Assembly: GCF_014075995.1 (NCBI RefSeq)
Contig: NZ_CP055153.1
Span: 5,766,001-5,830,000 of the forward strand
DNA length: 64,000 bases
Reading direction: 5' to 3'
Source: Adhaeribacter radiodurans
GTDB lineage: Bacteria; Bacteroidota; Bacteroidia; Cytophagales; Hymenobacteraceae
Shown here: positions 1 to 64,000 of the stretch, in pieces
How the letters are laid out: the number at the start of each line of letters is the position of its first letter
Position numbering within the stretch: position 1 is the stretch's first letter
Notes under the pieces: model-generated
The model's input: only the letters and a program-made list of their open reading frames with translations
Databases searched by the model: none
Told to the model about the DNA's origin: nothing
Position numbers and translations under genes: made by a program

Positions 1-257
1 AAACTTTTCCTGCTTTAAACCCTTCGGATAAAAATTATTTTCTTCCGGTCCGGGCTAAGCTTTCAGCGCTTTGTTCTCTTATTCTCTGGACAGTGGTAAT
101 TGCCTGTGGCCGCCTGCTGGCATATTAACTTAGATAAGCAACAGTTGGTTCGTACGGGCTACGTGGCGGATAATGCAACTAAATAATTGTTAAGAAGTAT
201 TAAAACAATCTCTAATCTTTTAAGCTATTATTTCTATAGACTGACCTAAGCTTTATT

Positions 258-1667
258 ATGAATAACACGCGCATTGAGCACGACTTTATCGGCGAAAAAG
301 AAATTCCGGCCGAAGTTTATTATGGCGTTCAAACTTTTCGGGCTCTCGAAAATTTTAATATTACCGGCCAACGTATTTCGCAGGAACCATTTTTTGTGCA
401 AGCCTTAGCTTATGTAAAAAAAGGGGCCGCGTTGGCGAACCGCGAATTAGGAGTATTAGATCCGCAAATTGCGGATTTTATTATAAAAGCCTGCGACCGT
501 GTTATTGCCGGAGAATTTATAGATCAGTTTCCGTCGGACATGATTCAAGGGGGAGCGGGCACTTCGGTAAACATGAACGCCAACGAAGTAATCGCGAATA
601 TTGCTCTGGAAATGATGGGGCACGCCAAAGGCGATTACCAGTATTGCCACCCCAATAACCACGTTAATTTTTCGCAATCTACCAACGATGCCTACCCCAC
701 TGCTTTCCGGATTGCTTTACTTAATAAACTAACTGCTTACACGCAGTCGCTTACCGCTTTATCTGCCGCCTTTGAAGCGAAAGGCGTGGAATTCAAGAAT
801 GTGTTAAAAATGGGTCGTACCCAACTTCAGGATGCGGTACCTATGTCGATGGGTGATGAGTTTAAAGGATTTGCCAATACTTTAGCCGAAGAAGTAGGCC
901 GCTTGGAAGATGCCAAACAATTAATTGCCGAAATAAACATGGGTGCCACCGCTATTGGTACCGCCGTTAATGCCCCCGCCGGCTACCCCGAGTTGGTTAC
1001 AAAATACTTAGCCGAAATAACCAGTTTGCCTTTGTACCTGGCACCTGATTTAATTGAAGCTACTTCTGATACCGGCGCGTACGTGCAGCTTTCGGGGGTA
1101 TTAAAACGCACAGCTGTAAAAATTTCTAAAATTTGCAACGATTTGCGTTTGCTTTCTTCGGGCCCGCGTACCGGTTTGTTCGAAATTAGTTTGCCCCAAA
1201 TGCAACCAGGTTCTTCTATTATGCCCGGTAAAGTAAATCCGGTTATTCCGGAAGTAGTAAACCAAACCGCTTATTACGTTATTGGCGCCGATCTTACTAT
1301 TACGCTGGCTGCCGAGGCTGGTCAGTTGCAATTAAACGTAATGGAGCCGGTTATTGCATTTTCGTTGTTTACTTCTATTAGTTACATGACCAATGCTTGT
1401 TATACACTGCGCGAAAAATGCGTGTTGGGCATTGTTGCTAACAGCGCCCGCACCCAGGAAATGGTGATGCACAGCGTAGGTATTGTAACCTTGCTTAATC
1501 CTATTGTTGGTTACGAAACCGCCGCTGCTACGGCCAAAGAAGCGCTACAAACCGGCAAATCCATTTACCAGATTGTAGTAAAAGAGCGACAATTGATTAC
1601 GCAGGAAAAATGGGATGAACTGTACTCCTTCGATAATTTAATTAAACCAAAATTTGTAACGGGGTAA
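258..1667 (+). CDS. aspA: Aspartate ammonia-lyase (aspartase)
   Basis: Cytoplasmic enzyme that reversibly deaminates L-aspartate to fumarate and ammonia, feeding amino-acid nitrogen and carbon into the TCA cycle. At 469 aa it has the family's usual length and reads full length against the E. coli enzyme as I know it. The fumarase/aspartase superfamily signature GSSIMPGKVN lies at residues 318-327, with the flexible serine loop that carries the catalytic base. GGAGTSVNMN, QSTNDAYPT and KMGRTQLQDAVP are the other conserved substrate-binding blocks. The last two favour aspartase over fumarase, though fumarase C is the nearest alternative. The ATG at 258 is the first start in frame and gives the expected N-terminus. 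It is a single gene that converges on the next one across a strong hairpin. Confidence 0.95.
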   Translation: MNNTRIEHDFIGEKEIPAEVYYGVQTFRALENFNITGQRISQEPFFVQALAYVKKGAALANRELGVLDPQIADFIIKACDRVIAGEFIDQFPSDMIQGGAGTSVNMNANEVIANIALEMMGHAKGDYQYCHPNNHVNFSQSTNDAYPTAFRIALLNKLTAYTQSLTALSAAFEAKGVEFKNVLKMGRTQLQDAVPMSMGDEFKGFANTLAEEVGRLEDAKQLIAEINMGATAIGTAVNAPAGYPELVTKYLAEITSLPLYLAPDLIEATSDTGAYVQLSGVLKRTAVKISKICNDLRLLSSGPRTGLFEISLPQMQPGSSIMPGKVNPVIPEVVNQTAYYVIGADLTITLAAEAGQLQLNVMEPVIAFSLFTSISYMTNACYTLREKCVLGIVANSARTQEMVMHSVGIVTLLNPIVGYETAAATAKEALQTGKSIYQIVVKERQLITQEKWDELYSFDNLIKPKFVTG

Positions 1668-1677
1668 AAGAACCTAA

Positions 1678-1709
1678 GTAGTTGTTCGTTATTAGTTGTT
1701 CGACAAATA
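1678..1709. repeat. Dispersed TTGTTCG intergenic repeat, copy 1
   Basis: The motif GTAGTTGTTCGTTATTAG followed by a second GTTGTTCG lies just after the aspA stop codon. Related copies sit at 24301-24319 and 27200-27229, and in the opposite orientation at 27598-27611, all outside genes. Its function is unknown. Confidence 0.55.
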
Positions 1710-1846
1710 AATTATTAGCAATTAATTAGTTAAGGCATAATCGAAACTAATTTCGTTAAAGTACTTATTTCACTTTTCTGATACCCAATGTTTATATAAT
1801 TTTTGATAAACCATTAGTATCATATATTAACCGCAGATAAAATAAA

Positions 1847-1892
1847 AAGCCCCGTTACAAACCAAACTTAGTTTAGGTTTGTAACGGGGCTT
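1847..1892. terminator. Bidirectional terminator between aspA and the haloperoxidase-like gene
   Basis: A perfect 17-bp stem (1847-1863 with 1876-1892) of GC-rich core AAGCCCCGTTACAAACC. An A-run precedes it and a T-rich stretch follows, so it works in either direction. It sits between two convergent genes. Confidence 0.85.
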
Positions 1893-1908
1893 AATTTTAA
1901 ATGAACAA

Positions 1909-3258
1909 TTATAATTTAGCTACTTGGCCGTTTTTACGGGTTTTTAATTTATGGTAAACTAAGTTACCAACTTCTTTACCTTCTTGCGCCCCGTACTCGT
2001 TTGCCGGTCTAAAGTGAATACCACCGTACATCCTACTTATTCCAGCTTCGTCAGAAGCGTCGTAGAAAGATTTAAATTTACGAACGGGCAAGCCAATAAC
2101 TAGTTGCGTAGAATCAGTAAAGGCATAATTATCGCCAAACAGGTTAGTAAGCGCCGTAGCTGCAGCCGCCGAAATAACGCTGTGCCCACTCGGAAATTCC
2201 GGAAAAGGTGGAGTTTGCAATATTGGGTCCCATTCCGGATCGATGTATTTTTCAATGTAAGTTTCGGGCCTAATGTGCACGTATTTGTACTTGGCATCCC
2301 AGCAACTAATAAAACCATCGGCCAGCGAAGCAGTAACTAACACAAACGCTTCGGCCTGCTCCATTGGATTTAGTTCTTTCGCTTTACAAACATTAGAAGT
2401 AATGGTAATCCAATGTCCGCCGGGAGTTAATTTCTGCTTGAAGTAAGTAATATGCCCTTTGGTGTAAGAAACATTCGGGTTATCGTCCCAAAATTTGGCA
2501 ATGAGTTGCTTTTCTTCATCTGAGTTTTCGCCCAGCATGTAAATTTCTTTGGCTTCTTTATAAAATTTAGAATCGGGCAAAGTATCAAATGAGGTAGGTT
2601 TTTGTGGTTTGCATTGGGCCGCCGAATCCATTACAAAAGGCCGGATAGTGTTCCAGTGCGGTTCTATGGCGGGCATGTAATCGGGTGGCGTGGGCTGCCA
2701 CTCCTCTATTTTCTGCGATAACATATGCCGCTGCATAGCTCTGGATTCTAAGTAATTATCCTTTAATGCCCAGGCAATAACATGCTCCCCTACCTTTTTT
2801 CCGTAGGCCAGCGAATTTTCCAGCACTTCGGGTTTAATGCCGATTTTTTTAATTTGTTTTAAATAATCGGTTTCGAATTTCTCGGTATTAGCAGGTACTA
2901 AAGTTAACTTTTTCATTACCGTAGCAAAAGCTTCGGCACTAGCTACCGGAAAATAATATTCCTTACCTGACTCGGGTGCGGGTACGTTTTCTAAACCATT
3001 TAGCTGGCCACTCAGCGATTGGCAAGCCGGATAGCCCGGTACCAATGCTTCGTACGCTGCAATGTTGGTGTAAGCATATATGCGACTGGCAACCGGCGGC
3101 GAAAAAATATCCGTAATAATAATATGGCTCAACTGCTTGTTCCAATCGGCTAACTGAAACCGGGTAAATGCATCTAAGCCGGCTGGGTTGGGTTTTGGTT
3201 GGCAGGCGCTAAAACCAACCAAAATAAAGGTTAAAAGAATACAGGAAAATTGTTTCAT
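1909..3258 (-). CDS. Vanadium-dependent haloperoxidase / PAP2-like lipoprotein
   Basis: Predicted lipoprotein of the PAP2/vanadium haloperoxidase superfamily. A short signal peptide ends in a lipobox with the acylated cysteine at residue 19. All three phosphate or vanadate pocket motifs are visible in order near the C-terminus: KX6RP (KYKYVHIRP), PSGH, and SRX5H (SRMYGGIH). The family comprises haloperoxidases that use vanadate and acid phosphatases that use the same pocket. Sequence alone does not separate the two, although the 449-aa length and long N-terminal helical half fit the haloperoxidase-like bacterial group. It is probably periplasmic-facing in an outer or inner membrane. It is followed on the same strand by nothing related, so it appears to be a single-gene unit. 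Confidence 0.85.
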   Translation of the reverse strand: MKQFSCILLTFILVGFSACQPKPNPAGLDAFTRFQLADWNKQLSHIIITDIFSPPVASRIYAYTNIAAYEALVPGYPACQSLSGQLNGLENVPAPESGKEYYFPVASAEAFATVMKKLTLVPANTEKFETDYLKQIKKIGIKPEVLENSLAYGKKVGEHVIAWALKDNYLESRAMQRHMLSQKIEEWQPTPPDYMPAIEPHWNTIRPFVMDSAAQCKPQKPTSFDTLPDSKFYKEAKEIYMLGENSDEEKQLIAKFWDDNPNVSYTKGHITYFKQKLTPGGHWITITSNVCKAKELNPMEQAEAFVLVTASLADGFISCWDAKYKYVHIRPETYIEKYIDPEWDPILQTPPFPEFPSGHSVISAAAATALTNLFGDNYAFTDSTQLVIGLPVRKFKSFYDASDEAGISRMYGGIHFRPANEYGAQEGKEVGNLVYHKLKTRKNGQVAKL

Positions 3259-3371
3259 TGTAAAAAAATCGAATGATAAATCTACATAATTTTCTGGAAA
3301 TAAACCAAGTAAAATAGAAGTAGTACCGCTAGGCGAATTAATTTTACTTTTCTTCCTTAATCAATATAGTT

Positions 3372-4556
3372 TTATTTAGGATGATTAATAGGTTGCGCTT
3401 GTTGCTGTGCTTTTAAGGCTAATTCGGTAGCTAGTAAACAATGCTCCTGGCTCATAGCGGTTTCCGTCCGGTTTAAGACATCATTTACTAATTGCTCACC
3501 ATAAGGTAGAGGTACCTGGCTGCAATCTATGTAGCGGGTTTCTTTTTGATCGGTAAGAAAAAGGTGATTTCCTCCTTCTCTGCCGCCAATATCAATATTT
3601 TTCCGGATTTCGATAAAGCCTTCCGTTCCTAAAACAGTCAACCGTCCGTCGCCCCAGGTTTTAAGTCCATCGGGGGTAAACCAATCTACCCGAATGTAGC
3701 CAACACCACCGTTACCGCGCAGCATTACATCGCCGAAATCTTCGAATTTTGGATATTGCGGATGATTAAAGTTGCCGACCTGCGCCGCTACTACTTCGGC
3801 TTGGGTAGAGCCGGTAAAAAAAAGATATTGATCAAATTGGTGGGAACCAATATCGCAGATAATGCCCCCAAAACGACTCTTATCGAAAAACCAATCCGGG
3901 CGGGTTGACAGGTTCATGCGGTGCGGCCCTAACCCAATAGTTTGAATTACTTTACCAATAGCGCCCGCTTTTACTAATTCGCCGGCCTTTACGGTGGCCC
4001 GGTTTTCTAAGCGTTCGCTGTACATGATAGAATAAATCCGCCGGGTTTCTTTTTGCACCCGGCGCACCTCGGCGAGTTGAGCCAAAGTAGTAATACCAGG
4101 CTTATCTACCATAAAATCTTTCCCGTGCTGCATTACCCGGATTCCTAAAGGAGCCCGCTCATCCGGAATAGAAGCACTAACTACCAGTTGAATGGAACGA
4201 TCTTCCAGAATTTCTTTTTCGCTTCGAGCGAGTTTGGCCTGGGGATATTTTTTCTGGAAAGCCGCTGCTAAATCTGCTTCTTTCGCGAAAAAAGACACCA
4301 ACTGCCCACCACCCCGGATAACGGCCTCTACCTGCGAATTTATATGCCCATGGTTAAGTCCAATAGCTGCAAACTTAATTCGGGGAGCTGCCCAGGATTT
4401 AGAATTCGCCTCTGGTTCAGCCTTCACCGGCTCGGTAACAAACCGTTCGGAGGCCGCCACTACATTAGCAGGAAAAGCTGCCAGACCGGCAATTCCGGCA
4501 GCTCCGGTAACAGTATCTTTTAAAAACCTGCGACGGTTAACCTGTATTTTTTTCAT
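3372..4556 (-). CDS. Tat-exported Gfo/Idh/MocA family oxidoreductase
   Basis: NAD(P)-type sugar oxidoreductase family member, 394 aa. The N-terminus carries a twin-arginine signal (NRRRFLK, then a hydrophobic Ala/Gly-rich stretch to about residue 33), so it is probably exported folded with its cofactor. The Rossmann part starts near residue 60 (IGLNHGHI). The usual EKP catalytic-region motif is present as DKP in MVDKPG. A CDIGSHQFDQ block in the second half matches the C-terminal substrate domain with its conserved histidine. The exact substrate cannot be read from sequence. Periplasmic members of this family can make 3-keto sugars, which is relevant to the DUF1080 genes about 28 kb away, but no direct linkage is shown. 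The 113-nt gap to the upstream-strand neighbour shows no terminator. Confidence 0.88.
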   Translation of the reverse strand: MKKIQVNRRRFLKDTVTGAAGIAGLAAFPANVVAASERFVTEPVKAEPEANSKSWAAPRIKFAAIGLNHGHINSQVEAVIRGGGQLVSFFAKEADLAAAFQKKYPQAKLARSEKEILEDRSIQLVVSASIPDERAPLGIRVMQHGKDFMVDKPGITTLAQLAEVRRVQKETRRIYSIMYSERLENRATVKAGELVKAGAIGKVIQTIGLGPHRMNLSTRPDWFFDKSRFGGIICDIGSHQFDQYLFFTGSTQAEVVAAQVGNFNHPQYPKFEDFGDVMLRGNGGVGYIRVDWFTPDGLKTWGDGRLTVLGTEGFIEIRKNIDIGGREGGNHLFLTDQKETRYIDCSQVPLPYGEQLVNDVLNRTETAMSQEHCLLATELALKAQQQAQPINHPK

Positions 4557-4801
4557 AATGTAATACTTTATTCTTCGCCCAATTTAATTTATAACACGTA
4601 GTAAAGATTCTTTTATTTTCAGGTGCATTGTAATTCTTATTCTTTGCTTTTTCAAATACCAGAATCAGATTTCCTGCACTTGCTTCTTTATGCTTCTTTA
4701 TTTGAAAGTTTTCCTGACGGTACTGTTAACCCAACTTAAATTTAAAGCTTTTCTCTAATATTTTATTAGTATATCTCCTGGTTCAGGATAAGGAATAAAA
4801 A

Positions 4802-4831
4802 AAAACCTTTAGAAATTTTTCTAAAGGTTTT
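4802..4831. terminator. Hairpin, possible terminator
   Basis: A perfect 14-bp AT-rich stem (4802-4815 with 4818-4831), loop TT, flanked by an A-run on the left. It would act as a terminator for leftward transcription leaving the CotH gene. Confidence 0.55.
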
Positions 4832-4952
4832 CCTGGACGAACTTAAATTTATCAGAATCCTGTAATTTTCACTAGCTATCCTTCATCTAAGTACCTGGAC
4901 AAAATAAATATACATTCTCACGCGTAGTTTTAGTGGAAAAACAACCACCCCT

Positions 4953-4976
4953 ACCCCTCCTAAACTTAGGAGGGGT
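4953..4976. terminator. GC-rich hairpin downstream of the CotH gene
   Basis: An 11-bp stem, ACCCCTCCTAA paired with its complement at 4966-4976, 2-nt loop, then GCTTTTT on the right. It may be a terminator or a dispersed palindromic element. Confidence 0.45.
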
Positions 4977-5055
4977 GCTTTTTCCCCACTTATTATCTAT
5001 CATTTAATTTGCCAATTTACTTATTTGTCCGCTTATTCCTGAAATTATATCTTCC

Positions 5056-7341
5056 TTATTGCCGCATAACTTTTATCGTCCCGTTTACTTTATTACTTTT
5101 TAAATGTAGATAATACAAACCTGCTTCCTTCATCTGCCGCGTAAAGTCAAAGGATACTACCGAGGTTGGTTGGCTAAGAGAAAGTTCGCCGGCTGTTAAT
5201 TTTGCACCGGTTGCCGATACTAAGGTATACATTAACGGGCCTTCTATTTTCTCCGTTAGTTTAACTTGCAGTAACCCGCGGGGAGAAGGAGAGGGATAAG
5301 CCAATAGTTGTATTGGAGCATTTGTTTCTTCAGGTACTTCTGCCAGCGCCGCCGTACTACTAATTGCCGGAGCCTTATTTATTACACTGAAGGAAATAGT
5401 TAAAGAGGTACCCGCCGTACCACTGCCTCCACTTAAAGTATACGGGGTAGCTTTTAAGGTATAGCTACCTACAGCTGGCGTCCAGTCGTGATAATTACTA
5501 TTATTATCTCCAAACAACGCATAAGGAGCTACTGTTTCTGTACTATTTTTGATTTGTTTACCGCTTAAAGCAAATTTTACGCTTCCTACATTGCCCGGAG
5601 TTGTATTTGCCCGGATATTTAAATTTTTTATGCTGGCAATATTAATCATTTCGCCGGGCACCATAGTTCGGATGGGCTGGTTTGTAGTAGCATTAATTAA
5701 AGTAAAGCTTGTTATTTGCTGCTTTGCATTGGAGTTAGGATAGTAGCCTTGGGCAGCAAGCGCATTAATAAAGCGACTTACATTACCGTTCATTAACCCA
5801 TCTACCCGGTTTACTTCGGGTTTCCAATGCGTATTACGGGTGCGCGTTACTCCGTCTTCCAGGGCATCGCCCCAGCGGGCTGATTCTCCAATAATAGCAG
5901 TGTTAATATAATTATTTATTGTGGCCCAACGAGCCCGCGAATTTGCATCGGTTAGCGGGCCATCATTAAAGCAGTTTTTATTTACCCGATTCACAAATAC
6001 CTGCATAAACTCACTGCTTTTACTGGCCGAATGCCAGATCTTAGCAATAGTAGAGGAGCCTGCAGTATTTTTCCGGAATTGAGGATGTACCCACGCGCCT
6101 TGATTAGAACCAAAAGAAACATCCCAGGAATATTCATTATCCCAGGCAAAGTACATAAATGGTTGCGCGGGTACGTTACGGTTGCCTCCATGAAAATTAT
6201 TGTTTGGCCAGTCCGACATTCCGGTCATCCAGGTTACAATCAGGTAATCGCAAAACTTCTCTACATCCAGGTACTTTTTTAATTGTGCATAATTAGTCGC
6301 ATTGCTCATATCCTTCTTAATCAAAGTGTTGGTTAAGTAATTAAACCGGGTAGGATCGCCGTGCCGGATACCATCATCGTCTAAAGCCATCCAATCATCA
6401 AACGCTCCCCCAAAATAACTAGAAAGCATGCCTGCATCAGATCGCTCTACCGGGTTATAAAGGCCCCAATACAATCCGTTTATATATAAATGCACAAAAT
6501 TACCTCTGCCTCCTACTCCCGATACCGCTAACTGGGAAGCCCGATACCATTCATCGCGCGTATAGCAAGTCCGGTTCTGGTTAAAGGCCCGGGCCCAGGA
6601 CCGGTTATTACCTGACCGAAGTACAATTTTAGTATCCTTAAAGGTTGTGGCTGCTTTTGCGCCATTTAAGGGCGCTTTCTTAAATATATTGGAATGAATA
6701 GTAGATTTAATATTTAATTTTAAAGCACGTTTTAAGCGATTATGACTGTGCGATTCTAAACCAGTGGTAAATTGTTCCTTGGTGTTATCCGGATAAAAAA
6801 TTTCTACGGAAGCCTGGTACGTTTCATCTCCTTCGTATAAATCCCAGAACTCATTTTTATCTAAAACCAGCGACATGGTGGGAATAGAGGTCATGCCTTG
6901 TTTAATGAGGCCCTTGTAAGCAGAATTATTTACAACATTGGGGTCCATTTCATAGTCATGAGTAGCCATACCGGTACCAGAATTAATGGCATAATCGTGG
7001 TTAGGCCAACCAGCAATCTTTGCCGGCTGACGCAGTACGTCGTTTAAAAATATATAGGAATGAGTAGCTACGGGAGTAACAGTTCCACCCTTATAACTAA
7101 TTGCCCGAATAACGCTAGTGGTTGATATAGGAATAGCTTTTGAATAAATAGTACCGGAAGTGGTGGTAGGTGCGGTACCATTAGTAGTATACCGGATAAC
7201 AGCACCACTTATACTGGAACTAATAGTAAGTTGAAACGGGCTGTTGTAAAATCCCCGGCCAGTGGAAAAAGTTAGACTTTGACTTGCGGCCAATAAAGGC
7301 AAAACCAGAAAAAAGAGCAAAATAGGTAAATGCTTTTTCAT
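5056..7341 (-). CDS. Secreted CotH-kinase family protein with T9SS sorting domain
   Basis: A 761-aa secreted protein. A signal peptide (about residues 1-20) is followed by a chitobiase/beta-hexosaminidase C-terminal-type Ig-like module (about 25-97, with the typical IRYTTNGTAPT). A CotH kinase domain covers roughly 150-510, including YINGLYWGLYNPVERSD and the acidic FAWDNEYSWD block that aligns with the metal/ATP region. The C-terminal 80 residues (LLAYPSPSPRG to TIKVMRQ) look like a type A sorting domain for type IX secretion. CotH-family enzymes phosphorylate proteins on spores or cell surfaces. A target here is unknown, and some family members may act structurally. The gene stands alone, with long non-coding DNA upstream. 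Confidence 0.88.
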   Translation of the reverse strand: MKKHLPILLFFLVLPLLAASQSLTFSTGRGFYNSPFQLTISSSISGAVIRYTTNGTAPTTTSGTIYSKAIPISTTSVIRAISYKGGTVTPVATHSYIFLNDVLRQPAKIAGWPNHDYAINSGTGMATHDYEMDPNVVNNSAYKGLIKQGMTSIPTMSLVLDKNEFWDLYEGDETYQASVEIFYPDNTKEQFTTGLESHSHNRLKRALKLNIKSTIHSNIFKKAPLNGAKAATTFKDTKIVLRSGNNRSWARAFNQNRTCYTRDEWYRASQLAVSGVGGRGNFVHLYINGLYWGLYNPVERSDAGMLSSYFGGAFDDWMALDDDGIRHGDPTRFNYLTNTLIKKDMSNATNYAQLKKYLDVEKFCDYLIVTWMTGMSDWPNNNFHGGNRNVPAQPFMYFAWDNEYSWDVSFGSNQGAWVHPQFRKNTAGSSTIAKIWHSASKSSEFMQVFVNRVNKNCFNDGPLTDANSRARWATINNYINTAIIGESARWGDALEDGVTRTRNTHWKPEVNRVDGLMNGNVSRFINALAAQGYYPNSNAKQQITSFTLINATTNQPIRTMVPGEMINIASIKNLNIRANTTPGNVGSVKFALSGKQIKNSTETVAPYALFGDNNSNYHDWTPAVGSYTLKATPYTLSGGSGTAGTSLTISFSVINKAPAISSTAALAEVPEETNAPIQLLAYPSPSPRGLLQVKLTEKIEGPLMYTLVSATGAKLTAGELSLSQPTSVVSFDFTRQMKEAGLYYLHLKSNKVNGTIKVMRQ

Positions 7342-8234
7342 GAGTGAAAGAATACTAATGCTGAATGAATATTAATTTCTCCTTTGTATTTTTCTTTTCA
7401 CTGAGGCGGTGTTAGCTTAATCATCTTCCTAATTAAACTAACAGAAACAACCTAGAACGTAGCGTAAATAAGCTTCGCTTTTATATTATTAATGTTAATA
7501 CGCGAAGGCTTAATGCAGTAATTAAACAATCAGACGGTGGAGGAAAGCAGGAAAAAGCAAGGGAACACCTGAGGATCAACTATTCAGCTGGAAAGCGGAA
7601 TAGTTTGGAAAAAAGACAAGATTCACTCAGTATAGATGCGTACAATACGTTGGCAATATTGTTTTCCTACGCAAATGGATCTTGCCTTAATTCAACGGTG
7701 GAGCTCGAGAAACTACTTCAATTAAAACGCTCTTTATCGCAACAAAAAACTTACTTTAATACAATAAAGGTGGAAGGTAATTAACTAAAATGAGGTGACT
7801 ATATAATCTTGAAACTGGATTATTAAGAATTGTAAACTGGTATTAAAATACAAAAAAATCTTACTTAAAGCAAATAATTTAATACGATTTTTATTATTTC
7901 TATTACCAACCAAAATTTTATTGCTCACCTAAGCAATGCCACGCAATAAAATTTACTTAGAAGTAAACAGGTATTAAACGCTTTTATTTTAGATATAGAT
8001 AAAGCGGATTGTACGGCTGTACTGGACACTATGCTGGATTATAGCACTTCTATTATTTTATTTCAATTGCTAATGCTAATCTGTCTTAAATATCCTTGCT
8101 GTAAATAATAAATTTACAGGCACGTTTGGCTTTGTTTTTGTAAAAGTTTTATCAATGCAAAACATTGGTTATTCTTTAAGATGATTAACCAATTACTAAT
8201 AAACTACTTTTGCATTAATTCTGAATAAGAACTC
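7342..8234. other. Long intergenic region, no gene supported
   Basis: About 890 bases, AT-rich, lacking an ORF with a normal start. A frame open without ATG ends at 7784 and resembles nothing I recognise. The region probably contains the CotH promoter on its left and the promoter of the interrupted gene on its right. It may include decayed coding DNA. Confidence 0.5.
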
Positions 8235-8540
8235 ATGGGCATGATACAATATATAATTTTTAACCAGAAAGAAGAAGTGGAGGCTTTCGGGAAAGCGGTA
8301 GATACCGAGCTTGGCTTTCCTAAAGTAGTAGCTTTTGCCGACACCAGTGAGCTGAACCCATCCGCTGATTTTACAACCTACGCTACTTTCGCCACTCCCA
8401 TAAAAAAGTATAATGCCGAAAAATATGCGTACCCGATTACCGAAAATATTTTGCATCTGGTACCTGATCAGAAAGAAATGAAATTTGATCTGGAAAATTG
8501 GTATTGTGATGTAAGTACCCCAAAAAATCGGACAGTTTGA
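8235..8540 (+). CDS. Unknown small protein, 3' end altered by IS insertion
   Basis: I do not recognise this gene. As it stands it encodes 101 aa, but the last nine residues (VSTPKNRTV) are read from the left end of the IS element that starts at 8510. Removing the element and one copy of the 4-bp target duplication gives the frame tgt-gat-gct-ata-att-tag (ending at 9798-9800). The ancestral protein was therefore 95 aa ending CDAII. The insertion swaps only three terminal residues for nine, so the protein may still work. A second ATG at 8241 is an alternative start. There is no signal peptide or membrane segment. A strong hairpin at 9860-9915 would have been its native terminator. Confidence 0.6.
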   Translation: MGMIQYIIFNQKEEVEAFGKAVDTELGFPKVVAFADTSELNPSADFTTYATFATPIKKYNAEKYAYPITENILHLVPDQKEMKFDLENWYCDVSTPKNRTV

Positions 8541-8541
8541 A
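8510..8541 (+). repeat. Left terminal inverted repeat of the IS3 element
   Basis: Begins TGTAAGTACCCCA and ends GGACAGTTTGAA. It pairs with 9753-9783 apart from the central A/T run. Confidence 0.9.
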
Positions 8542-8576
8542 AGGAGACAGAAAATGGATACTTTAAAACTGAAAAG

Positions 8577-8867
8577 ATGAAAAAGACAAGGATTACCGAG
8601 AGTCAGATTATCAAAGCACTGCAGGAAAATGAGTCGGGTCGGAAGACAGAAGACATTTGCCGGGAATTAGAAGTTAGCCGGTCTACCTTTTACCGGTGGA
8701 AGAGCCAATACGGCGGCATGGAAGCTTCGGATGTAAAGCGGCTCAAAGAGTTAGAAGAGGAGAATGCCCGATTAAAGAAAATGTATGCTGATTTAAGCTT
8801 GGATCACTCTATCCTGAAGGAGGTCATCACAAAAAAAGGTTGGGGCTCTGGCAGCAAAAGCAGTTGA
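8577..8867 (+). CDS. IS3-family transposase OrfA (HTH protein)
   Basis: A 96-aa DNA-binding subunit of the IS3 transposase. An N-terminal helix-turn-helix of the HTH_8/transposase type covers about residues 5-50 (SQIIKALQENESGR, then ELEVSRSTFYRWKSQYGG). A leucine-zipper-like coiled coil follows at about 55-85 (LKELEEENARLKKMYADLS), typical for oligomerisation. The ATG at 8577 lies inside the left end of the element. Its 3' end overlaps orfB in the -1 frame, so most of the active transposase should be an OrfAB fusion made by frameshifting. Alone, OrfA usually regulates transposition. Confidence 0.93.
   Translation: MKKTRITESQIIKALQENESGRKTEDICRELEVSRSTFYRWKSQYGGMEASDVKRLKELEEENARLKKMYADLSLDHSILKEVITKKGWGSGSKSS
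8831..8839 (+). promoter_or_regulatory. Programmed -1 frameshift site in the IS transposase
   Basis: Seven A residues (8831-8837), read in the orfA frame as A-AAA-AAA and followed by GG, lie in the orfA/orfB overlap. OrfB is in the -1 frame relative to orfA, exactly what slippage here would give. Related IS3 elements use such A-runs. Confidence 0.75.
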
Positions 8868-9679
8868 CTGCAGAAATCATCTCGGACTACGACTTACCCG
8901 TTGTCAGGGCCTGCCACTTAACTGGTCTGACCCGTTCTCAATTTTATTACAAGAGCTGTAAAGATGATTCCGAAGTGATTACCGCCTTGCAGGAGTTAGC
9001 TGCTGCTCATCCAGCTTATGGTTTTCGGAAGCTGTTAGCTTATCTGAAAAGAGCCGGTCAGCCGTGGAATCACAAACGGGTATACCGGATCTATAAACTG
9101 TTAAAGTTCAACAAAAAGAGAAAAGGAAAACGTAGGCTACCAACCCGAGTAAAGCAACCATTGCTGCAGCCGGTAGAGATTAACAGTAGCTGGAGCATGG
9201 ATTTTATGAGTGATAGCTTAGCATCAGGTAATAAGTTTCGGACCTTGAATGTGCTAGATGATTGTAACCGGGAAGCACTGGTCATTGAGATAGCAACTTC
9301 AATTGCCGCCAAAAGAGTGATTCGCACTCTGGAGCAGCTGATTGACTGGCGCGGTAAGCCAACGGCCATCCGGGTAGATAATGGCCCGGAGTTTACTAGT
9401 GTTGATTTTACGAACTGGTGTAAAGAAAAAGAAATTAACATCCATTATATTCAGCCGGGTAAACCCATGCAGAATGGCTTTATCGAACGCTTTAACGGCA
9501 GTTATCGCCGGGAAATATTAGATGCTTATCTGTTTTTTGAACTGGCGGAAGTCCGGCAACTGACAGAAAATTGGCTAGAAGAATATAATACCCGTAGGCC
9601 GCATGAAGCTTTAGGAAATCTGACCCCAAGGGAATGGCTCTTGAAAAAAGAAGTGGAAATATGGAAAACTTATCCCTGA
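8840..9679 (+). CDS. IS3-family transposase OrfB (DDE integrase domain)
   Basis: Catalytic part of the IS3 transposase, about 279 aa in its own frame. An HTH_21-like region (about 45-100) precedes an rve integrase core. The catalytic triad is visible as D121 (WSMDFMSD), D180 (RVDNGPEFT) and E216 (NGFIERFNG). There are 35 residues between D180 and E216, the classic DD(35)E spacing. The C-terminal YNTRRPHEALGNLTP motif is the usual family ending. No ATG start is needed because it is expected to be translated by a -1 frameshift from orfA, and the apparent start at 8840 is a TTG. No frame disruption was seen, so the enzyme is likely functional. Confidence 0.93.
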   Translation: MGLWQQKQLTAEIISDYDLPVVRACHLTGLTRSQFYYKSCKDDSEVITALQELAAAHPAYGFRKLLAYLKRAGQPWNHKRVYRIYKLLKFNKKRKGKRRLPTRVKQPLLQPVEINSSWSMDFMSDSLASGNKFRTLNVLDDCNREALVIEIATSIAAKRVIRTLEQLIDWRGKPTAIRVDNGPEFTSVDFTNWCKEKEINIHYIQPGKPMQNGFIERFNGSYRREILDAYLFFELAEVRQLTENWLEEYNTRRPHEALGNLTPREWLLKKEVEIWKTYP

Positions 9680-9752
9680 ACTCAAAATCAGCCCACCAAG
9701 TTTACCACATTACCACTTCCTAGTAATAGTAATAATAATGAGAATGGTCTCA

Positions 9753-9783
9753 TTCAAACTGTCCCAAAAATGGGGTACTTACA
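9753..9783 (-). repeat. Right terminal inverted repeat of the IS3 element
   Basis: Reverse complement begins TGTAAGTACCCCA and ends GGGACAGTTTGAA. It is followed at once by the duplicated target GTGA (9784-9787). Confidence 0.9.
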
Positions 9784-9859
9784 GTGATGCTATAATTTAG
9801 TTTGAATACGTGCCCGTATTGAGGTTATGAATCGCATACAATGAATGCCCTAAAGCTGT

Positions 9860-9915
9860 TTTTAAACAACAAATGCCCGGTAAATAAGAGTTTACCGGGC
9901 ATTTGTTGTTTAAAA
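9860..9915. terminator. Long bidirectional terminator hairpin
   Basis: A perfect 25-bp stem (9860-9884 with 9891-9915) and a 6-nt loop TAAGAG. The core is GC-rich (TGCCCGGTAAA) and the ends A/T-rich, so it terminates both ways. It serves the gene interrupted by the IS and the convergent FG-GAP gene. Confidence 0.88.
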
Positions 9916-10045
9916 CGAGACACAATAAGGCTTGCGGTAATTCAAGCTAAGATTTCAACTGCATAAGAATAGTAATTTAGTAATTTTTTTGTGGCTTAAT
10001 GCACACAAGCAACTAAGTAAGCAGGAATACGCTTTAATTTACCCA

Positions 10046-11641
10046 TTAATGTAAATTATTTGAATAACGGTTTTTTAAAACTAGCACACTGGGACTACTT
10101 TTAATCCATTGCTCCTGCAAGGGTGGCGGCACGGGGGTAGTAGCGAAAATAAAAGAACCCAGCATTATATCTTCGTCGCCGTCCTGGTCTATGTCGCCGG
10201 TGGTTAGAGTTAACCAACGCCCGGTAGCCGCCTCCGGAAAAGTTTTTCCAGCAAAAGTGTTATTCCCTTTATTTTCAAAATACACAAAACCTGATTCGGG
10301 TTGGCGGGCAAAATCGGCAAAGTAAGAAATCGCCGCTATATCTAAATCACCGTCTTCATCAAAATCGCGGGTGGCGGTTATTGAGGCACCGGGTAAAGGC
10401 AAAAAAGAAGCTTCCTGAAATTCGTTTTGTTCATTATTTAAAAATAAACGAATACCGTGATATGGTTTTAGTATAAAAGAATAATCGCCATTATCGCCAT
10501 TCGAAATTAAAATATCCAAAGCACCATCCTTATTAAAATCAGCTAGTTCAAAATAGCTGGATCCGTATACAGGTGGCAATTGCAGTACTTTTTCTTCTTC
10601 AAAATGCCCATTACCTTGATTATAAAATATAAAAATGCTTTCGCTTGCCTGGGCAAACAAAGCTACAATATCCGGGCGGTTATCGTGGTTCATATCCTGA
10701 ATAACAACTTGCCGGCTACCGGGTAATTTTTTCAGCAAGTGTTCCTGGTATGTACCATCCGGTTTACCTTCGTACCAGCTTAATTTACCAAGCTGATTGC
10801 CGTAGTGACAAATCACTAAATCTTCCTGATTATCATTGTTTAAATCTGCAGAAGTAAGTTTTACCGGTCGCTGCAAATCGGTTAGCTGAGGTAGTACAAC
10901 CGGTGCTTTTGTAGCAGAAGCTAATTGCCAGGAATACAACCGGCCATAGGGCGCATCGGAAGGGTTGAGCGACCCAATAGTTAATACTTTATACTGCTCG
11001 TTTTTTGCTCTGACTACTGCTACCGGCGGCGTATCTAACTGAATAGAATCTATAACGTGCAATTGAGCATTCACCCGAAATAACTTATTACGGCGGTCGC
11101 CTACTAACAATTCTTTGGTAGTAGGTTCGTACTGCAGCAAAGAGGTAAGTGCATACCGGCCTTTGTTTACAGTTAAAGGAATTGCATCGAATAATAAAAG
11201 TTTACTTAATGCCAATGGCTTAGGCTCGGGTAACTTTTCGGGGGAGTTGCTTTTATAATAAGAAAGTATTTTTATCCAATCTTTTTTGGCGATTAAAGCT
11301 TTGTCCGGGTAAATGTTAGCTTTTAATAGAGTTGTTATTTCCTGGGGAGCCATCCGGGCGTACATTCCTAAATTGGCGCCAATGCCCAAGCGCTGCCCCA
11401 TAGCTGGTAATACTTTCTCTTCCCATATAGCTTTCGGGAGCAAATTCGGCTCTGGAAACTGATGACACGCTGAACAGTAAACATGCGCTAAGTTGTTGCC
11501 ATCCAAGGCCGCTGTTTTGGTAGTATCAGGTAAAACGGCCCGCAAATTTACCGGCTCTATTCCAGATTCTGTGGTATTCTTTTTAATTGAACAACTGCTA
11601 AATAACCAAATTCCCAAGCAACACAAAATGAACAATCGCAT
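10046..11641 (-). CDS. FG-GAP/VCBS-repeat lipoprotein with c-type haem motif
   Basis: A 531-aa lipoprotein (lipobox LFSSC, cysteine 17). A single c-type haem-binding motif CSACH at residues 56-60 sits in a short N-terminal cytochrome-like segment (about 45-130). The rest is a beta-propeller of FG-GAP/VCBS repeats, with five clear calcium-loop motifs of the DxNxDGxxD kind (for example DFNKDGALDI, DFDEDGDLDI, DIDQDGDEDI). The start is 9 nt after the stop of the ASPIC/UnbV gene, so the two are almost certainly co-transcribed. FG-GAP propellers usually bind ligands or other proteins at the cell surface. A haem next to one suggests electron transfer or redox sensing, but this is inference. A distal Met ligand for the haem was not identified. 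Confidence 0.8.
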   Translation of the reverse strand: MRLFILCCLGIWLFSSCSIKKNTTESGIEPVNLRAVLPDTTKTAALDGNNLAHVYCSACHQFPEPNLLPKAIWEEKVLPAMGQRLGIGANLGMYARMAPQEITTLLKANIYPDKALIAKKDWIKILSYYKSNSPEKLPEPKPLALSKLLLFDAIPLTVNKGRYALTSLLQYEPTTKELLVGDRRNKLFRVNAQLHVIDSIQLDTPPVAVVRAKNEQYKVLTIGSLNPSDAPYGRLYSWQLASATKAPVVLPQLTDLQRPVKLTSADLNNDNQEDLVICHYGNQLGKLSWYEGKPDGTYQEHLLKKLPGSRQVVIQDMNHDNRPDIVALFAQASESIFIFYNQGNGHFEEEKVLQLPPVYGSSYFELADFNKDGALDILISNGDNGDYSFILKPYHGIRLFLNNEQNEFQEASFLPLPGASITATRDFDEDGDLDIAAISYFADFARQPESGFVYFENKGNNTFAGKTFPEAATGRWLTLTTGDIDQDGDEDIMLGSFIFATTPVPPPLQEQWIKSSPSVLVLKNRYSNNLH

Positions 11642-11650
11642 TTTCCGAAT

Positions 11651-14600
11651 CTAAAAAGTCAGCTTTCGGCTACGACCCGAAAAATCTTTAATTTCTACTG
11701 TTGCCATACCAGGTTGCCACACTAATTTACGCGCCGACTGCGATAGGTAGGTATGACCATAATAAAATTCTACTCTTTGTTTTCTGCCGTTTGTATAGGT
11801 TATTTCGGCTATTGCATCCATTGGCTGTAAATTAATTATTTTTTCTTCTCGCTGATGGAGGCTTGCACTTGTTTGCCACACCTTTAAACTATCCTGGTTT
11901 TGAGTAACTAAGGTTAATTTTTCACCTTTCCCAGTATAAAGCTGTGCCATTCCTTTTGCATCGCCGTTTACAAAAAAGCCACTTTCCGAAGCAGGTAAGG
12001 GGGTAAATTTTCCTGTTCCGTTGCCTTGCAGATAAAGGCCAATAAGCGCGTCGTAATTGCCGGTGAATACTTCGGTGCTGTAGTCGTTACCTACTAATAA
12101 TAAGTCTAAGTTACCGTCCTGGTTTACATCGTCGGCTACCAGGCCATAAACTGGTGCAAACTGTACTGCTTGGGGCAACTCGTGCATTTTAAACTTTCCC
12201 TGACCTAAGTTCTCTAGGTAGCTGCTGGCAAAATGAGTAGCTTGTAAAATAGTAGCGCCTTCGCGTTCTTTCGCCGGAATAACATCGTCGATAGTAGCCA
12301 TTGCATAATTGCCGTACCGCGCAAAAATACTGCGGGTGCGCGGTAATTGCGCGTTTAAGTCGTCGCGGGTATGCATGGGGTATGGCCGCATCTGGCCATC
12401 TTCGGATTTCAAATAACAAGAAAGCACCGCGTCGATGCTGCCATTTTTATCAAAATCTTTGGCAATAACTTGTAAAGGCTGATTAGGTTTTGCGCAATAA
12501 TTACTATTTAAACCTAAGTTACCGGCTACATAATCAATATCGCCATCGTTATCGAAGTCGCCGGCAGCTAAACTGTTCCACCAACCCGTCTGGTTTTGTA
12601 CACCGGTAGTACCCGTAACATTCTGTAATTTTCCTTTGTTATTCTTCAAAAAAGTTACCGGCATCCACTCCCCGGCTATTACTAAATCTACCTGACCATC
12701 GTTATCAAAGTCCGACCACAAGGCGTCGCTTATCATACCCAATTGGGTTAGTGCCGGACAAACCTGCTGGGTAACATCGATGAATTTTCCGCCTTCGTTG
12801 CGCAGAATATAACTAGGCGGAGCCAAAGGATACTTACCCGGAATAACGCGGCCGCCGATAAATAAATCTAAATCACCATCACGGTCGAAATCAGCGGCTT
12901 TTACGCAAGACTTAATAGTTCGTAAGGCCGGTAAAGCCTGAGTATCTAAGGTAAACTGACCTTTGCCGTTATTTTTATAAAGCCGGTCCTGCAATTTGGG
13001 CGAGTCTTCCTGAAACTCGTAGCTGCCACTGGCCACATATAAATCTAAATCAGAGTCGTTATCTACATCCAAAAACAACATTCCCATATCTTCTTCCGGT
13101 TTAGGAGTAGTATAGTTGGTAGTAGAAGCTTTAAATTTACCTGTTGGTTGTTGCAAAAAGAAGGTTCCGTTTTTACCCGCTGAGCCGCCCACGTAAAAAT
13201 CATCTAAGTTATCGCCGTTGATATCGCCTACGGCAATGCCAGGGCCCGATTGGGTAAATTTATGCGGCAAGGTTTTTTGAATATTAAAATCTATTTTGTC
13301 GTCTTCCTGGTGTTGGTATTGGATACTGTGTTGCGCAGCAGTCTCCTGAAAAACAAGCGGCTTGCTTACATCTATGGCAGGTTTGTTCGCCGCGGACCGG
13401 GCTTGACTTTGTTTTAACGTGAGCACCTGGTTAATTTTAACGTTACGCAGCAGTTGCATTTTTCCATCTGGCCAGATTACTTTCAAAGAATCAATGTGGG
13501 TGGCATTGCCTAGCCCAAAATGCGCTTTATTCTCGACGGAAGATAGAAAGCCCCGGTAAGCAGTGTTCTCGTAGTATTGCTTTTTCCCTTGATCATAAAA
13601 TAAGCTCACTTTAGCATCTACTCCTTGCCAGTTGGGCTTTTCACCTTCAAATTTTAAACGCAAAAAGTGGTTATTACCCGTATTTTTTTTGGAGGCATAT
13701 AATTGATTCTGGTAAACAAAAGCACTATCGTTAATATTATTTACTATTAAATCCAGATCGCCATCATTATCTAAATCGGCGTAGGCGGCACCATTAGAAA
13801 AGGAAGGCGTACCTAGTCCCCAGTCTTTAGTTTTATCGGCAAAGGTTAAATTGCCATTATTGTGATAGGCATAGTTCGGAATTTTAATAACCGGAATAGA
13901 ATCGACAATAGCTTGTAAATTGGCTACCTGACTAACCGGGCCACTCCGGTAAATAGAAAAATCACGATCTGTTACATCCTTCGGAAAACCGTTGGTTATG
14001 ATAATATCCCGGTAACCATCGTTATCAAAATCAGCCATCAAGGGAGTCCAGCTCCAATCAGTTTGGTAAATGCCGGATAATTGCCCTATTTCACTGAACG
14101 AAGGTTCCCCATTTGGCCGCGGCCCGTTGTTTAATTGCAAGGTGTTCCGGACATACTGAAAATCGTAGTTATATTGCTTATTATAAAAGTAAACCGCATA
14201 GTTATTATCTTTCATCAATAACTTTTTGCGCTTGTTATTCTCGGGCAGCATATCTACGGCCAAAATATCTACCAATCCATCGTTGTTAATATCGGCAACA
14301 CTATTGCCCATAGCCGAAAAACTCGTATGCTTAATGTATTCGTTTTTGCGGTTGGTAAATGTGCCATCGTGGTTATTGATGTACAGCAAATCATCGGAGA
14401 GATAATCGTTGGTAACGTAAATATCTGGCCAGCCATCTAAATTAATATCACTGATTGCTAATCCTAAGCCGTAACCTTCGTAAATAATACCAGCCGCTTT
14501 AGAAACATTGGTAAATGTACCATTGCCATTATTGCGGTAAAGCCGGTCGTTATTAGGAGAGGTACCATCGTTTACTTTAGGGCGGTATACCGTAGGAATA

Positions 14601-15199
14601 CTTTCATTCTGTACGTTGGTGAGCACATACAAGTCCAGGTCGCCATCATGGTCGTAGTCAAAAAAAGCCGCATTGGTGCTGTAGCCAGTATCGGCAATGC
14701 CATATTGTGGGGCTAAATTTTTGAAAACAGGTTCGCCGTTTGCATTGTTTCCCTGGTTCACAAATAACATATTTGCCCGGTCTGCTGGGTCTTTTTTTAT
14801 AGTAGCGCAAACGTACATATCCAACCTACCATCCTGGTTAATGTCTACTACAGCTACCCCTGACGACCATTTACCGTTACCCGTTACTCCCGCCGTAGCA
14901 GTTATATCTTTAAATTTAAAATTACCTTGGTTCAGGTAAAGTTTATTTTGTACCATGTTACCGGTAAAGTAAACATCGTCCAAGCCATCGCCGTTGAAAT
15001 CGCCGATAGCTACTCCCCCACCGTTGTAAATGTATTCTTCGGTTAAAATATTGAGGGAATCGCTTTCCAGAATGCGGTTAGAGAAGGTAATACCCGTATC
15101 GTCGGGGTCTAATTGAGTGAATAAGGTTTCAGATTTTTTCTGGCAACTACTAACTATCAAAGAAAAGATAGCCAGCATTAAAAAAGGTACTTTGTTCAT
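11651..15199 (-). CDS. FG-GAP/VCBS-repeat lipoprotein with ASPIC/UnbV domain
   Basis: An 1182-aa lipoprotein (lipobox IVSSC, cysteine 19). Two blocks of FG-GAP/VCBS repeats with many DxDxDGxxD calcium loops flank an ASPIC/UnbV domain at about residues 526-590 (RGFLSSVENKAHFGLG, then IDSLKVIWPDG). This architecture is common in Bacteroidota next to SusC/SusD pairs and is thought to be surface-exposed. No enzymatic residue is known for it. It follows susD after a hairpin terminator and is overlapped by no other gene. The paralogue at 51468-54830 occupies the same position in the third SusCD locus, which suggests a repeated functional module. Confidence 0.88.
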   Translation of the reverse strand: MNKVPFLMLAIFSLIVSSCQKKSETLFTQLDPDDTGITFSNRILESDSLNILTEEYIYNGGGVAIGDFNGDGLDDVYFTGNMVQNKLYLNQGNFKFKDITATAGVTGNGKWSSGVAVVDINQDGRLDMYVCATIKKDPADRANMLFVNQGNNANGEPVFKNLAPQYGIADTGYSTNAAFFDYDHDGDLDLYVLTNVQNESIPTVYRPKVNDGTSPNNDRLYRNNGNGTFTNVSKAAGIIYEGYGLGLAISDINLDGWPDIYVTNDYLSDDLLYINNHDGTFTNRKNEYIKHTSFSAMGNSVADINNDGLVDILAVDMLPENNKRKKLLMKDNNYAVYFYNKQYNYDFQYVRNTLQLNNGPRPNGEPSFSEIGQLSGIYQTDWSWTPLMADFDNDGYRDIIITNGFPKDVTDRDFSIYRSGPVSQVANLQAIVDSIPVIKIPNYAYHNNGNLTFADKTKDWGLGTPSFSNGAAYADLDNDGDLDLIVNNINDSAFVYQNQLYASKKNTGNNHFLRLKFEGEKPNWQGVDAKVSLFYDQGKKQYYENTAYRGFLSSVENKAHFGLGNATHIDSLKVIWPDGKMQLLRNVKINQVLTLKQSQARSAANKPAIDVSKPLVFQETAAQHSIQYQHQEDDKIDFNIQKTLPHKFTQSGPGIAVGDINGDNLDDFYVGGSAGKNGTFFLQQPTGKFKASTTNYTTPKPEEDMGMLFLDVDNDSDLDLYVASGSYEFQEDSPKLQDRLYKNNGKGQFTLDTQALPALRTIKSCVKAADFDRDGDLDLFIGGRVIPGKYPLAPPSYILRNEGGKFIDVTQQVCPALTQLGMISDALWSDFDNDGQVDLVIAGEWMPVTFLKNNKGKLQNVTGTTGVQNQTGWWNSLAAGDFDNDGDIDYVAGNLGLNSNYCAKPNQPLQVIAKDFDKNGSIDAVLSCYLKSEDGQMRPYPMHTRDDLNAQLPRTRSIFARYGNYAMATIDDVIPAKEREGATILQATHFASSYLENLGQGKFKMHELPQAVQFAPVYGLVADDVNQDGNLDLLLVGNDYSTEVFTGNYDALIGLYLQGNGTGKFTPLPASESGFFVNGDAKGMAQLYTGKGEKLTLVTQNQDSLKVWQTSASLHQREEKIINLQPMDAIAEITYTNGRKQRVEFYYGHTYLSQSARKLVWQPGMATVEIKDFSGRSRKLTF

Positions 15200-15279
15200 T
15201 TAAAATGGGTAAGCTGTTTTGAGTTTGCAGCTAACAAACTCTTATTCCTGTTTATATAAGCTGCCTAATATACAAAAAT

Positions 15280-15307
15280 AAAGGCAAGATTAAAGAATCT
15301 TGCCTTT
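15280..15307 (-). terminator. Terminator after the first SusCD pair
   Basis: A perfect 12-bp stem (15280-15291 with 15296-15307), AAAGGCAAGATT, 4-nt loop. Read leftwards it is followed by ATTTTTG. It separates susD from the FG-GAP genes, which may be expressed by read-through or their own promoter. Confidence 0.8.
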
Positions 15308-15331
15308 ATAAAAATTACTTAACAATTACTA

Positions 15332-17092
15332 TTAGTAACCAGTATTTTGTTTAATGTTAAAAGTACCGTTAGGAAGGCGGCTGGTAGAAATAACACCTTC
15401 CGGAACCGGCATGTAATCATCCTCAGCGGTATATTTAGCATTTACAAATTTAGGAATATAGGTCTTCTCGAAAGTAACATAAGCATTAAGGGTTTCGGCT
15501 GCTATTCCCCAACGTACTAAGTCAAACTTACGGTGACCTTCCATTGCTAATTCGAGTTTGCGTTCTTCCATAATAGCTTTCATAGCATCTTCTTTACCTG
15601 CAAACGCCGAATACAACCCTACTTTGTAGTTCCCAAGTGGCCCGGAAGTGCTGGTACCTACTTTATTAAGGCCATCAATAGTAGCTTGGCTACCCGCCCG
15701 GGTGCGTATGGTATTTACATGAGTTAAGGCGTTTTCTAAACTACCTGCTTGGGCTTCTGCTTCTGCTGCCATTAATATAACATCGGAGTAACGCATTACC
15801 GGGAAGCTCAAAGCATTAGCAGGCTGACCCCAGTCGCCGGTACCGGCAGTACCACCGGATAATTCAGCGCGGGTATGCACGTTTTTCTTAGGGCTATATG
15901 GTCCACCATTTGTTACTTGTCTGATCCAGCTCCGGCCAGGATGCGGACCCCAATCGAGGTACTGAATACCCCGGCGACCCACTGTATGATCTAACCGAGG
16001 ATCTAAACTGCCGTTGTAAGGAGTAAATGGCTGATCAGAAGTAAGCTGATAATCACTGGTAACCCCGGTTTGAGTGTAAGGATTGAAGGTTGGTAAACCA
16101 GTGGTAGCATCTGTCATATAAGAGTTTACCAAAGTCTGAGAAGGCTGAAAGAATCCGCAGCATCCACCGGGCTTGTCGCCGGAACCATGCGGAAAGTTCA
16201 GGTTGTTCTCGTAGTTAGCCAGGGAGTTATTACCAGCTCCCGTGTTAATGGCATACTGTATAGCAAATACGGTTTCCGCACTATTTTTAGTAGCAATGCG
16301 GAAGTTATCCCCAAAGTTTGCGTTTAAGGCGTATTTAACCCCTTTTGCAGTGGTACCACTGATCATTACCTCGTTTAGTAAAGGTAAGGCTTCGCTATAC
16401 TTATTCTGGAAGATTTGAGCTTTAGCCAGAAACGCCTCTGCTGCCCATTTATTGGCTCTACCAACTTCGGGTTGTACGCCAGGTAAATTATCCTGGGCAA
16501 ACTTAAAGTCAGCTTCTATCTGAGGCCAAATTTCTGCTTGGTTGGTAATAGCTCTGTAATCTTCGGTAGTAATAGCTGTTTCCGGAATCCAGGGGAAACC
16601 TAAACCGAAAACTTTCCGGCCTTCCATGTGGAAAAATGCCCGCAGAAAACGCGCTTCTCCCTCAATCCGGGCCGCATCAGCCGCCGAAATATCAGTGGCT
16701 TCTTTCAAACTTCTGAGTACCTGGTTGGTCATCCCAATACCATCTACCACTCCTCTCCACTTACTGCCAACTTCGCCGCCAGCAGTTTGCTGATAAAGCT
16801 CAATAGGGTTAATAGAGTTAAAGTCGGATGGTTCGGTACCTTTATTGGCATCGTCGGCGGCAACGCTTCCCCAAACCCAGTTGGTAGAACCAGTAGTTTG
16901 AGTCTCCGGACGTCCATCGAGGGCAGCATAAGCCGCAATTAGCATACCTTCAACGCCTTTTTTATTCGTCAGGGATTCAAGAGTATAAACCCCTGCCGGG
17001 TCTATCTCCAAAAACTCATCTTTACAAGCTCCCAGCATACCGGCCAGCAGTAAAGAACTAAGTGATAATCTTAAAAATATTTTATTCTTCAT
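15332..17092 (-). CDS. RagB/SusD family nutrient-uptake lipoprotein
   Basis: A 586-aa surface lipoprotein (lipobox with cysteine 23, LGACKDEF) that caps its partner SusC and captures the ligand. N-terminal SusD-like TPR helices are followed by the conserved C-terminal block VMRYSDVILMAAEAEAQAG, and then FDLVRWG and the terminal YMPVPEGVI...NTGY pattern. It lies 44 nt downstream of the TonB-dependent SusC gene, as usual. The substrate (glycan, peptide or other oligomer) cannot be told from sequence, and no glycoside hydrolase is encoded nearby, which leaves the cargo open. Confidence 0.93.
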   Translation of the reverse strand: MKNKIFLRLSLSSLLLAGMLGACKDEFLEIDPAGVYTLESLTNKKGVEGMLIAAYAALDGRPETQTTGSTNWVWGSVAADDANKGTEPSDFNSINPIELYQQTAGGEVGSKWRGVVDGIGMTNQVLRSLKEATDISAADAARIEGEARFLRAFFHMEGRKVFGLGFPWIPETAITTEDYRAITNQAEIWPQIEADFKFAQDNLPGVQPEVGRANKWAAEAFLAKAQIFQNKYSEALPLLNEVMISGTTAKGVKYALNANFGDNFRIATKNSAETVFAIQYAINTGAGNNSLANYENNLNFPHGSGDKPGGCCGFFQPSQTLVNSYMTDATTGLPTFNPYTQTGVTSDYQLTSDQPFTPYNGSLDPRLDHTVGRRGIQYLDWGPHPGRSWIRQVTNGGPYSPKKNVHTRAELSGGTAGTGDWGQPANALSFPVMRYSDVILMAAEAEAQAGSLENALTHVNTIRTRAGSQATIDGLNKVGTSTSGPLGNYKVGLYSAFAGKEDAMKAIMEERKLELAMEGHRKFDLVRWGIAAETLNAYVTFEKTYIPKFVNAKYTAEDDYMPVPEGVISTSRLPNGTFNIKQNTGY

Positions 17093-17136
17093 GTTATAAT
17101 AACATTTAATGATTTTGATTTCAATTGCTTAGCTTA

Positions 17137-20100
17137 CTAAAACCCTATGTTTACACCAAGGATAAATTGTCTGGAGTTAGGATAGTTAGCCTGGTCTATA
17201 CCCATAAACTGGTCGTCGTTGTTAGCCGTGTTATCGCTGATTAAACTAATATCAGGGTCAGCTCCAGTGTATTTAGTAATAGTAAACAAGTTTTGACCTT
17301 GCACATAAACACGAAGGTTATTCAGGCGGAGCTTGCTTGCAGCAGCAGCTGGTAACTTATAACCTAGTTGTAATGTTCTCATTCTTAAGTAAGAGCCTTT
17401 CTCAACAAAGTAATCTGTAGAAATACTAGAAGAATAAGTATCAGCAGAACTAATAATTGGCAAATTACCGCCAGTATTGGTAGGTGACCAGGAATTTTCT
17501 AATACCCGGGTACTTACCCCGCCCACAAAACCTCTCATATCAGTAAACCATCTGGTAAAGTTATACAGGTCGTTACCGTAGTTCCAGAAAATAAACGTAG
17601 AGATATCAAAATTCTTGTAAGCCAAAGACAAGTTGGTTCCTAATTGGAATTTTGGAATAGGATTACCAATAATTGTCCGGTCTTGGTCATCGATTTTATT
17701 GTCTCCATTCTGGTCTTTAATTCTCCAGGAACCTATTGTTTTATACGGCATAGCAGGTCCGGCATCTACTTCTCCTTGGTTTTGGAAGATACCATCTACC
17801 TGGTAACCAAAGAAAGAAGAAATTGGATAGCCTTTCTCAACCACAATTACGTTACCTAAACGGCTTGCACCCCTGTAAATAATCTGTCCTTCTTCCGCCA
17901 TTTTTGTCAGTTCATTGGTGTAATGAGTAAAGTTTAAGCTGGCATCGTATCTAAAATCACCAGCAAAACTACCAGTAGTTCCTAAGTTAATATCAAAACC
18001 GCGGTTACGCATGCTACCAATGTTAATTCTTGGTTGGGTAATCTCGGCCATTAAGCCGTTACGAGGTTGCTCAATTAAGAGGTCTTTGGTTTCAATATTA
18101 TATCCTTCAACAGTAACAGTAAAGCGACCGTCCAGGAAAGTTGCATCGAGACCGATGTTGGTAGTTTGAGTAGTTTCCCATTTAGTGGTTTCATTACCCT
18201 GACGTGACTGACGATAACCTACAGTAGCCGAAGTATTCTGACCATTGATAGGATACCAGGACTCTCTCGGGCCAGAGGCAAAAGTGGTAAACTGGTTGCT
18301 GGCATCTACGTTACGTTGGCTACCCATTTGGCCCCAACCCCCGCGCAACTTTAACTCAGACAGGAACCGAACTCCTTGCATAAAGGCTTCGTCCGATATC
18401 CGCCAGGCAGCACCAACGGCAGGGAACACCCCTACTCTGGACGCAGAACCAAATTTAGAAGAAGCATCGCGCCGTACGGTAGCATTTAATAAATACTTAT
18501 CGCGGAAACCGTAATCTACCCGACCAAACAAGGAATAAAGAGAAGACCGGCCGGTGTTAAAAGTAGAAGTATTTCGTACACCTGTTCCGGCTTGTAAAGT
18601 ACGAAAATCTACGCTGGTTAAATCATAATTTTGGTTAGAACCATTAATTCCCCGACCTGCTCCTTTAACAGCTTCCGTACCAGCTAATAACTTCACGCTA
18701 TGGTTTTCAGCAAACGTTTGGTTATAATTTAAAGTATTTGTCCAGGTCCAGGTATTAAAGAAACCATAGCTTTCCGAAAATGAATTTTGTGTTTGGTTTT
18801 CGGAACGTTCGTATGTAGTAGAAGTAAATCCATTACTATATTCGTTACTATAATCTGTACCAAAAGAGGTCCGGGCAATTAAGCCTTTCATAATATCCAC
18901 TTCGGCGAATACGTTACCGAATATTTTATAACCATTTCTCTGGTTATCCATACCGCGAGTCAGGTTAGCAATAGGGCTACTACCATTACCTGATTCTCCT
19001 ACCCGGTTACCGGCAAAACCACCTTTAATATCATAAACCGGCAGGTAAGGCACCATGCGGTAAGCTTGCGCCCAAGCTCCACCTTCACCGGCTTCACCAC
19101 CACCTTGTCTGGTTTCGTAAGTTAACTGCATGTTTTCACCCACGCGAATTCTTTTTACCGGATTAAAGGTAGTATTGGCCCGCACGGTAGCACGGTTATA
19201 ACCAGTATGAACAATGGTTCCTTTTTGGTTGAAATAATTTACCCCTAAAGAGTAAGTTCCTTTCTCGGTACCACCTGTAGCAGATATCTGGTGACTTTGA
19301 ATAAGAGCTGGACGGGTAATTTCTTTAAACCAGTTGGTACCAGGGCTCGTTTTAATAATTTGATAAAAAGGGCTTCCAGGAGTTATATTATAACGATCCG
19401 GGTTAACTAATGGATTGTTTGCCAAAACACCCCCAGAAAAAGCAGGATCGGCATCACTTACCTTATCTTTTATTATCAGGTAATCAGGGTTAACCGGATT
19501 AACGCCATTGCCATATACAACAGAACCTCTGATATCGCCTTTTTCATTCGGAACACCATAAGGGGTACCTCCATTTTTAGCAGCCGTAAACAAGTACTCA
19601 CCATACTGCTGGGTATTCAGCATTTTAGGCATCGTGCTTTCTGGTATTACCTGCACACCCGCATAAGAATCTACTGAAATACTGGAAGTACCGGCTTTAC
19701 CCCGCTTAGTAGTAACAATAATTACCCCGTTAGCAGCGCGCGAACCATAGATGGATGCCGAAGTAGCATCTTTCAGTACCTGCAACGACTCAATATCTTG
19801 CGGGTTTAAAGAGGCTGGGCTTTCAGTTGGTACCCCGTCAATTACGTACAATGGGTCGTTGTTACCGAAAGAGGCAAAACCCCGGATACGTACTTTAGCA
19901 CCGGCACCTGGCTGACCGCTACCGCTTACGGTTACCCCAGAAGCACGGCCTTGTAACTGCGACTGTAAGTTAGCCGCTGGTGTTTGCAATAATTCGGTAG
20001 GCTTCACTACGGATACGGAACCAATAATATCCCGTTTCTTCTCGGTAGTATAACCTGTTACTACTACTTCTTCCAGAGCGCGGGCATCTTCGGCTAAGGT

Positions 20101-20817
20101 TATATTAACCGTTCCCGGGCCGGTAAAGGCTTTTTCCTGAGTAGAATATCCAATGAAAGAGAAAACCAGGGTACCGGGGGCTTCTGGTACAGATAAAGAA
20201 TAAGTACCATCCGGAGTAGTAGTAGCACCGGTTGACGTTCCTTTTAGTAAAACGGTTACGCCTGGCATGCCTTCTCCGGTATTAGAAACAACTTTACCTG
20301 AAATTTGCCAAACAGGAGCTGTTTTAGCCCGGTAGGTAATTTCATCAGGTCGTTTGTTTTTATTAAAGTCGACGAACAAGATATTAAAGTAATTCAGCTT
20401 TTCAGCCTCGCTTTTTCCAGCCAGATTATCGGCATTAGATGATTCGGTGCTAGCTTCGCTGCTTACAATAGCGTACGTTTTGTTATTGATTTTTTCGTAA
20501 GTTAATTCTGCAGCGGGTAATAATTTACTTAATGCTTTTTCAATTTTATCTGAGTAAGCTATCTGAGAAGTTTGGATGTACTTTCCTTCCAGATTCTTTT
20601 TCTCGTATAAAAAAGAAACATTGTACTCGGCTTGTAAATCTTGCAGCACTTCGGTTAGCGCGACTGTCTTTTTCAGCTCAGCCCGGCTAAGTTGCTGCCC
20701 GGAAGGTTGGTTATTGGCCAGCACAATGGTTTGTGCCTGGGATTGCTCCTGCACAAAGGCCAGTGCGACTGCACAACAAACGCTCCGGAAAATCAACTTT
20801 GTTCTTTTTGTAGTCAT
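17137..20817 (-). CDS. SusC/RagA TonB-dependent transporter with STN signalling domain
   Basis: A 1226-aa outer-membrane transporter. After the signal peptide an STN (secretin/TonB short N-terminal) domain spans about residues 40-120. A carboxypeptidase-regulatory-like domain follows at about 165-250 (GKVVSNTGEGMPGVTVLLKG), then the plug (about 255-380, EVVVTGYTTEKKRDIIGSV) and a beta-barrel ending in IGF-type residues (LGVNIGF). STN domains occur in receptors that signal to FecR, and fecR is immediately upstream on the same strand (61-nt gap), with an ECF sigma gene beyond it. The start is taken at the ATG at 20817, because the longer frame begins with TTG. The other two SusC proteins of this window lack STN. 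Confidence 0.93.
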   Translation of the reverse strand: MTTKRTKLIFRSVCCAVALAFVQEQSQAQTIVLANNQPSGQQLSRAELKKTVALTEVLQDLQAEYNVSFLYEKKNLEGKYIQTSQIAYSDKIEKALSKLLPAAELTYEKINNKTYAIVSSEASTESSNADNLAGKSEAEKLNYFNILFVDFNKNKRPDEITYRAKTAPVWQISGKVVSNTGEGMPGVTVLLKGTSTGATTTPDGTYSLSVPEAPGTLVFSFIGYSTQEKAFTGPGTVNITLAEDARALEEVVVTGYTTEKKRDIIGSVSVVKPTELLQTPAANLQSQLQGRASGVTVSGSGQPGAGAKVRIRGFASFGNNDPLYVIDGVPTESPASLNPQDIESLQVLKDATSASIYGSRAANGVIIVTTKRGKAGTSSISVDSYAGVQVIPESTMPKMLNTQQYGEYLFTAAKNGGTPYGVPNEKGDIRGSVVYGNGVNPVNPDYLIIKDKVSDADPAFSGGVLANNPLVNPDRYNITPGSPFYQIIKTSPGTNWFKEITRPALIQSHQISATGGTEKGTYSLGVNYFNQKGTIVHTGYNRATVRANTTFNPVKRIRVGENMQLTYETRQGGGEAGEGGAWAQAYRMVPYLPVYDIKGGFAGNRVGESGNGSSPIANLTRGMDNQRNGYKIFGNVFAEVDIMKGLIARTSFGTDYSNEYSNGFTSTTYERSENQTQNSFSESYGFFNTWTWTNTLNYNQTFAENHSVKLLAGTEAVKGAGRGINGSNQNYDLTSVDFRTLQAGTGVRNTSTFNTGRSSLYSLFGRVDYGFRDKYLLNATVRRDASSKFGSASRVGVFPAVGAAWRISDEAFMQGVRFLSELKLRGGWGQMGSQRNVDASNQFTTFASGPRESWYPINGQNTSATVGYRQSRQGNETTKWETTQTTNIGLDATFLDGRFTVTVEGYNIETKDLLIEQPRNGLMAEITQPRINIGSMRNRGFDINLGTTGSFAGDFRYDASLNFTHYTNELTKMAEEGQIIYRGASRLGNVIVVEKGYPISSFFGYQVDGIFQNQGEVDAGPAMPYKTIGSWRIKDQNGDNKIDDQDRTIIGNPIPKFQLGTNLSLAYKNFDISTFIFWNYGNDLYNFTRWFTDMRGFVGGVSTRVLENSWSPTNTGGNLPIISSADTYSSSISTDYFVEKGSYLRMRTLQLGYKLPAAAASKLRLNNLRVYVQGQNLFTITKYTGADPDISLISDNTANNDDQFMGIDQANYPNSRQFILGVNIGF

Positions 20818-20878
20818 TTTCGATAGCAAACTTTGGTTAATGGTTTTATTTAATTTATGGGTAATGGGTGTTTAAAGC

Positions 20879-21907
20879 TTATTTACCTTTTATAATCAGG
20901 GTATTGCCTTTTTGAATCATCTCTAACTGAAAGGATTTGGACAAAGCCGTTAACAAGGTTTCTACATCTTCCACGTAAACTTCTCCGGTTAACTTCCGGT
21001 CTATCAGGGTTGAATCGGCGATTTTTACCTGAAAGCCATAATTATCTTGTAGCAAGCCGGCAATATCCTGAATAGAAGTATCATCAAACAATAATTTCTT
21101 GTGGATCCAGGAAGAGTACACCAAAGGATTAACTTTCTTTTTTACAAACTCTTTTTTATCCGACGTTAACTCTACCAGTTCGCCAGGGTGCATAATGGTT
21201 GTTTTTCCCGGAGCTAATTTACCTGCCTTTAACTGGACTTTACCGGAGTTTAGCACCACACGGGTACGGGACTTGCGGCTGTTAACATTAAACTTGGTGC
21301 CAAGCACTTTTACATCCATATTGCCCGTATGCACTAAAAAGCGGGCATCGCCTCTACCTGTTTTTTTTACTACACTAAAGAAAGCTTCACCGTCTAACCA
21401 AACTTCCCGGTCTTTTTGGGAGCTCCATTTACCCCTTAAAACCAACTTAGAGTTACTATTTAATACTACTGTAGATTTATCTGGTAATATAATAGTAGTA
21501 GTTTCGCCAAAACCCGTTTGATACCGGAGTTCTTTAGTCTGCTGATGAAAGTAGAATCCTACTGCTGTTACCACCAAAAACCCCAACCAAACCGCCGCAA
21601 ACTGCCACACTTCCCGACGCTGATGCCATTTTACTCGGGTTGCACCCAAAGGAGTACTCTCTGTTTGAGCAATATGCCGGGTTAATTTTTGCCAGCTTGC
21701 GTCTATCTTATGCCGCGGAACTTGCTGCCGGTTAAAATTTATTCCCCGGATTATAGTTGCTGCTTCATTAGCCAATGGGAGTTTATCCATGTTATTTTCT
21801 AGCCATTGTTCCCATTGTATTACATCATCCGGAACTGTTTTATTTACCCAATTCTGGAAGGACTCATCCTGTATAAAATCTTTCAGTTCGTAATCAGAAA
21901 ATTTCAT
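20879..21907 (-). CDS. FecR family anti-sigma/sigma-regulator
   Basis: A 342-aa inner-membrane regulator. A cytoplasmic N-terminal part (about 1-100, the anti-sigma region) precedes one transmembrane helix (about 106-126, FAAVWLGFLVVTAVGFYF). A periplasmic FecR domain follows (about 130-240), with a C-terminal DUF4974-like domain (about 255-340, DIAGLLQDNYGFQVKI). In such systems FecR senses the STN domain of its transporter and controls the ECF sigma factor. The gene order sigma, fecR, susC, susD fits, but here the sigma gene is on the opposite strand. The ATG at 21907 starts a complete family protein. Confidence 0.92.
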   Translation of the reverse strand: MKFSDYELKDFIQDESFQNWVNKTVPDDVIQWEQWLENNMDKLPLANEAATIIRGINFNRQQVPRHKIDASWQKLTRHIAQTESTPLGATRVKWHQRREVWQFAAVWLGFLVVTAVGFYFHQQTKELRYQTGFGETTTIILPDKSTVVLNSNSKLVLRGKWSSQKDREVWLDGEAFFSVVKKTGRGDARFLVHTGNMDVKVLGTKFNVNSRKSRTRVVLNSGKVQLKAGKLAPGKTTIMHPGELVELTSDKKEFVKKKVNPLVYSSWIHKKLLFDDTSIQDIAGLLQDNYGFQVKIADSTLIDRKLTGEVYVEDVETLLTALSKSFQLEMIQKGNTLIIKGK

Positions 21908-22501
21908 GTCTAGTCAATCCCTTTAAAGTAAAGCGCTTTCCTTTTCTAACCACTTAGCTTTTGTGTCTACTCACCGTATCATCAATTTTCGACTCTTTTT
22001 ACTATAAAGCAGACAGTGATCAAATTTACACCAAGCGCTTATAATCCAGAGCCTGCTAACTAAACGGGATACTCTCTTTTTATAACTTTTTTTTATTTTT
22101 CTAAAAAAAATAGATTTTATATCTCTAAACAGAAACAGCAAGGCACAACAAGTTCATTTGAATATACAGAGTTTAACGCAAGAACAAAAATTCATGAACC
22201 TTAATTTTTTTATAAAAATTGAATTTGAAATTTAGCTTGAATAGTTAATAAAAGAGAGGTCAAAAAGCTTTATAACAAGTCAGATATATATTAAATATTT
22301 AGCAATTAAACTTTAATTACATTACACATTTATAACATAATAATACTAGTTGCTAACATTATTAAAAATCTTCTAAAAAGTATATTAGTAAATTTGATTA
22401 TTTTGTCAGCATTCTGTAATATCGTATTAGTATTTTTTAAATTAGAATTTATACTATTGCCCCTAGCCTATTCAAAACAATTACAATCTGAGGCCTTTTG
22501 T
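21908..22501. other. AT-rich divergent promoter region between fecR and the sigma factor gene
   Basis: About 590 bases, very AT-rich, with no gene. It must hold the start sites for the leftward fecR-susC-susD unit and the rightward sigma gene. I could not fix a specific operator. The upstream 36 codons of the longer sigma frame (from TTG at 22394) are probably not translated. Confidence 0.55.
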
Positions 22502-23122
22502 ATGCATTTGGTAGTTAACCAGCCAAGAGAAAATTATATTATAGATTATTCCAGCCAACCTGATTCCGAAATTTGGAATGATTTCAAGAAAGGCGAAGAA
22601 TTAGCATTTTCGTATATTTATTACAAATTTTATAACGATTTGTATTATTATGGTATAAAAATTACTAATTCTGAGGAGATAGTACAAGATGCTATTCAAG
22701 AGTTATTTGCTTCCATCTGGAAAAACAAAGGGCAATTAGGTCATGTACACGCTATCAAATTTTATTTATTAAAATCGTTGCGGCGCGGTATTATCCGGCA
22801 CCTGGAGCGGGATAAAAAACAGTACCTGCGCCTGAGCATTTTTGGTAATAAGCAACCGAATATCGAGTTTTCGGAAGAGGAAATTACGATACTGGAAGAA
22901 GCAAGCTCTGAAAAAAAACAGCACATCTCTAATTTGCTTAATACTTTATCGAAACGTCAAAAAGAGGTTATTTACCTTAAGTACTACGAAAATCTAGAGT
23001 TTGAGGAAATTGCAGAGTTAATGTCTTTGAACTATCAATCCGTAATCAACCACGTTCATAAAGCTTTTAAGAAACTGCGCAAAGATCAGGAATTTACCCG
23101 CTTATATTTGGCCGGTAAATAA
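22502..23122 (+). CDS. ECF-type RNA polymerase sigma factor
   Basis: A 206-aa sigma-70 family factor of the Bacteroidota ECF group. Region 2 covers about residues 22-80 (DFKKGEELAFSYIYYKFYN, then IVQDAIQELFASIWKNK). Region 4 covers about 145-200 (LSKRQKEVIYLKYYENLEF, EEIAELMSLNYQSVINHVHK). I choose the ATG at 22502 because the longer frame starts with TTG and adds a hydrophobic stretch that no sigma factor has. It probably directs transcription of the divergent fecR-susC-susD genes when released by FecR. That assignment rests on gene context only. Confidence 0.92.
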   Translation: MHLVVNQPRENYIIDYSSQPDSEIWNDFKKGEELAFSYIYYKFYNDLYYYGIKITNSEEIVQDAIQELFASIWKNKGQLGHVHAIKFYLLKSLRRGIIRHLERDKKQYLRLSIFGNKQPNIEFSEEEITILEEASSEKKQHISNLLNTLSKRQKEVIYLKYYENLEFEEIAELMSLNYQSVINHVHKAFKKLRKDQEFTRLYLAGK

Positions 23123-23155
23123 GTTGGAAGCTGAACGTTTTGGTTATTAAATACT

Positions 23156-23175
23156 GAGACACAAGTATCAAGATA
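23156..23175 (+). repeat. 20-bp repeat, left copy
   Basis: GAGACACAAGTATCAAGATA. The exact reverse complement occurs at 24499-24518, so the pair brackets the phosphotriesterase-family gene. The copies are identical over 20 bases and the flanks differ. Confidence 0.7.
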
Positions 23176-23217
23176 GGAGACACCAGACTTTCTCTGATTG
23201 ATTACCTTAATTCCAAT

Positions 23218-24270
23218 TTATTCCTTTTGCTTATTTTTTGCTAATGATTTTAAACCTGGCGTAAAAGCTTGCTTCGGATTGGTTTCGAGAAGTTGCTTTA
23301 TTTCGGCCTGAGAAAATCCTGCTACTTTTAAAGCGGGCAGAAAAGCAGTAAAAAGTGTTTCGTAGTTGCGGAATTCACCACCTTTTGGTTCACCCACGTG
23401 GTACCAGCCTGCATCTTGCGAAATAAGAACCCGCTTTAATAAACCGGCCGTTTTCATATTCCGGAGAAACTGTACATATTCCGGAATGTTGTTAGAGTTA
23501 ATACCATCAAACTCTATCCAGGCTCCAGCTTGCGCTGCTTGTTGGTGAATCTGCGAATTTTGCTCATTTTGGGCATGTACCCAGATAAAGGCTTTTCCGG
23601 CTACTCCGTTTTCCTGCAAAATCTTAAGTTGAGCTAAGGCTGCTTCCCCGTTGCCAGTGTGGGAGGCAATAGTTAAACCGGTTTTTACATGCGTAAGAGC
23701 GGCTGCTTTTACTAATTTTTCGTTTACTGTGGTGAGTGGTCCGGCATCTACGCTTATTTTCATAAATCCCGGGCGGATATCGGTACTATCAATACCCTGC
23801 TCCGCTTCCTTTACCCACCGGCCAGAAAGTTGTTCCGCAGTTTCGGTAAAAGCATGTTTTGGCAAATATTTACCTTGTCCGGCACCATAATAACCGGTGT
23901 TAGTAAGAATAGTAAGTCCGCTGGCTCTACTTAACCGTTGCAACAAAAGAGCATCGCGCCCCAGGTAAGCGGGTGTGCACTCAATTAATGTTTCACAGCC
24001 TTGCTGGCGTAGTTTCTGGAGGTAGGGCATTACTTTTACAAAAACTTCGTCGGGGTTATACCGGTTAGGATTTACCTGGTCGGCGCCAATAAAATCAACG
24101 AGCACGTGTTCATGGGGCAAAGTAACGCCTAATTTACCCGACACCGGTCCGGTTACCGACATAATGGCTGACGAAGGAACTACAACACTTTTTTCCTTAA
24201 CTATCCAGCCGGTTATTCCTCCGGCTAGCAGCAATAGAATCAAAAAAAAGTAATTAGGCTTTAGCAACAT
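23218..24270 (-). CDS. Phosphotriesterase/lactonase family metallohydrolase
   Basis: A 350-aa member of the phosphotriesterase (amidohydrolase superfamily) group. An N-terminal hydrophobic segment (about 7-23) suggests a membrane anchor or signal peptide. Metal-binding motifs are visible: the HxH of LPHEHVLVDF (H53, H55), a later histidine in ASHTG, another in VWVHAQ-like context, and the C-terminal aspartate in SQDAGW. A lysine in PGFMKISVD is a good candidate for the carbamylated bridging residue. Members hydrolyse lactones, phosphotriesters or related esters, and the substrate here is unknown. It appears monocistronic, with a bracketing inverted repeat pair at 23156 and 24499. Confidence 0.85.
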   Translation of the reverse strand: MLLKPNYFFLILLLLAGGITGWIVKEKSVVVPSSAIMSVTGPVSGKLGVTLPHEHVLVDFIGADQVNPNRYNPDEVFVKVMPYLQKLRQQGCETLIECTPAYLGRDALLLQRLSRASGLTILTNTGYYGAGQGKYLPKHAFTETAEQLSGRWVKEAEQGIDSTDIRPGFMKISVDAGPLTTVNEKLVKAAALTHVKTGLTIASHTGNGEAALAQLKILQENGVAGKAFIWVHAQNEQNSQIHQQAAQAGAWIEFDGINSNNIPEYVQFLRNMKTAGLLKRVLISQDAGWYHVGEPKGGEFRNYETLFTAFLPALKVAGFSQAEIKQLLETNPKQAFTPGLKSLAKNKQKE

Positions 24271-24300
24271 GTAAATAGTAAGTATAAATAGTTACTTGTA

Positions 24301-24319
24301 ATTAGTTGTTCGTTATTAG
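24301..24319. repeat. Dispersed TTGTTCG intergenic repeat, copy 2
   Basis: ATTAGTTGTTCGTTATTAG, sharing AGTTGTTCGTTATTAG with the copy after aspA (1678-1709). Confidence 0.55.
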
Positions 24320-24498
24320 AATTTAACTTTCCTGAAAATTGATATTTTATAACAAACTACGTCCTAAACTACTTTAATTAAAGCACTAATTTTAAGTTAA
24401 GCAACTGAACAAAATTAGTTTAATATACTGGATGTCGAGATTAACAAATTATAAGATTAATATTCTGTTACTTATACCCACAAAATTCTAATATCTAA

Positions 24499-24518
24499 TA
24501 TCTTGATACTTGTGTCTC
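24499..24518 (-). repeat. 20-bp repeat, right (inverted) copy
   Basis: Exact reverse complement of 23156-23175, lying between the phosphotriesterase-family gene and sdaAA. Confidence 0.7.
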
Positions 24519-24601
24519 TTTACTTATATAAGCTGTATTAATTAATTCGTTGAGGAAAAAGTAAATTAGTAAAAGTTGAAAGCTCCCAGTTAGACTAATT
24601 T

Positions 24602-25513
24602 CTAATCCTCAATTGCTTCTTCATCCAATAATATTTCTATATCCTGAATCAGCACTTGTTTTTCGATAGCCCGGCCAGTCGGGGTGTTGGCTAAACCACC
24701 TAATGCGGTTTCTTTGTAGCGGGTTTCTATGCTCTGCCCCACTTCGCCTAATGCCAGCACACATTGGTCTACGGGAATTACTGGGTTTACGCCAGCAATA
24801 GCAATTTGCGCCGACGAAAAAGCAATGGCAGCTGCACTGGCGTTGCGAACAATACAAGGTACTTCTACTAAACCAGCCACCGGATCGCAGATTAAACCCA
24901 ACATGCATTGTATCGTAATAGCTACAGCGGCAAAAACTTGAGGCACGGTCCCGCCCAAGCAATAAACAACAGCTCCCGCTCCCATGGCTGCTGCACTGCC
25001 CGTTTCGGCTTGACAACCACCCACTGCCCCGGCCAGCGAAGCGTTTTGTTCTATAATTAAGGCTATACCGGCTGCTACCAGTAAACCTTCGTGAATTTTA
25101 CGGTCGGGTAAGTGATGTAAATCCTGAAGGGTAGTTAATACACCGGGTAAAATGCCCGAAGCTCCGGCAGTAGGAGCTGCTACTATCCGGCCCATGCAGG
25201 AATTTACTTCTTTAGCGCCCAAGGTTCGGGAAATTAAAGTTTTAAACTCTTCGGATAAGGTAGTTACCGGTGAGGCTGCTACTTTTTTTGCCCCGTTGTT
25301 TACCATTCCCGACCGGGAAACCATATCGGCGGAAAGGCCAGTTTTTACTGCTTCCTGCATTACCTGATACGCACGGGCAATGTTTTGCCAGATAAATTCT
25401 TCGGTGCGGCCTTTCAATTCAATTTCGTAAGCCAATACCGGTTCGTACAAGGCTTCGCCCGTAGCGGTGCAGTGCTTTTCCCAGCTCTCAAAATCTTTAA
25501 AAAGCAAAGCCAT
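24602..25513 (-). CDS. sdaAA: L-serine dehydratase, iron-sulfur-dependent, alpha subunit
   Basis: Cytoplasmic enzyme subunit that helps convert L-serine to pyruvate and ammonia using a [4Fe-4S] cluster. The 303-aa length matches the alpha subunit of two-subunit enzymes. Conserved blocks are SCMGRIVAAPTAGASGILPG (about 104-123), GCQAETGSAAAMGAG, and CDPVAGLVEVPC, whose cysteines are the expected cluster ligands. Neither a beta domain nor a beta-subunit gene is next to it, so the partner should be elsewhere in the genome. The start ATG at 25513 gives the typical N-terminus for the subunit. Confidence 0.92.
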   Translation of the reverse strand: MALLFKDFESWEKHCTATGEALYEPVLAYEIELKGRTEEFIWQNIARAYQVMQEAVKTGLSADMVSRSGMVNNGAKKVAASPVTTLSEEFKTLISRTLGAKEVNSCMGRIVAAPTAGASGILPGVLTTLQDLHHLPDRKIHEGLLVAAGIALIIEQNASLAGAVGGCQAETGSAAAMGAGAVVYCLGGTVPQVFAAVAITIQCMLGLICDPVAGLVEVPCIVRNASAAAIAFSSAQIAIAGVNPVIPVDQCVLALGEVGQSIETRYKETALGGLANTPTGRAIEKQVLIQDIEILLDEEAIED

Positions 25514-25755
25514 TATTTAAAGTATTACGTTTTACGTGATAGGTTATACGTTTTTTCTTAAAAATACCTTTAAAAATTACTGCTACTGTAACTCTATTGG
25601 TGCTTAACAAGCTATGAAAATTAAGAAGAACAATGGAAATTAAAGTTCCGGTAACTTGCGTGAAAAGCATTACTCTCCTTAAATATAGTAAATCTGGAGC
25701 AGCATTCTGCTATTCTTCTCTTGCTATTTATAAGGATTTACAAAAGATAACCTAT

Positions 25756-27189
25756 CTATTCTGCCTGCTCCGCCATTGTTACAGGCACTAGAAATTTTTC
25801 ACCGGTGGTAAGGTTTACTTTTAACAGTTGATGGTGGTTGGTATCTGTAACCCACATTTTATTATTTATTAATTTTACATCGTTTGGTTCGTCTAAGCCG
25901 GCTATTACAGTTTGTACACGCTTACTTTCCAGGTTTAATACTTTTATTTTACCGTTATAGGTATCGGCAATGTATAACTGGTTCTGGTCAATGGTAAGCC
26001 CCATGGCATGCTGTAGTAAAGTGGTATCGGCATCGCCATCTACATCCCCGAAATCAAATAATCCGGTACCAATTAAAGTTTGTACCGTTCCTTTATTTAA
26101 ATCTATTGCCCGAATAGCGCTAGCTTCGGCATCGGCTACGTACAATATACCTGCTTGCAAAGCAAAGCCACTAGGTTGATTAAAAGCGGCTTCCAAAAGA
26201 GTGCCATCCGCCAAAGCTTCGCGGCCTGTACCGGCAAACCGCTGCACTGTTTCCGTTTCCAGGTTCATTTTTAAAATCTGGTGATTACCGGCACTGGCAA
26301 TGTATAGTATATTACCCTCCAGAACTAAATCCCAAGGGCTATTTGGGTTTACCGGTACATCCAAGCGTTCTTCAAAGAAATAATAATCTAGTTCTCCGTT
26401 TCCGGCCACCGTAGTTACCTCGCTGGTACTTAGATTTACTTTTCGGATTGCGTTATTTTTGGCATCTGCTACGTACAAGTGCTCGCCCTGCAAAGCAAGA
26501 CCATGTGGTTCGTTAAAAGTTGCCTGGGTAAAATTACCATTAGTAAAGCCTCGTTCTCCTTTGCCAATTACCTGCAGAATCTTACCGTCCTGGTTTATTT
26601 TTAAAATCCGATGATTGCCGCTATCCGAGAGATAAATAGTACCATCTGAATCGGTAATTAACTTAGAAGGAAATTGTAGTATGCCCGAAGCTTGCTCTTC
26701 TGGCTGAAAAGGTAGAAGGGTTCGGTTAATTTTATCTCCAAAATTCTGAATTAAAAGGTCGATGTTGGGTTTTACTATATCATAAATACCTTCGCCTGCC
26801 CGCTGTCCAATTACTTTACCGGCCGGGTCAATTAAAACTACGGTTGGCCAGGCATTTACCGCATAATGTTTCCAGACGTCGAAACCCGCATCGTTTACTA
26901 CCGGGTGCTTAATCCCGAATTTAAGAATTGCCTTGCGGATAGTATTATGTATTTTTTCGTTATCGAACTTGGCCGAATGCACCCCAATTATTACTAATTC
27001 TTCGGGATATTCATATTCCAGGCGATGTAAATCGGGGATAATATGTTGGCAATTAATACAACCTAACGTCCAGAAGTCGAGCAATAGAATTTTACCTCTA
27101 AAATCGTTAATAGAGTAAGATTTACCGTTGGTGTTGAGCCAACCATACTTGGTATTTATTTCAGGAGCATTTACACGACCAGTAATCAT
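25756..27189 (-). CDS. NHLRC2-like protein: thioredoxin-like domain plus NHL repeats
   Basis: A 477-aa protein with no signal peptide visible. The N-terminal thioredoxin-like domain (about 10-150) has a CxxC redox pair in TLGCINCQHIIPDL, the motif seen in the NHLRC2 family. A six-bladed-type NHL propeller follows (about 165-470), with repeated blocks such as IYLSDSGNHRILKI, LYVADAKNNAIRKV and LYIADTYNGKIKVL. The family combination is known from animals and bacteria, but a bacterial substrate has not been firmly set as far as I know. It stands alone, with a 240-nt gap before it and 423 nt of non-coding DNA behind its start. Confidence 0.85.
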   Translation of the reverse strand: MITGRVNAPEINTKYGWLNTNGKSYSINDFRGKILLLDFWTLGCINCQHIIPDLHRLEYEYPEELVIIGVHSAKFDNEKIHNTIRKAILKFGIKHPVVNDAGFDVWKHYAVNAWPTVVLIDPAGKVIGQRAGEGIYDIVKPNIDLLIQNFGDKINRTLLPFQPEEQASGILQFPSKLITDSDGTIYLSDSGNHRILKINQDGKILQVIGKGERGFTNGNFTQATFNEPHGLALQGEHLYVADAKNNAIRKVNLSTSEVTTVAGNGELDYYFFEERLDVPVNPNSPWDLVLEGNILYIASAGNHQILKMNLETETVQRFAGTGREALADGTLLEAAFNQPSGFALQAGILYVADAEASAIRAIDLNKGTVQTLIGTGLFDFGDVDGDADTTLLQHAMGLTIDQNQLYIADTYNGKIKVLNLESKRVQTVIAGLDEPNDVKLINNKMWVTDTNHHQLLKVNLTTGEKFLVPVTMAEQAE

Positions 27190-27199
27190 TCAATTATTG

Positions 27200-27229
27200 T
27201 TAGTTAGTAGTTGTTCGTTGTTCGAATAA
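27200..27229. repeat. Dispersed TTGTTCG intergenic repeat, copy 3
   Basis: Contains GTAGTTGTTCGTTGTTCG, beginning 11 bases from the start codon of the NHLRC2-like gene. Confidence 0.55.
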
Positions 27230-27597
27230 AAAAATTTACTAAATATTATAAATTATACGCTAAACCACTTCTATCGAATAACTTACCATGTAATATGGCA
27301 TAATATCCAGGTTAGTAGAACTAAAGCAAATTGCTAGTTGAACCGCACTTTCGTTGTAAAAGTTACAACTCTAGCATCGGATTTTTGTTTTAGTAATAAC
27401 CAATCTTTAGGTGTAACTTTAAGTTTTTAATTAGTTAAACCTGGCAGTTAAGATGCGAACAAATGGAGAAAATAGCTGATAAAGCCCGTTTAGCGTAAAC
27501 TCTAGAATGTAAGTTTCACGATGAGATTTAATTTAGGGTATGATTATTAAAATCTAATGCTGATTAGTTTTTTGTTATTGAACAACGCATAACTTAC

Positions 27598-27611
27598 AAC
27601 GAACAACTACT
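27598..27611 (-). repeat. Dispersed TTGTTCG intergenic repeat, copy 4 (inverted)
   Basis: AACGAACAACTACT, the reverse complement of AGTAGTTGTTCGTT, ending one base before the nuoA start codon. Confidence 0.5.
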
Positions 27612-27612
27612 C

Positions 27613-28119
27613 ATGAATCAACTATATTTATCTGACTTCGGTACAATTCTGCTTTTTCTAATTGGTGGCGGAATTTTTATTATGATTGGCCTGCTTACGG
27701 CCCGTTTCCTCCGGCCATCCAAACCTAATCCCGAAAAGCTATCTTCTTACGAGTGCGGCGAAGAAGCCATGGGTAGTTCGTGGGTGCAATTTAATCCGCG
27801 TTTCTACGTAATTGCGCTTATTTTTATCATTTTCGATGTAGAACTGGCTTTCTTATTTCCGTGGGCAGTGGTATTTGGGCAGCGCTCGTTAATAGAAGAA
27901 ACTAATGGCTTGTGGGGATGGTTTGCTCTTACCGAAATGTTTATTTTCTTAGGCATTCTGGCTTTAGGTTTGGCTTACGCCTGGGCTAAAGGCCACTTAG
28001 ACTGGGTAAAACAAAAACCCGTTATTCCGCAGAGTATTTCCAAAGTACCCGTTTCGGTTTACGCCAAAATAAACGCCCAACAGTACGAGGTGAAGAAACA
28101 AGTAGTTGAAGCAAAATAA
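27613..28119 (+). CDS. nuoA: NADH-quinone oxidoreductase subunit A
   Basis: Membrane subunit of respiratory complex I. The 168-aa protein has three transmembrane helices (about 9-30, 72-93 and 102-125). The conserved loop [22 protein letters not shown] between helices 1 and 2 is diagnostic, including the acidic [11 protein letters not shown] block. The C-terminal tail (about 135-168) is longer and more basic than in E. coli and is probably cytoplasmic. It is the first gene of a nuoABCD cluster, 52 nt ahead of nuoB. It partners with other membrane subunits that are not encoded in this window. Confidence 0.94.
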
Positions 28120-28171
28120 TTTAAGCTACCGCTAGTTTAAGATAGCTAAATGCATTTAATAAAAAATAAAA

Positions 28172-28726
28172 ATGACAAATATACTTAGCAGAGAGAAAAC
28201 CGGGGAAGGCAGTATTATTATAGGTAAGTTAGATGATTTTTTAAATTATGCGCGCTTGTCGGCTTTATGGCCTATGCAATTTGGGCTGGCATGCTGCGCC
28301 ATTGAGATGATGGGAGCCTGGTCGTCGGCGTATGATATTGACCGCATGGGTGTTATTCCGCGCGCCTCACCACGCCAGTCAGATGTGATTATTATTGCTG
28401 GTACCGTTACTTTTAAAATGGCCGACCGCATTAGGCGTTTGTACGAACAAATGCCCGAGCCGCGTTATGTTATTTCAATGGGGTCGTGCTCTAATTGCGG
28501 TGGCCCTTATTGGGAACACGGTTACCACGTGGTAAAAGGCGTAGACCGCATTATTCCGGTAGATGTTTATGTACCTGGTTGTCCGCCCCGCCCTGAAGCT
28601 TTAATTGGCGGCTTTTTACAATTGCAGGAAAAAATCCGGAAGGAAAGCTTGCTCACCCCACCTAAAGCGGTGCAAAGGTTAATGAATCCAGCTATTATTG
28701 ATAATCAGCAGCCCGCAGAAGTGTAA
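28172..28726 (+). CDS. nuoB: NADH-quinone oxidoreductase subunit B
   Basis: Peripheral-arm subunit that carries the N2 [4Fe-4S] cluster, the last centre before quinone. In 184 aa all four ligands are present: adjacent C41-C42 (LACCAIEMM), C106 in GSCSNCG, and C137 in [11 protein letters not shown]109 is also present in the second motif, as usual in the family. The length and order after nuoA are standard, with a 98-nt gap to nuoC. It acts on the cytoplasmic side of the inner membrane together with NuoC and NuoD. Confidence 0.96.
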
Positions 28727-28824
28727 CCATCAAATCATCAAAGATTCAATCTCTTAGACTTAAACGCACTACCCCTTAAGTTCTTGACACTAACATCCTA
28801 AGCCTTTTACTAAATAGAACTAGT

Positions 28825-29376
28825 ATGTCTTTCGACGAAATTAAAAATATTATTACTGGCATTTTTGGCGATGATGTAATTGTACGAGAGAACCGCCAGG
28901 AACTAATGCCTTATTTGGTTATTCAAACAGACCAGATAGCCGATGTTTGTGCCGAATTACACGCAAATGAACAACTGTACTTCGACGTACTAGCTTGTCA
29001 AACAGGCATTGATAACGGTCCGGATGCGGGTACTATGGAAGTAGCTTATAATTTGTACTCCATTCCTTACAACCATCATATTTGCCTAAAGGTAATGGTG
29101 CCGCGCAATGCTGGAGGTGAGCTTTTACCCACAGTTCAAACGGTAAGCCACATCTGGCGCACCGCCGATTGGCACGAGCGCGAAATCTTTGACTTAGTAG
29201 GAATTCAGTTTTCGGGCCACCCGGATATGCGCCGAATTTTATGCGCTGCCGACTGGGAAGGACACCCGCTCCGCAAAGACTATGAAGCCCAGGAATACTA
29301 CCACGGCATCCGGGTAGCCTTCGACGAGCATAACCGTAATAACGGTTTTAAAGGCGAAAACTGGCGAGAGAATTAG
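28825..29376 (+). CDS. nuoC: NADH-quinone oxidoreductase subunit C
   Basis: Hydrophilic peripheral-arm subunit of complex I (30-kDa-type), 183 aa and separate from NuoD, as in many Bacteroidota (E. coli has a NuoCD fusion). The family signature TADWHEREIFDLVGI-type block appears as HEREIFDLVGIQFSGHP, followed by the C-terminal GHPLRKDY. It normally sits directly before nuoD. Here a foreign-looking nuclease-like gene begins 32 nt after its stop codon, splitting the usual nuoC-nuoD order. The coding sequence itself is intact. Confidence 0.94.
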   Translation: MSFDEIKNIITGIFGDDVIVRENRQELMPYLVIQTDQIADVCAELHANEQLYFDVLACQTGIDNGPDAGTMEVAYNLYSIPYNHHICLKVMVPRNAGGELLPTVQTVSHIWRTADWHEREIFDLVGIQFSGHPDMRRILCAADWEGHPLRKDYEAQEYYHGIRVAFDEHNRNNGFKGENWREN

Positions 29377-29408
29377 TAAATTTTGTATGACTGATTGAAC
29401 ACATCTCT

Positions 29409-30323
29409 ATGCCCATATTTAAAGAAGACAACGGACAATTAAAGAAGCTCAAGATTAATTCTCTGACCAAAGAGAAAAGCCTGCAATTGTTAATAGAACA
29501 AAATCTATTAGAAGTTTTAGATATGCATCTATTAGCTAGCGAGTACTCTACCACTTTTGGCGGCCGGATTGATACCCTTGCTGTTGATATGAATGGAGCT
29601 CCCGTAATTATAGAGTATAAGTTAAACAGAAATGACAATGTTATTAATCAGGCATTATCTTATTTGCGTTGGCTCAAAGCCCAAAAAGTTGAATTCTTTG
29701 AAATGCTGGTAATAAGAAAATTAGGTAAAGAACTGGCAGATAACCTAAAAATAGATTGGCATAACCCACGAGTAATTTGCATTGCCGAAAATTACAGCAA
29801 GTTTGATATTGATACCGTGGAAGTAATTCCAATGCGTTTAGAACTTTTTAAATACCGTTATTATGAAAATGGTATTTTTAGTTTAGAATCGTTAAATACA
29901 AATACATCCAATAGTGAAAAGTCAGAAAATATCAAAGTAAATAATGTTTCGGAAAGAATAAGCCTCATTACCGAGGATACGAATAGTATCAATAATGGTC
30001 TTATAAAAGCTCCATCTTCTATCCAAAACCTTTTCGAAGAACTGCGTAGCAGGATTTTGCAAATAGATGAGAATATAATAGAAAAGAAAACCTCAATATA
30101 CACTGCTTACAGGGTTTCAAAAAACTTTACTGAAGTACACTTAGGTAAACAGCAAATAAAATTATTTCTACGTTCTGTTAATTATGATGACCCATTAAAT
30201 AAAATAGAGAAAATACCAGAAAGTTATCAATATACGATGGATCGCCGAGTTTATGTTAGGAATACAGATGATATTGATTATGTAATGAAGCTAATTGAGC
30301 AATCTTATAAGGATGTACTGTAA
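29409..30323 (+). CDS. PD-(D/E)XK nuclease-like protein with C-terminal DUF5655 domain
   Basis: A 304-aa protein of two parts, not related to complex I. The N-terminal domain (about 1-165) shows the PD-(D/E)XK fold pattern. GGRID supplies D55, IIEYK supplies E69 and K71, and a following helix has Q81 (QALSYLRWLK), all typical for DUF91/NucS-like endonuclease relatives. After a Ser/Asn-rich linker (about 165-205), the C-terminal domain (about 205-304) resembles DUF5655. Proteins of this kind are seen in accessory regions, and the function is unproven. DNA binding or cleavage is the best guess. The gene lies on the same strand between nuoC (32-nt gap) and nuoD (87-nt gap), so it must be transcribed with complex I genes unless it has its own promoter. 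It looks AT-richer than its neighbours, which suggests acquisition. Confidence 0.8.
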   Translation: MPIFKEDNGQLKKLKINSLTKEKSLQLLIEQNLLEVLDMHLLASEYSTTFGGRIDTLAVDMNGAPVIIEYKLNRNDNVINQALSYLRWLKAQKVEFFEMLVIRKLGKELADNLKIDWHNPRVICIAENYSKFDIDTVEVIPMRLELFKYRYYENGIFSLESLNTNTSNSEKSENIKVNNVSERISLITEDTNSINNGLIKAPSSIQNLFEELRSRILQIDENIIEKKTSIYTAYRVSKNFTEVHLGKQQIKLFLRSVNYDDPLNKIEKIPESYQYTMDRRVYVRNTDDIDYVMKLIEQSYKDVL

Positions 30324-30410
30324 ATCACATTTTAAAAAATACCATCCAGCAATTCAACCATACAATAATAAAAATCCGTGGACTATCATCCATGAATTTT
30401 AGACTAAAAA

Positions 30411-31613
30411 ATGACTACCCGTTATACCGAATATTTACTGCAAGCCGAGCCAAATAAATTTGACGTTGCTGATTTAAAAGCCGGCGAAATGCTCCTGAAT
30501 ATGGGGCCACAGCACCCTGCTACCCACGGCGTTTTGCGGCTTGAACTTATTACCGATGGCGAAATAGTAGTGGATGTAGTACCGCATATCGGGTATTTAC
30601 ACCGTTGCTTCGAAAAACACGCTGAATCGCTGGCTTATAACCAGACGCTACCCTATGTAGACCGTATGGATTATTTGGCCGCTATGAACTCGGAACATGT
30701 TTGGTGCATGGGCGTGGAGAAAATGTTAGGTATAACCAGTCAGTTACCGAAGCGGGTAGAATATATCAGGGTGCTGGTAGCGGAGTTAAACCGCATTGCC
30801 TCGCATTTAGTAGCTATTGGTACTTACGCCATTGATATTGGTGCCTTTACCCCTTTTCTATGGTTACTCCGCGACCGGGAACACATCCAGCGTCTGCTCG
30901 AATGGACTTCCGGCTCGCGCATGCTGTACAATTATATCTGGATTGGCGGTTTGTACTACGATTTACCTATTGGTTTTGAAGAACGCTGTCTGGAATTTGT
31001 AGAGTATTTTTTACCCAAGCTCGAAGAATTAGATCAGATTTTAATTAATAATAAAATTTTTATTGATCGTACGGCAAATGTTGGGGTTTTACCATTGGAT
31101 GTAGCTATTAATTACAGCTGTTCCGGGCCAATGCTGCGCTCTTCGGGTTTAAAGTTCGATTTGCGGCGTGTAGATGGGTATTCGGTTTATCCGGAACTGG
31201 AATTTGATATTCCGATAGGACAAGGTTTAGTAGGAACTACTGGCGATTGCTGGGATAGGAATTACGTGCGGGCCCAGGAAATGCGCGAATCGCTCAAAAT
31301 TATTCGTCAGTGTCTGAAACGCCTGACTACTGATTATAAACGTACTCCGGATTTTGATCCACAGGCCATGTGCCCTAAAAAAATCCGGCCGAAAGAACAG
31401 GAATTCTATTTCCGGGCGGAGACCCCACGCGGTGAGTTAGGTTACTATTTTCGGACTACCGGTAAATCGGACATTCCTTTCCGGTGCAAAGGCCGTTCAC
31501 CTTGTTTTTCTAACTTGTCGGTTTTACCCGAAATTGCCAAAGGCTGTATGGTAGCCGATTTAATTGCCATTGTGGGTTCGATTGATATTGTATTGGGTGA
31601 GCTTGACCGGTAA
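30411..31613 (+). CDS. nuoD: NADH-quinone oxidoreductase subunit D
   Basis: 49-kDa-type subunit of complex I that forms the quinone-binding site with NuoB. The 400-aa protein has the hallmark [14 protein letters not shown] (about 31-44) with the quinone-site histidine, then [11 protein letters not shown], and the C-terminal [15 protein letters not shown] and [14 protein letters not shown]. The full length matches the family. It is normally followed by nuoE, nuoF and others, but here a strong terminator follows at 31805-31845 and a convergent gene comes next. The rest of complex I must therefore be encoded elsewhere. Confidence 0.95.
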
Positions 31614-31804
31614 CCAATTGTCTTTTACAAGATTTTCGCGAAAGTATCAAAATGTCCTGCTTTGAAGGGAGATAATTTGTGAAATACGGCTAAATACCAA
31701 ACGCCAAACAGGTGTTCCATAACCAAACGGCTGTAGTTTGTCCTTAGCTACTTGACTCGGTCAAATACTTGTTGGTAGATCTGCCTTATTCCAATGTGTA
31801 TAAA

Positions 31805-31845
31805 AAAAAAATACCCGGGCAGTGCAGTGGCCCGGGTATTTTTTT
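31805..31845. terminator. Bidirectional terminator after nuoD
   Basis: A 16-bp stem, 31805-31820 paired with 31830-31845, core TACCCGGGC, 9-nt loop, with A-runs on the left and T-runs on the right. It ends the nuo cluster and the convergent DUF1080 gene. Confidence 0.9.
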
Positions 31846-31864
31846 ACAAAAAAGTAGATACAAC

Positions 31865-32548
31865 TTAAAGTTCTTTAATTTTTACATTCCGGAAATAAAT
31901 AGGAGCACCAGCGTGCTTGCCTTGTAAACCTACGTACCCTTTCAACGGCAAAGTAGCTAATGGCTTGTTTAACCACGAAGGTATTTCGGAGCCATCCGGA
32001 TTTTTTTTAGGGTCAGTCCATTGGTTCATATCAATTTCGTTTACCAATTCGCCGTTTAATATTACCCATATTTTTTTGCCTTTGCAGGTAACGGTGTAGT
32101 GGTTCCACTCTCCTGTTTTTTTTACATTACTTTTTTTAGGAGCCAGACGGCCGAAAATGGCGCCGCACTGCCAGGTTTTAGGGGCTTTCGACCATTCTTC
32201 GCTGTAATCATCGGCAATCTGAATTTCTACACTGTTCGGAATCCAGTTTTCAAGATCGGTGGCATGTACTACTACGCCGCTGTTGGTGCCATTGGCGGTT
32301 TTAAATTCCAGGTCCAGAATAAAGTCGTTGTACTCTTTATTCGACCAGATGCTATTGTCTTCGGTGGCGGTTAAAACACCGTTTTCAAATGACCAAACGT
32401 TATCGGGCTTAATGGCATTGGTTAAATCCGGTTGAAACAAATCACGCCAACCAGCTTTTTTAGTGTTGGGGTGGGTTTTAGTGCCTTCCTGTGCTTGCGC
32501 AAAAAAGAAAATGTTTAAAAAAAAGAGAGCAGAAAATAGCTTTTTCAT
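31865..32548 (-). CDS. DUF1080 (3-keto-disaccharide hydrolase family) secreted protein
   Basis: A 227-aa exported protein with a signal peptide (MKKLFSALFFLNIFFFAQAQ). The rest is one concanavalin-like DUF1080 domain, with the typical WRDLFQPDL opening, then FILDLEFKTANGTNSGVVV and a C-terminal GYVGLQGKHAGAPIYFRNVKI. The family includes enzymes that cleave 3-keto-glycosides made by Gfo/Idh/MocA-type dehydrogenases, and others may only bind sugars. I use the ATG at 32548 because the longer frame adds an unlikely 32-residue leader before the signal peptide. It is separated from the upstream cytochrome gene by a hairpin, so it may be transcribed on its own. Confidence 0.85.
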   Translation of the reverse strand: MKKLFSALFFLNIFFFAQAQEGTKTHPNTKKAGWRDLFQPDLTNAIKPDNVWSFENGVLTATEDNSIWSNKEYNDFILDLEFKTANGTNSGVVVHATDLENWIPNSVEIQIADDYSEEWSKAPKTWQCGAIFGRLAPKKSNVKKTGEWNHYTVTCKGKKIWVILNGELVNEIDMNQWTDPKKNPDGSEIPSWLNKPLATLPLKGYVGLQGKHAGAPIYFRNVKIKEL

Positions 32549-32635
32549 TATGCGGTAATCTTTAAAATATAAGGGGGTATTCATTAATCTAACACTAAAA
32601 GCGATGCAGCTGAGTTTTAATAAAGTGTTATAAAA

Positions 32636-32674
32636 AGAAAGCATGAAAGAATATTACTTTCTTTCATGCTTTCT
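32636..32674 (-). terminator. Terminator after the propeller-cytochrome gene
   Basis: A 14-bp stem AGAAAGCATGAAAG (32636-32649 with 32661-32674), 11-nt loop. Read leftwards it is followed by a run of T. Confidence 0.8.
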
Positions 32675-32700
32675 GCTAATCAATTTAATACAAAATAGAA

Positions 32701-34830
32701 TTAATTATTTGGATCATCGGGGTTTTTAGCGGCTTTAGAAGCTGAATCGTTGTTACTACCGTCTAAAGAATTAATCCAGGCAGCAATTTTCAATGCATCA
32801 CCCCGCGATACTTGCGGCATGGGCGGCATTTCGGTGGCGTATTCCGGCCAGTTTTGTGGCTCTGGGTTGTGAATTAACTTCACAATGCGCTCATTGGTGT
32901 ATTTGCGCTTAGCTACGTCTTTGTAAGCCGGACCTACCTGTCGTTTATCCGGATTGTGGCAAGCCAAACAGTTGTTTTTCTGTAAAATAGGCTTAATCTG
33001 ATCGTAAGTAAGTACTTGTTGCGACCCCGGCACGCTGCCTTTGGCCACAATACCAGTACCTTTGGCACTACCTTTTACGCCACCTTTAGCTGCCGTCTTA
33101 TTGTTGTTTTTTAAACCGCTTTCTACTACCGCAGATTGTAATTTGAAATTAAACCGGTCTTCCATAATCTCGGTAGGAACCGTTTTCATGGCTACCGATT
33201 TACCGGAGTTTTTAGTGCTGGCTTGCGCTAAAGGTAATTTAGCGCCATCCGGAATGTTGTTCAGCGTATAAAACGCATTGGTGTGCAACAGCGGCGAAGA
33301 TTTTTCTTTATCCCGTACACCTTCTAAGGAAATGTTATGCACGTAGGCTTCGCGTAAACCATCCACAATAATGCGGGCTTTTAACCCATCTTCGGATACT
33401 TTAACACCTTTTACTTTTGGGTTCTCGATGTTAACCGGTGGGCTACCATAAACCGGGTGGTATTTATAGGTAAAGCTTTCTACGGCGTAAGAAGCTACAT
33501 CTTCGGCTGAGCTACGGTCAACGGGTTTGGTAAATTCAATTTCAAAACCATCGGGCATGGCGCGTACATTCAGCATTTCGAAAGGCATTTGATTATTCCA
33601 TACTAACCGCTGCAAACCTTGATTTTCTTCGCCCGCAGAACCCCAACCACGGTTGGTTTCCCCTACGAACAAGGAATTATCTGGTCCCCAAGCTAAACGC
33701 ATTACGCCTGATTGGAAATCATTCCGGAACTCGATAGCCGCGCCTTGGAATTCGCCTTTTACTTTCTCCATCATTACCCGCGAAATTTTGCTTTGTCCCT
33801 GGTCGCCGATTAAGATCTGACCCGCAAACGGACCAAAAGCACCTTCCGGAATTTTCACCATTTCGGAGTTAGAAATACCTAAAATGGTGTGCGGCAATAT
33901 TACTGATTGTAATTGCAGCTCCGGGAAGTCCTTTTTTAATTCCGCTTTGGTTACAAACTTTTCGTCTACTACGTTTTCTGGTTTAATAGCCCGGTTGTTG
34001 GCATCACGCTTATCGCGTGGGTCTAACTTGGCATTAAACTGCTCGGTAGTGTATTTCACCGGCGAACCTGGTAAGCCAGTCCATTTTAAACCAGCCGGGT
34101 GACCCGCGAAAATTCCTTTCTTCACGTGCCAGATACCACCCGAACCAACGTATTCGCCTTGATTATCGGAGTAAAACAACTCCCCGTCGATCATGCCTAA
34201 ACCAGCCGGCGAACGCATACCGGTAGCCCAAGGCTCTACTTTACCTTCCGGGCTTATCTTTAAGGTCCAGCCGCGCCACGGCACCCGGCTTTCACCGCGC
34301 CACCATTGCTCATCCCCGAAGGCTACGTTACCAGTCACGAAGAAAGAGCCATCCGGTGCAATTTTCGGCCCGAAGGAATACTCGTGGTAGTGACCAGATA
34401 AAGGCCAGGCGTAAACGGTTTCAAATACATCAGCTTTGCCGTCTTTGTTAGTATCTACCAGTTTGGTAAGCTCGCCGCGTTGCGCGCAATATAGCGCTCC
34501 GTCTTTATAAGCTAAACCTAATACCTCGTGTAAACCAGAAGCAAACTTCCGGAAATATGGCCGGGCACTGGTGGGGTTTTCCACGATAAAAATATCACCG
34601 CGGCGGGTAGAAATACCTAAATCTCCGTTTGGTAACATGGTTAAACCACCTACCTCCAGGATAGTACCTTCAGGGGCACTCACCTTCATTATTTTATAAA
34701 AATCTTCTTCTTTGGGGGCGTTCTGGGCCTGAGCCGAAGAAACATTGGCTAAAGAAAAAGCACCCAGCAATAGCGGCAGAGCCGTGCGGCGCAAAAATTT
34801 GTTTCGGATATATTTATTAGAATACTTCAT
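32701..34830 (-). CDS. Beta-propeller dehydrogenase-like protein with C-terminal cytochrome c
   Basis: A 709-aa exported protein. After a signal peptide (to about residue 35), an L-sorbosone/glucose-dehydrogenase-type beta-propeller covers about 45-430 (GGLTMLPNGDLGIST, ELFYSDNQGEYVGSGG). A beta-rich linker follows (about 440-600). The C-terminal 100 residues form a class I-like cytochrome c with the haem motif CLACH and a distal-methionine segment EMPPMPQ. Such proteins oxidise sugars or alcohols outside the cytoplasm and pass electrons on through the haem, and the cofactor of this one (PQQ or none) is unproven. Only 19 nt separate it from the DUF1080 gene upstream, so they form one operon, followed by the terminator at 32636. 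Confidence 0.82.
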   Translation of the reverse strand: MKYSNKYIRNKFLRRTALPLLLGAFSLANVSSAQAQNAPKEEDFYKIMKVSAPEGTILEVGGLTMLPNGDLGISTRRGDIFIVENPTSARPYFRKFASGLHEVLGLAYKDGALYCAQRGELTKLVDTNKDGKADVFETVYAWPLSGHYHEYSFGPKIAPDGSFFVTGNVAFGDEQWWRGESRVPWRGWTLKISPEGKVEPWATGMRSPAGLGMIDGELFYSDNQGEYVGSGGIWHVKKGIFAGHPAGLKWTGLPGSPVKYTTEQFNAKLDPRDKRDANNRAIKPENVVDEKFVTKAELKKDFPELQLQSVILPHTILGISNSEMVKIPEGAFGPFAGQILIGDQGQSKISRVMMEKVKGEFQGAAIEFRNDFQSGVMRLAWGPDNSLFVGETNRGWGSAGEENQGLQRLVWNNQMPFEMLNVRAMPDGFEIEFTKPVDRSSAEDVASYAVESFTYKYHPVYGSPPVNIENPKVKGVKVSEDGLKARIIVDGLREAYVHNISLEGVRDKEKSSPLLHTNAFYTLNNIPDGAKLPLAQASTKNSGKSVAMKTVPTEIMEDRFNFKLQSAVVESGLKNNNKTAAKGGVKGSAKGTGIVAKGSVPGSQQVLTYDQIKPILQKNNCLACHNPDKRQVGPAYKDVAKRKYTNERIVKLIHNPEPQNWPEYATEMPPMPQVSRGDALKIAAWINSLDGSNNDSASKAAKNPDDPNN

Positions 34831-34849
34831 AAGTACAAAATTTTAAAAA

Positions 34850-36325
34850 CTAGAACAGGATAGAATAGCCAACTTTCCCTTTTACCGGCACCACTAATTC
34901 TTTGCGGCCATCGGCATCGCGTACTACTGGTTTCGTACCTTTTGCATCATCTAAACGCAGGTAATAAGCTTTACCATCTACCACGTAGGCCCCGTTGGAT
35001 TTGTCTTCTTCAATAGTAGAACCTTCGGTTAAGCGGGCGTATAAGTCGCCACCTGCTGGGTTTTGTACAGTAATTTCCCGGTGAATGCCCTGGCCATTAT
35101 CCAGCACCCGGATGGCATCTAATACAGTAGCACCGTAGATGCGGTAAGTAAAAGTAGGCTGGTCATTTTCGTCGAGGGTATAGCCTTTCGGGCGGAAGCT
35201 GGTGCCGGCACTATCGGCAATCCAGGCAGCTTGCGCGGAGCCTAATTTAGCCAAGGTAAATTTGGGCATACCAAAACGCTGCACCATTCCTGTGGGGCGA
35301 GAAGATCCATCGCCGCGATCGTGCCACATGGGGGTTGCATCCAAGAAGTTGCCGCGCCACACTTGTATAACGGCTCCTTTATCCATATCATAAGTGTAAT
35401 GAACTTTTTGCGGACTACCTACCGACACGGCGTGTACCACCCGGGTACGTGGCTGGCCCGGTATATCCATGAAGCTGCGCAAAATGGTATTGGTAGGAGC
35501 CTCTACCAGAATAGGATCAACGGGGTTGTTTCTCCGGGAATTAGCTTGTTCTTGCGGGGCAGCAGGCAAGTTAGAGATAGTGATATTCCGGAATGCGATA
35601 GCACCGTGATCGCCCTGGAAGCGCAAAGGGCCAGTAGCTTTTTCGTCGTTACCCATAGCACCGCGGGTTGGTCCTAACAGCTCTAAGTTTTCGTGAATTA
35701 ATACACCGTTTAATTCTACGCGTAACATGCGGGCATTTTCGGTTTTCTTACCGCTGCCATCGAATTTAGGAGCCTGAAAAGTTACTTTTAAATGTTGCCA
35801 TAAACCAGGCGCCCGGCTGGCATTCTGACGCGGGGCATATCCTTCATAACCTTTCTGGCCATCGGGCTTGCTTTCGTTCCAGCGTTCATAAATACCGCCG
35901 TTATCGCTGGCTTTAGGAGTTTTTACGCCCCAGCTATCCAGTAATTGTAACTCGTAACGGCCTTGCAGGTAAATACCCGAATTAGAACCTTTGGCCATCA
36001 TGTAATCTAATTCCAGTTCGGCATCGCCGTGTTCGGCATTCGTGTACAGATCCGCGCCGTGATTTTTTTTGTCTAATACATTTACTAAAACTCCCGTTCC
36101 TTTAGAAGTAGAGAGCGTATTGTCTTTGCCCAAATTGGCTGATACATCTCCTACAATCTGCCAGTTTTTAGAGGGACTTTTAAAAGCCGAAAGATCGGTA
36201 AGAGGCATGGTACCCGACTGACTGTTAGCAGCCGTTTGCGCCTGCAGGTAAAGAGGAGCCAGAAAACCGGCGCACAGAAGTGCTGCCATTTGCCGCATAC
36301 TCTTCACTGAAATGTTCATTGTCAT
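34850..36325 (-). CDS. Large DUF1080-domain secreted protein
   Basis: A 491-aa exported protein. The signal peptide (to about residue 30) is followed by a DUF1080 domain at about 45-255, with ELELDYMMAKGSNSGIYLQG and the closing QGDHGAIAFRNITI. A second half of about 235 residues, of no family I can name, follows a linker at about 258-275. It starts DPILVEAPTNTILRSFMDI. DUF1080 members cleave 3-keto-glycosides in the characterised cases. The unusual C-terminal part may be a carbohydrate-binding or dehydrogenase-associated module. The stop is 19 nt from the propeller-cytochrome gene, so the products probably work together. A second ATG two codons in is an equal choice of start. Confidence 0.8.
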   Translation of the reverse strand: MTMNISVKSMRQMAALLCAGFLAPLYLQAQTAANSQSGTMPLTDLSAFKSPSKNWQIVGDVSANLGKDNTLSTSKGTGVLVNVLDKKNHGADLYTNAEHGDAELELDYMMAKGSNSGIYLQGRYELQLLDSWGVKTPKASDNGGIYERWNESKPDGQKGYEGYAPRQNASRAPGLWQHLKVTFQAPKFDGSGKKTENARMLRVELNGVLIHENLELLGPTRGAMGNDEKATGPLRFQGDHGAIAFRNITISNLPAAPQEQANSRRNNPVDPILVEAPTNTILRSFMDIPGQPRTRVVHAVSVGSPQKVHYTYDMDKGAVIQVWRGNFLDATPMWHDRGDGSSRPTGMVQRFGMPKFTLAKLGSAQAAWIADSAGTSFRPKGYTLDENDQPTFTYRIYGATVLDAIRVLDNGQGIHREITVQNPAGGDLYARLTEGSTIEEDKSNGAYVVDGKAYYLRLDDAKGTKPVVRDADGRKELVVPVKGKVGYSILF

Positions 36326-36718
36326 AATAAAGAAAGGATTAATTTGAATATATACTTAAAAGACTTTGAGCCCTGAAATTAGGCTTTTATCGTGAAACAA
36401 CCTGTATGAAAAGTTTTTTAGTTGAGGGTAGTAGATAATTGATGCAAGTTTTAAAAGCACTTTGGCAGTAGAGGCTAAATAAAAATTCTTAATCAAGAAT
36501 TTTTATTTACCAGTCAGATTAAGTTATAATTCATCTGAAATCTGGTAGTAGCAATAGTGAATATAGAAAAATACAACCTTAATAATTAAACTCTTTTTCT
36601 TTGATGAAATTGCAATAGACATATAAAATAAACAAAGAAGATATGCCTTTTATTTTAGTAAAGAGGCCATCTTCTTTGTTTACTGGTTTACATTTTACTA
36701 TTAGTTAAAGCCGAAAAA
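36326..36718. other. Intergenic region between susD and the DUF1080 operon
   Basis: About 390 bases with no gene. It contains the terminator of the second SusCD pair (36629-36682) and, on its left side, the presumed promoter for the DUF1080/cytochrome operon. Confidence 0.6.
36629..36682 (-). terminator. Terminator after the second SusCD pair
   Basis: A 14-bp outer stem TAAACAAAGAAGAT (36629-36642 with 36669-36682) with a partly paired inner GCC/GGC portion. It lies just beyond the susD stop codon. Confidence 0.7.
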
Positions 36719-38269
36719 TTAATAACCAGTGTTCTGAACCAGGTTCGGGCTGTTCTGAATTTCAGGTATTGGAATCGGGAACAAAAGATGTCTTTCCTGT
36801 AATGGGAAACGTCCTTGATTCTGGTGGCCTACAAATTCATCAAATTGATTGGTGGTTTCGTTGTACACCTTACGCAACCGGACCATATCAAACCAGGTAA
36901 TTTGTTCGTAGGCCAATTCGTGCCAGCGTTCCCGCCAAACTGCTTCCCGGAAACTAGCTTGAGTATAGGTGCCTATGTCGGGCGTAGTTAATTGCGCCCG
37001 GTCCCGGATTCTTTTAAAAGCAGCGTAGGCTTCCGGAGTAGGACCACCTAATTCATTCTGCGCTTCGGCGTACATTAAAAGCACTTCGGCGTAACGAATA
37101 AGTGGTACGTTCAGGTTATTGTTACGGGAACCAGCTACACCATTAAAACCACTGGAAGTAGTATTAAAATGTTTAAAGATGTAAGGTGCGCCTAACTCAA
37201 ATGGATCACCGTTTCCATTGGTGTAATAACTGGTGTAAAAATAGCCTTCCTGGTTCTTAGCCCGCAGGTCGCCTGGTTCATAAGAGTTATAGAATTCGCG
37301 GGTAGGAATAGTGCTACCCGTACCACCCGGACCAGCGTAGGTAACCGGTTTAAAGTTCGGGAACATGTTTTCCATTGGGTTACCAGCTACCAGCGTATTG
37401 TACTGAATCATGAAGATATGCTCCAATTTGTTTTCAGTACTTTCTTTATGCACATCCATGTAAGTTGGAAAGAGGTTAATCTCTCCGGGATTAGCATTAG
37501 CATAAGTAATTACCTCAAAAGCTTTGTCGGCCGCTAACTTATAGTACTCAGCACCTTTGTTTAAAGGATAACCTGCCATAGTTAAGTAAACCCGGGCTAA
37601 TTCTGATTTTACCGCAGCCGTAGAAGCCTTACCACTCGCGTCCATCCAAGGTAGGCCTGCTGCTTCGGCTGCTTTTAAATCCTCAATAATTAAGTTATAA
37701 ACCTGTTCCTGGGGAGCCCGGGTCGGGAAGAAGTCTTCTGACTCTATAGTTTGTGGTTCCGTAATTAAAGGTACATCGCCCCACAACCGTACCGCATTAA
37801 AATACGCCCAAGCTCGCAAAAAGCGGGCTTGCCCCAGTACTCTGCTTTTTTGACCTTCGTCCATAGGGGTGATACTCGGAACTTTGGCCAGCAACAAATT
37901 AGCGTTGGCAATGATCCGGTACATGCCGTTCCACCAGTTAATGATGTGCTGGGTATTGCCATCATAAACTAACGAGTACAAGTTGTTTAAATCGGAGTTC
38001 TGGGCAGTTTCAGTGGTAGAAGTGCCCGTAGGAGCTTCTAATAATTGCCACGACGACGAAAAGATACCAGCTCCATCGTAACCTAACCGTAAATCGGCAT
38101 AAACAGCAACTAAAGCGGCTTCGGCGTGATCCGGAATGGTATAAAAGTTATTGGGAGTTAAGTTGGAAGGTGGTTCTTCTTCCAGGAAATCTTTACAAGA
38201 AGTAGGTCCAAGCAAAATAGCACCCAGTAAGAAAGCCGTGCTTACTTTTTTAAATATTTTCAACTTCAT
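36719..38269 (-). CDS. RagB/SusD family nutrient-uptake lipoprotein
   Basis: A 516-aa surface lipoprotein (lipobox with cysteine 25, GPTSCKD). The SusD fold is recognisable from SRVLGQARFLRAWAYFNAVRLWGDVPL at about 140-170 and, near the C-terminus, PLIRYAEVLLMYAEAQNEL and the terminal FPIPIPEIQNSPNLVQNTGY pattern. It lies 26 nt downstream of susC. The DUF1080 and propeller-cytochrome genes that follow suggest that the pair imports a sugar or its oxidation product, but the ligand is not known. Confidence 0.93.
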   Translation of the reverse strand: MKLKIFKKVSTAFLLGAILLGPTSCKDFLEEEPPSNLTPNNFYTIPDHAEAALVAVYADLRLGYDGAGIFSSSWQLLEAPTGTSTTETAQNSDLNNLYSLVYDGNTQHIINWWNGMYRIIANANLLLAKVPSITPMDEGQKSRVLGQARFLRAWAYFNAVRLWGDVPLITEPQTIESEDFFPTRAPQEQVYNLIIEDLKAAEAAGLPWMDASGKASTAAVKSELARVYLTMAGYPLNKGAEYYKLAADKAFEVITYANANPGEINLFPTYMDVHKESTENKLEHIFMIQYNTLVAGNPMENMFPNFKPVTYAGPGGTGSTIPTREFYNSYEPGDLRAKNQEGYFYTSYYTNGNGDPFELGAPYIFKHFNTTSSGFNGVAGSRNNNLNVPLIRYAEVLLMYAEAQNELGGPTPEAYAAFKRIRDRAQLTTPDIGTYTQASFREAVWRERWHELAYEQITWFDMVRLRKVYNETTNQFDEFVGHQNQGRFPLQERHLLFPIPIPEIQNSPNLVQNTGY

Positions 38270-38295
38270 AGTGAATCTCTTTTTAAATCAATGAA

Positions 38296-41200
38296 TTACA
38301 ATGTAACCTGGATGCCCAGCATAAAGGTGCGCGGCTTTGGATAACCGTGCCAGATGATGCCTTGCGAGAAGGCACTGCTGCCATCGCCTTGGTTAGTAGG
38401 AGTAGCTTCCGGATCACCGATAACTTCTTTATCAACAATCAGGAAGGCGTTCTGTACAGAACCGTAAACCCGTAAACGGTTTAACCGGATTTTGCTTGCC
38501 ACTGCGGCTGGAACATTATAGCCTAATAAAATATTACGACCCCGGAGGAAAGATCCGTCTTTTACCCAGCGTGAATCTACGTTGGTAACGTAACCAGCCC
38601 GGGTATCCCGGATTTCAGCAATCGGTGTGTTCTGATTCTGAGGAGTCCAAGCATCTAATACGGTTTTGTAGCTGTTAGCAATTGCTTGGCGGTCTTCGCT
38701 TGGGTGCAAAGTCAGGTCCAGGATATCGTTACCGTAGTTATACTGTAACTCAACAGTTAAGTCAAGGTTTTTATACTTGAAAGTGTTAACAAAAGCGCCC
38801 CAGGCTTTTGGAGTACCGTTACCAATAATCATCCGGTCAGCATCGGTAATGGCGTAGTCACCGTTTACATCCTGGTATTTAATATCGCCCGGTAAAATGG
38901 TTAAACCATTGCGGTAGCTGCGGAATTTAGCGGCTTCGTCTTTTTCAGCTTCACTCCAAACACCTAAACGATTCAAACCCCAGAAAGAACCAACCGGTTC
39001 GCCAATCCGGATAATGCTGGTTTGATTGGTAAAGTTCGGACCACCTACCCCAAAAATATCCGCTGGTGTAGCCAGGGTAAGTACTTTGTTCCGGTTCATG
39101 GAAATGTTAAATGTAGTATTCCAAGAGAAATCTCCGGAATTAACGTTCACGGTATTCAAAGTTAATTCAATCCCTTTGTTTTCCATAGAACCTACGTTCT
39201 GCCGGATAGAGCCGTAACCGCTGGTACGAGGCGCCGGAGCATCTAATAACATGTCAGTAGTTTTGCGGTAATAAAAATCCGCTTCCAAACTAATCCGGTT
39301 TTGTAATAACCCTAATTCTACCCCGGCATCGTACTGGGCGGTTTTTTCCCAACGTAAATCTGGGTTAGCCAAGCGGCTAAGGCCTGTACCACCAACCCGG
39401 GTATCGCCAAATATATAAGCGTAAGTAGAACTTAAAATATCAATAGATTGATAAGGTGGAATTTCGGAGTTACCCGTTAAACCAAAGCTGGTCCGTACCT
39501 TTAAATTAGAAATAAACGGATTACTCTTCAGGAATTCTTCTTCCGATACCCGCCAGGCTAAAGCAGCAGAAGGGAAGAAAGAAAATTTATTGTTAGCTCC
39601 GAATTTAGAAGATCCATCGGCCCGGCCAGTTACCGTAAGCAAATACTTATCCATTAAGCTGTAGTTAATCCGGCCAAAGTAAGAGCTAAAGGCAAACCGG
39701 TTAGCTTCCGAGAATACTTCTGGCCGAAGAGAACCCGCATCTAAGTTATTAAATCCAAAATAATCCGTAGCAAAACCTCGGATCCGCGCGTCCATATCAA
39801 AAAAGTTAGTTTCCTGCCAGGAAATACCAGCTAATGCGGTAATTGAGTGAATCTCGGCAAACTTTTTATTATAAGTTAAGTAATTCTCCAAAGACCAGAA
39901 GCTTTCTTTCCGGTTGTAGGCCCGGGCGAAACCTTGGTCCGCAATAGATAAGGTCCGGGTGCTAGACTCGTTCGTTTCCTGCGTCAGGATATTAGCTCCT
40001 AATACGGTCCGCATTTCTAAACCGGGGAAGAAGGTAATATTGGAATACACGTTACCGTTAGTGGTTTGTGAGTTCAAAATATACCGGCGTCCCATTAAGC
40101 GGTGATACGAACTCATGGTGCCTTCTGCCTGAGGATAATCCCGGTTATTGGCGTAAGTGCCATCCTGGTATCTCACAGGTAAGAAAGGGAAGTCTTCTAC
40201 CATTTGGCGAGCTACCGCATCGTTAATATCCACTAAGTTTTCAGTCTGGTTGTTGTAACTCAGCGTACCGCCCACTTTTAACCATTTTTTTACTTGATCG
40301 TCGATGCTAAAACGGCCGGAGTAGCGCTTCATGTACGACGTTTTTACTAAGCCTTCATCGTCGCGGTAACCTAAAGAGAAAGAATAAGTAGTACGCTCGT
40401 TTCCGCCACTAAAACCTAATTGGTGGTTCTGCGAAATTTTATTCTGGGTAATTTCTTTCATCCAGTCGGTATCGTGCAACGGCTGCAGGTTTGCGTCGAA
40501 AACGCCCGGAAACTGTTTACTAAAATCTTGTCTTCTCTTTACTGGATCTAAATTGGCGTATTTACCTTGAGCCCAACCAGCCGGATCGTATTTAGCGATG
40601 TTGGCATAAGCTAAATCTTCGGTAGCTAAATATTCACGGGCGTTTAAAACTTCCGGACGATTTGGCCCAATGGTGTTCACGCTAAAATCTGCGTTATAAG
40701 TAACTTGACCTTCGCCAGCCTTACCACGCTTGGTAGTTACTAAAATTACCCCATTCGCGCCGCGAGCACCGTAAATAGCCGTTGACGAAGCATCTTTCAA
40801 CACTTCCACCGATACAATGTCGTTGGGGTTGATATAGTCAATAGCGTTACTGAACTGGGCTTGATTACCTTGGGGCAGCATTACTCCATCTACCACGTAT
40901 AATGGGTTGTTAGAGGAGTTAATAGAGCTAAAGCCCCGCACCCGCACGGTAGTACGACCACCCGGACGACCCGAGTTATTGTTTACCTGCACACCTGCCA
41001 TACGGCCAGCTAAGGCTTGGTTCAGCGACGGCGCGGGACGTTCCTGCAATTGCTCAGCTTTTACGGCTGCAACCGCTCCGGTTAAATCGGATTTACGTTG
41101 GGTACCGTATCCAATTACCACCACTTCGTCTAAAGCTTTGGTATCGGGAGCTAAGGTTACATTTATAGTAGACTGGTTGTTAATAGGCACTTCTCTAGTT

Positions 41201-41502
41201 TGATATCCAATAAAAGACACCACTAAAACACCGTTGCCATTAGGAGCATTCAGCGTGAAACTGCCGTTAGGATCGGTAGTAGCACCGTTGGTAGTGCCTT
41301 TCACTAAAACAGTAGCCCCTGGAACTCCCTCGCCTTTTTCATCGGATATTTTACCGGAAACAGTTGTTTGGGCAAAGGAAATGGTAAGGGTACTCAAAAA
41401 AACAAAGAGGAAACACGTAAATTTCAAAATGGTCCCAACGGATGGTAGTAATGTGTGTACCCCATGGTAGTTTCGGACCTTAACGGGTAAATTAATTTTC
41501 AT
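38296..41502 (-). CDS. SusC/RagA family TonB-dependent outer-membrane transporter
   Basis: A 1068-aa outer-membrane importer with no STN domain. After the signal peptide it has a carboxypeptidase-regulatory-like domain (about 48-125, GKISDEKGEGVPGATVLVKG), a plug (about 130-260, EVVVIGYGTQRKSDLTGAV, then VEVLKDASSTAIYGARGANG) and a barrel ending MLGIQVTL. I start it at the ATG at 41502, giving MKINLPVKV and a signal anchor. The longer frame from 41568 lacks a sensible leader. It is the first gene of a unit with susD and faces a long non-coding region that should carry its promoter. Confidence 0.93.
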   Translation of the reverse strand: MKINLPVKVRNYHGVHTLLPSVGTILKFTCFLFVFLSTLTISFAQTTVSGKISDEKGEGVPGATVLVKGTTNGATTDPNGSFTLNAPNGNGVLVVSFIGYQTREVPINNQSTINVTLAPDTKALDEVVVIGYGTQRKSDLTGAVAAVKAEQLQERPAPSLNQALAGRMAGVQVNNNSGRPGGRTTVRVRGFSSINSSNNPLYVVDGVMLPQGNQAQFSNAIDYINPNDIVSVEVLKDASSTAIYGARGANGVILVTTKRGKAGEGQVTYNADFSVNTIGPNRPEVLNAREYLATEDLAYANIAKYDPAGWAQGKYANLDPVKRRQDFSKQFPGVFDANLQPLHDTDWMKEITQNKISQNHQLGFSGGNERTTYSFSLGYRDDEGLVKTSYMKRYSGRFSIDDQVKKWLKVGGTLSYNNQTENLVDINDAVARQMVEDFPFLPVRYQDGTYANNRDYPQAEGTMSSYHRLMGRRYILNSQTTNGNVYSNITFFPGLEMRTVLGANILTQETNESSTRTLSIADQGFARAYNRKESFWSLENYLTYNKKFAEIHSITALAGISWQETNFFDMDARIRGFATDYFGFNNLDAGSLRPEVFSEANRFAFSSYFGRINYSLMDKYLLTVTGRADGSSKFGANNKFSFFPSAALAWRVSEEEFLKSNPFISNLKVRTSFGLTGNSEIPPYQSIDILSSTYAYIFGDTRVGGTGLSRLANPDLRWEKTAQYDAGVELGLLQNRISLEADFYYRKTTDMLLDAPAPRTSGYGSIRQNVGSMENKGIELTLNTVNVNSGDFSWNTTFNISMNRNKVLTLATPADIFGVGGPNFTNQTSIIRIGEPVGSFWGLNRLGVWSEAEKDEAAKFRSYRNGLTILPGDIKYQDVNGDYAITDADRMIIGNGTPKAWGAFVNTFKYKNLDLTVELQYNYGNDILDLTLHPSEDRQAIANSYKTVLDAWTPQNQNTPIAEIRDTRAGYVTNVDSRWVKDGSFLRGRNILLGYNVPAAVASKIRLNRLRVYGSVQNAFLIVDKEVIGDPEATPTNQGDGSSAFSQGIIWHGYPKPRTFMLGIQVTL

Positions 41503-41817
41503 GTTATTTTCTTTTCCTGGTTTAGAAATATACTTACAGTAGCGGCCCTGTACTGATAAATGCCGCACAAGAACAGCAGGTTAGGAATTAAAACCTGAAC
41601 GGGGAGAAAAACAGACAGCCGGAAGAACCAGGCTACTAAAGTAGAAGGAAACTACCGAACTAACTGGTAAGAAGACAATGGCCTTTTGCCACGTAACGAG
41701 AAGAGTATTTTGATTGGTTTGTGTTACATGCAGTTTATGGTTAATTTGGTTTTTAGCATTAATAACTTATAATATTTTAAAATGAAATTTTAATCGTAAG
41801 ATTAAAAAGTCGAATGG

Positions 41818-41825
41818 CAAAAATA
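41818..41825 (-). promoter_or_regulatory. Candidate Bacteroidota -7 promoter box upstream of susC
   Basis: On the minus strand it reads TATTTTTG, a match to the Bacteroidota TAnnTTTG consensus. The -33 box was not clear, and the leader would be about 300 nt. Confidence 0.3.
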
Positions 41826-42005
41826 TTAATTATTGGTTGAAAACACTATGTTGTAACCCAAAGCCATAAGTTACGCACCTTCTAAACCTAAAATCTGGAC
41901 ACCTAATTGTTTATATAATTCCGTTGAAAAATATAACCAATTTACCGGCTTAACTTAATATATCCAACCTTTGCCAAATCCAGCAAAGAATAGTCCTGTA
42001 AAAAT

Positions 42006-42033
42006 TTCAGTGTGTGCGGCGACACACTGAAAA
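42006..42033. promoter_or_regulatory. Hairpin or operator palindrome
   Basis: TTTCAGTGTGT (42006-42016) pairs exactly with 42023-42033 around a GCGGCG loop. It lies about 110 bases before the MarR-like gene. It could be that regulator's operator, or a stray terminator. Confidence 0.35.
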
Positions 42034-42144
42034 AGTATTAAAAAGAGAAAGAATAGAGTAAAAATTTAGCTTTTAAACAATTGTTTTCTTGCAATAAAAT
42101 TAATTTCGGAAAAATAGATAAATCGAGTAAAACAACACCGTAAA

Positions 42145-42561
42145 ATGCAGGCAAAAGCTCTCCCCATTGGATACTGGATAAAACAAGTTGACACTTTACT
42201 TACCCAAGAAATTAATGCGCTACATGCCACTTTAGGAATAACCAGACTGAAATGGCAAATTTTACATAGCATTCAGGAAAAAGAACAAATCAACTTTTTG
42301 GCCTTAATAACCCTATTACAGCCCTTCGCCGATCCAGAAACTGTAACCAAAACTCTGGCTGAGTTAAAAAATGATTTATTACTGATTGAAAACAAGGATG
42401 ACCTTGCCCTTACAAATAAAGGAATAGCCTTACACGCTACTTGCCAGGAGCAACAAAAAATATTCCGGCTAAAGGCAATGGCAGGTATTACCGAGCAACA
42501 ATACGAACAAACTTTAGCTACTTTGCAAAAAATAGTGGAAAATATTACTTCAAATAATTAG
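42145..42561 (+). CDS. Small MarR-like winged-helix regulator (tentative)
   Basis: A 138-aa soluble protein with an apparent winged-helix layout: helices around 5-45, a recognition region near 50-75 (ALITLLQPFADPETVTKTLAEL), a short beta-wing near 78-90 (LLLIENKDDLALTNKG), and a long C-terminal helix. The TLAELKNDLLLIENKDDLALTNKG order resembles MarR proteins, but no strong family match can be claimed. It starts at the ATG at 42145, downstream of the palindrome at 42006-42033, which might be its operator. It is followed by the HTH_42 gene on the same strand. Confidence 0.5.
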   Translation: MQAKALPIGYWIKQVDTLLTQEINALHATLGITRLKWQILHSIQEKEQINFLALITLLQPFADPETVTKTLAELKNDLLLIENKDDLALTNKGIALHATCQEQQKIFRLKAMAGITEQQYEQTLATLQKIVENITSNN

Positions 42562-42706
42562 ATTTTGAATGAAAGTTAATGGAAGAATTGCCTGCTTAAT
42601 TTAACAACAAGAGAAATAAAAAATTAACTACTCCATTTCTCAATCAATACCATAGGTTCGCATTCAAAATTAATAGGTTTCATCTTAAGCAGTTACTAAT
42701 TTCTAA

Positions 42707-43783
42707 ATGGCTATAATGGATATCGCGCTGCATCGGCTTTTTAATCAACAAATCGAGAAAAATAGATTTAGCACTCCACTTGATTTAATTCGCTGGTTAG
42801 GTGCCATACAGGCTCAGGATTACGCCATGGCAAAATGGGCTATGGCCTTGCGTTTGCCTAATGGCACCGATGCCGTAATAGAAGATGCCCTTAACCAGAG
42901 CAATATTATCCGGACCCATATTATGCGCCCAACCTGGCATTTTGTAGCTGCCAGCGATATCCGGTGGATGCTCCAATTAACCGCACCGCATTTAAAAAGA
43001 ATCGCCGCTTCTATGAACCGGCAACTAGAGCTAGATGAGCAAGTGTTTTCTAAAATCTACCAGATTTTGTTTAAATCTTTGGAAGGTGGAAACCACCTTT
43101 CCCGCCAGGAAATAATGGCTACTATTAACCAAGCAGGTATTTTAACTAATGGTTTGCGGGCGGGCCATATTATGTTTCAAGCGGAATTAGATGGTGTTGT
43201 TTGCAACGGCGTTAAACAAAATAAGCAATTTACCTACGCCTTACTCGACGAAAAAGTACCGCCCTGTACTAAAAATTTTACCCGCCACGAAGCTTTAGCC
43301 GAATTAGCTATGCGTTATTTTACCAGTCACGGACCCGCTACTATTCAGGATTTTACCTGGTGGAGTGGCTTAACGTTAACCGATGCCCGCCTTGGCCTAA
43401 ATCAAGTTAAAACGAATCTTATTTCCGAAACGATAGAAGACCTAACGTATTGGCTAGCCGATGAAGCTACCCCGGAAACATACAACCCGGCGAGTTTGCA
43501 TTTACTACCGGCTTTCGACGAATTTATGATAAGTTATAAAAACAGAACGGCATCGCTTTTACCTGCCCATTTTAAAGAAACTATTACCGGGAACGGCATA
43601 TTTAAACCAATAATTGTGGTAAACGGCAAAGTAGTTGGTCTTTGGCAAACCAGCCCGGAAAAAAGTAAAATAAAGCTACACCTTTCGCTATTCGATTCTA
43701 CTGTTAAGTTAGATAAAGAATTATTAGCCGCAGCGGTTCAGAAATACGCGGTATTCCGGAATGCTCTGATTGAAATTAGTTAA
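42707..43783 (+). CDS. Winged-helix DNA-binding protein of the HTH_42 / AlkZ-like superfamily
   Basis: A 358-aa protein of the HTH_42 family (winged helix DNA-binding domain-containing protein), the superfamily that includes the DNA glycosylases AlkZ/YcaQ. The conserved N-terminal pattern is WLGAIQAQDYAMAKWAM at about 29-45, then RTHIMRPTWHFVAA at about 69-82. The central part has TSHGPATIQDFTWWSGL and the C-terminal LLPAFDEFMISYKNR. In AlkZ a Q-x-Q or Q-x-D motif near the N-terminus is catalytic; here the equivalent stretch is IQAQDY. This makes base-excision activity plausible but unproven. It is the second of several small genes on this strand. Confidence 0.75.
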   Translation: MAIMDIALHRLFNQQIEKNRFSTPLDLIRWLGAIQAQDYAMAKWAMALRLPNGTDAVIEDALNQSNIIRTHIMRPTWHFVAASDIRWMLQLTAPHLKRIAASMNRQLELDEQVFSKIYQILFKSLEGGNHLSRQEIMATINQAGILTNGLRAGHIMFQAELDGVVCNGVKQNKQFTYALLDEKVPPCTKNFTRHEALAELAMRYFTSHGPATIQDFTWWSGLTLTDARLGLNQVKTNLISETIEDLTYWLADEATPETYNPASLHLLPAFDEFMISYKNRTASLLPAHFKETITGNGIFKPIIVVNGKVVGLWQTSPEKSKIKLHLSLFDSTVKLDKELLAAAVQKYAVFRNALIEIS

Positions 43784-43861
43784 GTTACAAGCAATTATCT
43801 ATTACTTTTAATTTTAATTTCAATAGCAAAATTAATCCAAAAGTATAATGTAAATACAATA

Positions 43862-44271
43862 ATGGCCAAGAACAAGTTTCAGGATGTTGCTTTCCAAAGC
43901 GTGGATGATTTTCTGGCATATCTACCCGAAGACGAATTACAAATAGTAGAATTCTTACGCCGACTTGTTTTTTACTGCTTACCTAACTGCACCGAGAAGC
44001 TTGCTTATAATGTGCCTTATTATTGGGTAAACAAGAGTATTTGTTTTATCTGGCCTGCCTCCGTAAAATGGGGCAAGCAGGTAACTTATCAGGAGTAAGG
44101 TTTGGGTTTACCAAAGGCAACTTACTGCAAGACGAAATAAACTACTTGAACCAAGGTAATCGTAAACAGGTTTACTGTAAAGATTTCACGAGTATCCCTG
44201 ATATTAATGTTGACATTTTGAAAGCTTATATTTTTGAGGCCGCTTTAATAGATGAGCAATTAAAAAAGTAG
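43862..44271 (+). pseudogene. DUF1801 protein gene with a -1 frameshift
   Basis: Two reading frames together make one DUF1801 (YdhG-like) protein. Frame 1 from 43862 gives VDDFLAYLPEDE through NVPYYWVNKSICFIWPASVKWG and then stops at 44098. Frame 2 continues with SGVRFGFTKGNLLQDEINYL to the stop at 44271. The switch lies at about 44070-44090. The total of 410 nt is one base short of 137 codons, which is the usual length for this family, so a single-base loss is the simplest cause. It could be a real pseudogene, a sequencing error near a short homopolymer, or (less likely) programmed frameshifting. Confidence 0.75.
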
Positions 44272-44441
44272 AAAAATAATTTATCGTCTAATTTATGCAC
44301 CTCTCATGATAATTTTCTTTTATCATTCAGATTGCAAGAGAAGATAGCCCACATTATTAACTTAAAATCAATTATATAGCTAAACTATTCTAATTGATTC
44401 GTTATTTTTGGTTCAATTATAATAGTACTTATACTCTTATT

Positions 44442-44849
44442 ATGTCTGTCGGCCACTTTCCTAATTACCAACAGAAGTTCACCAGGTGGCTTTTAACGCT
44501 AACTTTGTTTTTTAACCTGATTAGCTTTTCAGACGGGAATCTTAATTTTTCAAGTCAGCAGCCGCCTTTTAAACTAACTGGGTTTGTTGTTCCGGTTTAC
44601 TCATCCGGCCAAAAGTCCATATCATTAAAAAGGGCCTCCCAACTCGGCCATAAGAAGCGTTCCTCCTATCATTGCCTCAACTTATTTAAGTTAAATCAAA
44701 CAATTTTTCGGCATAATCAGCTTAACCAAGTCAAGCTGGCTTGTACTTACTGCCTGTACAATTCCTTCAAAACTTTCATAATAACTTTTCCAGGAAAAAC
44801 CATTCCTGCTCCTTTAAAAGAAGATCCTCTGCTCGCCCGCTTTAGTTAA
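44442..44849 (+). CDS. Unknown small protein, possibly exported
   Basis: I do not recognise this gene. From the ATG at 44442 it encodes 135 aa, with a hydrophobic N-terminal stretch at about 15-29 (WLLTLTLFFNLISFS) that could be a signal peptide. A basic central part and a CTYC cysteine pair follow, near residue 100. The longer frame starts with TTG 48 nt earlier. Codon use resembles its neighbours, and a hairpin with a T-rich tail follows the stop. It is thus a reasonable but unproven gene. Confidence 0.45.
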   Translation: MSVGHFPNYQQKFTRWLLTLTLFFNLISFSDGNLNFSSQQPPFKLTGFVVPVYSSGQKSISLKRASQLGHKKRSSYHCLNLFKLNQTIFRHNQLNQVKLACTYCLYNSFKTFIITFPGKTIPAPLKEDPLLARFS

Positions 44850-44857
44850 TTTATTTT

Positions 44858-44876
44858 CCTGCCTGCTTCTGGCAGG
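44858..44876 (+). terminator. Weak terminator hairpin
   Basis: A 6-bp stem CCTGCC with GGCAGG around a 7-nt loop, followed by GCACTTTTATTTTA. It lies 9 bases after the stop of the small unknown gene. Confidence 0.45.
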
Positions 44877-44942
44877 GCACTTTTATTTTACTAAAACTTA
44901 CTAGTTGCGTTCTCCGCAACCTTCTATACATTATCTCTTAAA

Positions 44943-45140
44943 ATGATGAAGAAATGGCAAAAAGCACTTAAGCTAACGGGCATTATTTGCCTGATTATAT
45001 TGGCTTCGTTGGGAGTTGGTTTGGGTGGTGCACCCATCTTACCTAAAAACCGCGCAAGGTATATGGATACGGTTGTAAAAACCGAACTGGCAGAAGTAAA
45101 AAAAGAAAATTCTAGCTCTACTGTGGAGATTAAAGAATAA
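44943..45140 (+). CDS. Small single-pass membrane protein
   Basis: A 65-aa protein with one predicted transmembrane helix (about 11-29, LTGIICLIILASLGVGLGG). It is preceded by a basic N-terminus (MMKKWQKALK) and followed by a charged, glutamate/lysine-rich tail. The helix is most likely in the inner membrane with the N-terminus inside. The function is unknown. Its end is 12 nt from a long palindromic terminator shared with the convergent lipoprotein gene, which supports it as a real transcription unit. Confidence 0.6.
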   Translation: MMKKWQKALKLTGIICLIILASLGVGLGGAPILPKNRARYMDTVVKTELAEVKKENSSSTVEIKE

Positions 45141-45151
45141 ATATTTTATAG

Positions 45152-45207
45152 TTAATACCATCAAAAAAGCCACTTCTGATCAGAAGTGGCTTTTTTGATG
45201 GTATTAA
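45152..45207. terminator. Loopless 56-nt perfect palindrome, bidirectional terminator
   Basis: Every one of 28 bases (45152-45179) pairs with 45180-45207, the core being GCCACTTCTGA with six A or T bases outside it. It lies between convergent genes. The centre TGATCA leaves no unpaired loop on paper, so the RNA must open a few pairs there. Confidence 0.9.
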
Positions 45208-45257
45208 TTGAAATGGGTTTATTTCACTCATCTAATTAATACAATTTTGCCTCCTGG

Positions 45258-46265
45258 TTAAAAAGTAACTTTTTTAATTTCCCCATCGAAGGTTTGAGCG
45301 ATAAAGAAAGTTTTAGAGCCAAATCTTTCAATTGAATTCGGAAAATTAAGTTTACTTAGTAAAGGTATATTTTTGTTGGGAGTAGAAAACACCATTCGGC
45401 CAGAGTTAGGAATAAATGATTCTCCGGTCCAGGTACCATATTCTAGTACTACCGGTTTCTGATCAACGCCTAGCTCAATGTCGGTTAATATAGATAACCC
45501 AGATTGATAAACCGTAGTATTCCCGGCCAAATCAATTTGATAGATAGTAGCTTTTTTAGCTGGATACGGATAACCCGTAAAAGTACACACCAAGAATTTT
45601 TCGCCGTCGAAGACAATTCCGGTAGGTACAGCTTGCAGGTCTTCGCCATCCGGAATCTCAATGGGCGGAATAGTGGCAAATACACTTAATTTGCCCGATT
45701 TAGCATCTCGGCGGATAACGGCATTAGCTGCCGCATCCACAATATATATATCCCCTTCTGGCCCAACGGTAAGGTTAAAAATATCGGTTTCTTCGGTTTT
45801 AAAATAATCTTTAACAAAACTGCCAATATCTTCCACCTCCAGGTCGGCCGCTTTCCTGGGTTTATCTCCGGGCTGATAAGCCGAAATATTTAATTTGTAA
45901 AGTTTGCCTTCTACCCCATGAAGCATGTACAAAACGTTATCTTTTAACAGAAGGTGATTCAGGCCAAAAATGGCACCTTCGGGACTAGCCTCAGACGTAA
46001 AGCCTTGTACTACCGGATACACTTCTCCCTGGGGGGTAATAAAAGAAAGCTGCCCATCATTCGTTTGGCCGGTGCCCGCTTCCGTTACCCACAATTGTCC
46101 CAGGGCATCGCTCTCTACTCCTAAAGGAGCAGTTAAACCAGTGGCAAAAGCTTTGGACTTGGGCGGTTTGGGTTTGAGTTCGTCTACAATGTCGTAAAAC
46201 TCTTCGCAACCAGTAGTACTTATTAGCAGAATTAGTAAAAAGAGGCAGGTAATTTTATGGTGCAT
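45258..46265 (-). CDS. ScyD/ScyE-like beta-propeller lipoprotein
   Basis: A 335-aa lipoprotein (lipobox STTGC, cysteine 20) that I start at the ATG at 46265, because the longer frame adds an unrelated leader before the signal peptide. The mature part is a propeller-type domain with repeated beta blades (GLTAPLGVESDALGQLWVTEAG, DIYIVDAAANAVIRRDA, AVPTGIVFDGEKFLVCTFTG). It resembles the ScyD/ScyE family named from cyanobacterial scytonemin clusters. That name reflects sequence family only. No scytonemin gene is here, so its role is unknown. It faces away from the glycine-forming genes and ends at the long palindrome. Confidence 0.72.
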   Translation of the reverse strand: MHHKITCLFLLILLISTTGCEEFYDIVDELKPKPPKSKAFATGLTAPLGVESDALGQLWVTEAGTGQTNDGQLSFITPQGEVYPVVQGFTSEASPEGAIFGLNHLLLKDNVLYMLHGVEGKLYKLNISAYQPGDKPRKAADLEVEDIGSFVKDYFKTEETDIFNLTVGPEGDIYIVDAAANAVIRRDAKSGKLSVFATIPPIEIPDGEDLQAVPTGIVFDGEKFLVCTFTGYPYPAKKATIYQIDLAGNTTVYQSGLSILTDIELGVDQKPVVLEYGTWTGESFIPNSGRMVFSTPNKNIPLLSKLNFPNSIERFGSKTFFIAQTFDGEIKKVTF

Positions 46266-46713
46266 AGCTTTATTATTTAAGTGAATATTTACTCTAAATA
46301 GAAAAGTGTAACCAAATAAAATGAAAAGTACTACTGGCCGTAAGCAAGGCTTAACTGGTACTTGGTAAAGCAAATAAATGCCTCAACGGACTCTTAGATT
46401 AGTTAGTAGAATTCAGGTACTAAGGTTTGTTAAAAAAACGATGCAGTTTATTCATCAATGGTATTGCACTGCTAAAGTTAGACGAATGTTGGTAAGCAAA
46501 GTAAGCTTTTATTCTTATATACTTTACTTATTTCAATATATTTTCTGTTTAATTTTATAAACCAAAGTCTGATTAAAATAGAAAGTATAAATTATTGATA
46601 AGTAAATATTAGTCAGGAATAAAAGTAAGATATTACAGGTATTAAATGTTAACATCAAAAGCCGTTCTTCAATAAGAATATCTTTTGGTATGATGCCTGT
46701 TTTAAGCCAAAAC
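46266..46713. other. Intergenic region, no gene supported
   Basis: About 450 AT-rich bases. A 60-codon frame at 46378-46560 looks non-coding. An imperfect hairpin near 46656-46690 may end the kbl transcript. The promoter of the ScyD-like gene should be in the left part. Confidence 0.5.
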
Positions 46714-47904
46714 TTACTTTAACACTCCTAGTTCTTTTCCTACTTCCGTGAAAGCCTGAATAGCTTTGTCCAGGTGTTCTTGGGTGTGCGAGGCCGATAA
46801 CTGGACCCGAATCCGGGCTTTGCCCTGGGGCACGACCGGGTAATAAAAACCAATTACGTAAATGCCTTTATCCAGCAAACGAACCGCAAATTCCTGCGCT
46901 AGTTTGGCTTCGTAAAGCATAATAGGCACAATAGGGTGTTCGCCCGGGCGAATATCAAAACCAGCGGCCGTCATTTTTTCGCGGAAGTATTGGGTATTCC
47001 ATTCCAGTTTATCACGCAACTCGGTAGTTTCGGAAAGCATATCGAGCACAGCAATAGAAGCACCTACAATAGCCGGCATAAGGGAATTAGAAAACAAATA
47101 AGGGCGCGAACGTTGGCGCAGCATCTGAATAATTTCTTTCCGGCCCGAGGTAAATCCTCCCATAGCTCCGCCCAAAGCTTTTCCTAAAGTACCGGTAATA
47201 ATATCAATCCGCCCCATCACGTTGCGGTACTCGTGCGTTCCGCGGCCGGTTTTACCAATAAACCCTGAAGAGTGGCTTTCATCTACCATTACCAGAGCTT
47301 TATACTGATCAGCCAGGTCGCAGATTTTATCAAGTTGGGCAATCGTACCATCCATGGAAAAAGAACCATCGGTTACAATAATACAGTGTTTGGCAGATTG
47401 TGCTTCTTGCAATTTTGCTTCCAGATCAGCCATGTCGTTATGGTTATACCGCAAACGTTGCGCCTTACACAAACGCACCCCATCAATAATAGAAGCATGG
47501 TTTAAAGCATCAGAAATAATTGCAGAATCTTCGCCGAAAAGCGGTTCAAAAACGCCCCCATTGGCATCGAAAGCAGCGGCGTATAAAATAGTATCTTCGG
47601 TACCTAAAAACTCGGCTAGTTTACGTTCCAGTTCTTTGTGAATATCCTGGGTGCCGCAAATAAAACGTACCGACGATAAACCGTAACCGTGCGTATCAAT
47701 GGTGCGCTTAGCCGCTTCAATCACCGCCGGATGCGACGATAAGCCCAGGTAATTATTCGCGCAAAAATTTAGTACTTCTTTCCCCTCCGAAGTTTCGATA
47801 GCCGCTCCCTGCGGAGTAGTGATAATGCGTTCTTTTTTATATAAACCGGCTTCTTCTATTTCCGTGAGTTGTTTTTCCAGGTCAGGCTTTAACGTTTCGT
47901 ACAT
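46714..47904 (-). CDS. kbl: Glycine C-acetyltransferase (2-amino-3-ketobutyrate CoA ligase)
   Basis: PLP enzyme of threonine breakdown that converts 2-amino-3-ketobutyrate and CoA to glycine and acetyl-CoA. From the ATG at 47904 it has 396 aa, like the E. coli enzyme. The PLP lysine is K242 in [13 protein letters not shown]208 and H211 lie in VDESHSSGF, and H136 in DALNHASII. The longer frame from 47979 adds 25 residues not found in the family. It sits 52 nt downstream of the Pro/Arg-repeat gene and in the same direction. The dehydrogenase that makes its substrate is encoded divergently at 49629, so the two enzymes form a complete threonine-to-glycine route. Confidence 0.95.
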
Positions 47905-47956
47905 AGCACTTTGCTTGTTCTTGGTTTTAAAATATGTATAAGCAACAGGTAATTCG

Positions 47957-49435
47957 CTATTCTGTTTCGGGTTTACCAAGAGGAGTTTCCGTAGATGGCC
48001 CCGACGGAGCAGGCCGCTTAAAAATAGGGCGTGGCCGGGGAGGTTTCGAAACTATTGGTACCTCTGTTGACTCTGGAGCCGGGATTATAGCAGCAGAATC
48101 AGACTCATTTACCGGCTGTTGCTGGCCTTTATTTTCTAAATTATTAATTTCCTGCTCCGTATTCAGGGTATCAGGCACCTTCTCCGTTAAGGATTCTGTC
48201 TCCGAAGATTTAGTAGAAGTTGTCGGGCGTTCTATTATTGGCCTGGGCCGGGGGAACTTAGGCTTTTCCGGTTCCGGCATTAGTTCCGGATTGTTTTCTG
48301 CGGTTGGTTCAGGAGTAGCTTCCGCTGCATTTTGCTCTGGACTTGCCGCACCTGGACGCTTAAATATAGGTCGTGGCCTTGGCGGTTTTACCGGTTCAGG
48401 AGTTATTTCAATTGGCTTTTCCGTTGCTGAATCGACCGGTCTGTTTTCTGGTATAGCCGCCGGTGAAGAAACTTCCTCTTTATTTATATCTCCTGAAGTA
48501 GCAGTGGCTGGTCGTTTAAATATTGGCCGTGGCCATGGTGGCTTAGTAGCCTCGGGAATTACATCATCTGATTTTTCTTCTGCTACAATTACCTGATTAT
48601 CTGCCAGATTATCCGCTAAAACTTGGGTTTCCGGCATTGGAGTTGTTATTTCTGTTTCATCGGGAACCGTTGCTGGAGTTGGTCGCTTAAATACAGGCCG
48701 TGGTCGGGGCGGTTTAGGCGTAGCATCCGGGTCCGGGTTACTGTGCACCGGCAAGGACATAGCATTGCCATCAGAGGAAGCTTCGTTCTTCGTTTCCGCT
48801 TCTGGTGTTTGAGTAGGAGTAGCAGGCTTTCGAAAAACGGGACGGGGCCGCGGTGGTTTAGCGGCTTCTGCGGCAGTAATACTTTCTTCGGGAGCAGTAG
48901 GTGGCTGGTTATTTGATTCCGATTCGGCGCTAGAACTGGCAGGCGTTTCCGCAACTGGCCGTTTAAATACAGGTCGGGCCCGGCCTGGTTTTAGTGCTTC
49001 CGGCGTATTTACCTGGCTTTCGGTAGGCAATGGCTTTTCCTGAGGCTGTTCTTTTTCTTCGGGTACAGCTGACTCCGTTACAGGTGGCCGGCGTATAACT
49101 GCCCGGCCCCGCGGGGCAGGCGCTAGTTCCGGGGTACGATCCACGGAGGGCGAAGGCTCATCCGGTATGGCAGAGGCAGTGTTAGGAACCGTTCCAGTAG
49201 CACGCCGCATAACTGGTTTTGCAGTAGCAGTAATTGTAACCGTTGCTGGTTTGGGCACTTCTTCTAACCAAAACTGGCGGCGCACATCGTTAATAATCAT
49301 TTTTACCGCTGTATAAAACGTATTCGGGTGAACCTGCTCGTATAGCGTTCGCCAGGCTGCATATCTTTCCGGATCGCCGGCGGCAAATGCGGCTACGTTA
49401 ATACGGCGTTTGGTCAGATCATCCTCAAAAGTCAT
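47957..49435 (-). CDS. Pro/Arg-motif repeat protein of unknown function
   Basis: A 492-aa protein with no signal peptide. The N-terminal 60 residues look globular ([21 protein letters not shown], then [19 protein letters not shown]). Everything after them is low-complexity. Seven clear copies of a motif around [12 protein letters not shown] occur near residues 159, 202, 248, 308, 358, 400 and 473, with two degenerate copies near 77 and 115. The motifs are strongly basic and the linkers between them (about 25-60 residues) are acidic and rich in Glu, Pro, Ser and Thr, so charge alternates along the chain. It is probably disordered and cytoplasmic, perhaps binding a repeated partner. I know no characterised relative. 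It is transcribed with kbl (52-nt gap). The long frame on the opposite strand is a mirror of the repeats, not a gene. Confidence 0.65.
48000..49130. repeat. In-gene repeat array encoding Pro/Arg motifs
   Basis: About eight degenerate 33-36-bp units (near 48013, 48229, 48354, 48507, 48681, 48827, 48957 and 49086), spaced 125-216 bp apart, all in one frame. They encode the repeated motif. They are coding repeats, not CRISPR, because the spacing is uneven and the units vary. Confidence 0.7.
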
Positions 49436-49628
49436 ACGCTTTGGTAATAGGTATAAAAAAAGTAAATTTTCTTTAACGATTGAATGGCGTTACCGGTTAA
49501 ATCCGGCTTGCACATTATTTTGAGTAAAAATCGTACTCTTTGCAAAGATATTAAATCAGAACTAACTTTGAACGCGGCTGTGGTCAGCAGTTTTCTTAAC
49601 CCAAGGCTTCTTGATTCAAAAACGTAAC

Positions 49629-50597
49629 ATGATCCCCACTAAAGAGAAGATTTTAGTTATTGGTGCTTGCGGCCAATTAGGCTCCGAACTCACCTTAGAA
49701 TTACGGAAGATTTACGGCGATGCCCAGGTAGTTGCGGCCGATATTTCTCTACCTAGACAAAACGAATTAGTTGAATCAGGTCCATTTGAAATTCTGGATG
49801 TGCTGGATCGTCATCATTTAGCTGACCTGGCTTATAAGCATGAATTTACGCAAATTTACCACTTAGCGGCTGTCTTATCGGCTACCGGCGAAAAACGGCC
49901 CAAGTTTACCTGGAAGGTTAACATGAAAGGTTTAGAAAATATTCTGGACCTGACTTTAGAAAAAGGAATTGCGAAAGTATACTGGCCCAGCTCTATTGCG
50001 GTTTTCGGCCCGAATACTCCCCGCCACCACACGCCGCAACACACCATTACAGACCCCAATACCGTGTATGGCATTAGTAAACTAACCGGCGAACGGTTCT
50101 GCGAATACTATGCTACCCGCTATAAGTTAGACATAAGAAGTTTGCGCTATCCGGGTTTAATTAGTTACAAAGCACTACCGGGCGGAGGCACTACCGATTA
50201 TGCAGTAGATATTTACTATAAAGCAGTAGAAGAAGTTCCGTTTGAATGTTATCTGGCGGAACATACTTATTTGCCCATGATGTACATGCCCGATGCTTTA
50301 AAAGCCACCCTGGAGTTGATGCATGCGCCCGCCGAAAATATAAAAATACGGTCGTCGTATAATTTAACGGCAATGAGCTTTTCACCCGCCGAAATTGCCA
50401 CTTCTATTCAAGAACATATTCCGGATTTTAAAATTATGTATAAGCCCGATTACCGCCAGCAAATTGCCGCTTCCTGGCCTGAATCTATTGACGATTCTGC
50501 CGCCCAAAAAGATTGGAATTGGCAACCTGATTATGATTTGCCCCGCATGACCCAGGATATGTTGACGAACCTCCGGAAACAAAAAGCGGGCCTTTAA
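49629..50597 (+). CDS. L-threonine 3-dehydrogenase, SDR/epimerase type
   Basis: A 322-aa NAD-dependent enzyme of the extended short-chain dehydrogenase family. It has the glycine motif GACGQLG (about 12-18), the catalytic tyrosine and lysine YGISK (about 140-150) and the serine of WPSSIAVFG ahead of it. This type oxidises L-threonine to 2-amino-3-ketobutyrate in several Bacteroidota, and kbl, the next enzyme, lies next door, which makes the assignment good. A generic epimerase remains the alternative. I start at the ATG at 49629. The stop codon sits in the loop of its own terminator hairpin. Confidence 0.85.
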   Translation: MIPTKEKILVIGACGQLGSELTLELRKIYGDAQVVAADISLPRQNELVESGPFEILDVLDRHHLADLAYKHEFTQIYHLAAVLSATGEKRPKFTWKVNMKGLENILDLTLEKGIAKVYWPSSIAVFGPNTPRHHTPQHTITDPNTVYGISKLTGERFCEYYATRYKLDIRSLRYPGLISYKALPGGGTTDYAVDIYYKAVEEVPFECYLAEHTYLPMMYMPDALKATLELMHAPAENIKIRSSYNLTAMSFSPAEIATSIQEHIPDFKIMYKPDYRQQIAASWPESIDDSAAQKDWNWQPDYDLPRMTQDMLTNLRKQKAGL

Positions 50598-50608
50598 GCC
50601 CGCTTTTT
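50581..50608 (+). terminator. Terminator overlapping the threonine dehydrogenase stop codon
   Basis: An 11-bp stem AAAAAGCGGGC with 50598-50608. The TAA stop (50595-50597) lies in the 6-nt loop. It is followed by GTTTTTATAAAT. Confidence 0.88.
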
Positions 50609-50620
50609 GTTTTTATAAAT

Positions 50621-50764
50621 TTACCTGGTTCTGACTTCAGTAGTAGCAACTTGCCACCTTGCTTCCTTACCCGATGGTAACGCTTCGTCCTTGATGTACC
50701 GAGCCGTAAAAGCCGCCGTGATAAGTAATAATACTACAAATACAATATTTAATAGCCAACGCAT
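50621..50764 (-). CDS. 47-aa single-pass membrane protein
   Basis: A complete frame of 47 codons plus stop, starting at the ATG at 50764: MRWLLNIVFVVLLLITAAFT, then ARYIKDEALPSGKEARWQVA and TTEVRTR. It has one hydrophobic helix (about 3-19), a short basic N-terminus and a charged soluble tail, the usual layout of small inner-membrane proteins. The stop lies 13 nt from the terminator that ends the threonine dehydrogenase gene. There is no family match that I know. The hydrophobic helix followed at once by a charged tail is unlikely by chance. Confidence 0.5.
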   Translation of the reverse strand: MRWLLNIVFVVLLLITAAFTARYIKDEALPSGKEARWQVATTEVRTR

Positions 50765-51467
50765 GAATTTCTTCTTTTAATTAATTCAAGAACTTTTTCC
50801 TAAGACCTCTTATCGGCTTAAATGGTTGCATTGCAAAAATAACGCCAAGCCACGCTCCTCTTGCAAGCTGCTTTACTAGCCGTTTTAGAACGAATTAAAC
50901 AGATAAAGATTTTTATTTTCTACCTAAATTAACACGTAAAATACATTCCGGGTAAAACACTCAAATAGTATTATTACGGTTATAAGTATTTTATTCTGTT
51001 AAATTTTACAGGTTTTAATCGGGGTGCTAAAACTGTTTTCAAACTAACACAATCTGTCTTTTACAACCAGCTCCAAGGCGGCAGCGGTAAACCCATTAGT
51101 AAAATGTAAGTGGTGTTGATAGTAACTTATACCCAATAGTAAAAAGTAGTTGCTATAGCAGACTTTAATGTTGTTCTTTAGAGCCTGTTCCAGCCTCCAT
51201 TTACAGGTTCCATCTTATTAAATAGGGCTGAGTTTGCCTCATGGCCGTTCTACCGCATCAGCACCGCAAACTAGTGGTTTTAAAAGGCTCCACAGAAAAC
51301 GTTTACTAACAAGCAAAATATAGGATAGCTTTTTGATACGATTTGGTATTAAACACAGTTTAACAAATTTATTTTGGTATAACTGTAAAACAAAAGGCCG
51401 GAATACTTACTTCCGGCCTTTTGTTTTAAGTAGCGTGATTAATAACAATAAGCTATTGCCTCTTATT
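50765..51467. other. Intergenic region, no gene supported
   Basis: About 700 bases without a gene, containing the promoter side of the 47-aa protein and, at the right end, a strong hairpin (51387-51427). I saw no RNA gene in it. Confidence 0.5.
51387..51427. terminator. Strong terminator after the third locus
   Basis: A 17-bp perfect stem AAAACAAAAGGCCGGAA (51387-51403 with 51411-51427), 7-nt loop. It lies just beyond the stop of the ASPIC/UnbV gene. Confidence 0.88.
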
Positions 51468-54400
51468 TTATTTAAAGCTTGCCTTTTTATAAGCTACCAC
51501 GGGTTGTTGATTCCGGCCAAATAAAATAATCTTATTTAAATTTAGAATGCATCTTACATCACCTTTTACCTGCAAACCCGATTGCAACTGAGGCACATAA
51601 ATAAATTCGCCCTGGCGGTTGCCTTGTAATAGGATCCCGTAATTGGCGTCGGCTTTGCCAAAACGTAAACGGGCTTGGTTGCTATTACCTCCTAAAAGTA
51701 AATCTAAGTTGCCATCCTGGTTATAATCCAGAGCCGTAACGGCATAAACCGGCGAAAACTGCGCTTGAACCGGTAAAGCTTTCTCTATAAATTTTCCTGC
51801 ATTATTCATCTGAAAATAAGCCGTTGATAAATAATTAGCCGATAAACGTTGTGCTCCTTGTAATTCTTCGGGCTTAAAAATATCTTTTAAGGTAGTATTA
51901 GCATAACTTTTATAATCCGGAAAACGGGTCCGCATGATGCTCATTTGCTCCAGTAACTCGTCGCGGCTCACGTACGGATAACTTTTACCTTGCATGTAGA
52001 AACATAAAATAGGGTCAACGGAACCATTATCGTCAAAATCTTTATAAAATAAATCGGCGGGTTGTTTATCTGATGCTTTGCACTGCGAATTGAGACCGGC
52101 ATTTCCCAGAATTATATCGGGTTTGTTGTCGTGGTTAAAATCATTCACGTAAATTTTATTCCACCAGCCGCGGTATTCTTTGTTAAAATACGTTTTGGTT
52201 GTTTCCTGTAATTTGCCATTGTTATTACTAAAAACAGCTACTGGCATCCATTCGCCAATTACCAGTAATTCAGGTATCTTATCGTTGTTTAAATCCTGCC
52301 AGGCCGCATCGGTTACCATTCCTGTCTTTTGCAGTGCTGGCGCTATAGTAGCCGTTTGATCGGTAAACTTACCTTGGCCATTATTTAGTAAAATATAACT
52401 CCGCGGAGCCTCCGGATAGCGCCCCGGAATTATCCGCCCTCCCACAAATAAATCTAAATGGCCATCGCGGTTTATATCGGTAGCGCGTACACAACTTGTA
52501 CTCGTCAGCATTGGCGGCAAGGCATCGGCACTTTTAGTAAAATTACCTTGTCCATCGCCTAAATAAACTCGGTCCTGGAGCAGGGGATCTTCGGGCATGA
52601 AATTACCGTAACCGCCGCTGCCCACGTACAAATCCAGTTTAGAATCTCCGTTAGCATCAAAAAATAAAGCATCTACATCTTCGCTGTTTTTATCCGCAGC
52701 AAAAGCAGCATTTGTTTTCTGGATAAATTTACCGCCTTTTTGCTGCAGGTATAGAACGCCGGCCTGGCCCGCACTTCCCCCGGCATACACATCATCCAGT
52801 CCATCGTTGTTTACGTCGCCTTTAACCAGGCAAGGCCCGGCAAACGATAAGGGATTTACTAATAAAGGCTGCCGTTTAAAGTCGTTGATGTTTTGTTTTT
52901 GGTGCGCAAAAGTTACCGGCGGTTTAACTTCCGAAAAAACAGGACTTTCTTTCTTAGCGGTAAATTTTGATTTACCGGCATCTTGTTCCTTTAAAGTAAG
53001 TAATTGATTGGCTTTTACCTGCCGCAAAACTTGTTGATTCCCAGTAGGCCAGTTTATTTTTAGTGAATCTACCACTGTAGTTGTACCTAAACCAAAATGC
53101 AAAACCGGCGAAACACTCGATTGAAAGCCCCGGGTTGGCATTTGTTCTAAGTATTGCTTCTGGTTATTCGCGTAAAGAGTAACCCGAGCGCCCAAACCCT
53201 GCGTATTTTTGCCAGTTCCCTGCAGCTTAACTTGCAGGTATTGATTTTTAAGTTGTGCGTTAGCCTGATTTTGGTAAATAGATGCCGATTGGTTAATATT
53301 ATTCACAATTAAGTCTAAATCCCCATCATTATCCAGATCGGCATAGGCCGCCCCGTTACTGTTAGAAACTTGCTTTAAGCCCCAAGCCGCACTTTGGTCC
53401 CTAAAATTAGCATTGCCCATATTCTGGAAAGCATAGTTCGTCACGTTAGAAGCCGGCATCTGGTACACCAACTTTAAAACATCGTCGCGCATAAGTTTAC
53501 CTTCGTGTTGCTTCATAAAATCACTCATGTATTTCATAAAGTCCATATTGGTAAAATCACGTACGTAGCCGTTGGTTACGTATAAATCTTTCCAGCCATC
53601 GTTGTTGTAATCGGCTAATAATGGTGCCCAACTCCAATCGGTATTCGAGATTCCGGCTAATTGACCTACTTCGCTAAAAGTACCATCGCCGTTGTTGAGT
53701 TGCAGCATGTTGCGCATGTACTGGTAGTAAAAACCGGAGCGTAAATTCAAGTCAAATTTTTCGTAATTATCCGGGGCAAATAAAAGCTTTTGCCGCTGGT
53801 TATCTTCGGGCAGCATATCCAAAGTAAAAACATCGGGTAAGGCATCGTTGTTAATATCGGCTACTTCGTTGCCCATCGAAAATTGCGAGGTATGCCCCAT
53901 GCTGCCAGGTAGCTTGTTCGTGAAAGTACCGTTATGATTATTTATGTACAGGTAATCCGGAATAGCATAATCGTTGGAAATATACAAGTCGGGCCAGCCA
54001 TCAGTATTTAAATCGGAAATACCTACGCCTAAGCCATAAGTTAATACGGTGCTTTGCAGACCAGCTTTTAGAGTAACATCTTTAAAAAAATTGTTATCGT
54101 TGCGGAATAAGCGTACGCCGCTTTGCGGGTCTTCTTTGCTTTGCATTTCGGCCGTTAAGGCTTCGTCTAGAGCGGGTAACTGCGTGGGGCAATGATTTAG
54201 TAAAAATGCATCTAAATCGCCATCGCGGTCGTAGTCAAAAAAAGAAGCGTTGGTGCTGTAAGTAGGTTGCGTAAAGCCATACTGAGCCGTCTGATCCGTA
54301 AAATGAACCATACCGCTAGCATCGTTCCCTTGATTAATAAACAGCTGAGGAATGCGTTTTTCTGGTCGAACATTACCGGAATAACTCACAAATATATCTA

Positions 54401-54830
54401 ATAGACCATCGCCGTTTACATCGGCCATGGTTACGCCGGTCTTCCAAGGGCCGGGCCGGCCAATTACCCCGGCCGCATCGGTAACATCTATAAACTGCAT
54501 ATTCCCTTTATTCAGGTACAGCCGGTTGGGTGCCATATTCGCCGTAAAGTATAAATCCTGCAAGCCATCGTTGTTCACATCGCCTACCGCTACGCCGCCG
54601 CCATTGTAAAAATACTCGTACATGAGCACGTTTGTATTTAAGGCTTCGGTTAAGGTATTTGCAAAAGTTACTCCCGTTTTTTCGGGAGCGAGCAAGGTAA
54701 AAAGAGTAGGTTCAGAAGAGCTAACAGGCGTACTTTCTTCGATGATAGGAGCTTTTTTCTGACAGGCGGAAAAAATAACGGTTATCCCCCCAATTAATAG
54801 GAAATAATACTTTAATCTGATTAGTAACAA
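51468..54830 (-). CDS. FG-GAP/VCBS-repeat lipoprotein with ASPIC/UnbV domain, paralogue
   Basis: A 1120-aa lipoprotein (lipobox FSAC, cysteine 23) with FG-GAP/VCBS blocks rich in DxNxDGxxD loops on both sides of an ASPIC/UnbV domain at about 545-610 (RGFQSSVSPVLHFGLG, DSLKINWPTGNQQVL). Layout, length and many motifs match the protein at 11651-15199, so the two loci share this module. Only a TTG start at 54830 fits, because there is no ATG before the lipobox. It is therefore a rare-start gene or the start is upstream of a change. It follows susD across a strong hairpin. Confidence 0.87.
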   Translation of the reverse strand: MLLIRLKYYFLLIGGITVIFSACQKKAPIIEESTPVSSSEPTLFTLLAPEKTGVTFANTLTEALNTNVLMYEYFYNGGGVAVGDVNNDGLQDLYFTANMAPNRLYLNKGNMQFIDVTDAAGVIGRPGPWKTGVTMADVNGDGLLDIFVSYSGNVRPEKRIPQLFINQGNDASGMVHFTDQTAQYGFTQPTYSTNASFFDYDRDGDLDAFLLNHCPTQLPALDEALTAEMQSKEDPQSGVRLFRNDNNFFKDVTLKAGLQSTVLTYGLGVGISDLNTDGWPDLYISNDYAIPDYLYINNHNGTFTNKLPGSMGHTSQFSMGNEVADINNDALPDVFTLDMLPEDNQRQKLLFAPDNYEKFDLNLRSGFYYQYMRNMLQLNNGDGTFSEVGQLAGISNTDWSWAPLLADYNNDGWKDLYVTNGYVRDFTNMDFMKYMSDFMKQHEGKLMRDDVLKLVYQMPASNVTNYAFQNMGNANFRDQSAAWGLKQVSNSNGAAYADLDNDGDLDLIVNNINQSASIYQNQANAQLKNQYLQVKLQGTGKNTQGLGARVTLYANNQKQYLEQMPTRGFQSSVSPVLHFGLGTTTVVDSLKINWPTGNQQVLRQVKANQLLTLKEQDAGKSKFTAKKESPVFSEVKPPVTFAHQKQNINDFKRQPLLVNPLSFAGPCLVKGDVNNDGLDDVYAGGSAGQAGVLYLQQKGGKFIQKTNAAFAADKNSEDVDALFFDANGDSKLDLYVGSGGYGNFMPEDPLLQDRVYLGDGQGNFTKSADALPPMLTSTSCVRATDINRDGHLDLFVGGRIIPGRYPEAPRSYILLNNGQGKFTDQTATIAPALQKTGMVTDAAWQDLNNDKIPELLVIGEWMPVAVFSNNNGKLQETTKTYFNKEYRGWWNKIYVNDFNHDNKPDIILGNAGLNSQCKASDKQPADLFYKDFDDNGSVDPILCFYMQGKSYPYVSRDELLEQMSIMRTRFPDYKSYANTTLKDIFKPEELQGAQRLSANYLSTAYFQMNNAGKFIEKALPVQAQFSPVYAVTALDYNQDGNLDLLLGGNSNQARLRFGKADANYGILLQGNRQGEFIYVPQLQSGLQVKGDVRCILNLNKIILFGRNQQPVVAYKKASFK

Positions 54831-54863
54831 GGTGGTAATACAATTAAGATTTACTAAAAATAA

Positions 54864-54904
54864 AAAAATCTATGCCGGTACAAAAATAACCGGCATAGAT
54901 TTTT
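54864..54904 (-). terminator. Terminator after the third SusCD pair
   Basis: A 16-bp stem AAAAATCTATGCCGGT (54864-54879 with 54889-54904), 9-nt loop, ending in A and T runs on both sides. It lies between susD and the ASPIC/UnbV gene, as in the first locus. Confidence 0.85.
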
Positions 54905-54924
54905 AATGCGCGAGTAAGTTATTC

Positions 54925-56787
54925 TTATTGGTAACCTGGGTTCTGAACCAGTTTATTATTCCGGTTCATTTCGTCGCGGTGAATAGGCATAAAGTACATT
55001 TTATCATCCCAACGACGGTTTTCTACGCCTGGGTCGATATCCTGTACGGTGTAGGTATAGGTATAATTTTCCGGATCGTATTTATAAACCTGCACGGTTT
55101 TACCCGGCTTTAAAGTACCGGTAATCTTGACAATTTTAACCTTCTCACCCAAGACATCCGGAGCAATCATCCAGCGGCGGGTGTCATAGAATCGTTGCTC
55201 TTCAAACGTCATTTCTACATTACGCTCATTGCGGTAACGCTCCACCAAAGCAGCTCCGGATTCGTTAACCGCTGGCATACCTACCCGGAAACGGATTCGA
55301 TTTAACCATTTTAAAGCTTCGGCTTCATCTCCTAATTCTAAAGAAGCTTCGATATAATTAAATACTACTTCGGTAAACCTGATTTGCGGCGAAGGCACTT
55401 CTTGCCGGGTGTTCTGGTCTTCAATACCTGGATCGATGTTTATGAATTTGCGAATAGCATAACCAGTCCTGGTTCCGTTCCAGTTTTCAATAGAACTATT
55501 CCGGGTATCTAAACCAAAGTAGGTGGTAGGATTGCTGGCACTGCCTATCTGGTACGTTCCCATCTGAATCTGACCATAAGGATCTATGCCTTTACCATCG
55601 GAGGTACGAGGCTTCCATTGTGCACCATCATACAAAACAGTGGCATAAAAACGGGGATCGCGGTTCTGGTAAGGAGCAGCCGCATGTTCTGGTTTTTTCC
55701 AGTCGAACTTGGTGCCATCCATCATTTCATAATCATCTACCAGGTTTTGGGTAGGCTCACTGGAAGTCCAGCCATGATAACCGTTCGGCATATTGTTGCG
55801 TGGATACCAAGCGCCCCACTCATCTTTGGTGTTAAGAAAGTACCGTGAAAATATGGCTTCTCTCTCTCCGCCCCCGCGGGACAAATACATGTTTATGTAA
55901 TTCTGCTGTCCTTCTTCTGGTGTTACGGGAGCATTCAGGGATTCATCTAATTTATACCCGTAGATATTTAAATCCATTACTGCTTTAGCCGCATCCCGGG
56001 CTTTCTGCCAACGGGCTGTCTGGTCGCCGCTAATATATCCCAATTGCTCTTTGTTAGGTGCACCCGCTATAACCGGCGATTTAGCGCTGGCGGTAGGAAT
56101 ATCGTGCAAATCACTAGCCGCGTAGGTTAGTACCCGCGCTTTCAGGGCCAGAGCGGCACCTTGAGTAGCCCGGCCTGCAGCTAACGTTTTACCTTGCAGT
56201 AATAAGGCTGCCGAGTCGAGATCACTAACAATAAAATCTACACATTCTTCGTAAGTATTCCGGGCAATAGTAAAGTCTGGGTTATTTAGGTCATAAGGCT
56301 TTTTTACAATAGGAATTGCTCCGTACCACCGCAGCATTTGGTTATAATAGTAAGCCCGCATAAAGTAGGCTTCGCCTTTTAATCTATCCGCAGACACAGT
56401 ACCAGCATTATCGAACTTAGGAGAGGCCAGGTTCTGCAAGGCAATATTGGCTGCCCGGATGCGGCGGTACATGGCACTCCACTCGTAGTTACCACTTACC
56501 CAACCCACATTAGCCGGACTCACGTTGGCTTCCATAATATCCTGCTTGCCGAAATTGTACAACGCATTATCCGTAATGGTTTCCATGTTTTGCTGATCCA
56601 ACATCCCAGCGTTTAAACCATTGTAAAGATCGGTTACAAACGACTCGGCTAGAGCGGCGTCACTCCAAACCAATTCTCCCGTGGCTTTATCCAGAGGCTG
56701 CGTATTCAGGAAATCATCATTACACGCGGTAAGGATGGCTCCGGAAAACATAGATATGAGAACGTATCTTATTATATTTTTTTTCAT
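54925..56787 (-). CDS. RagB/SusD family nutrient-uptake lipoprotein
   Basis: A 620-aa surface lipoprotein (lipobox LTAC, cysteine 22). It has the SusD core, with SADRLKGEAYFMRAYYYNQMLRWYGAIP at about 130-157 and the C-terminal RFTEVVFNYIEASLELGDEAEALKWLN, then YFMPIHRDEMNRNNKLVQNPGYQ. It is 88 nt downstream of its SusC. There is no glycosidase or protease gene in the unit, so the ligand is unknown. Confidence 0.93.
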   Translation of the reverse strand: MKKNIIRYVLISMFSGAILTACNDDFLNTQPLDKATGELVWSDAALAESFVTDLYNGLNAGMLDQQNMETITDNALYNFGKQDIMEANVSPANVGWVSGNYEWSAMYRRIRAANIALQNLASPKFDNAGTVSADRLKGEAYFMRAYYYNQMLRWYGAIPIVKKPYDLNNPDFTIARNTYEECVDFIVSDLDSAALLLQGKTLAAGRATQGAALALKARVLTYAASDLHDIPTASAKSPVIAGAPNKEQLGYISGDQTARWQKARDAAKAVMDLNIYGYKLDESLNAPVTPEEGQQNYINMYLSRGGGEREAIFSRYFLNTKDEWGAWYPRNNMPNGYHGWTSSEPTQNLVDDYEMMDGTKFDWKKPEHAAAPYQNRDPRFYATVLYDGAQWKPRTSDGKGIDPYGQIQMGTYQIGSASNPTTYFGLDTRNSSIENWNGTRTGYAIRKFINIDPGIEDQNTRQEVPSPQIRFTEVVFNYIEASLELGDEAEALKWLNRIRFRVGMPAVNESGAALVERYRNERNVEMTFEEQRFYDTRRWMIAPDVLGEKVKIVKITGTLKPGKTVQVYKYDPENYTYTYTVQDIDPGVENRRWDDKMYFMPIHRDEMNRNNKLVQNPGYQ

Positions 56788-56875
56788 TTGATCTTGATTT
56801 ATGATTAAATGCTAAAAAAAACTTCGCCTTATATAATGAGCAATAGTGAGAGACGAAGTAATTTTTTAACCGTTT

Positions 56876-59800
56876 CTAAAAGGATACTGTTACCCCCGTG
56901 TTAAGAATTTTGGATTGCGGATAGTACTGCACGTTGCCATTTAAAGATTCTGGATCGAACACATCGGTTTTGTCCCAGGTAATTAAATTTAACCCATTTA
57001 CATAAACCCGCAAATTGCTGATGCCAAATCGTTGACCAATACCTTTAGGCAAGGTGTAGCCCACTTCAAAATTCTTCAGACGAACATAATCAGTATTCTT
57101 TAACCAGTAGGTGTTATTATTAGAGAAATACTGGTTGTTGCGGTCTACGGTGCGGGGATGCTCGGTGCTAGGATTGTCAACGGTCCAGCGGTTTTCGTAA
57201 CTCCAAGAAAGGAAGTTACCAATAGTGCCTGATTCCGTTTGCAGGTAAATTTCACCACCTTTTGCTCCCTGGAACAAAATGGATAAGTCAAAGCCTTTGT
57301 AACGGGCGCCCAAATTTAAACCACCCTGGAAGGTAGGTTGATTGTTTTTATCCCGGCGTACCATGTCGTCGCCATTTAGTTTACCATCGTTGTTTACATC
57401 CTTAAACTTCATATCACCCGGACGTAGCGTGCTAGCACCTACCCCGCTGTAATCATAAGGTTTACCAGTTGCCGGAGAAATGTTGTTATCAATGTCTGCC
57501 TGCGTAGTGAATATACCGTCGTAGATGTAAAATAAACCTGTATTCATCATCCGGCCGGTAGACCGCTGCCACTCAGGAGCCCCGGGTGTTTCGTCCCAGA
57601 ATTCAATTTTGTTTTTAGCGTAACCGCCATTCACACTTACATTATAGGTAAAATCGCCGGCAGTACCGTTGTAACCTACATTAAACTCGTATCCTTTGTT
57701 ACTCACTTTTCCAATGTTCTCGGCTGGCAAAGTCATACCGGTGGTAGTTGGAATAGAAGCATTCCGGCGCCATAAGATATTAGAACGATTGTTTTTAAAT
57801 ACGTCTAATTCAAAGAAAATTTTACCGTCTAGTAACTGGCCATCTAAGCCTAAGCCTTTATTATCGGCCACTTCCCAAGTTAAATTGGTATTAGGTACGC
57901 CATTTTCGAATAAGGTTTGAGCAATTTGGCCACCAATAGGGTAAGAACCATAGGCGTAGGTTGCCAGATAATCGTACTCCCTTAGCACCCCGCCAAATTC
58001 TACGTTATCGTTACCTAACTGGCCCCAGGATCCCCGAAGTTTTAAGCTGCTGATAAAGCTGATGTTCTTTTTAAAGAATTCTTCTTCAGAAATTCTCCAG
58101 CCTGCCGTAATTCCAGGGAAGAAACCATAACGGGAACTCTCCGGAAACATGTAAGAACCATCGTAGCGCCATAAGAATTCAGCAATATATTTTTCCTTAA
58201 AGTTGTAACCAGCCCGGCCAAAATAGCTCAAACGAGCCCGTTCCCAGGCACTACCGAAATTATCTTTCTCTCTATCACTACCTGCAAACAACTGATCGAT
58301 GGCGGTAGAACTGAAATAACGGCGGTTAGCGCTGAAAAAATTACGGTTAGAGGTTTCTTTATTTACACCAGCTAACAAGGTAACAGCATGGCTGCCAAAT
58401 GTGCGCTCGTACGATATAATACCGGTAAGGAGAGCATTCAACTGGTCGCCGGTGCTCTGCCCCATTTCGCCCTGAGCTGGTCCGCGTGGCACTTTCTGCA
58501 GTTTAGGCGTTACTCCATCGGCTTCATAACTAGTATTATCCCAGCTATAAATGTACCATGGAATAGCAAATCGTTTAGTTTGCTGAACATACTTATCCAA
58601 TGCGGCACTACCAGTAAGTTTCAAGCCTTTCACCCACGGAAGAGTAACGTCTATTTTACCATTACTTTGCAGGTAATACCGGGTATCCCGGTCGTAACCC
58701 GAAGCATTTGTAGTAATCAGGACTGGTTGTTCGCCATTTTCAATATCTGGTCCTGGTAAGCCGTTTGGCCAGTAAGCCGGACGGTAGGGATAACCGCGCA
58801 TCAGCATCCGGAAAATAGAACCAGCTGACCGGGTAGGGAAAAAGCGATTTTCCTGACGGCCTACTACTCCTAATTGAGTGGTAATATATTTATTAACCGT
58901 AGCGTCCAGGTTCAGGCGCAAATCATATTGCTTATAGCCAGTTGCCGAATTCCGGTAAAAGGCGTCCTGGTTCTGATACCCTAATGAGGCCAGATATTTT
59001 ACATTCTCTGAACCGCCTAATAATTGCAGGTTATGCTTAGATTGCGGCGACCAGGGTTTTAAAGCGTCATCAAACCAATCAGTATTGGGGTGCCCCCAAG
59101 GATCAGAACCATCCCGGAACTTTTGCATATCATCGGGCTTGAAAGTAGCATTGGTAACTGCTCCGTTATCAGGGCGAGTAAAGGTACCTGTAGTTTTAAA
59201 AGCTTCTGAAGCCGCATTCCAGTATTGTACAGGCAAGTTATATAAGTCTATCTCATTTACCATTTCGGCATACTGAGAGGCGGTAGCCATTTTAGGCACA
59301 ATAGTAGGTCGTGCCCAGCCTTGGTTAAAGGAGTAAGATAATTCTGGTTTTCCGGTTTTGCCACGTTTAGTGGTAACTAAAATAACACCATTAGCTGCCC
59401 GCGATCCGTAAATAGCCGCTGCCGCATCTTTTAATACAGATATACTTTCAATGTCGGCCGGATTTAAACGTTCGAATCCACCAGCCCGATCTGGTACGCC
59501 ATCAATTACGACCAAAGCACTATTATTTCCTAAGGTGTTAGAACCCCGAATCCGGATAGAAGAACCATCATAGCCGGGTTCCCCACTGCGGTTAGTGGCA
59601 ATAACACCAGGCATCCGACCGGCAATGGAGTTAGACAGGTTAACAGCCGGCGATTTTACCAGTTCCTCTCCTTTTACTTGAGTAACTGCACCCGTAACGG
59701 TAACTTTCTTTTGCTCGCCGTAACCTACTACTACCACTTCTTCTAAGGCTTTGGTATCGGGAGCTAAAGATAAATTAATTGTAGTACGGTTATTTACCGG

Positions 59801-60064
59801 AACTTCCTGCGTTTGGTATCCAATAAAGGAAACCACCAGAGTACCCGTGCCACTTGGTAAATTAAGAGAAAAATTACCATCGGTATCAGTAGTAGCCCCT
59901 GTAGAAGTTCCTTTAAGCAATATAGTTACGCCGGGTAATCCCTCCCCAGTTTCACCGGTTATTTTACCTTTTACCGATACCTGGGCAAAGGATTCGGTAA
60001 TTGAAAATAACAAAAGATGAAGTAGTATAAAATACTTCATTTTCCTAAGTAATTGTTTTTGCAT
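56876..60064 (-). CDS. SusC/RagA family TonB-dependent outer-membrane transporter
   Basis: A 1062-aa outer-membrane importer, first gene of the third SusCD unit. After the signal peptide (about 1-27) it has a carboxypeptidase-regulatory-like domain (about 30-108, GKITGETGEGLPGVTILLKG), a plug (about 112-240, EVVVVGYGEQKKVTVTGAV) and a C-terminal barrel ending ILNTGVTVSF. There is no STN domain. I start at the ATG at 60064 because the longer frame begins with TTG. The upstream region carries a notable inverted repeat pair (60242-60259 and 60514-60531). Confidence 0.93.
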   Translation of the reverse strand: MQKQLLRKMKYFILLHLLLFSITESFAQVSVKGKITGETGEGLPGVTILLKGTSTGATTDTDGNFSLNLPSGTGTLVVSFIGYQTQEVPVNNRTTINLSLAPDTKALEEVVVVGYGEQKKVTVTGAVTQVKGEELVKSPAVNLSNSIAGRMPGVIATNRSGEPGYDGSSIRIRGSNTLGNNSALVVIDGVPDRAGGFERLNPADIESISVLKDAAAAIYGSRAANGVILVTTKRGKTGKPELSYSFNQGWARPTIVPKMATASQYAEMVNEIDLYNLPVQYWNAASEAFKTTGTFTRPDNGAVTNATFKPDDMQKFRDGSDPWGHPNTDWFDDALKPWSPQSKHNLQLLGGSENVKYLASLGYQNQDAFYRNSATGYKQYDLRLNLDATVNKYITTQLGVVGRQENRFFPTRSAGSIFRMLMRGYPYRPAYWPNGLPGPDIENGEQPVLITTNASGYDRDTRYYLQSNGKIDVTLPWVKGLKLTGSAALDKYVQQTKRFAIPWYIYSWDNTSYEADGVTPKLQKVPRGPAQGEMGQSTGDQLNALLTGIISYERTFGSHAVTLLAGVNKETSNRNFFSANRRYFSSTAIDQLFAGSDREKDNFGSAWERARLSYFGRAGYNFKEKYIAEFLWRYDGSYMFPESSRYGFFPGITAGWRISEEEFFKKNISFISSLKLRGSWGQLGNDNVEFGGVLREYDYLATYAYGSYPIGGQIAQTLFENGVPNTNLTWEVADNKGLGLDGQLLDGKIFFELDVFKNNRSNILWRRNASIPTTTGMTLPAENIGKVSNKGYEFNVGYNGTAGDFTYNVSVNGGYAKNKIEFWDETPGAPEWQRSTGRMMNTGLFYIYDGIFTTQADIDNNISPATGKPYDYSGVGASTLRPGDMKFKDVNNDGKLNGDDMVRRDKNNQPTFQGGLNLGARYKGFDLSILFQGAKGGEIYLQTESGTIGNFLSWSYENRWTVDNPSTEHPRTVDRNNQYFSNNNTYWLKNTDYVRLKNFEVGYTLPKGIGQRFGISNLRVYVNGLNLITWDKTDVFDPESLNGNVQYYPQSKILNTGVTVSF

Positions 60065-60241
60065 ATTATAATTGATTTTAAGTGAAAGCAAGTAAAAACT
60101 GGTACTCTAAGCAATAGTTTACTTCCCTTTAACTAAAAGAGATAGGACGAATAAACCTAAAGCAATTTTAAACGAGAAACAATAAGTAAAACAAAAAATA
60201 GTATAATTTAAACAACTCTGTTAAATATTTTTAATACTTGC

Positions 60242-60259
60242 AATAAGTGTCAAAAATAC
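60242..60259 (-). promoter_or_regulatory. Inverted-pair box, left copy, with candidate -7 motif for susC
   Basis: AATAAGTGTCAAAAATAC. Read leftwards it contains TATTTTTG, about 187 bases before the susC start codon. It matches 60514-60531 exactly in reverse complement. The -33 box is not clear. Confidence 0.45.
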
Positions 60260-60441
60260 TTATATCTTTTTCAATAACTAAACTGCGTGTATTTTACTTA
60301 ATAGAGCACTTAAAATACACTCCTTACATATTGCCTTATTTAGGTTTTATTTCTTCATTAATAATATTGTGTAAAGAAGGAATACTTTGATTTAATAGAC
60401 TGACTTGCACCCTTTTCAATAAAATGTAAAAAATAAATCAG

Positions 60442-60471
60442 GATTCTAAAAGCTGGCAATCTTTTAGAATC
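60442..60471. promoter_or_regulatory. Hairpin between divergent genes
   Basis: GATTCTAAAAG (60442-60452) pairs exactly with 60461-60471 around an 8-nt loop. The role is uncertain: a regulatory structure or a terminator remnant. Confidence 0.4.
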
Positions 60472-60513
60472 TAAAAGATAAAATATCGAACGTAATTTTA
60501 GTAAATTATATAT

Positions 60514-60531
60514 GTATTTTTGACACTTATT
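60514..60531 (+). promoter_or_regulatory. Inverted-pair box, right copy, with candidate -7 motif for the DUF3891 gene
   Basis: GTATTTTTGACACTTATT. On the + strand it contains TATTTTTG, about 160 bases before the DUF3891 start codon. It is the exact reverse complement of 60242-60259. Confidence 0.45.
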
Positions 60532-60683
60532 TACTATAAATTTAATTTAGTAATCCATACTCTTACCGGATTATGGATAGATTGTTGGAACATAATTTAG
60601 GAATCTATTAAGATTTATAGGAAAAAGTAATAACCTTAAAGCCTAAAATACGATTAAATAGCGCACGCATCTAGTATCTATAA

Positions 60684-61409
60684 ATGATCGTAAATTTGGT
60701 AAAAGAAGGATGGGAAATAATCTACCAGCAGGCCCATGCTTTATTAGCTGCTCAAATTGCTTTTGCTTGGCGCACCGCTGATCGCCCAAGGCGCTGGGTA
60801 GATACCTTGGCTGCTATTGCTCAACACGACGATGGACAACGCTCTTGGGCGGGTAAAGTGGGGTTAACTGCTGCCGGAGCGCCGGCTAATTTTACCATGT
60901 TGCCTTTTTCGCTGGAACAAGCCCGGCAAGTAATGGAAGAAGCCCGGTTTCAGGGACAATGGCGGTCGTTGCTAACTTCTATGCATCTTTCTTTTTTGTA
61001 CGAAGAGTTACGTGGTCAGAACAAAACCACCGATGCTTTTCTGGATGAACAATTACAAAACCAAGCCATCTGGTGCAAAGTAATAAAAGTAACGAAAAAA
61101 GAAGCTCAAAAAGCTTACGATTTAATGCAATGGTGCGATCGCTTATCGCTGATTTTGTGCCGGCGCGAATTGCCCGAATCCGAACGTGCGCTGGAAATTA
61201 GCGCTGGGCCTGATGGCGTACGCTACGATGTGCGGCAACAAAAAGACGGCAGTGTTCAGGTAATACCTTGGCCGTTTGAACTAAATAAATTTACTGTAGA
61301 GGTAGAGGCTTCTTATTTAGCGCAACTGCAGTTTGAATCGGAAGCAGAGTTAGATACAGCGCTGCGGCAAGCTCCTATCCGTACAAATTATTGGGAATTG
61401 GTAAAGTAG
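60684..61409 (+). CDS. DUF3891 family protein
   Basis: A 241-aa soluble protein with the DUF3891 pattern: EGWEIIYQQAHALLAAQIAFAW at about 8-29, then the histidine-aspartate block AAIAQHDDGQRSW near 44-56. The family has no proven activity. The conserved H and D residues near the N-terminus hint at a metal site, as in HD-type hydrolases, but that is inference. It starts at the ATG at 60684 and probably has its own promoter in the divergent region. It may be transcribed with the beta-barrel gene 78 nt downstream. Confidence 0.82.
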   Translation: MIVNLVKEGWEIIYQQAHALLAAQIAFAWRTADRPRRWVDTLAAIAQHDDGQRSWAGKVGLTAAGAPANFTMLPFSLEQARQVMEEARFQGQWRSLLTSMHLSFLYEELRGQNKTTDAFLDEQLQNQAIWCKVIKVTKKEAQKAYDLMQWCDRLSLILCRRELPESERALEISAGPDGVRYDVRQQKDGSVQVIPWPFELNKFTVEVEASYLAQLQFESEAELDTALRQAPIRTNYWELVK

Positions 61410-61487
61410 ATGAATGGCTTAATTTTTGTAATTAACCAAGAATAACACTTCGTTTTGCCTACTTTTTCACCTAACCTTAAAAAATTT

Positions 61488-62255
61488 ATGAAAAAAGCAT
61501 TAATGCTGTTAGTTCTAGTAGCCACTTTTACTTCCTTTGCTCACGCACAGGGAAAATCAGATTCCACCCAGACCCGAAAACCTCAAGCTGGTAATTTTAC
61601 CACAGAACTGACTCTCGGGTTATTTACAACCAATTATTTTAATAACTATAATGGATCTTATGGCTATCAAAACAATGTATTCTCACTAGGAAATATACTA
61701 TCGCAAATCCGAGGACGCTATTTTTATCAAAATAATAAGGCCTTTCGTCTTAGCTTTAATTATGAGCATAATTCAAATAACAATGCTTATTCAAATAATT
61801 ACAAATCCACTCGTTCCGGAAACACTTTCACTATTAATCCTGGCTTGGAAAAGCATTTTAAAGGCACTTCTAGATTATCTCCTTATATTGGTACAGAGCT
61901 CGCACTTACAGCCGGCAGATACCACGAGAATTTAACGGATATTAATACTTCAGACAAAATTGAAGTACGAAAAGGGTGGTATAATTACGCCGCTTCCAAT
62001 AATTATGATGAAGGGTATTTATATGCCAGAAATTTTAATGCAGTTGGGTTACGTGGCTTAGTAGGTTTAGATTATTATGTATTAACCCGCTTTTACCTTG
62101 GCCTGGAGTTTGGCTATTCTGTGAGTTACAGCAAGTATAAAGATGTAAAAATAGTGCAGCAGGAACCCGCTACCGATGTAACGTTTAAAGGTTATTCCTC
62201 CTGGAACTCGGGTGCTTATGCAAATTCTGGTATCAGAGCGGGGTTTGTGTTCTAG
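61488..62255 (+). CDS. Outer-membrane beta-barrel-like protein
   Basis: A 255-aa exported protein with a signal peptide (MKKALMLLVLVATFTSFAHAQ). The rest alternates aromatic and polar residues with Asn/Tyr-rich turns (NNYNGSYGYQNN, NYEHNSNNNAYSNNYK) and ends in an aromatic residue (AGFVF), which fits an 8-10 strand outer-membrane barrel. No specific family is claimed. I use the ATG at 61488 because the longer frame has a TTG start. It is followed by a terminator and is likely the last gene of a two-gene unit. Confidence 0.7.
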   Translation: MKKALMLLVLVATFTSFAHAQGKSDSTQTRKPQAGNFTTELTLGLFTTNYFNNYNGSYGYQNNVFSLGNILSQIRGRYFYQNNKAFRLSFNYEHNSNNNAYSNNYKSTRSGNTFTINPGLEKHFKGTSRLSPYIGTELALTAGRYHENLTDINTSDKIEVRKGWYNYAASNNYDEGYLYARNFNAVGLRGLVGLDYYVLTRFYLGLEFGYSVSYSKYKDVKIVQQEPATDVTFKGYSSWNSGAYANSGIRAGFVF

Positions 62256-62282
62256 AAAAAGTAAATATTATTCTTTGCAATG

Positions 62283-62305
62283 CCGGTAAGCCTGAAAACT
62301 ACCGG
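62283..62305 (+). terminator. Rho-independent terminator after the barrel gene
   Basis: CCGGTA (62283-62288) pairs with TACCGG (62300-62305) around an 11-nt loop, followed by seven T residues. Confidence 0.8.
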
Positions 62306-62439
62306 TTTTTTTATGTTTATAATATTCCCTTCCTGTTAAAAACTAAACCATCCTGTTCAGCCTGGTGTTTTCATTTTATCTTTGCACCAGGATTTTATAA
62401 TCTATTTTACCTTTGCAGCATTTTTTGAACATAAATAAT

Positions 62440-63891
62440 ATGCGATTTATCATTCATTGTTATACTTTTTTATTTTCACTCGTTACCAGCGCTTTACTTA
62501 TTTCGGGTTGTCAGCAAACGGCAACTATCAAAACAACGGCTCCCGATCAGAAGGTAACGGCTGCGCCGGCTTTTGAACGGAAACTGTCCACGATTACGGT
62601 GCCCATTTCTTTTCAGGCTACTACCCTCGAAACCAAGCTGAATCAAGAACTAAGTGGTATTTTGTATAAAGACGATAACCTGGAAGGCGATAATATGGCC
62701 ATAACTGTAAGTAAAATGGGTAATTTAGGTATGCGGGCCGAGCAGAATAAAATTTACTTTACATTGCCCTTGCATATTTTCGCAAAAGGACGCTGGAAAT
62801 GGGAAGCCTGCAAAATATGTCCGGTAATTGATAAAACCGAAAGCACGGAATTTGATGTGGTAGTAAAAACCGAAAGTTTGCTTTCTTTTACTGAAGATTA
62901 TAAAGTTAAAACCGTTACTACCGGCGATTTTGATTGGGGTGCCACCAAACCTACTCTAACGATAGGTCCATTAAAAATTGGTTTAGCCCGTTTTATAGAA
63001 CCCGCCATGCAGAACCAGATGGCGCGCTTATCGGGAATGTTGGATCAGGAAATTCAGAACCGGCTCAACATCCGGCAGTACGTACAGCAAGCCTGGTTAA
63101 AATTACAAGAGCCCATTCAGTTAGATAAAACGTATAATGCCTGGCTTACCGTTACCCCGCAAGACATCCGAATCTCCCCGCTGCAGGCTGCGAATGGTGA
63201 AATGAATATGCGCATTGGTTTTAACTCGTTTATCGAAACGGTAACGAATGGCAAACCGCAAGTAAAAGTAAATCCTAATTTACCCAAGCTTATTACAGAC
63301 AACCGCCTGGCCGATAATGTACAAATAGGCTTGATTGGCGAAGTACCTTACCCGCACGCTACCAAATTAATACAAGAACAAGTTGCTGGTAAAACGTTTA
63401 CTTTCGAGAACGGCAAACAACAAATTACAATCAACAACGCCGAGATAAGCGGTAGCGGCGATAAGTTAGTAGTAATGCTAGACGTGAACGGTAAAGCAAA
63501 AACCGGCCTATTTACTAAAAAAATTGTTGGTAAAGTATTTCTAAAAGGTATCCCTTACTACGATGCTGCTACTGCCAGTATCCGCATCCGCGATGTGGAT
63601 TACGATTTGCAAACGAAAGATCAACTATTAAAAACAGCTAGTTGGCTGGCCAAAGGCAGATTTATCCGGAACATTCAGGATCAAATTAATTTTCCGGTTA
63701 AAACGCAACTCGAGCAAGCCCGTACCTTGCTACAAAACTCTCTCGACCAATCGGCCCGCGTAAACGATGCTATTTTGCTTAAAGGTAACATCCGCTCCTT
63801 TACCCCGGATAATATTTACCTGACGCCAACTTCGATAAAAGCCGTAGTAAATGCCGAAGGAAATCTGACGGTTCAAATAGTAAAACTATAA
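62440..63891 (+). CDS. DUF4403 family lipoprotein
   Basis: A 483-aa lipoprotein (lipobox LISGC, cysteine 24; ATG at 62440, after which the longer TTG frame is rejected). The mature part is one long DUF4403 domain with repeated beta-rich segments: STITVPISFQATTLETKLNQEL at about 52-73, GKTFTFENGKQQITINNAEISG near 330-350, and SIRIRDVDYDLQTKDQLLKTA near 385-405. The family resembles the tubular lipid-binding (TULIP/BPI-like) domains in outline. That relation is inference. The product probably sits in the periplasm or outer membrane and may move lipids. It is complete, and the remaining 109 bases of the window hold no gene. Confidence 0.82.
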   Translation: MRFIIHCYTFLFSLVTSALLISGCQQTATIKTTAPDQKVTAAPAFERKLSTITVPISFQATTLETKLNQELSGILYKDDNLEGDNMAITVSKMGNLGMRAEQNKIYFTLPLHIFAKGRWKWEACKICPVIDKTESTEFDVVVKTESLLSFTEDYKVKTVTTGDFDWGATKPTLTIGPLKIGLARFIEPAMQNQMARLSGMLDQEIQNRLNIRQYVQQAWLKLQEPIQLDKTYNAWLTVTPQDIRISPLQAANGEMNMRIGFNSFIETVTNGKPQVKVNPNLPKLITDNRLADNVQIGLIGEVPYPHATKLIQEQVAGKTFTFENGKQQITINNAEISGSGDKLVVMLDVNGKAKTGLFTKKIVGKVFLKGIPYYDAATASIRIRDVDYDLQTKDQLLKTASWLAKGRFIRNIQDQINFPVKTQLEQARTLLQNSLDQSARVNDAILLKGNIRSFTPDNIYLTPTSIKAVVNAEGNLTVQIVKL

Positions 63892-64000
63892 TTCTACTTC
63901 CTCTGGCTACAACCAGAGACAATTCACAAATTTTAAAGTTTAGCAACTTTCACTAATAACTTTTATCAGTAATAGTAATATCACTTTGCCTTACTACTTC

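Follow-up and report, generated by a model that had tools for sequence, protein, structure and literature searches.

What does a protein built from repeated basic, proline-rich motifs in acidic linkers do between kbl and the gene for L-threonine dehydrogenase, and are its motifs kept by selection or left over from random repeat expansion? The locus lies in a 64,000-nucleotide stretch of the Adhaeribacter radiodurans genome (the window, to which the coordinates in Table 1 refer), and an earlier note, made from its letters, had read the protein as a multivalent binding array. To our knowledge, few descriptions exist of bacterial proteins in which one selected short motif is present many times.

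Layout of the gene and its product

The position claimed for the gene in the earlier note, between kbl and the threonine dehydrogenase gene and reading with kbl, is correct: kbl follows on the same strand after 52 bp, and the dehydrogenase gene is divergent (Table 1). The dehydrogenase falls below every NCBIfam cut-off and matches solved L-threonine dehydrogenases. Two promoter-like sequences were scored against TAnnTTTG, which we take to be the promoter consensus; that of the motif-array gene, TATCTTTG, is weak because no TTG was found at a spacing of 15–23 from it. A 220-aa open reading frame with GRGxGG-like repeats (47934–48596, forward strand) mirrors the tail of the motif-array gene in antisense and is very probably no gene in its own right.

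Table 1. Features of the locus, in order of position in the window
Feature	Position	Strand	Basis or remark
kbl (glycine C-acetyltransferase), neighbour outside the proposed mechanism	46714..47904	-	TIGR01822, E 1.1e-209, above NCBIfam cut-off
Motif-array protein gene	47957..49435	-	492-aa ORF, ATG start
Disordered tail (~430 aa), basic Pro motifs in acidic linkers	47960..49255	-	model and charge counts
Motif copy 7, C-terminal	48011..48046	-	12-residue match
Motif copy 6	48224..48259	-	12-residue match
Motif copy 5	48353..48388	-	12-residue match
Motif copy 4	48509..48544	-	12-residue match
Motif copy 3	48680..48715	-	12-residue match
Motif copy 2	48824..48859	-	12-residue match; RK order
Motif copy 1	48956..48991	-	12-residue match
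Degenerate copy, aa 106-117	49085..49120	-	read from alignment
Degenerate copy KPVMRRA, aa 73-79	49199..49219	-	conserved residues in alignment
N-terminal ~60-aa helical head domain, family-defining	49256..49435	-	profile matches and structure model
Promoter-like TATCTTTG for motif-array gene	49543..49550	-	pattern TAnnTTTG; weak
Promoter-like TAACTTTG for tdh	49563..49570	+	TTG 20 bp upstream
L-threonine dehydrogenase, epimerase-like type, divergent neighbour	49629..50597	+	2yy7, E 1.7e-123

Within the protein, a 12-residue motif resembling KPPRPRP[VI]FKRP recurs in seven copies, beginning at residues 149, 193, 241, 298, 350, 393 and 464 and spaced 43–71 residues apart, where 20,000 shuffles of the tail gave at most one copy (mean 0.003). 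Motif stretches hold 33 K/R and 1 D/E in 84 residues and linkers 20 K/R and 63 D/E in 346; reading frame, copy positions and charge counts thus agree with the seven copies in acidic linkers first described. The small globular N-terminus is likewise borne out in prediction, the head being modelled as four helices with a pLDDT of 88.6 and a pTM of 0.67. In the full-length model secondary structure is absent past about residue 60 and pLDDT is below 50 in 322 of the 492 residues, with motif blocks tending to less disorder than linkers and the last copy reaching a mean pLDDT of up to 71.

Searches for known relatives returned little. The window protein matched 0 families in Pfam, NCBIfam, PHROGs and PADLOC, and a scan of 21 head sequences gave single-member matches only (best E 0.045 in Pfam, 0.022 in NCBIfam). 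Foldseek comparison of the predicted head yielded no significant match in the PDB (three hits, E 5.3 or worse) or among the viral models of BFVD (12 hits, E 5.0 or worse), and the best E for its sequence profile against the PDB was 0.11; the fold may have relatives that the PDB and viral-model searches did not detect. The motif peptide matched none of the PDB chains of at least 20 residues. A literature search found no article containing any of six motif strings, and one joining proline-rich repeats to threonine enzymes found nothing. A second carrier of the motif in the genus was considered and rejected: a degenerate DNA pattern, which misses some codon combinations, gave 34 matches in eight Adhaeribacter genomes, of which 29 fall in this gene; the other five are no evidence, given that the reversed pattern gave 38 in the same genomes. 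A narrower pattern gave five matches in the protein's own genome, all in this gene, and none in its control.

Motifs are conserved while linkers drift

Rates of change were compared in four close Adhaeribacter, four other Adhaeribacter and 18 hand-picked loci out of 38 named Pontibacter loci. Amino-acid identity was 0.90 in motifs vs 0.385 in linkers in the first set, 0.93 vs 0.46 in the second and 0.84 vs 0.42 in Pontibacter; the corresponding dN values were 0.067 vs 0.549, 0.048 vs 0.498 and 0.137 vs 0.534. Divergence is thus lower in motifs by about eight- and tenfold in the two Adhaeribacter sets and about fourfold in the 18 Pontibacter, where the gap is smaller, the linker figures being inflated by the alignment error that they include. 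Ratios of dN to dS (motif 0.037, linker 0.359 and head 0.09 in the close Adhaeribacter; motif 0.031 and linker 0.223 in the others; 0.049 and 0.238 in Pontibacter) are rough, as dS is near saturation in both zones, and dN is relied on instead. In this first test motif columns had been defined by the presence of the motif. The comparison was repeated with motif columns taken from the window protein alone, divergence measured among the other species only, and gap-free columns; identity was then 0.935 in motifs vs 0.396 in linkers (L002–L004), and 0.931 vs 0.466 in the second Adhaeribacter set.

The motifs are under selection while the linkers drift. This was the check that the earlier note had proposed for its claim of selection rather than random expansion, and the claim stands: the rates differ in both Adhaeribacter sets and in Pontibacter, and the equal rates that would have spoken for expansion were not seen. 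Individual copies also have histories of their own. Copy 2 has RK where most other copies have KR, a mark kept in seven of eight Adhaeribacter, copy 5 is missing from six of the seven other Adhaeribacter proteins aligned, and synonymous codons differ among the copies of the window protein; because such marks are kept between species and the codons differ within the protein, the Adhaeribacter copies must be old and have not been homogenised. Of the two degenerate copies, KPVMRRA has its P74, R77, R78 and A79 conserved at 90% or more among 21 aligned sequences, the window protein and 20 relatives, and that at residues 106–117 has a gap at its place in the four Adhaeribacter of the other set. One linker element (LPxHSNPDP-like; residues 228–236, window 48728–48754, reverse strand) is kept in eight Adhaeribacter although the rest of the linker sequence drifts, and may be a second, different motif.

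That the array is low-complexity repeat expansion devoid of function is accordingly of almost negligible probability. In favour of that reading, units near-identical together with their linkers in L048 and L149–L153 show recent duplication; against it stand the motif and linker rates in Adhaeribacter and Pontibacter and the codon-diverged copies.

A head family with and without motifs

Profile A1, built for the head, had matches in 96 of the 148 genomes sampled from the order, and 95 of these have a single one. Across the phylum only 12 of 395 genomes matched, so that Bacteroidota as a whole do not share the head; seven of the 12 belong to f22, one family outside the order. In the genomes sampled, the head defines a family not previously described, with members in Cytophagales and in one other family of Bacteroidota. 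Searching Cytophagales with the N-terminus, as the earlier note had suggested, placed the gene in 32 of 59 relatives by single-sequence search, among them all eight genomes searched in the genus and members of other genera, with some genera of the same family lacking it; absence from close relatives, which together with a lack of expression would have told against the array according to that note, was not seen. In that search it was not found in any of 14 genomes of g4 and g5, two genera of the family that we take to be Hymenobacter, and the head profile likewise found none in the nine g5 genomes listed; since those 14 do without it, the gene is dispensable. One head-type protein, annotated as hypothetical, is encoded on a 602-kb Bernardetia plasmid (L169:3977-4183), with a DCC-family oxidoreductase gene on one side and lhgO on the other.

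The 150 loci collected encode 123 distinct proteins, which fall by the number of residues after residue 58 into 34 head-only (fewer than 15), 19 short-tailed (15–59) and 70 long-tailed (60 or more). Across lineages the shared core is [KR]P[VI][FIMV]K. It is present in 0 of the 34 head-only proteins, 12 of the 19 short-tailed (the other seven lack it as written) and 62 of the 70 long-tailed, whose tails average 6.4 copies vs 0.05 once each tail is shuffled, a comparison that controls composition and not the choice of the regular expression, made after the sequences had been seen. The 34 head-only proteins show that the head does not need the motif. A lenient pattern counts between 0 and 15 copies, giving a valence series of 0, 1, 3 and on up to 15, and the family as a whole forms a series from the head alone, through the head with one C-terminal motif of the [KR]P[VI][FIMV]K type (Chryseolinea L127, ending in KPKPVFKPKPKMS, and L027, ending in KPVFKRPS), to arrays. 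In 73 of 74 motif-bearing proteins the last core ends 3–22 residues before the C-terminus; in the remaining one it ends at 66.

The repeat itself varies among lineages. The five f18 array proteins have R-P-V-[IFM]-K as their core, with basic residues or proline after it, and eight of the 70 long-tailed proteins have different repeats in place of the core, namely G-F-K-P-R-F in seven f22 proteins and KPKIPG in one from f16. In the f16 genome concerned (L020/L048), the KPKIPG tail, with its near-identical linkers, sits on the same type of head. Families f5, f18 and f20 each contain members with and without arrays; arrays have therefore been gained or lost several times. A tree of the head (97 rows and 60 columns; of 39 Pontibacter-type loci, named or uncultured, every fifth was kept) shows seven or more switches between the array and non-array states, but its topology is poorly resolved, with 52 of the 94 inner branches open.

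Linkage to threonine genes

The order tdh< gene> kbl recurs in Adhaeribacter, Pontibacter, Chryseolinea, Chryseosolibacter, Marivirga and two Cyclobacteriaceae/Flammeovirgaceae metagenome-assembled genomes, often with two genes of the opposite strand downstream: a cdaA-type gene, one representative of which is named by NCBIfam, and another that we recognised by eye as folP-type. A tdh gene lies near 58 of 70 long-tailed, 15 of 19 short-tailed and three of 34 head-only genes, counts that are lower bounds as some loci span only 3 kb. In f22 the order is tdh, yebC, gene in all seven loci (L031–L037), with one yebC representative named by NCBIfam. YebC is reported to aid ribosomes through proline-rich stretches (PMC12234827); a link of the family to polyproline translation through YebC was considered for f22 and set aside, as many tails contain no PP.

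The widely kept order, and the linkage of most tail-bearing loci, would suit a scaffold that clusters threonine dehydrogenase with Kbl and channels 2-amino-3-ketobutyrate between them. Against this, the A. aquaticus genome G004 keeps six motifs with neither enzyme; a threonine dehydrogenase match at E 1e-40 was found in none of 13 long-tail genomes chosen for lacking or unknown linkage, and four of the 13 had no Kbl match at 1e-60 either, although each query matches 49 of 59 relatives at limits stricter than these. Two of the nine Kbl matches in those genomes are only 38–39% identical. Conversely, tdh and kbl are adjacent in G012, G013, G029 and G033, and the head was found neither there nor elsewhere in the genome. 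As arrays occur without the enzymes and the enzymes without the gene, the gene is not part of the threonine pathway in general; such a scaffold is refuted as a general function, and we hold it to be very improbable. The linkage of tails to tdh and kbl is best read as inherited order, an old synteny that carries no requirement for the array.

Where tdh and kbl are close in g4 and g5, the interval holds other genes or none at all. In g5 genomes (L132, L135–L138 and perhaps L131) the place of the motif-array gene is taken by a gene that we judged by eye to be patatin-like. One Adhaeribacter kbl match (G006:C1:3577602-3578726) begins at query residue 22 and is interrupted by a stop within the region searched.

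What the motif may bind

A logo of 378 copies from 52 distinct Hymenobacteraceae proteins was anchored on Pro-hydrophobic-hydrophobic-[KRE], so that conservation at the proline (position 0) and the hydrophobic pair is built in. Arginine and lysine are sorted by position: Arg 92% and Lys 5% at -1, Arg 92% and Lys 4% at +4, and Lys 68% and Arg 29% at +3, with proline at 85% at -2 and 93% at +5. Generic charge would not separate arginine from lysine by position, and the preference argues for a defined receptor pocket over charge alone. Acidic residues make up 0.000–0.012 of the motif 12-mers, a figure to which only five of the twelve positions contribute freely, the others being set by the pattern, and linkers are net-negative in all six sets.

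Repeated short motifs in disordered tails, conserved while their linkers drift, are also the layout of eukaryotic multivalent short-linear-motif scaffolds, whose motifs are ligands of SH3 or WW domains. SH3 ligands follow the patterns [RK]xxPxxP or PxxPx[RK]. Here, by contrast, the protein is bacterial, and by eye neither pattern occurs in the consensus 12-mer KPPRPRP[VI]FKRP taken alone. The earlier note had likened the motif to SH3 ligands and to ribosome-binding peptides. In composition the likeness is real; it does not extend beyond that, the shared core not being PPRPRP.

The second half of that comparison raises the possibility that the motifs act on the ribosome exit tunnel in the manner of proline-rich antimicrobial peptides such as oncocin, Bac7 and apidaecin, with which they share Arg-Pro richness and a PRPRP-like composition. 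The placing of a motif near the C-terminus in nearly all motif-bearing proteins would fit this too. Those peptides are free, short and of animal origin, whereas here six of seven motifs are internal to a 492-aa bacterial chain, and internal copies would not be expected to enter the tunnel as free peptides do; moreover, the last residues vary and the cross-family core lacks PRPRP. We rate an action on the tunnel as highly unlikely.

A more serious competitor is an RNA-binding, condensate-forming tail, in which the basic motifs would be charge stickers for RNA and the acidic linkers would regulate them. Bacteroidota offer a precedent: in the disordered region of Bacteroides Rho, according to PMC13269538, coacervation with RNA is driven by short positive motifs, under the regulation of a negative one. 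The protein shares with B. thetaiotaomicron Rho, as portrayed there, its phylum and a disordered region with short, conserved motifs of opposing charge, a layout found here as positive motifs with net-negative segments in six of six sets and predicted disorder. BtRho is a termination factor, whereas this protein joins a 60-aa head to a repeated Pro/hydrophobic motif, and the likeness is one of layout. The FKPRF and KPKIPG tails are still basic and proline-containing in character, as stickers would be. The conserved prolines, the V/I-F pair and the position-specific choice of arginine or lysine nevertheless exceed what charge would need. RNA coacervation is placed second because of the Rho precedent, and is in our judgement possible, if on balance unlikely.

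It could also be supposed that each motif, a hydrophobic pair with basic flanks, docks DnaK, and that the tail recruits or titrates the chaperone. DnaK sites are hydrophobic cores with positive flanks in which acidic residues are disfavoured, and its substrate domain binds some proline-rich peptides (PMC8215388). The motif has the basic flanks and a two-residue V/I-F core, and lacks the leucine for which the same text gives DnaK a strong preference; in PMC8864165, the most hydrophilic of the Arg/Pro-rich analogues of ARV-1502 failed to bind DnaK. A DnaK-docking array is improbable.

A proposed multivalent docking adaptor

A specific protein receptor is judged most likely because the constraint is residue-specific, and "multivalent binding array" is the best reading of the tail, one drawn from conservation and layout, in which binding, partner and role are all conjectural. 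The explanation that we prefer, with about an even chance of being right, is that the protein is a cytoplasmic adaptor whose tail docks a receptor multivalently. No signal peptide is visible by eye in the protein, which would accord with a cytoplasmic location. The four-helix head would hold one partner or an assembly site, and the long, flexible, acidic tail would carry repeats of one short linear motif, which reads (K-P-P-)R-P-R-P-[VI]-[FI]-K-R-P in this protein and [KR]-P-[VI]-[FIMV]-[KR] across its relatives. Every motif would dock the same kind of site, presumably an acidic surface beside a hydrophobic groove on a folded protein; if all copies bind the same receptor, the strength of binding would be set by their number. 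The acidic linkers may keep the motifs apart and soluble, and possibly weakly autoinhibited. Against the adaptor speak the head-only members, a copy number ranging from 0 to 15, the dispensability of the gene and the motif variants of f22 and f16.

A wider proposal, which we advance more tentatively and think somewhat more likely to be wrong than right, is that the family is one of hubs, in which a single ancestral C-terminal motif was amplified several times independently, to at most about 15 copies, tuning avidity for one conserved cytoplasmic receptor. If true, this would give the bacterial family a layout better known from eukaryotic scaffolds. Its head domain represents a previously undescribed family and occurs in 96 of the 148 genomes sampled from the order. 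Because valence varies naturally on one type of head, and there are several array lineages as well as losses, the effect of motif number would be directly testable once the receptor is found.
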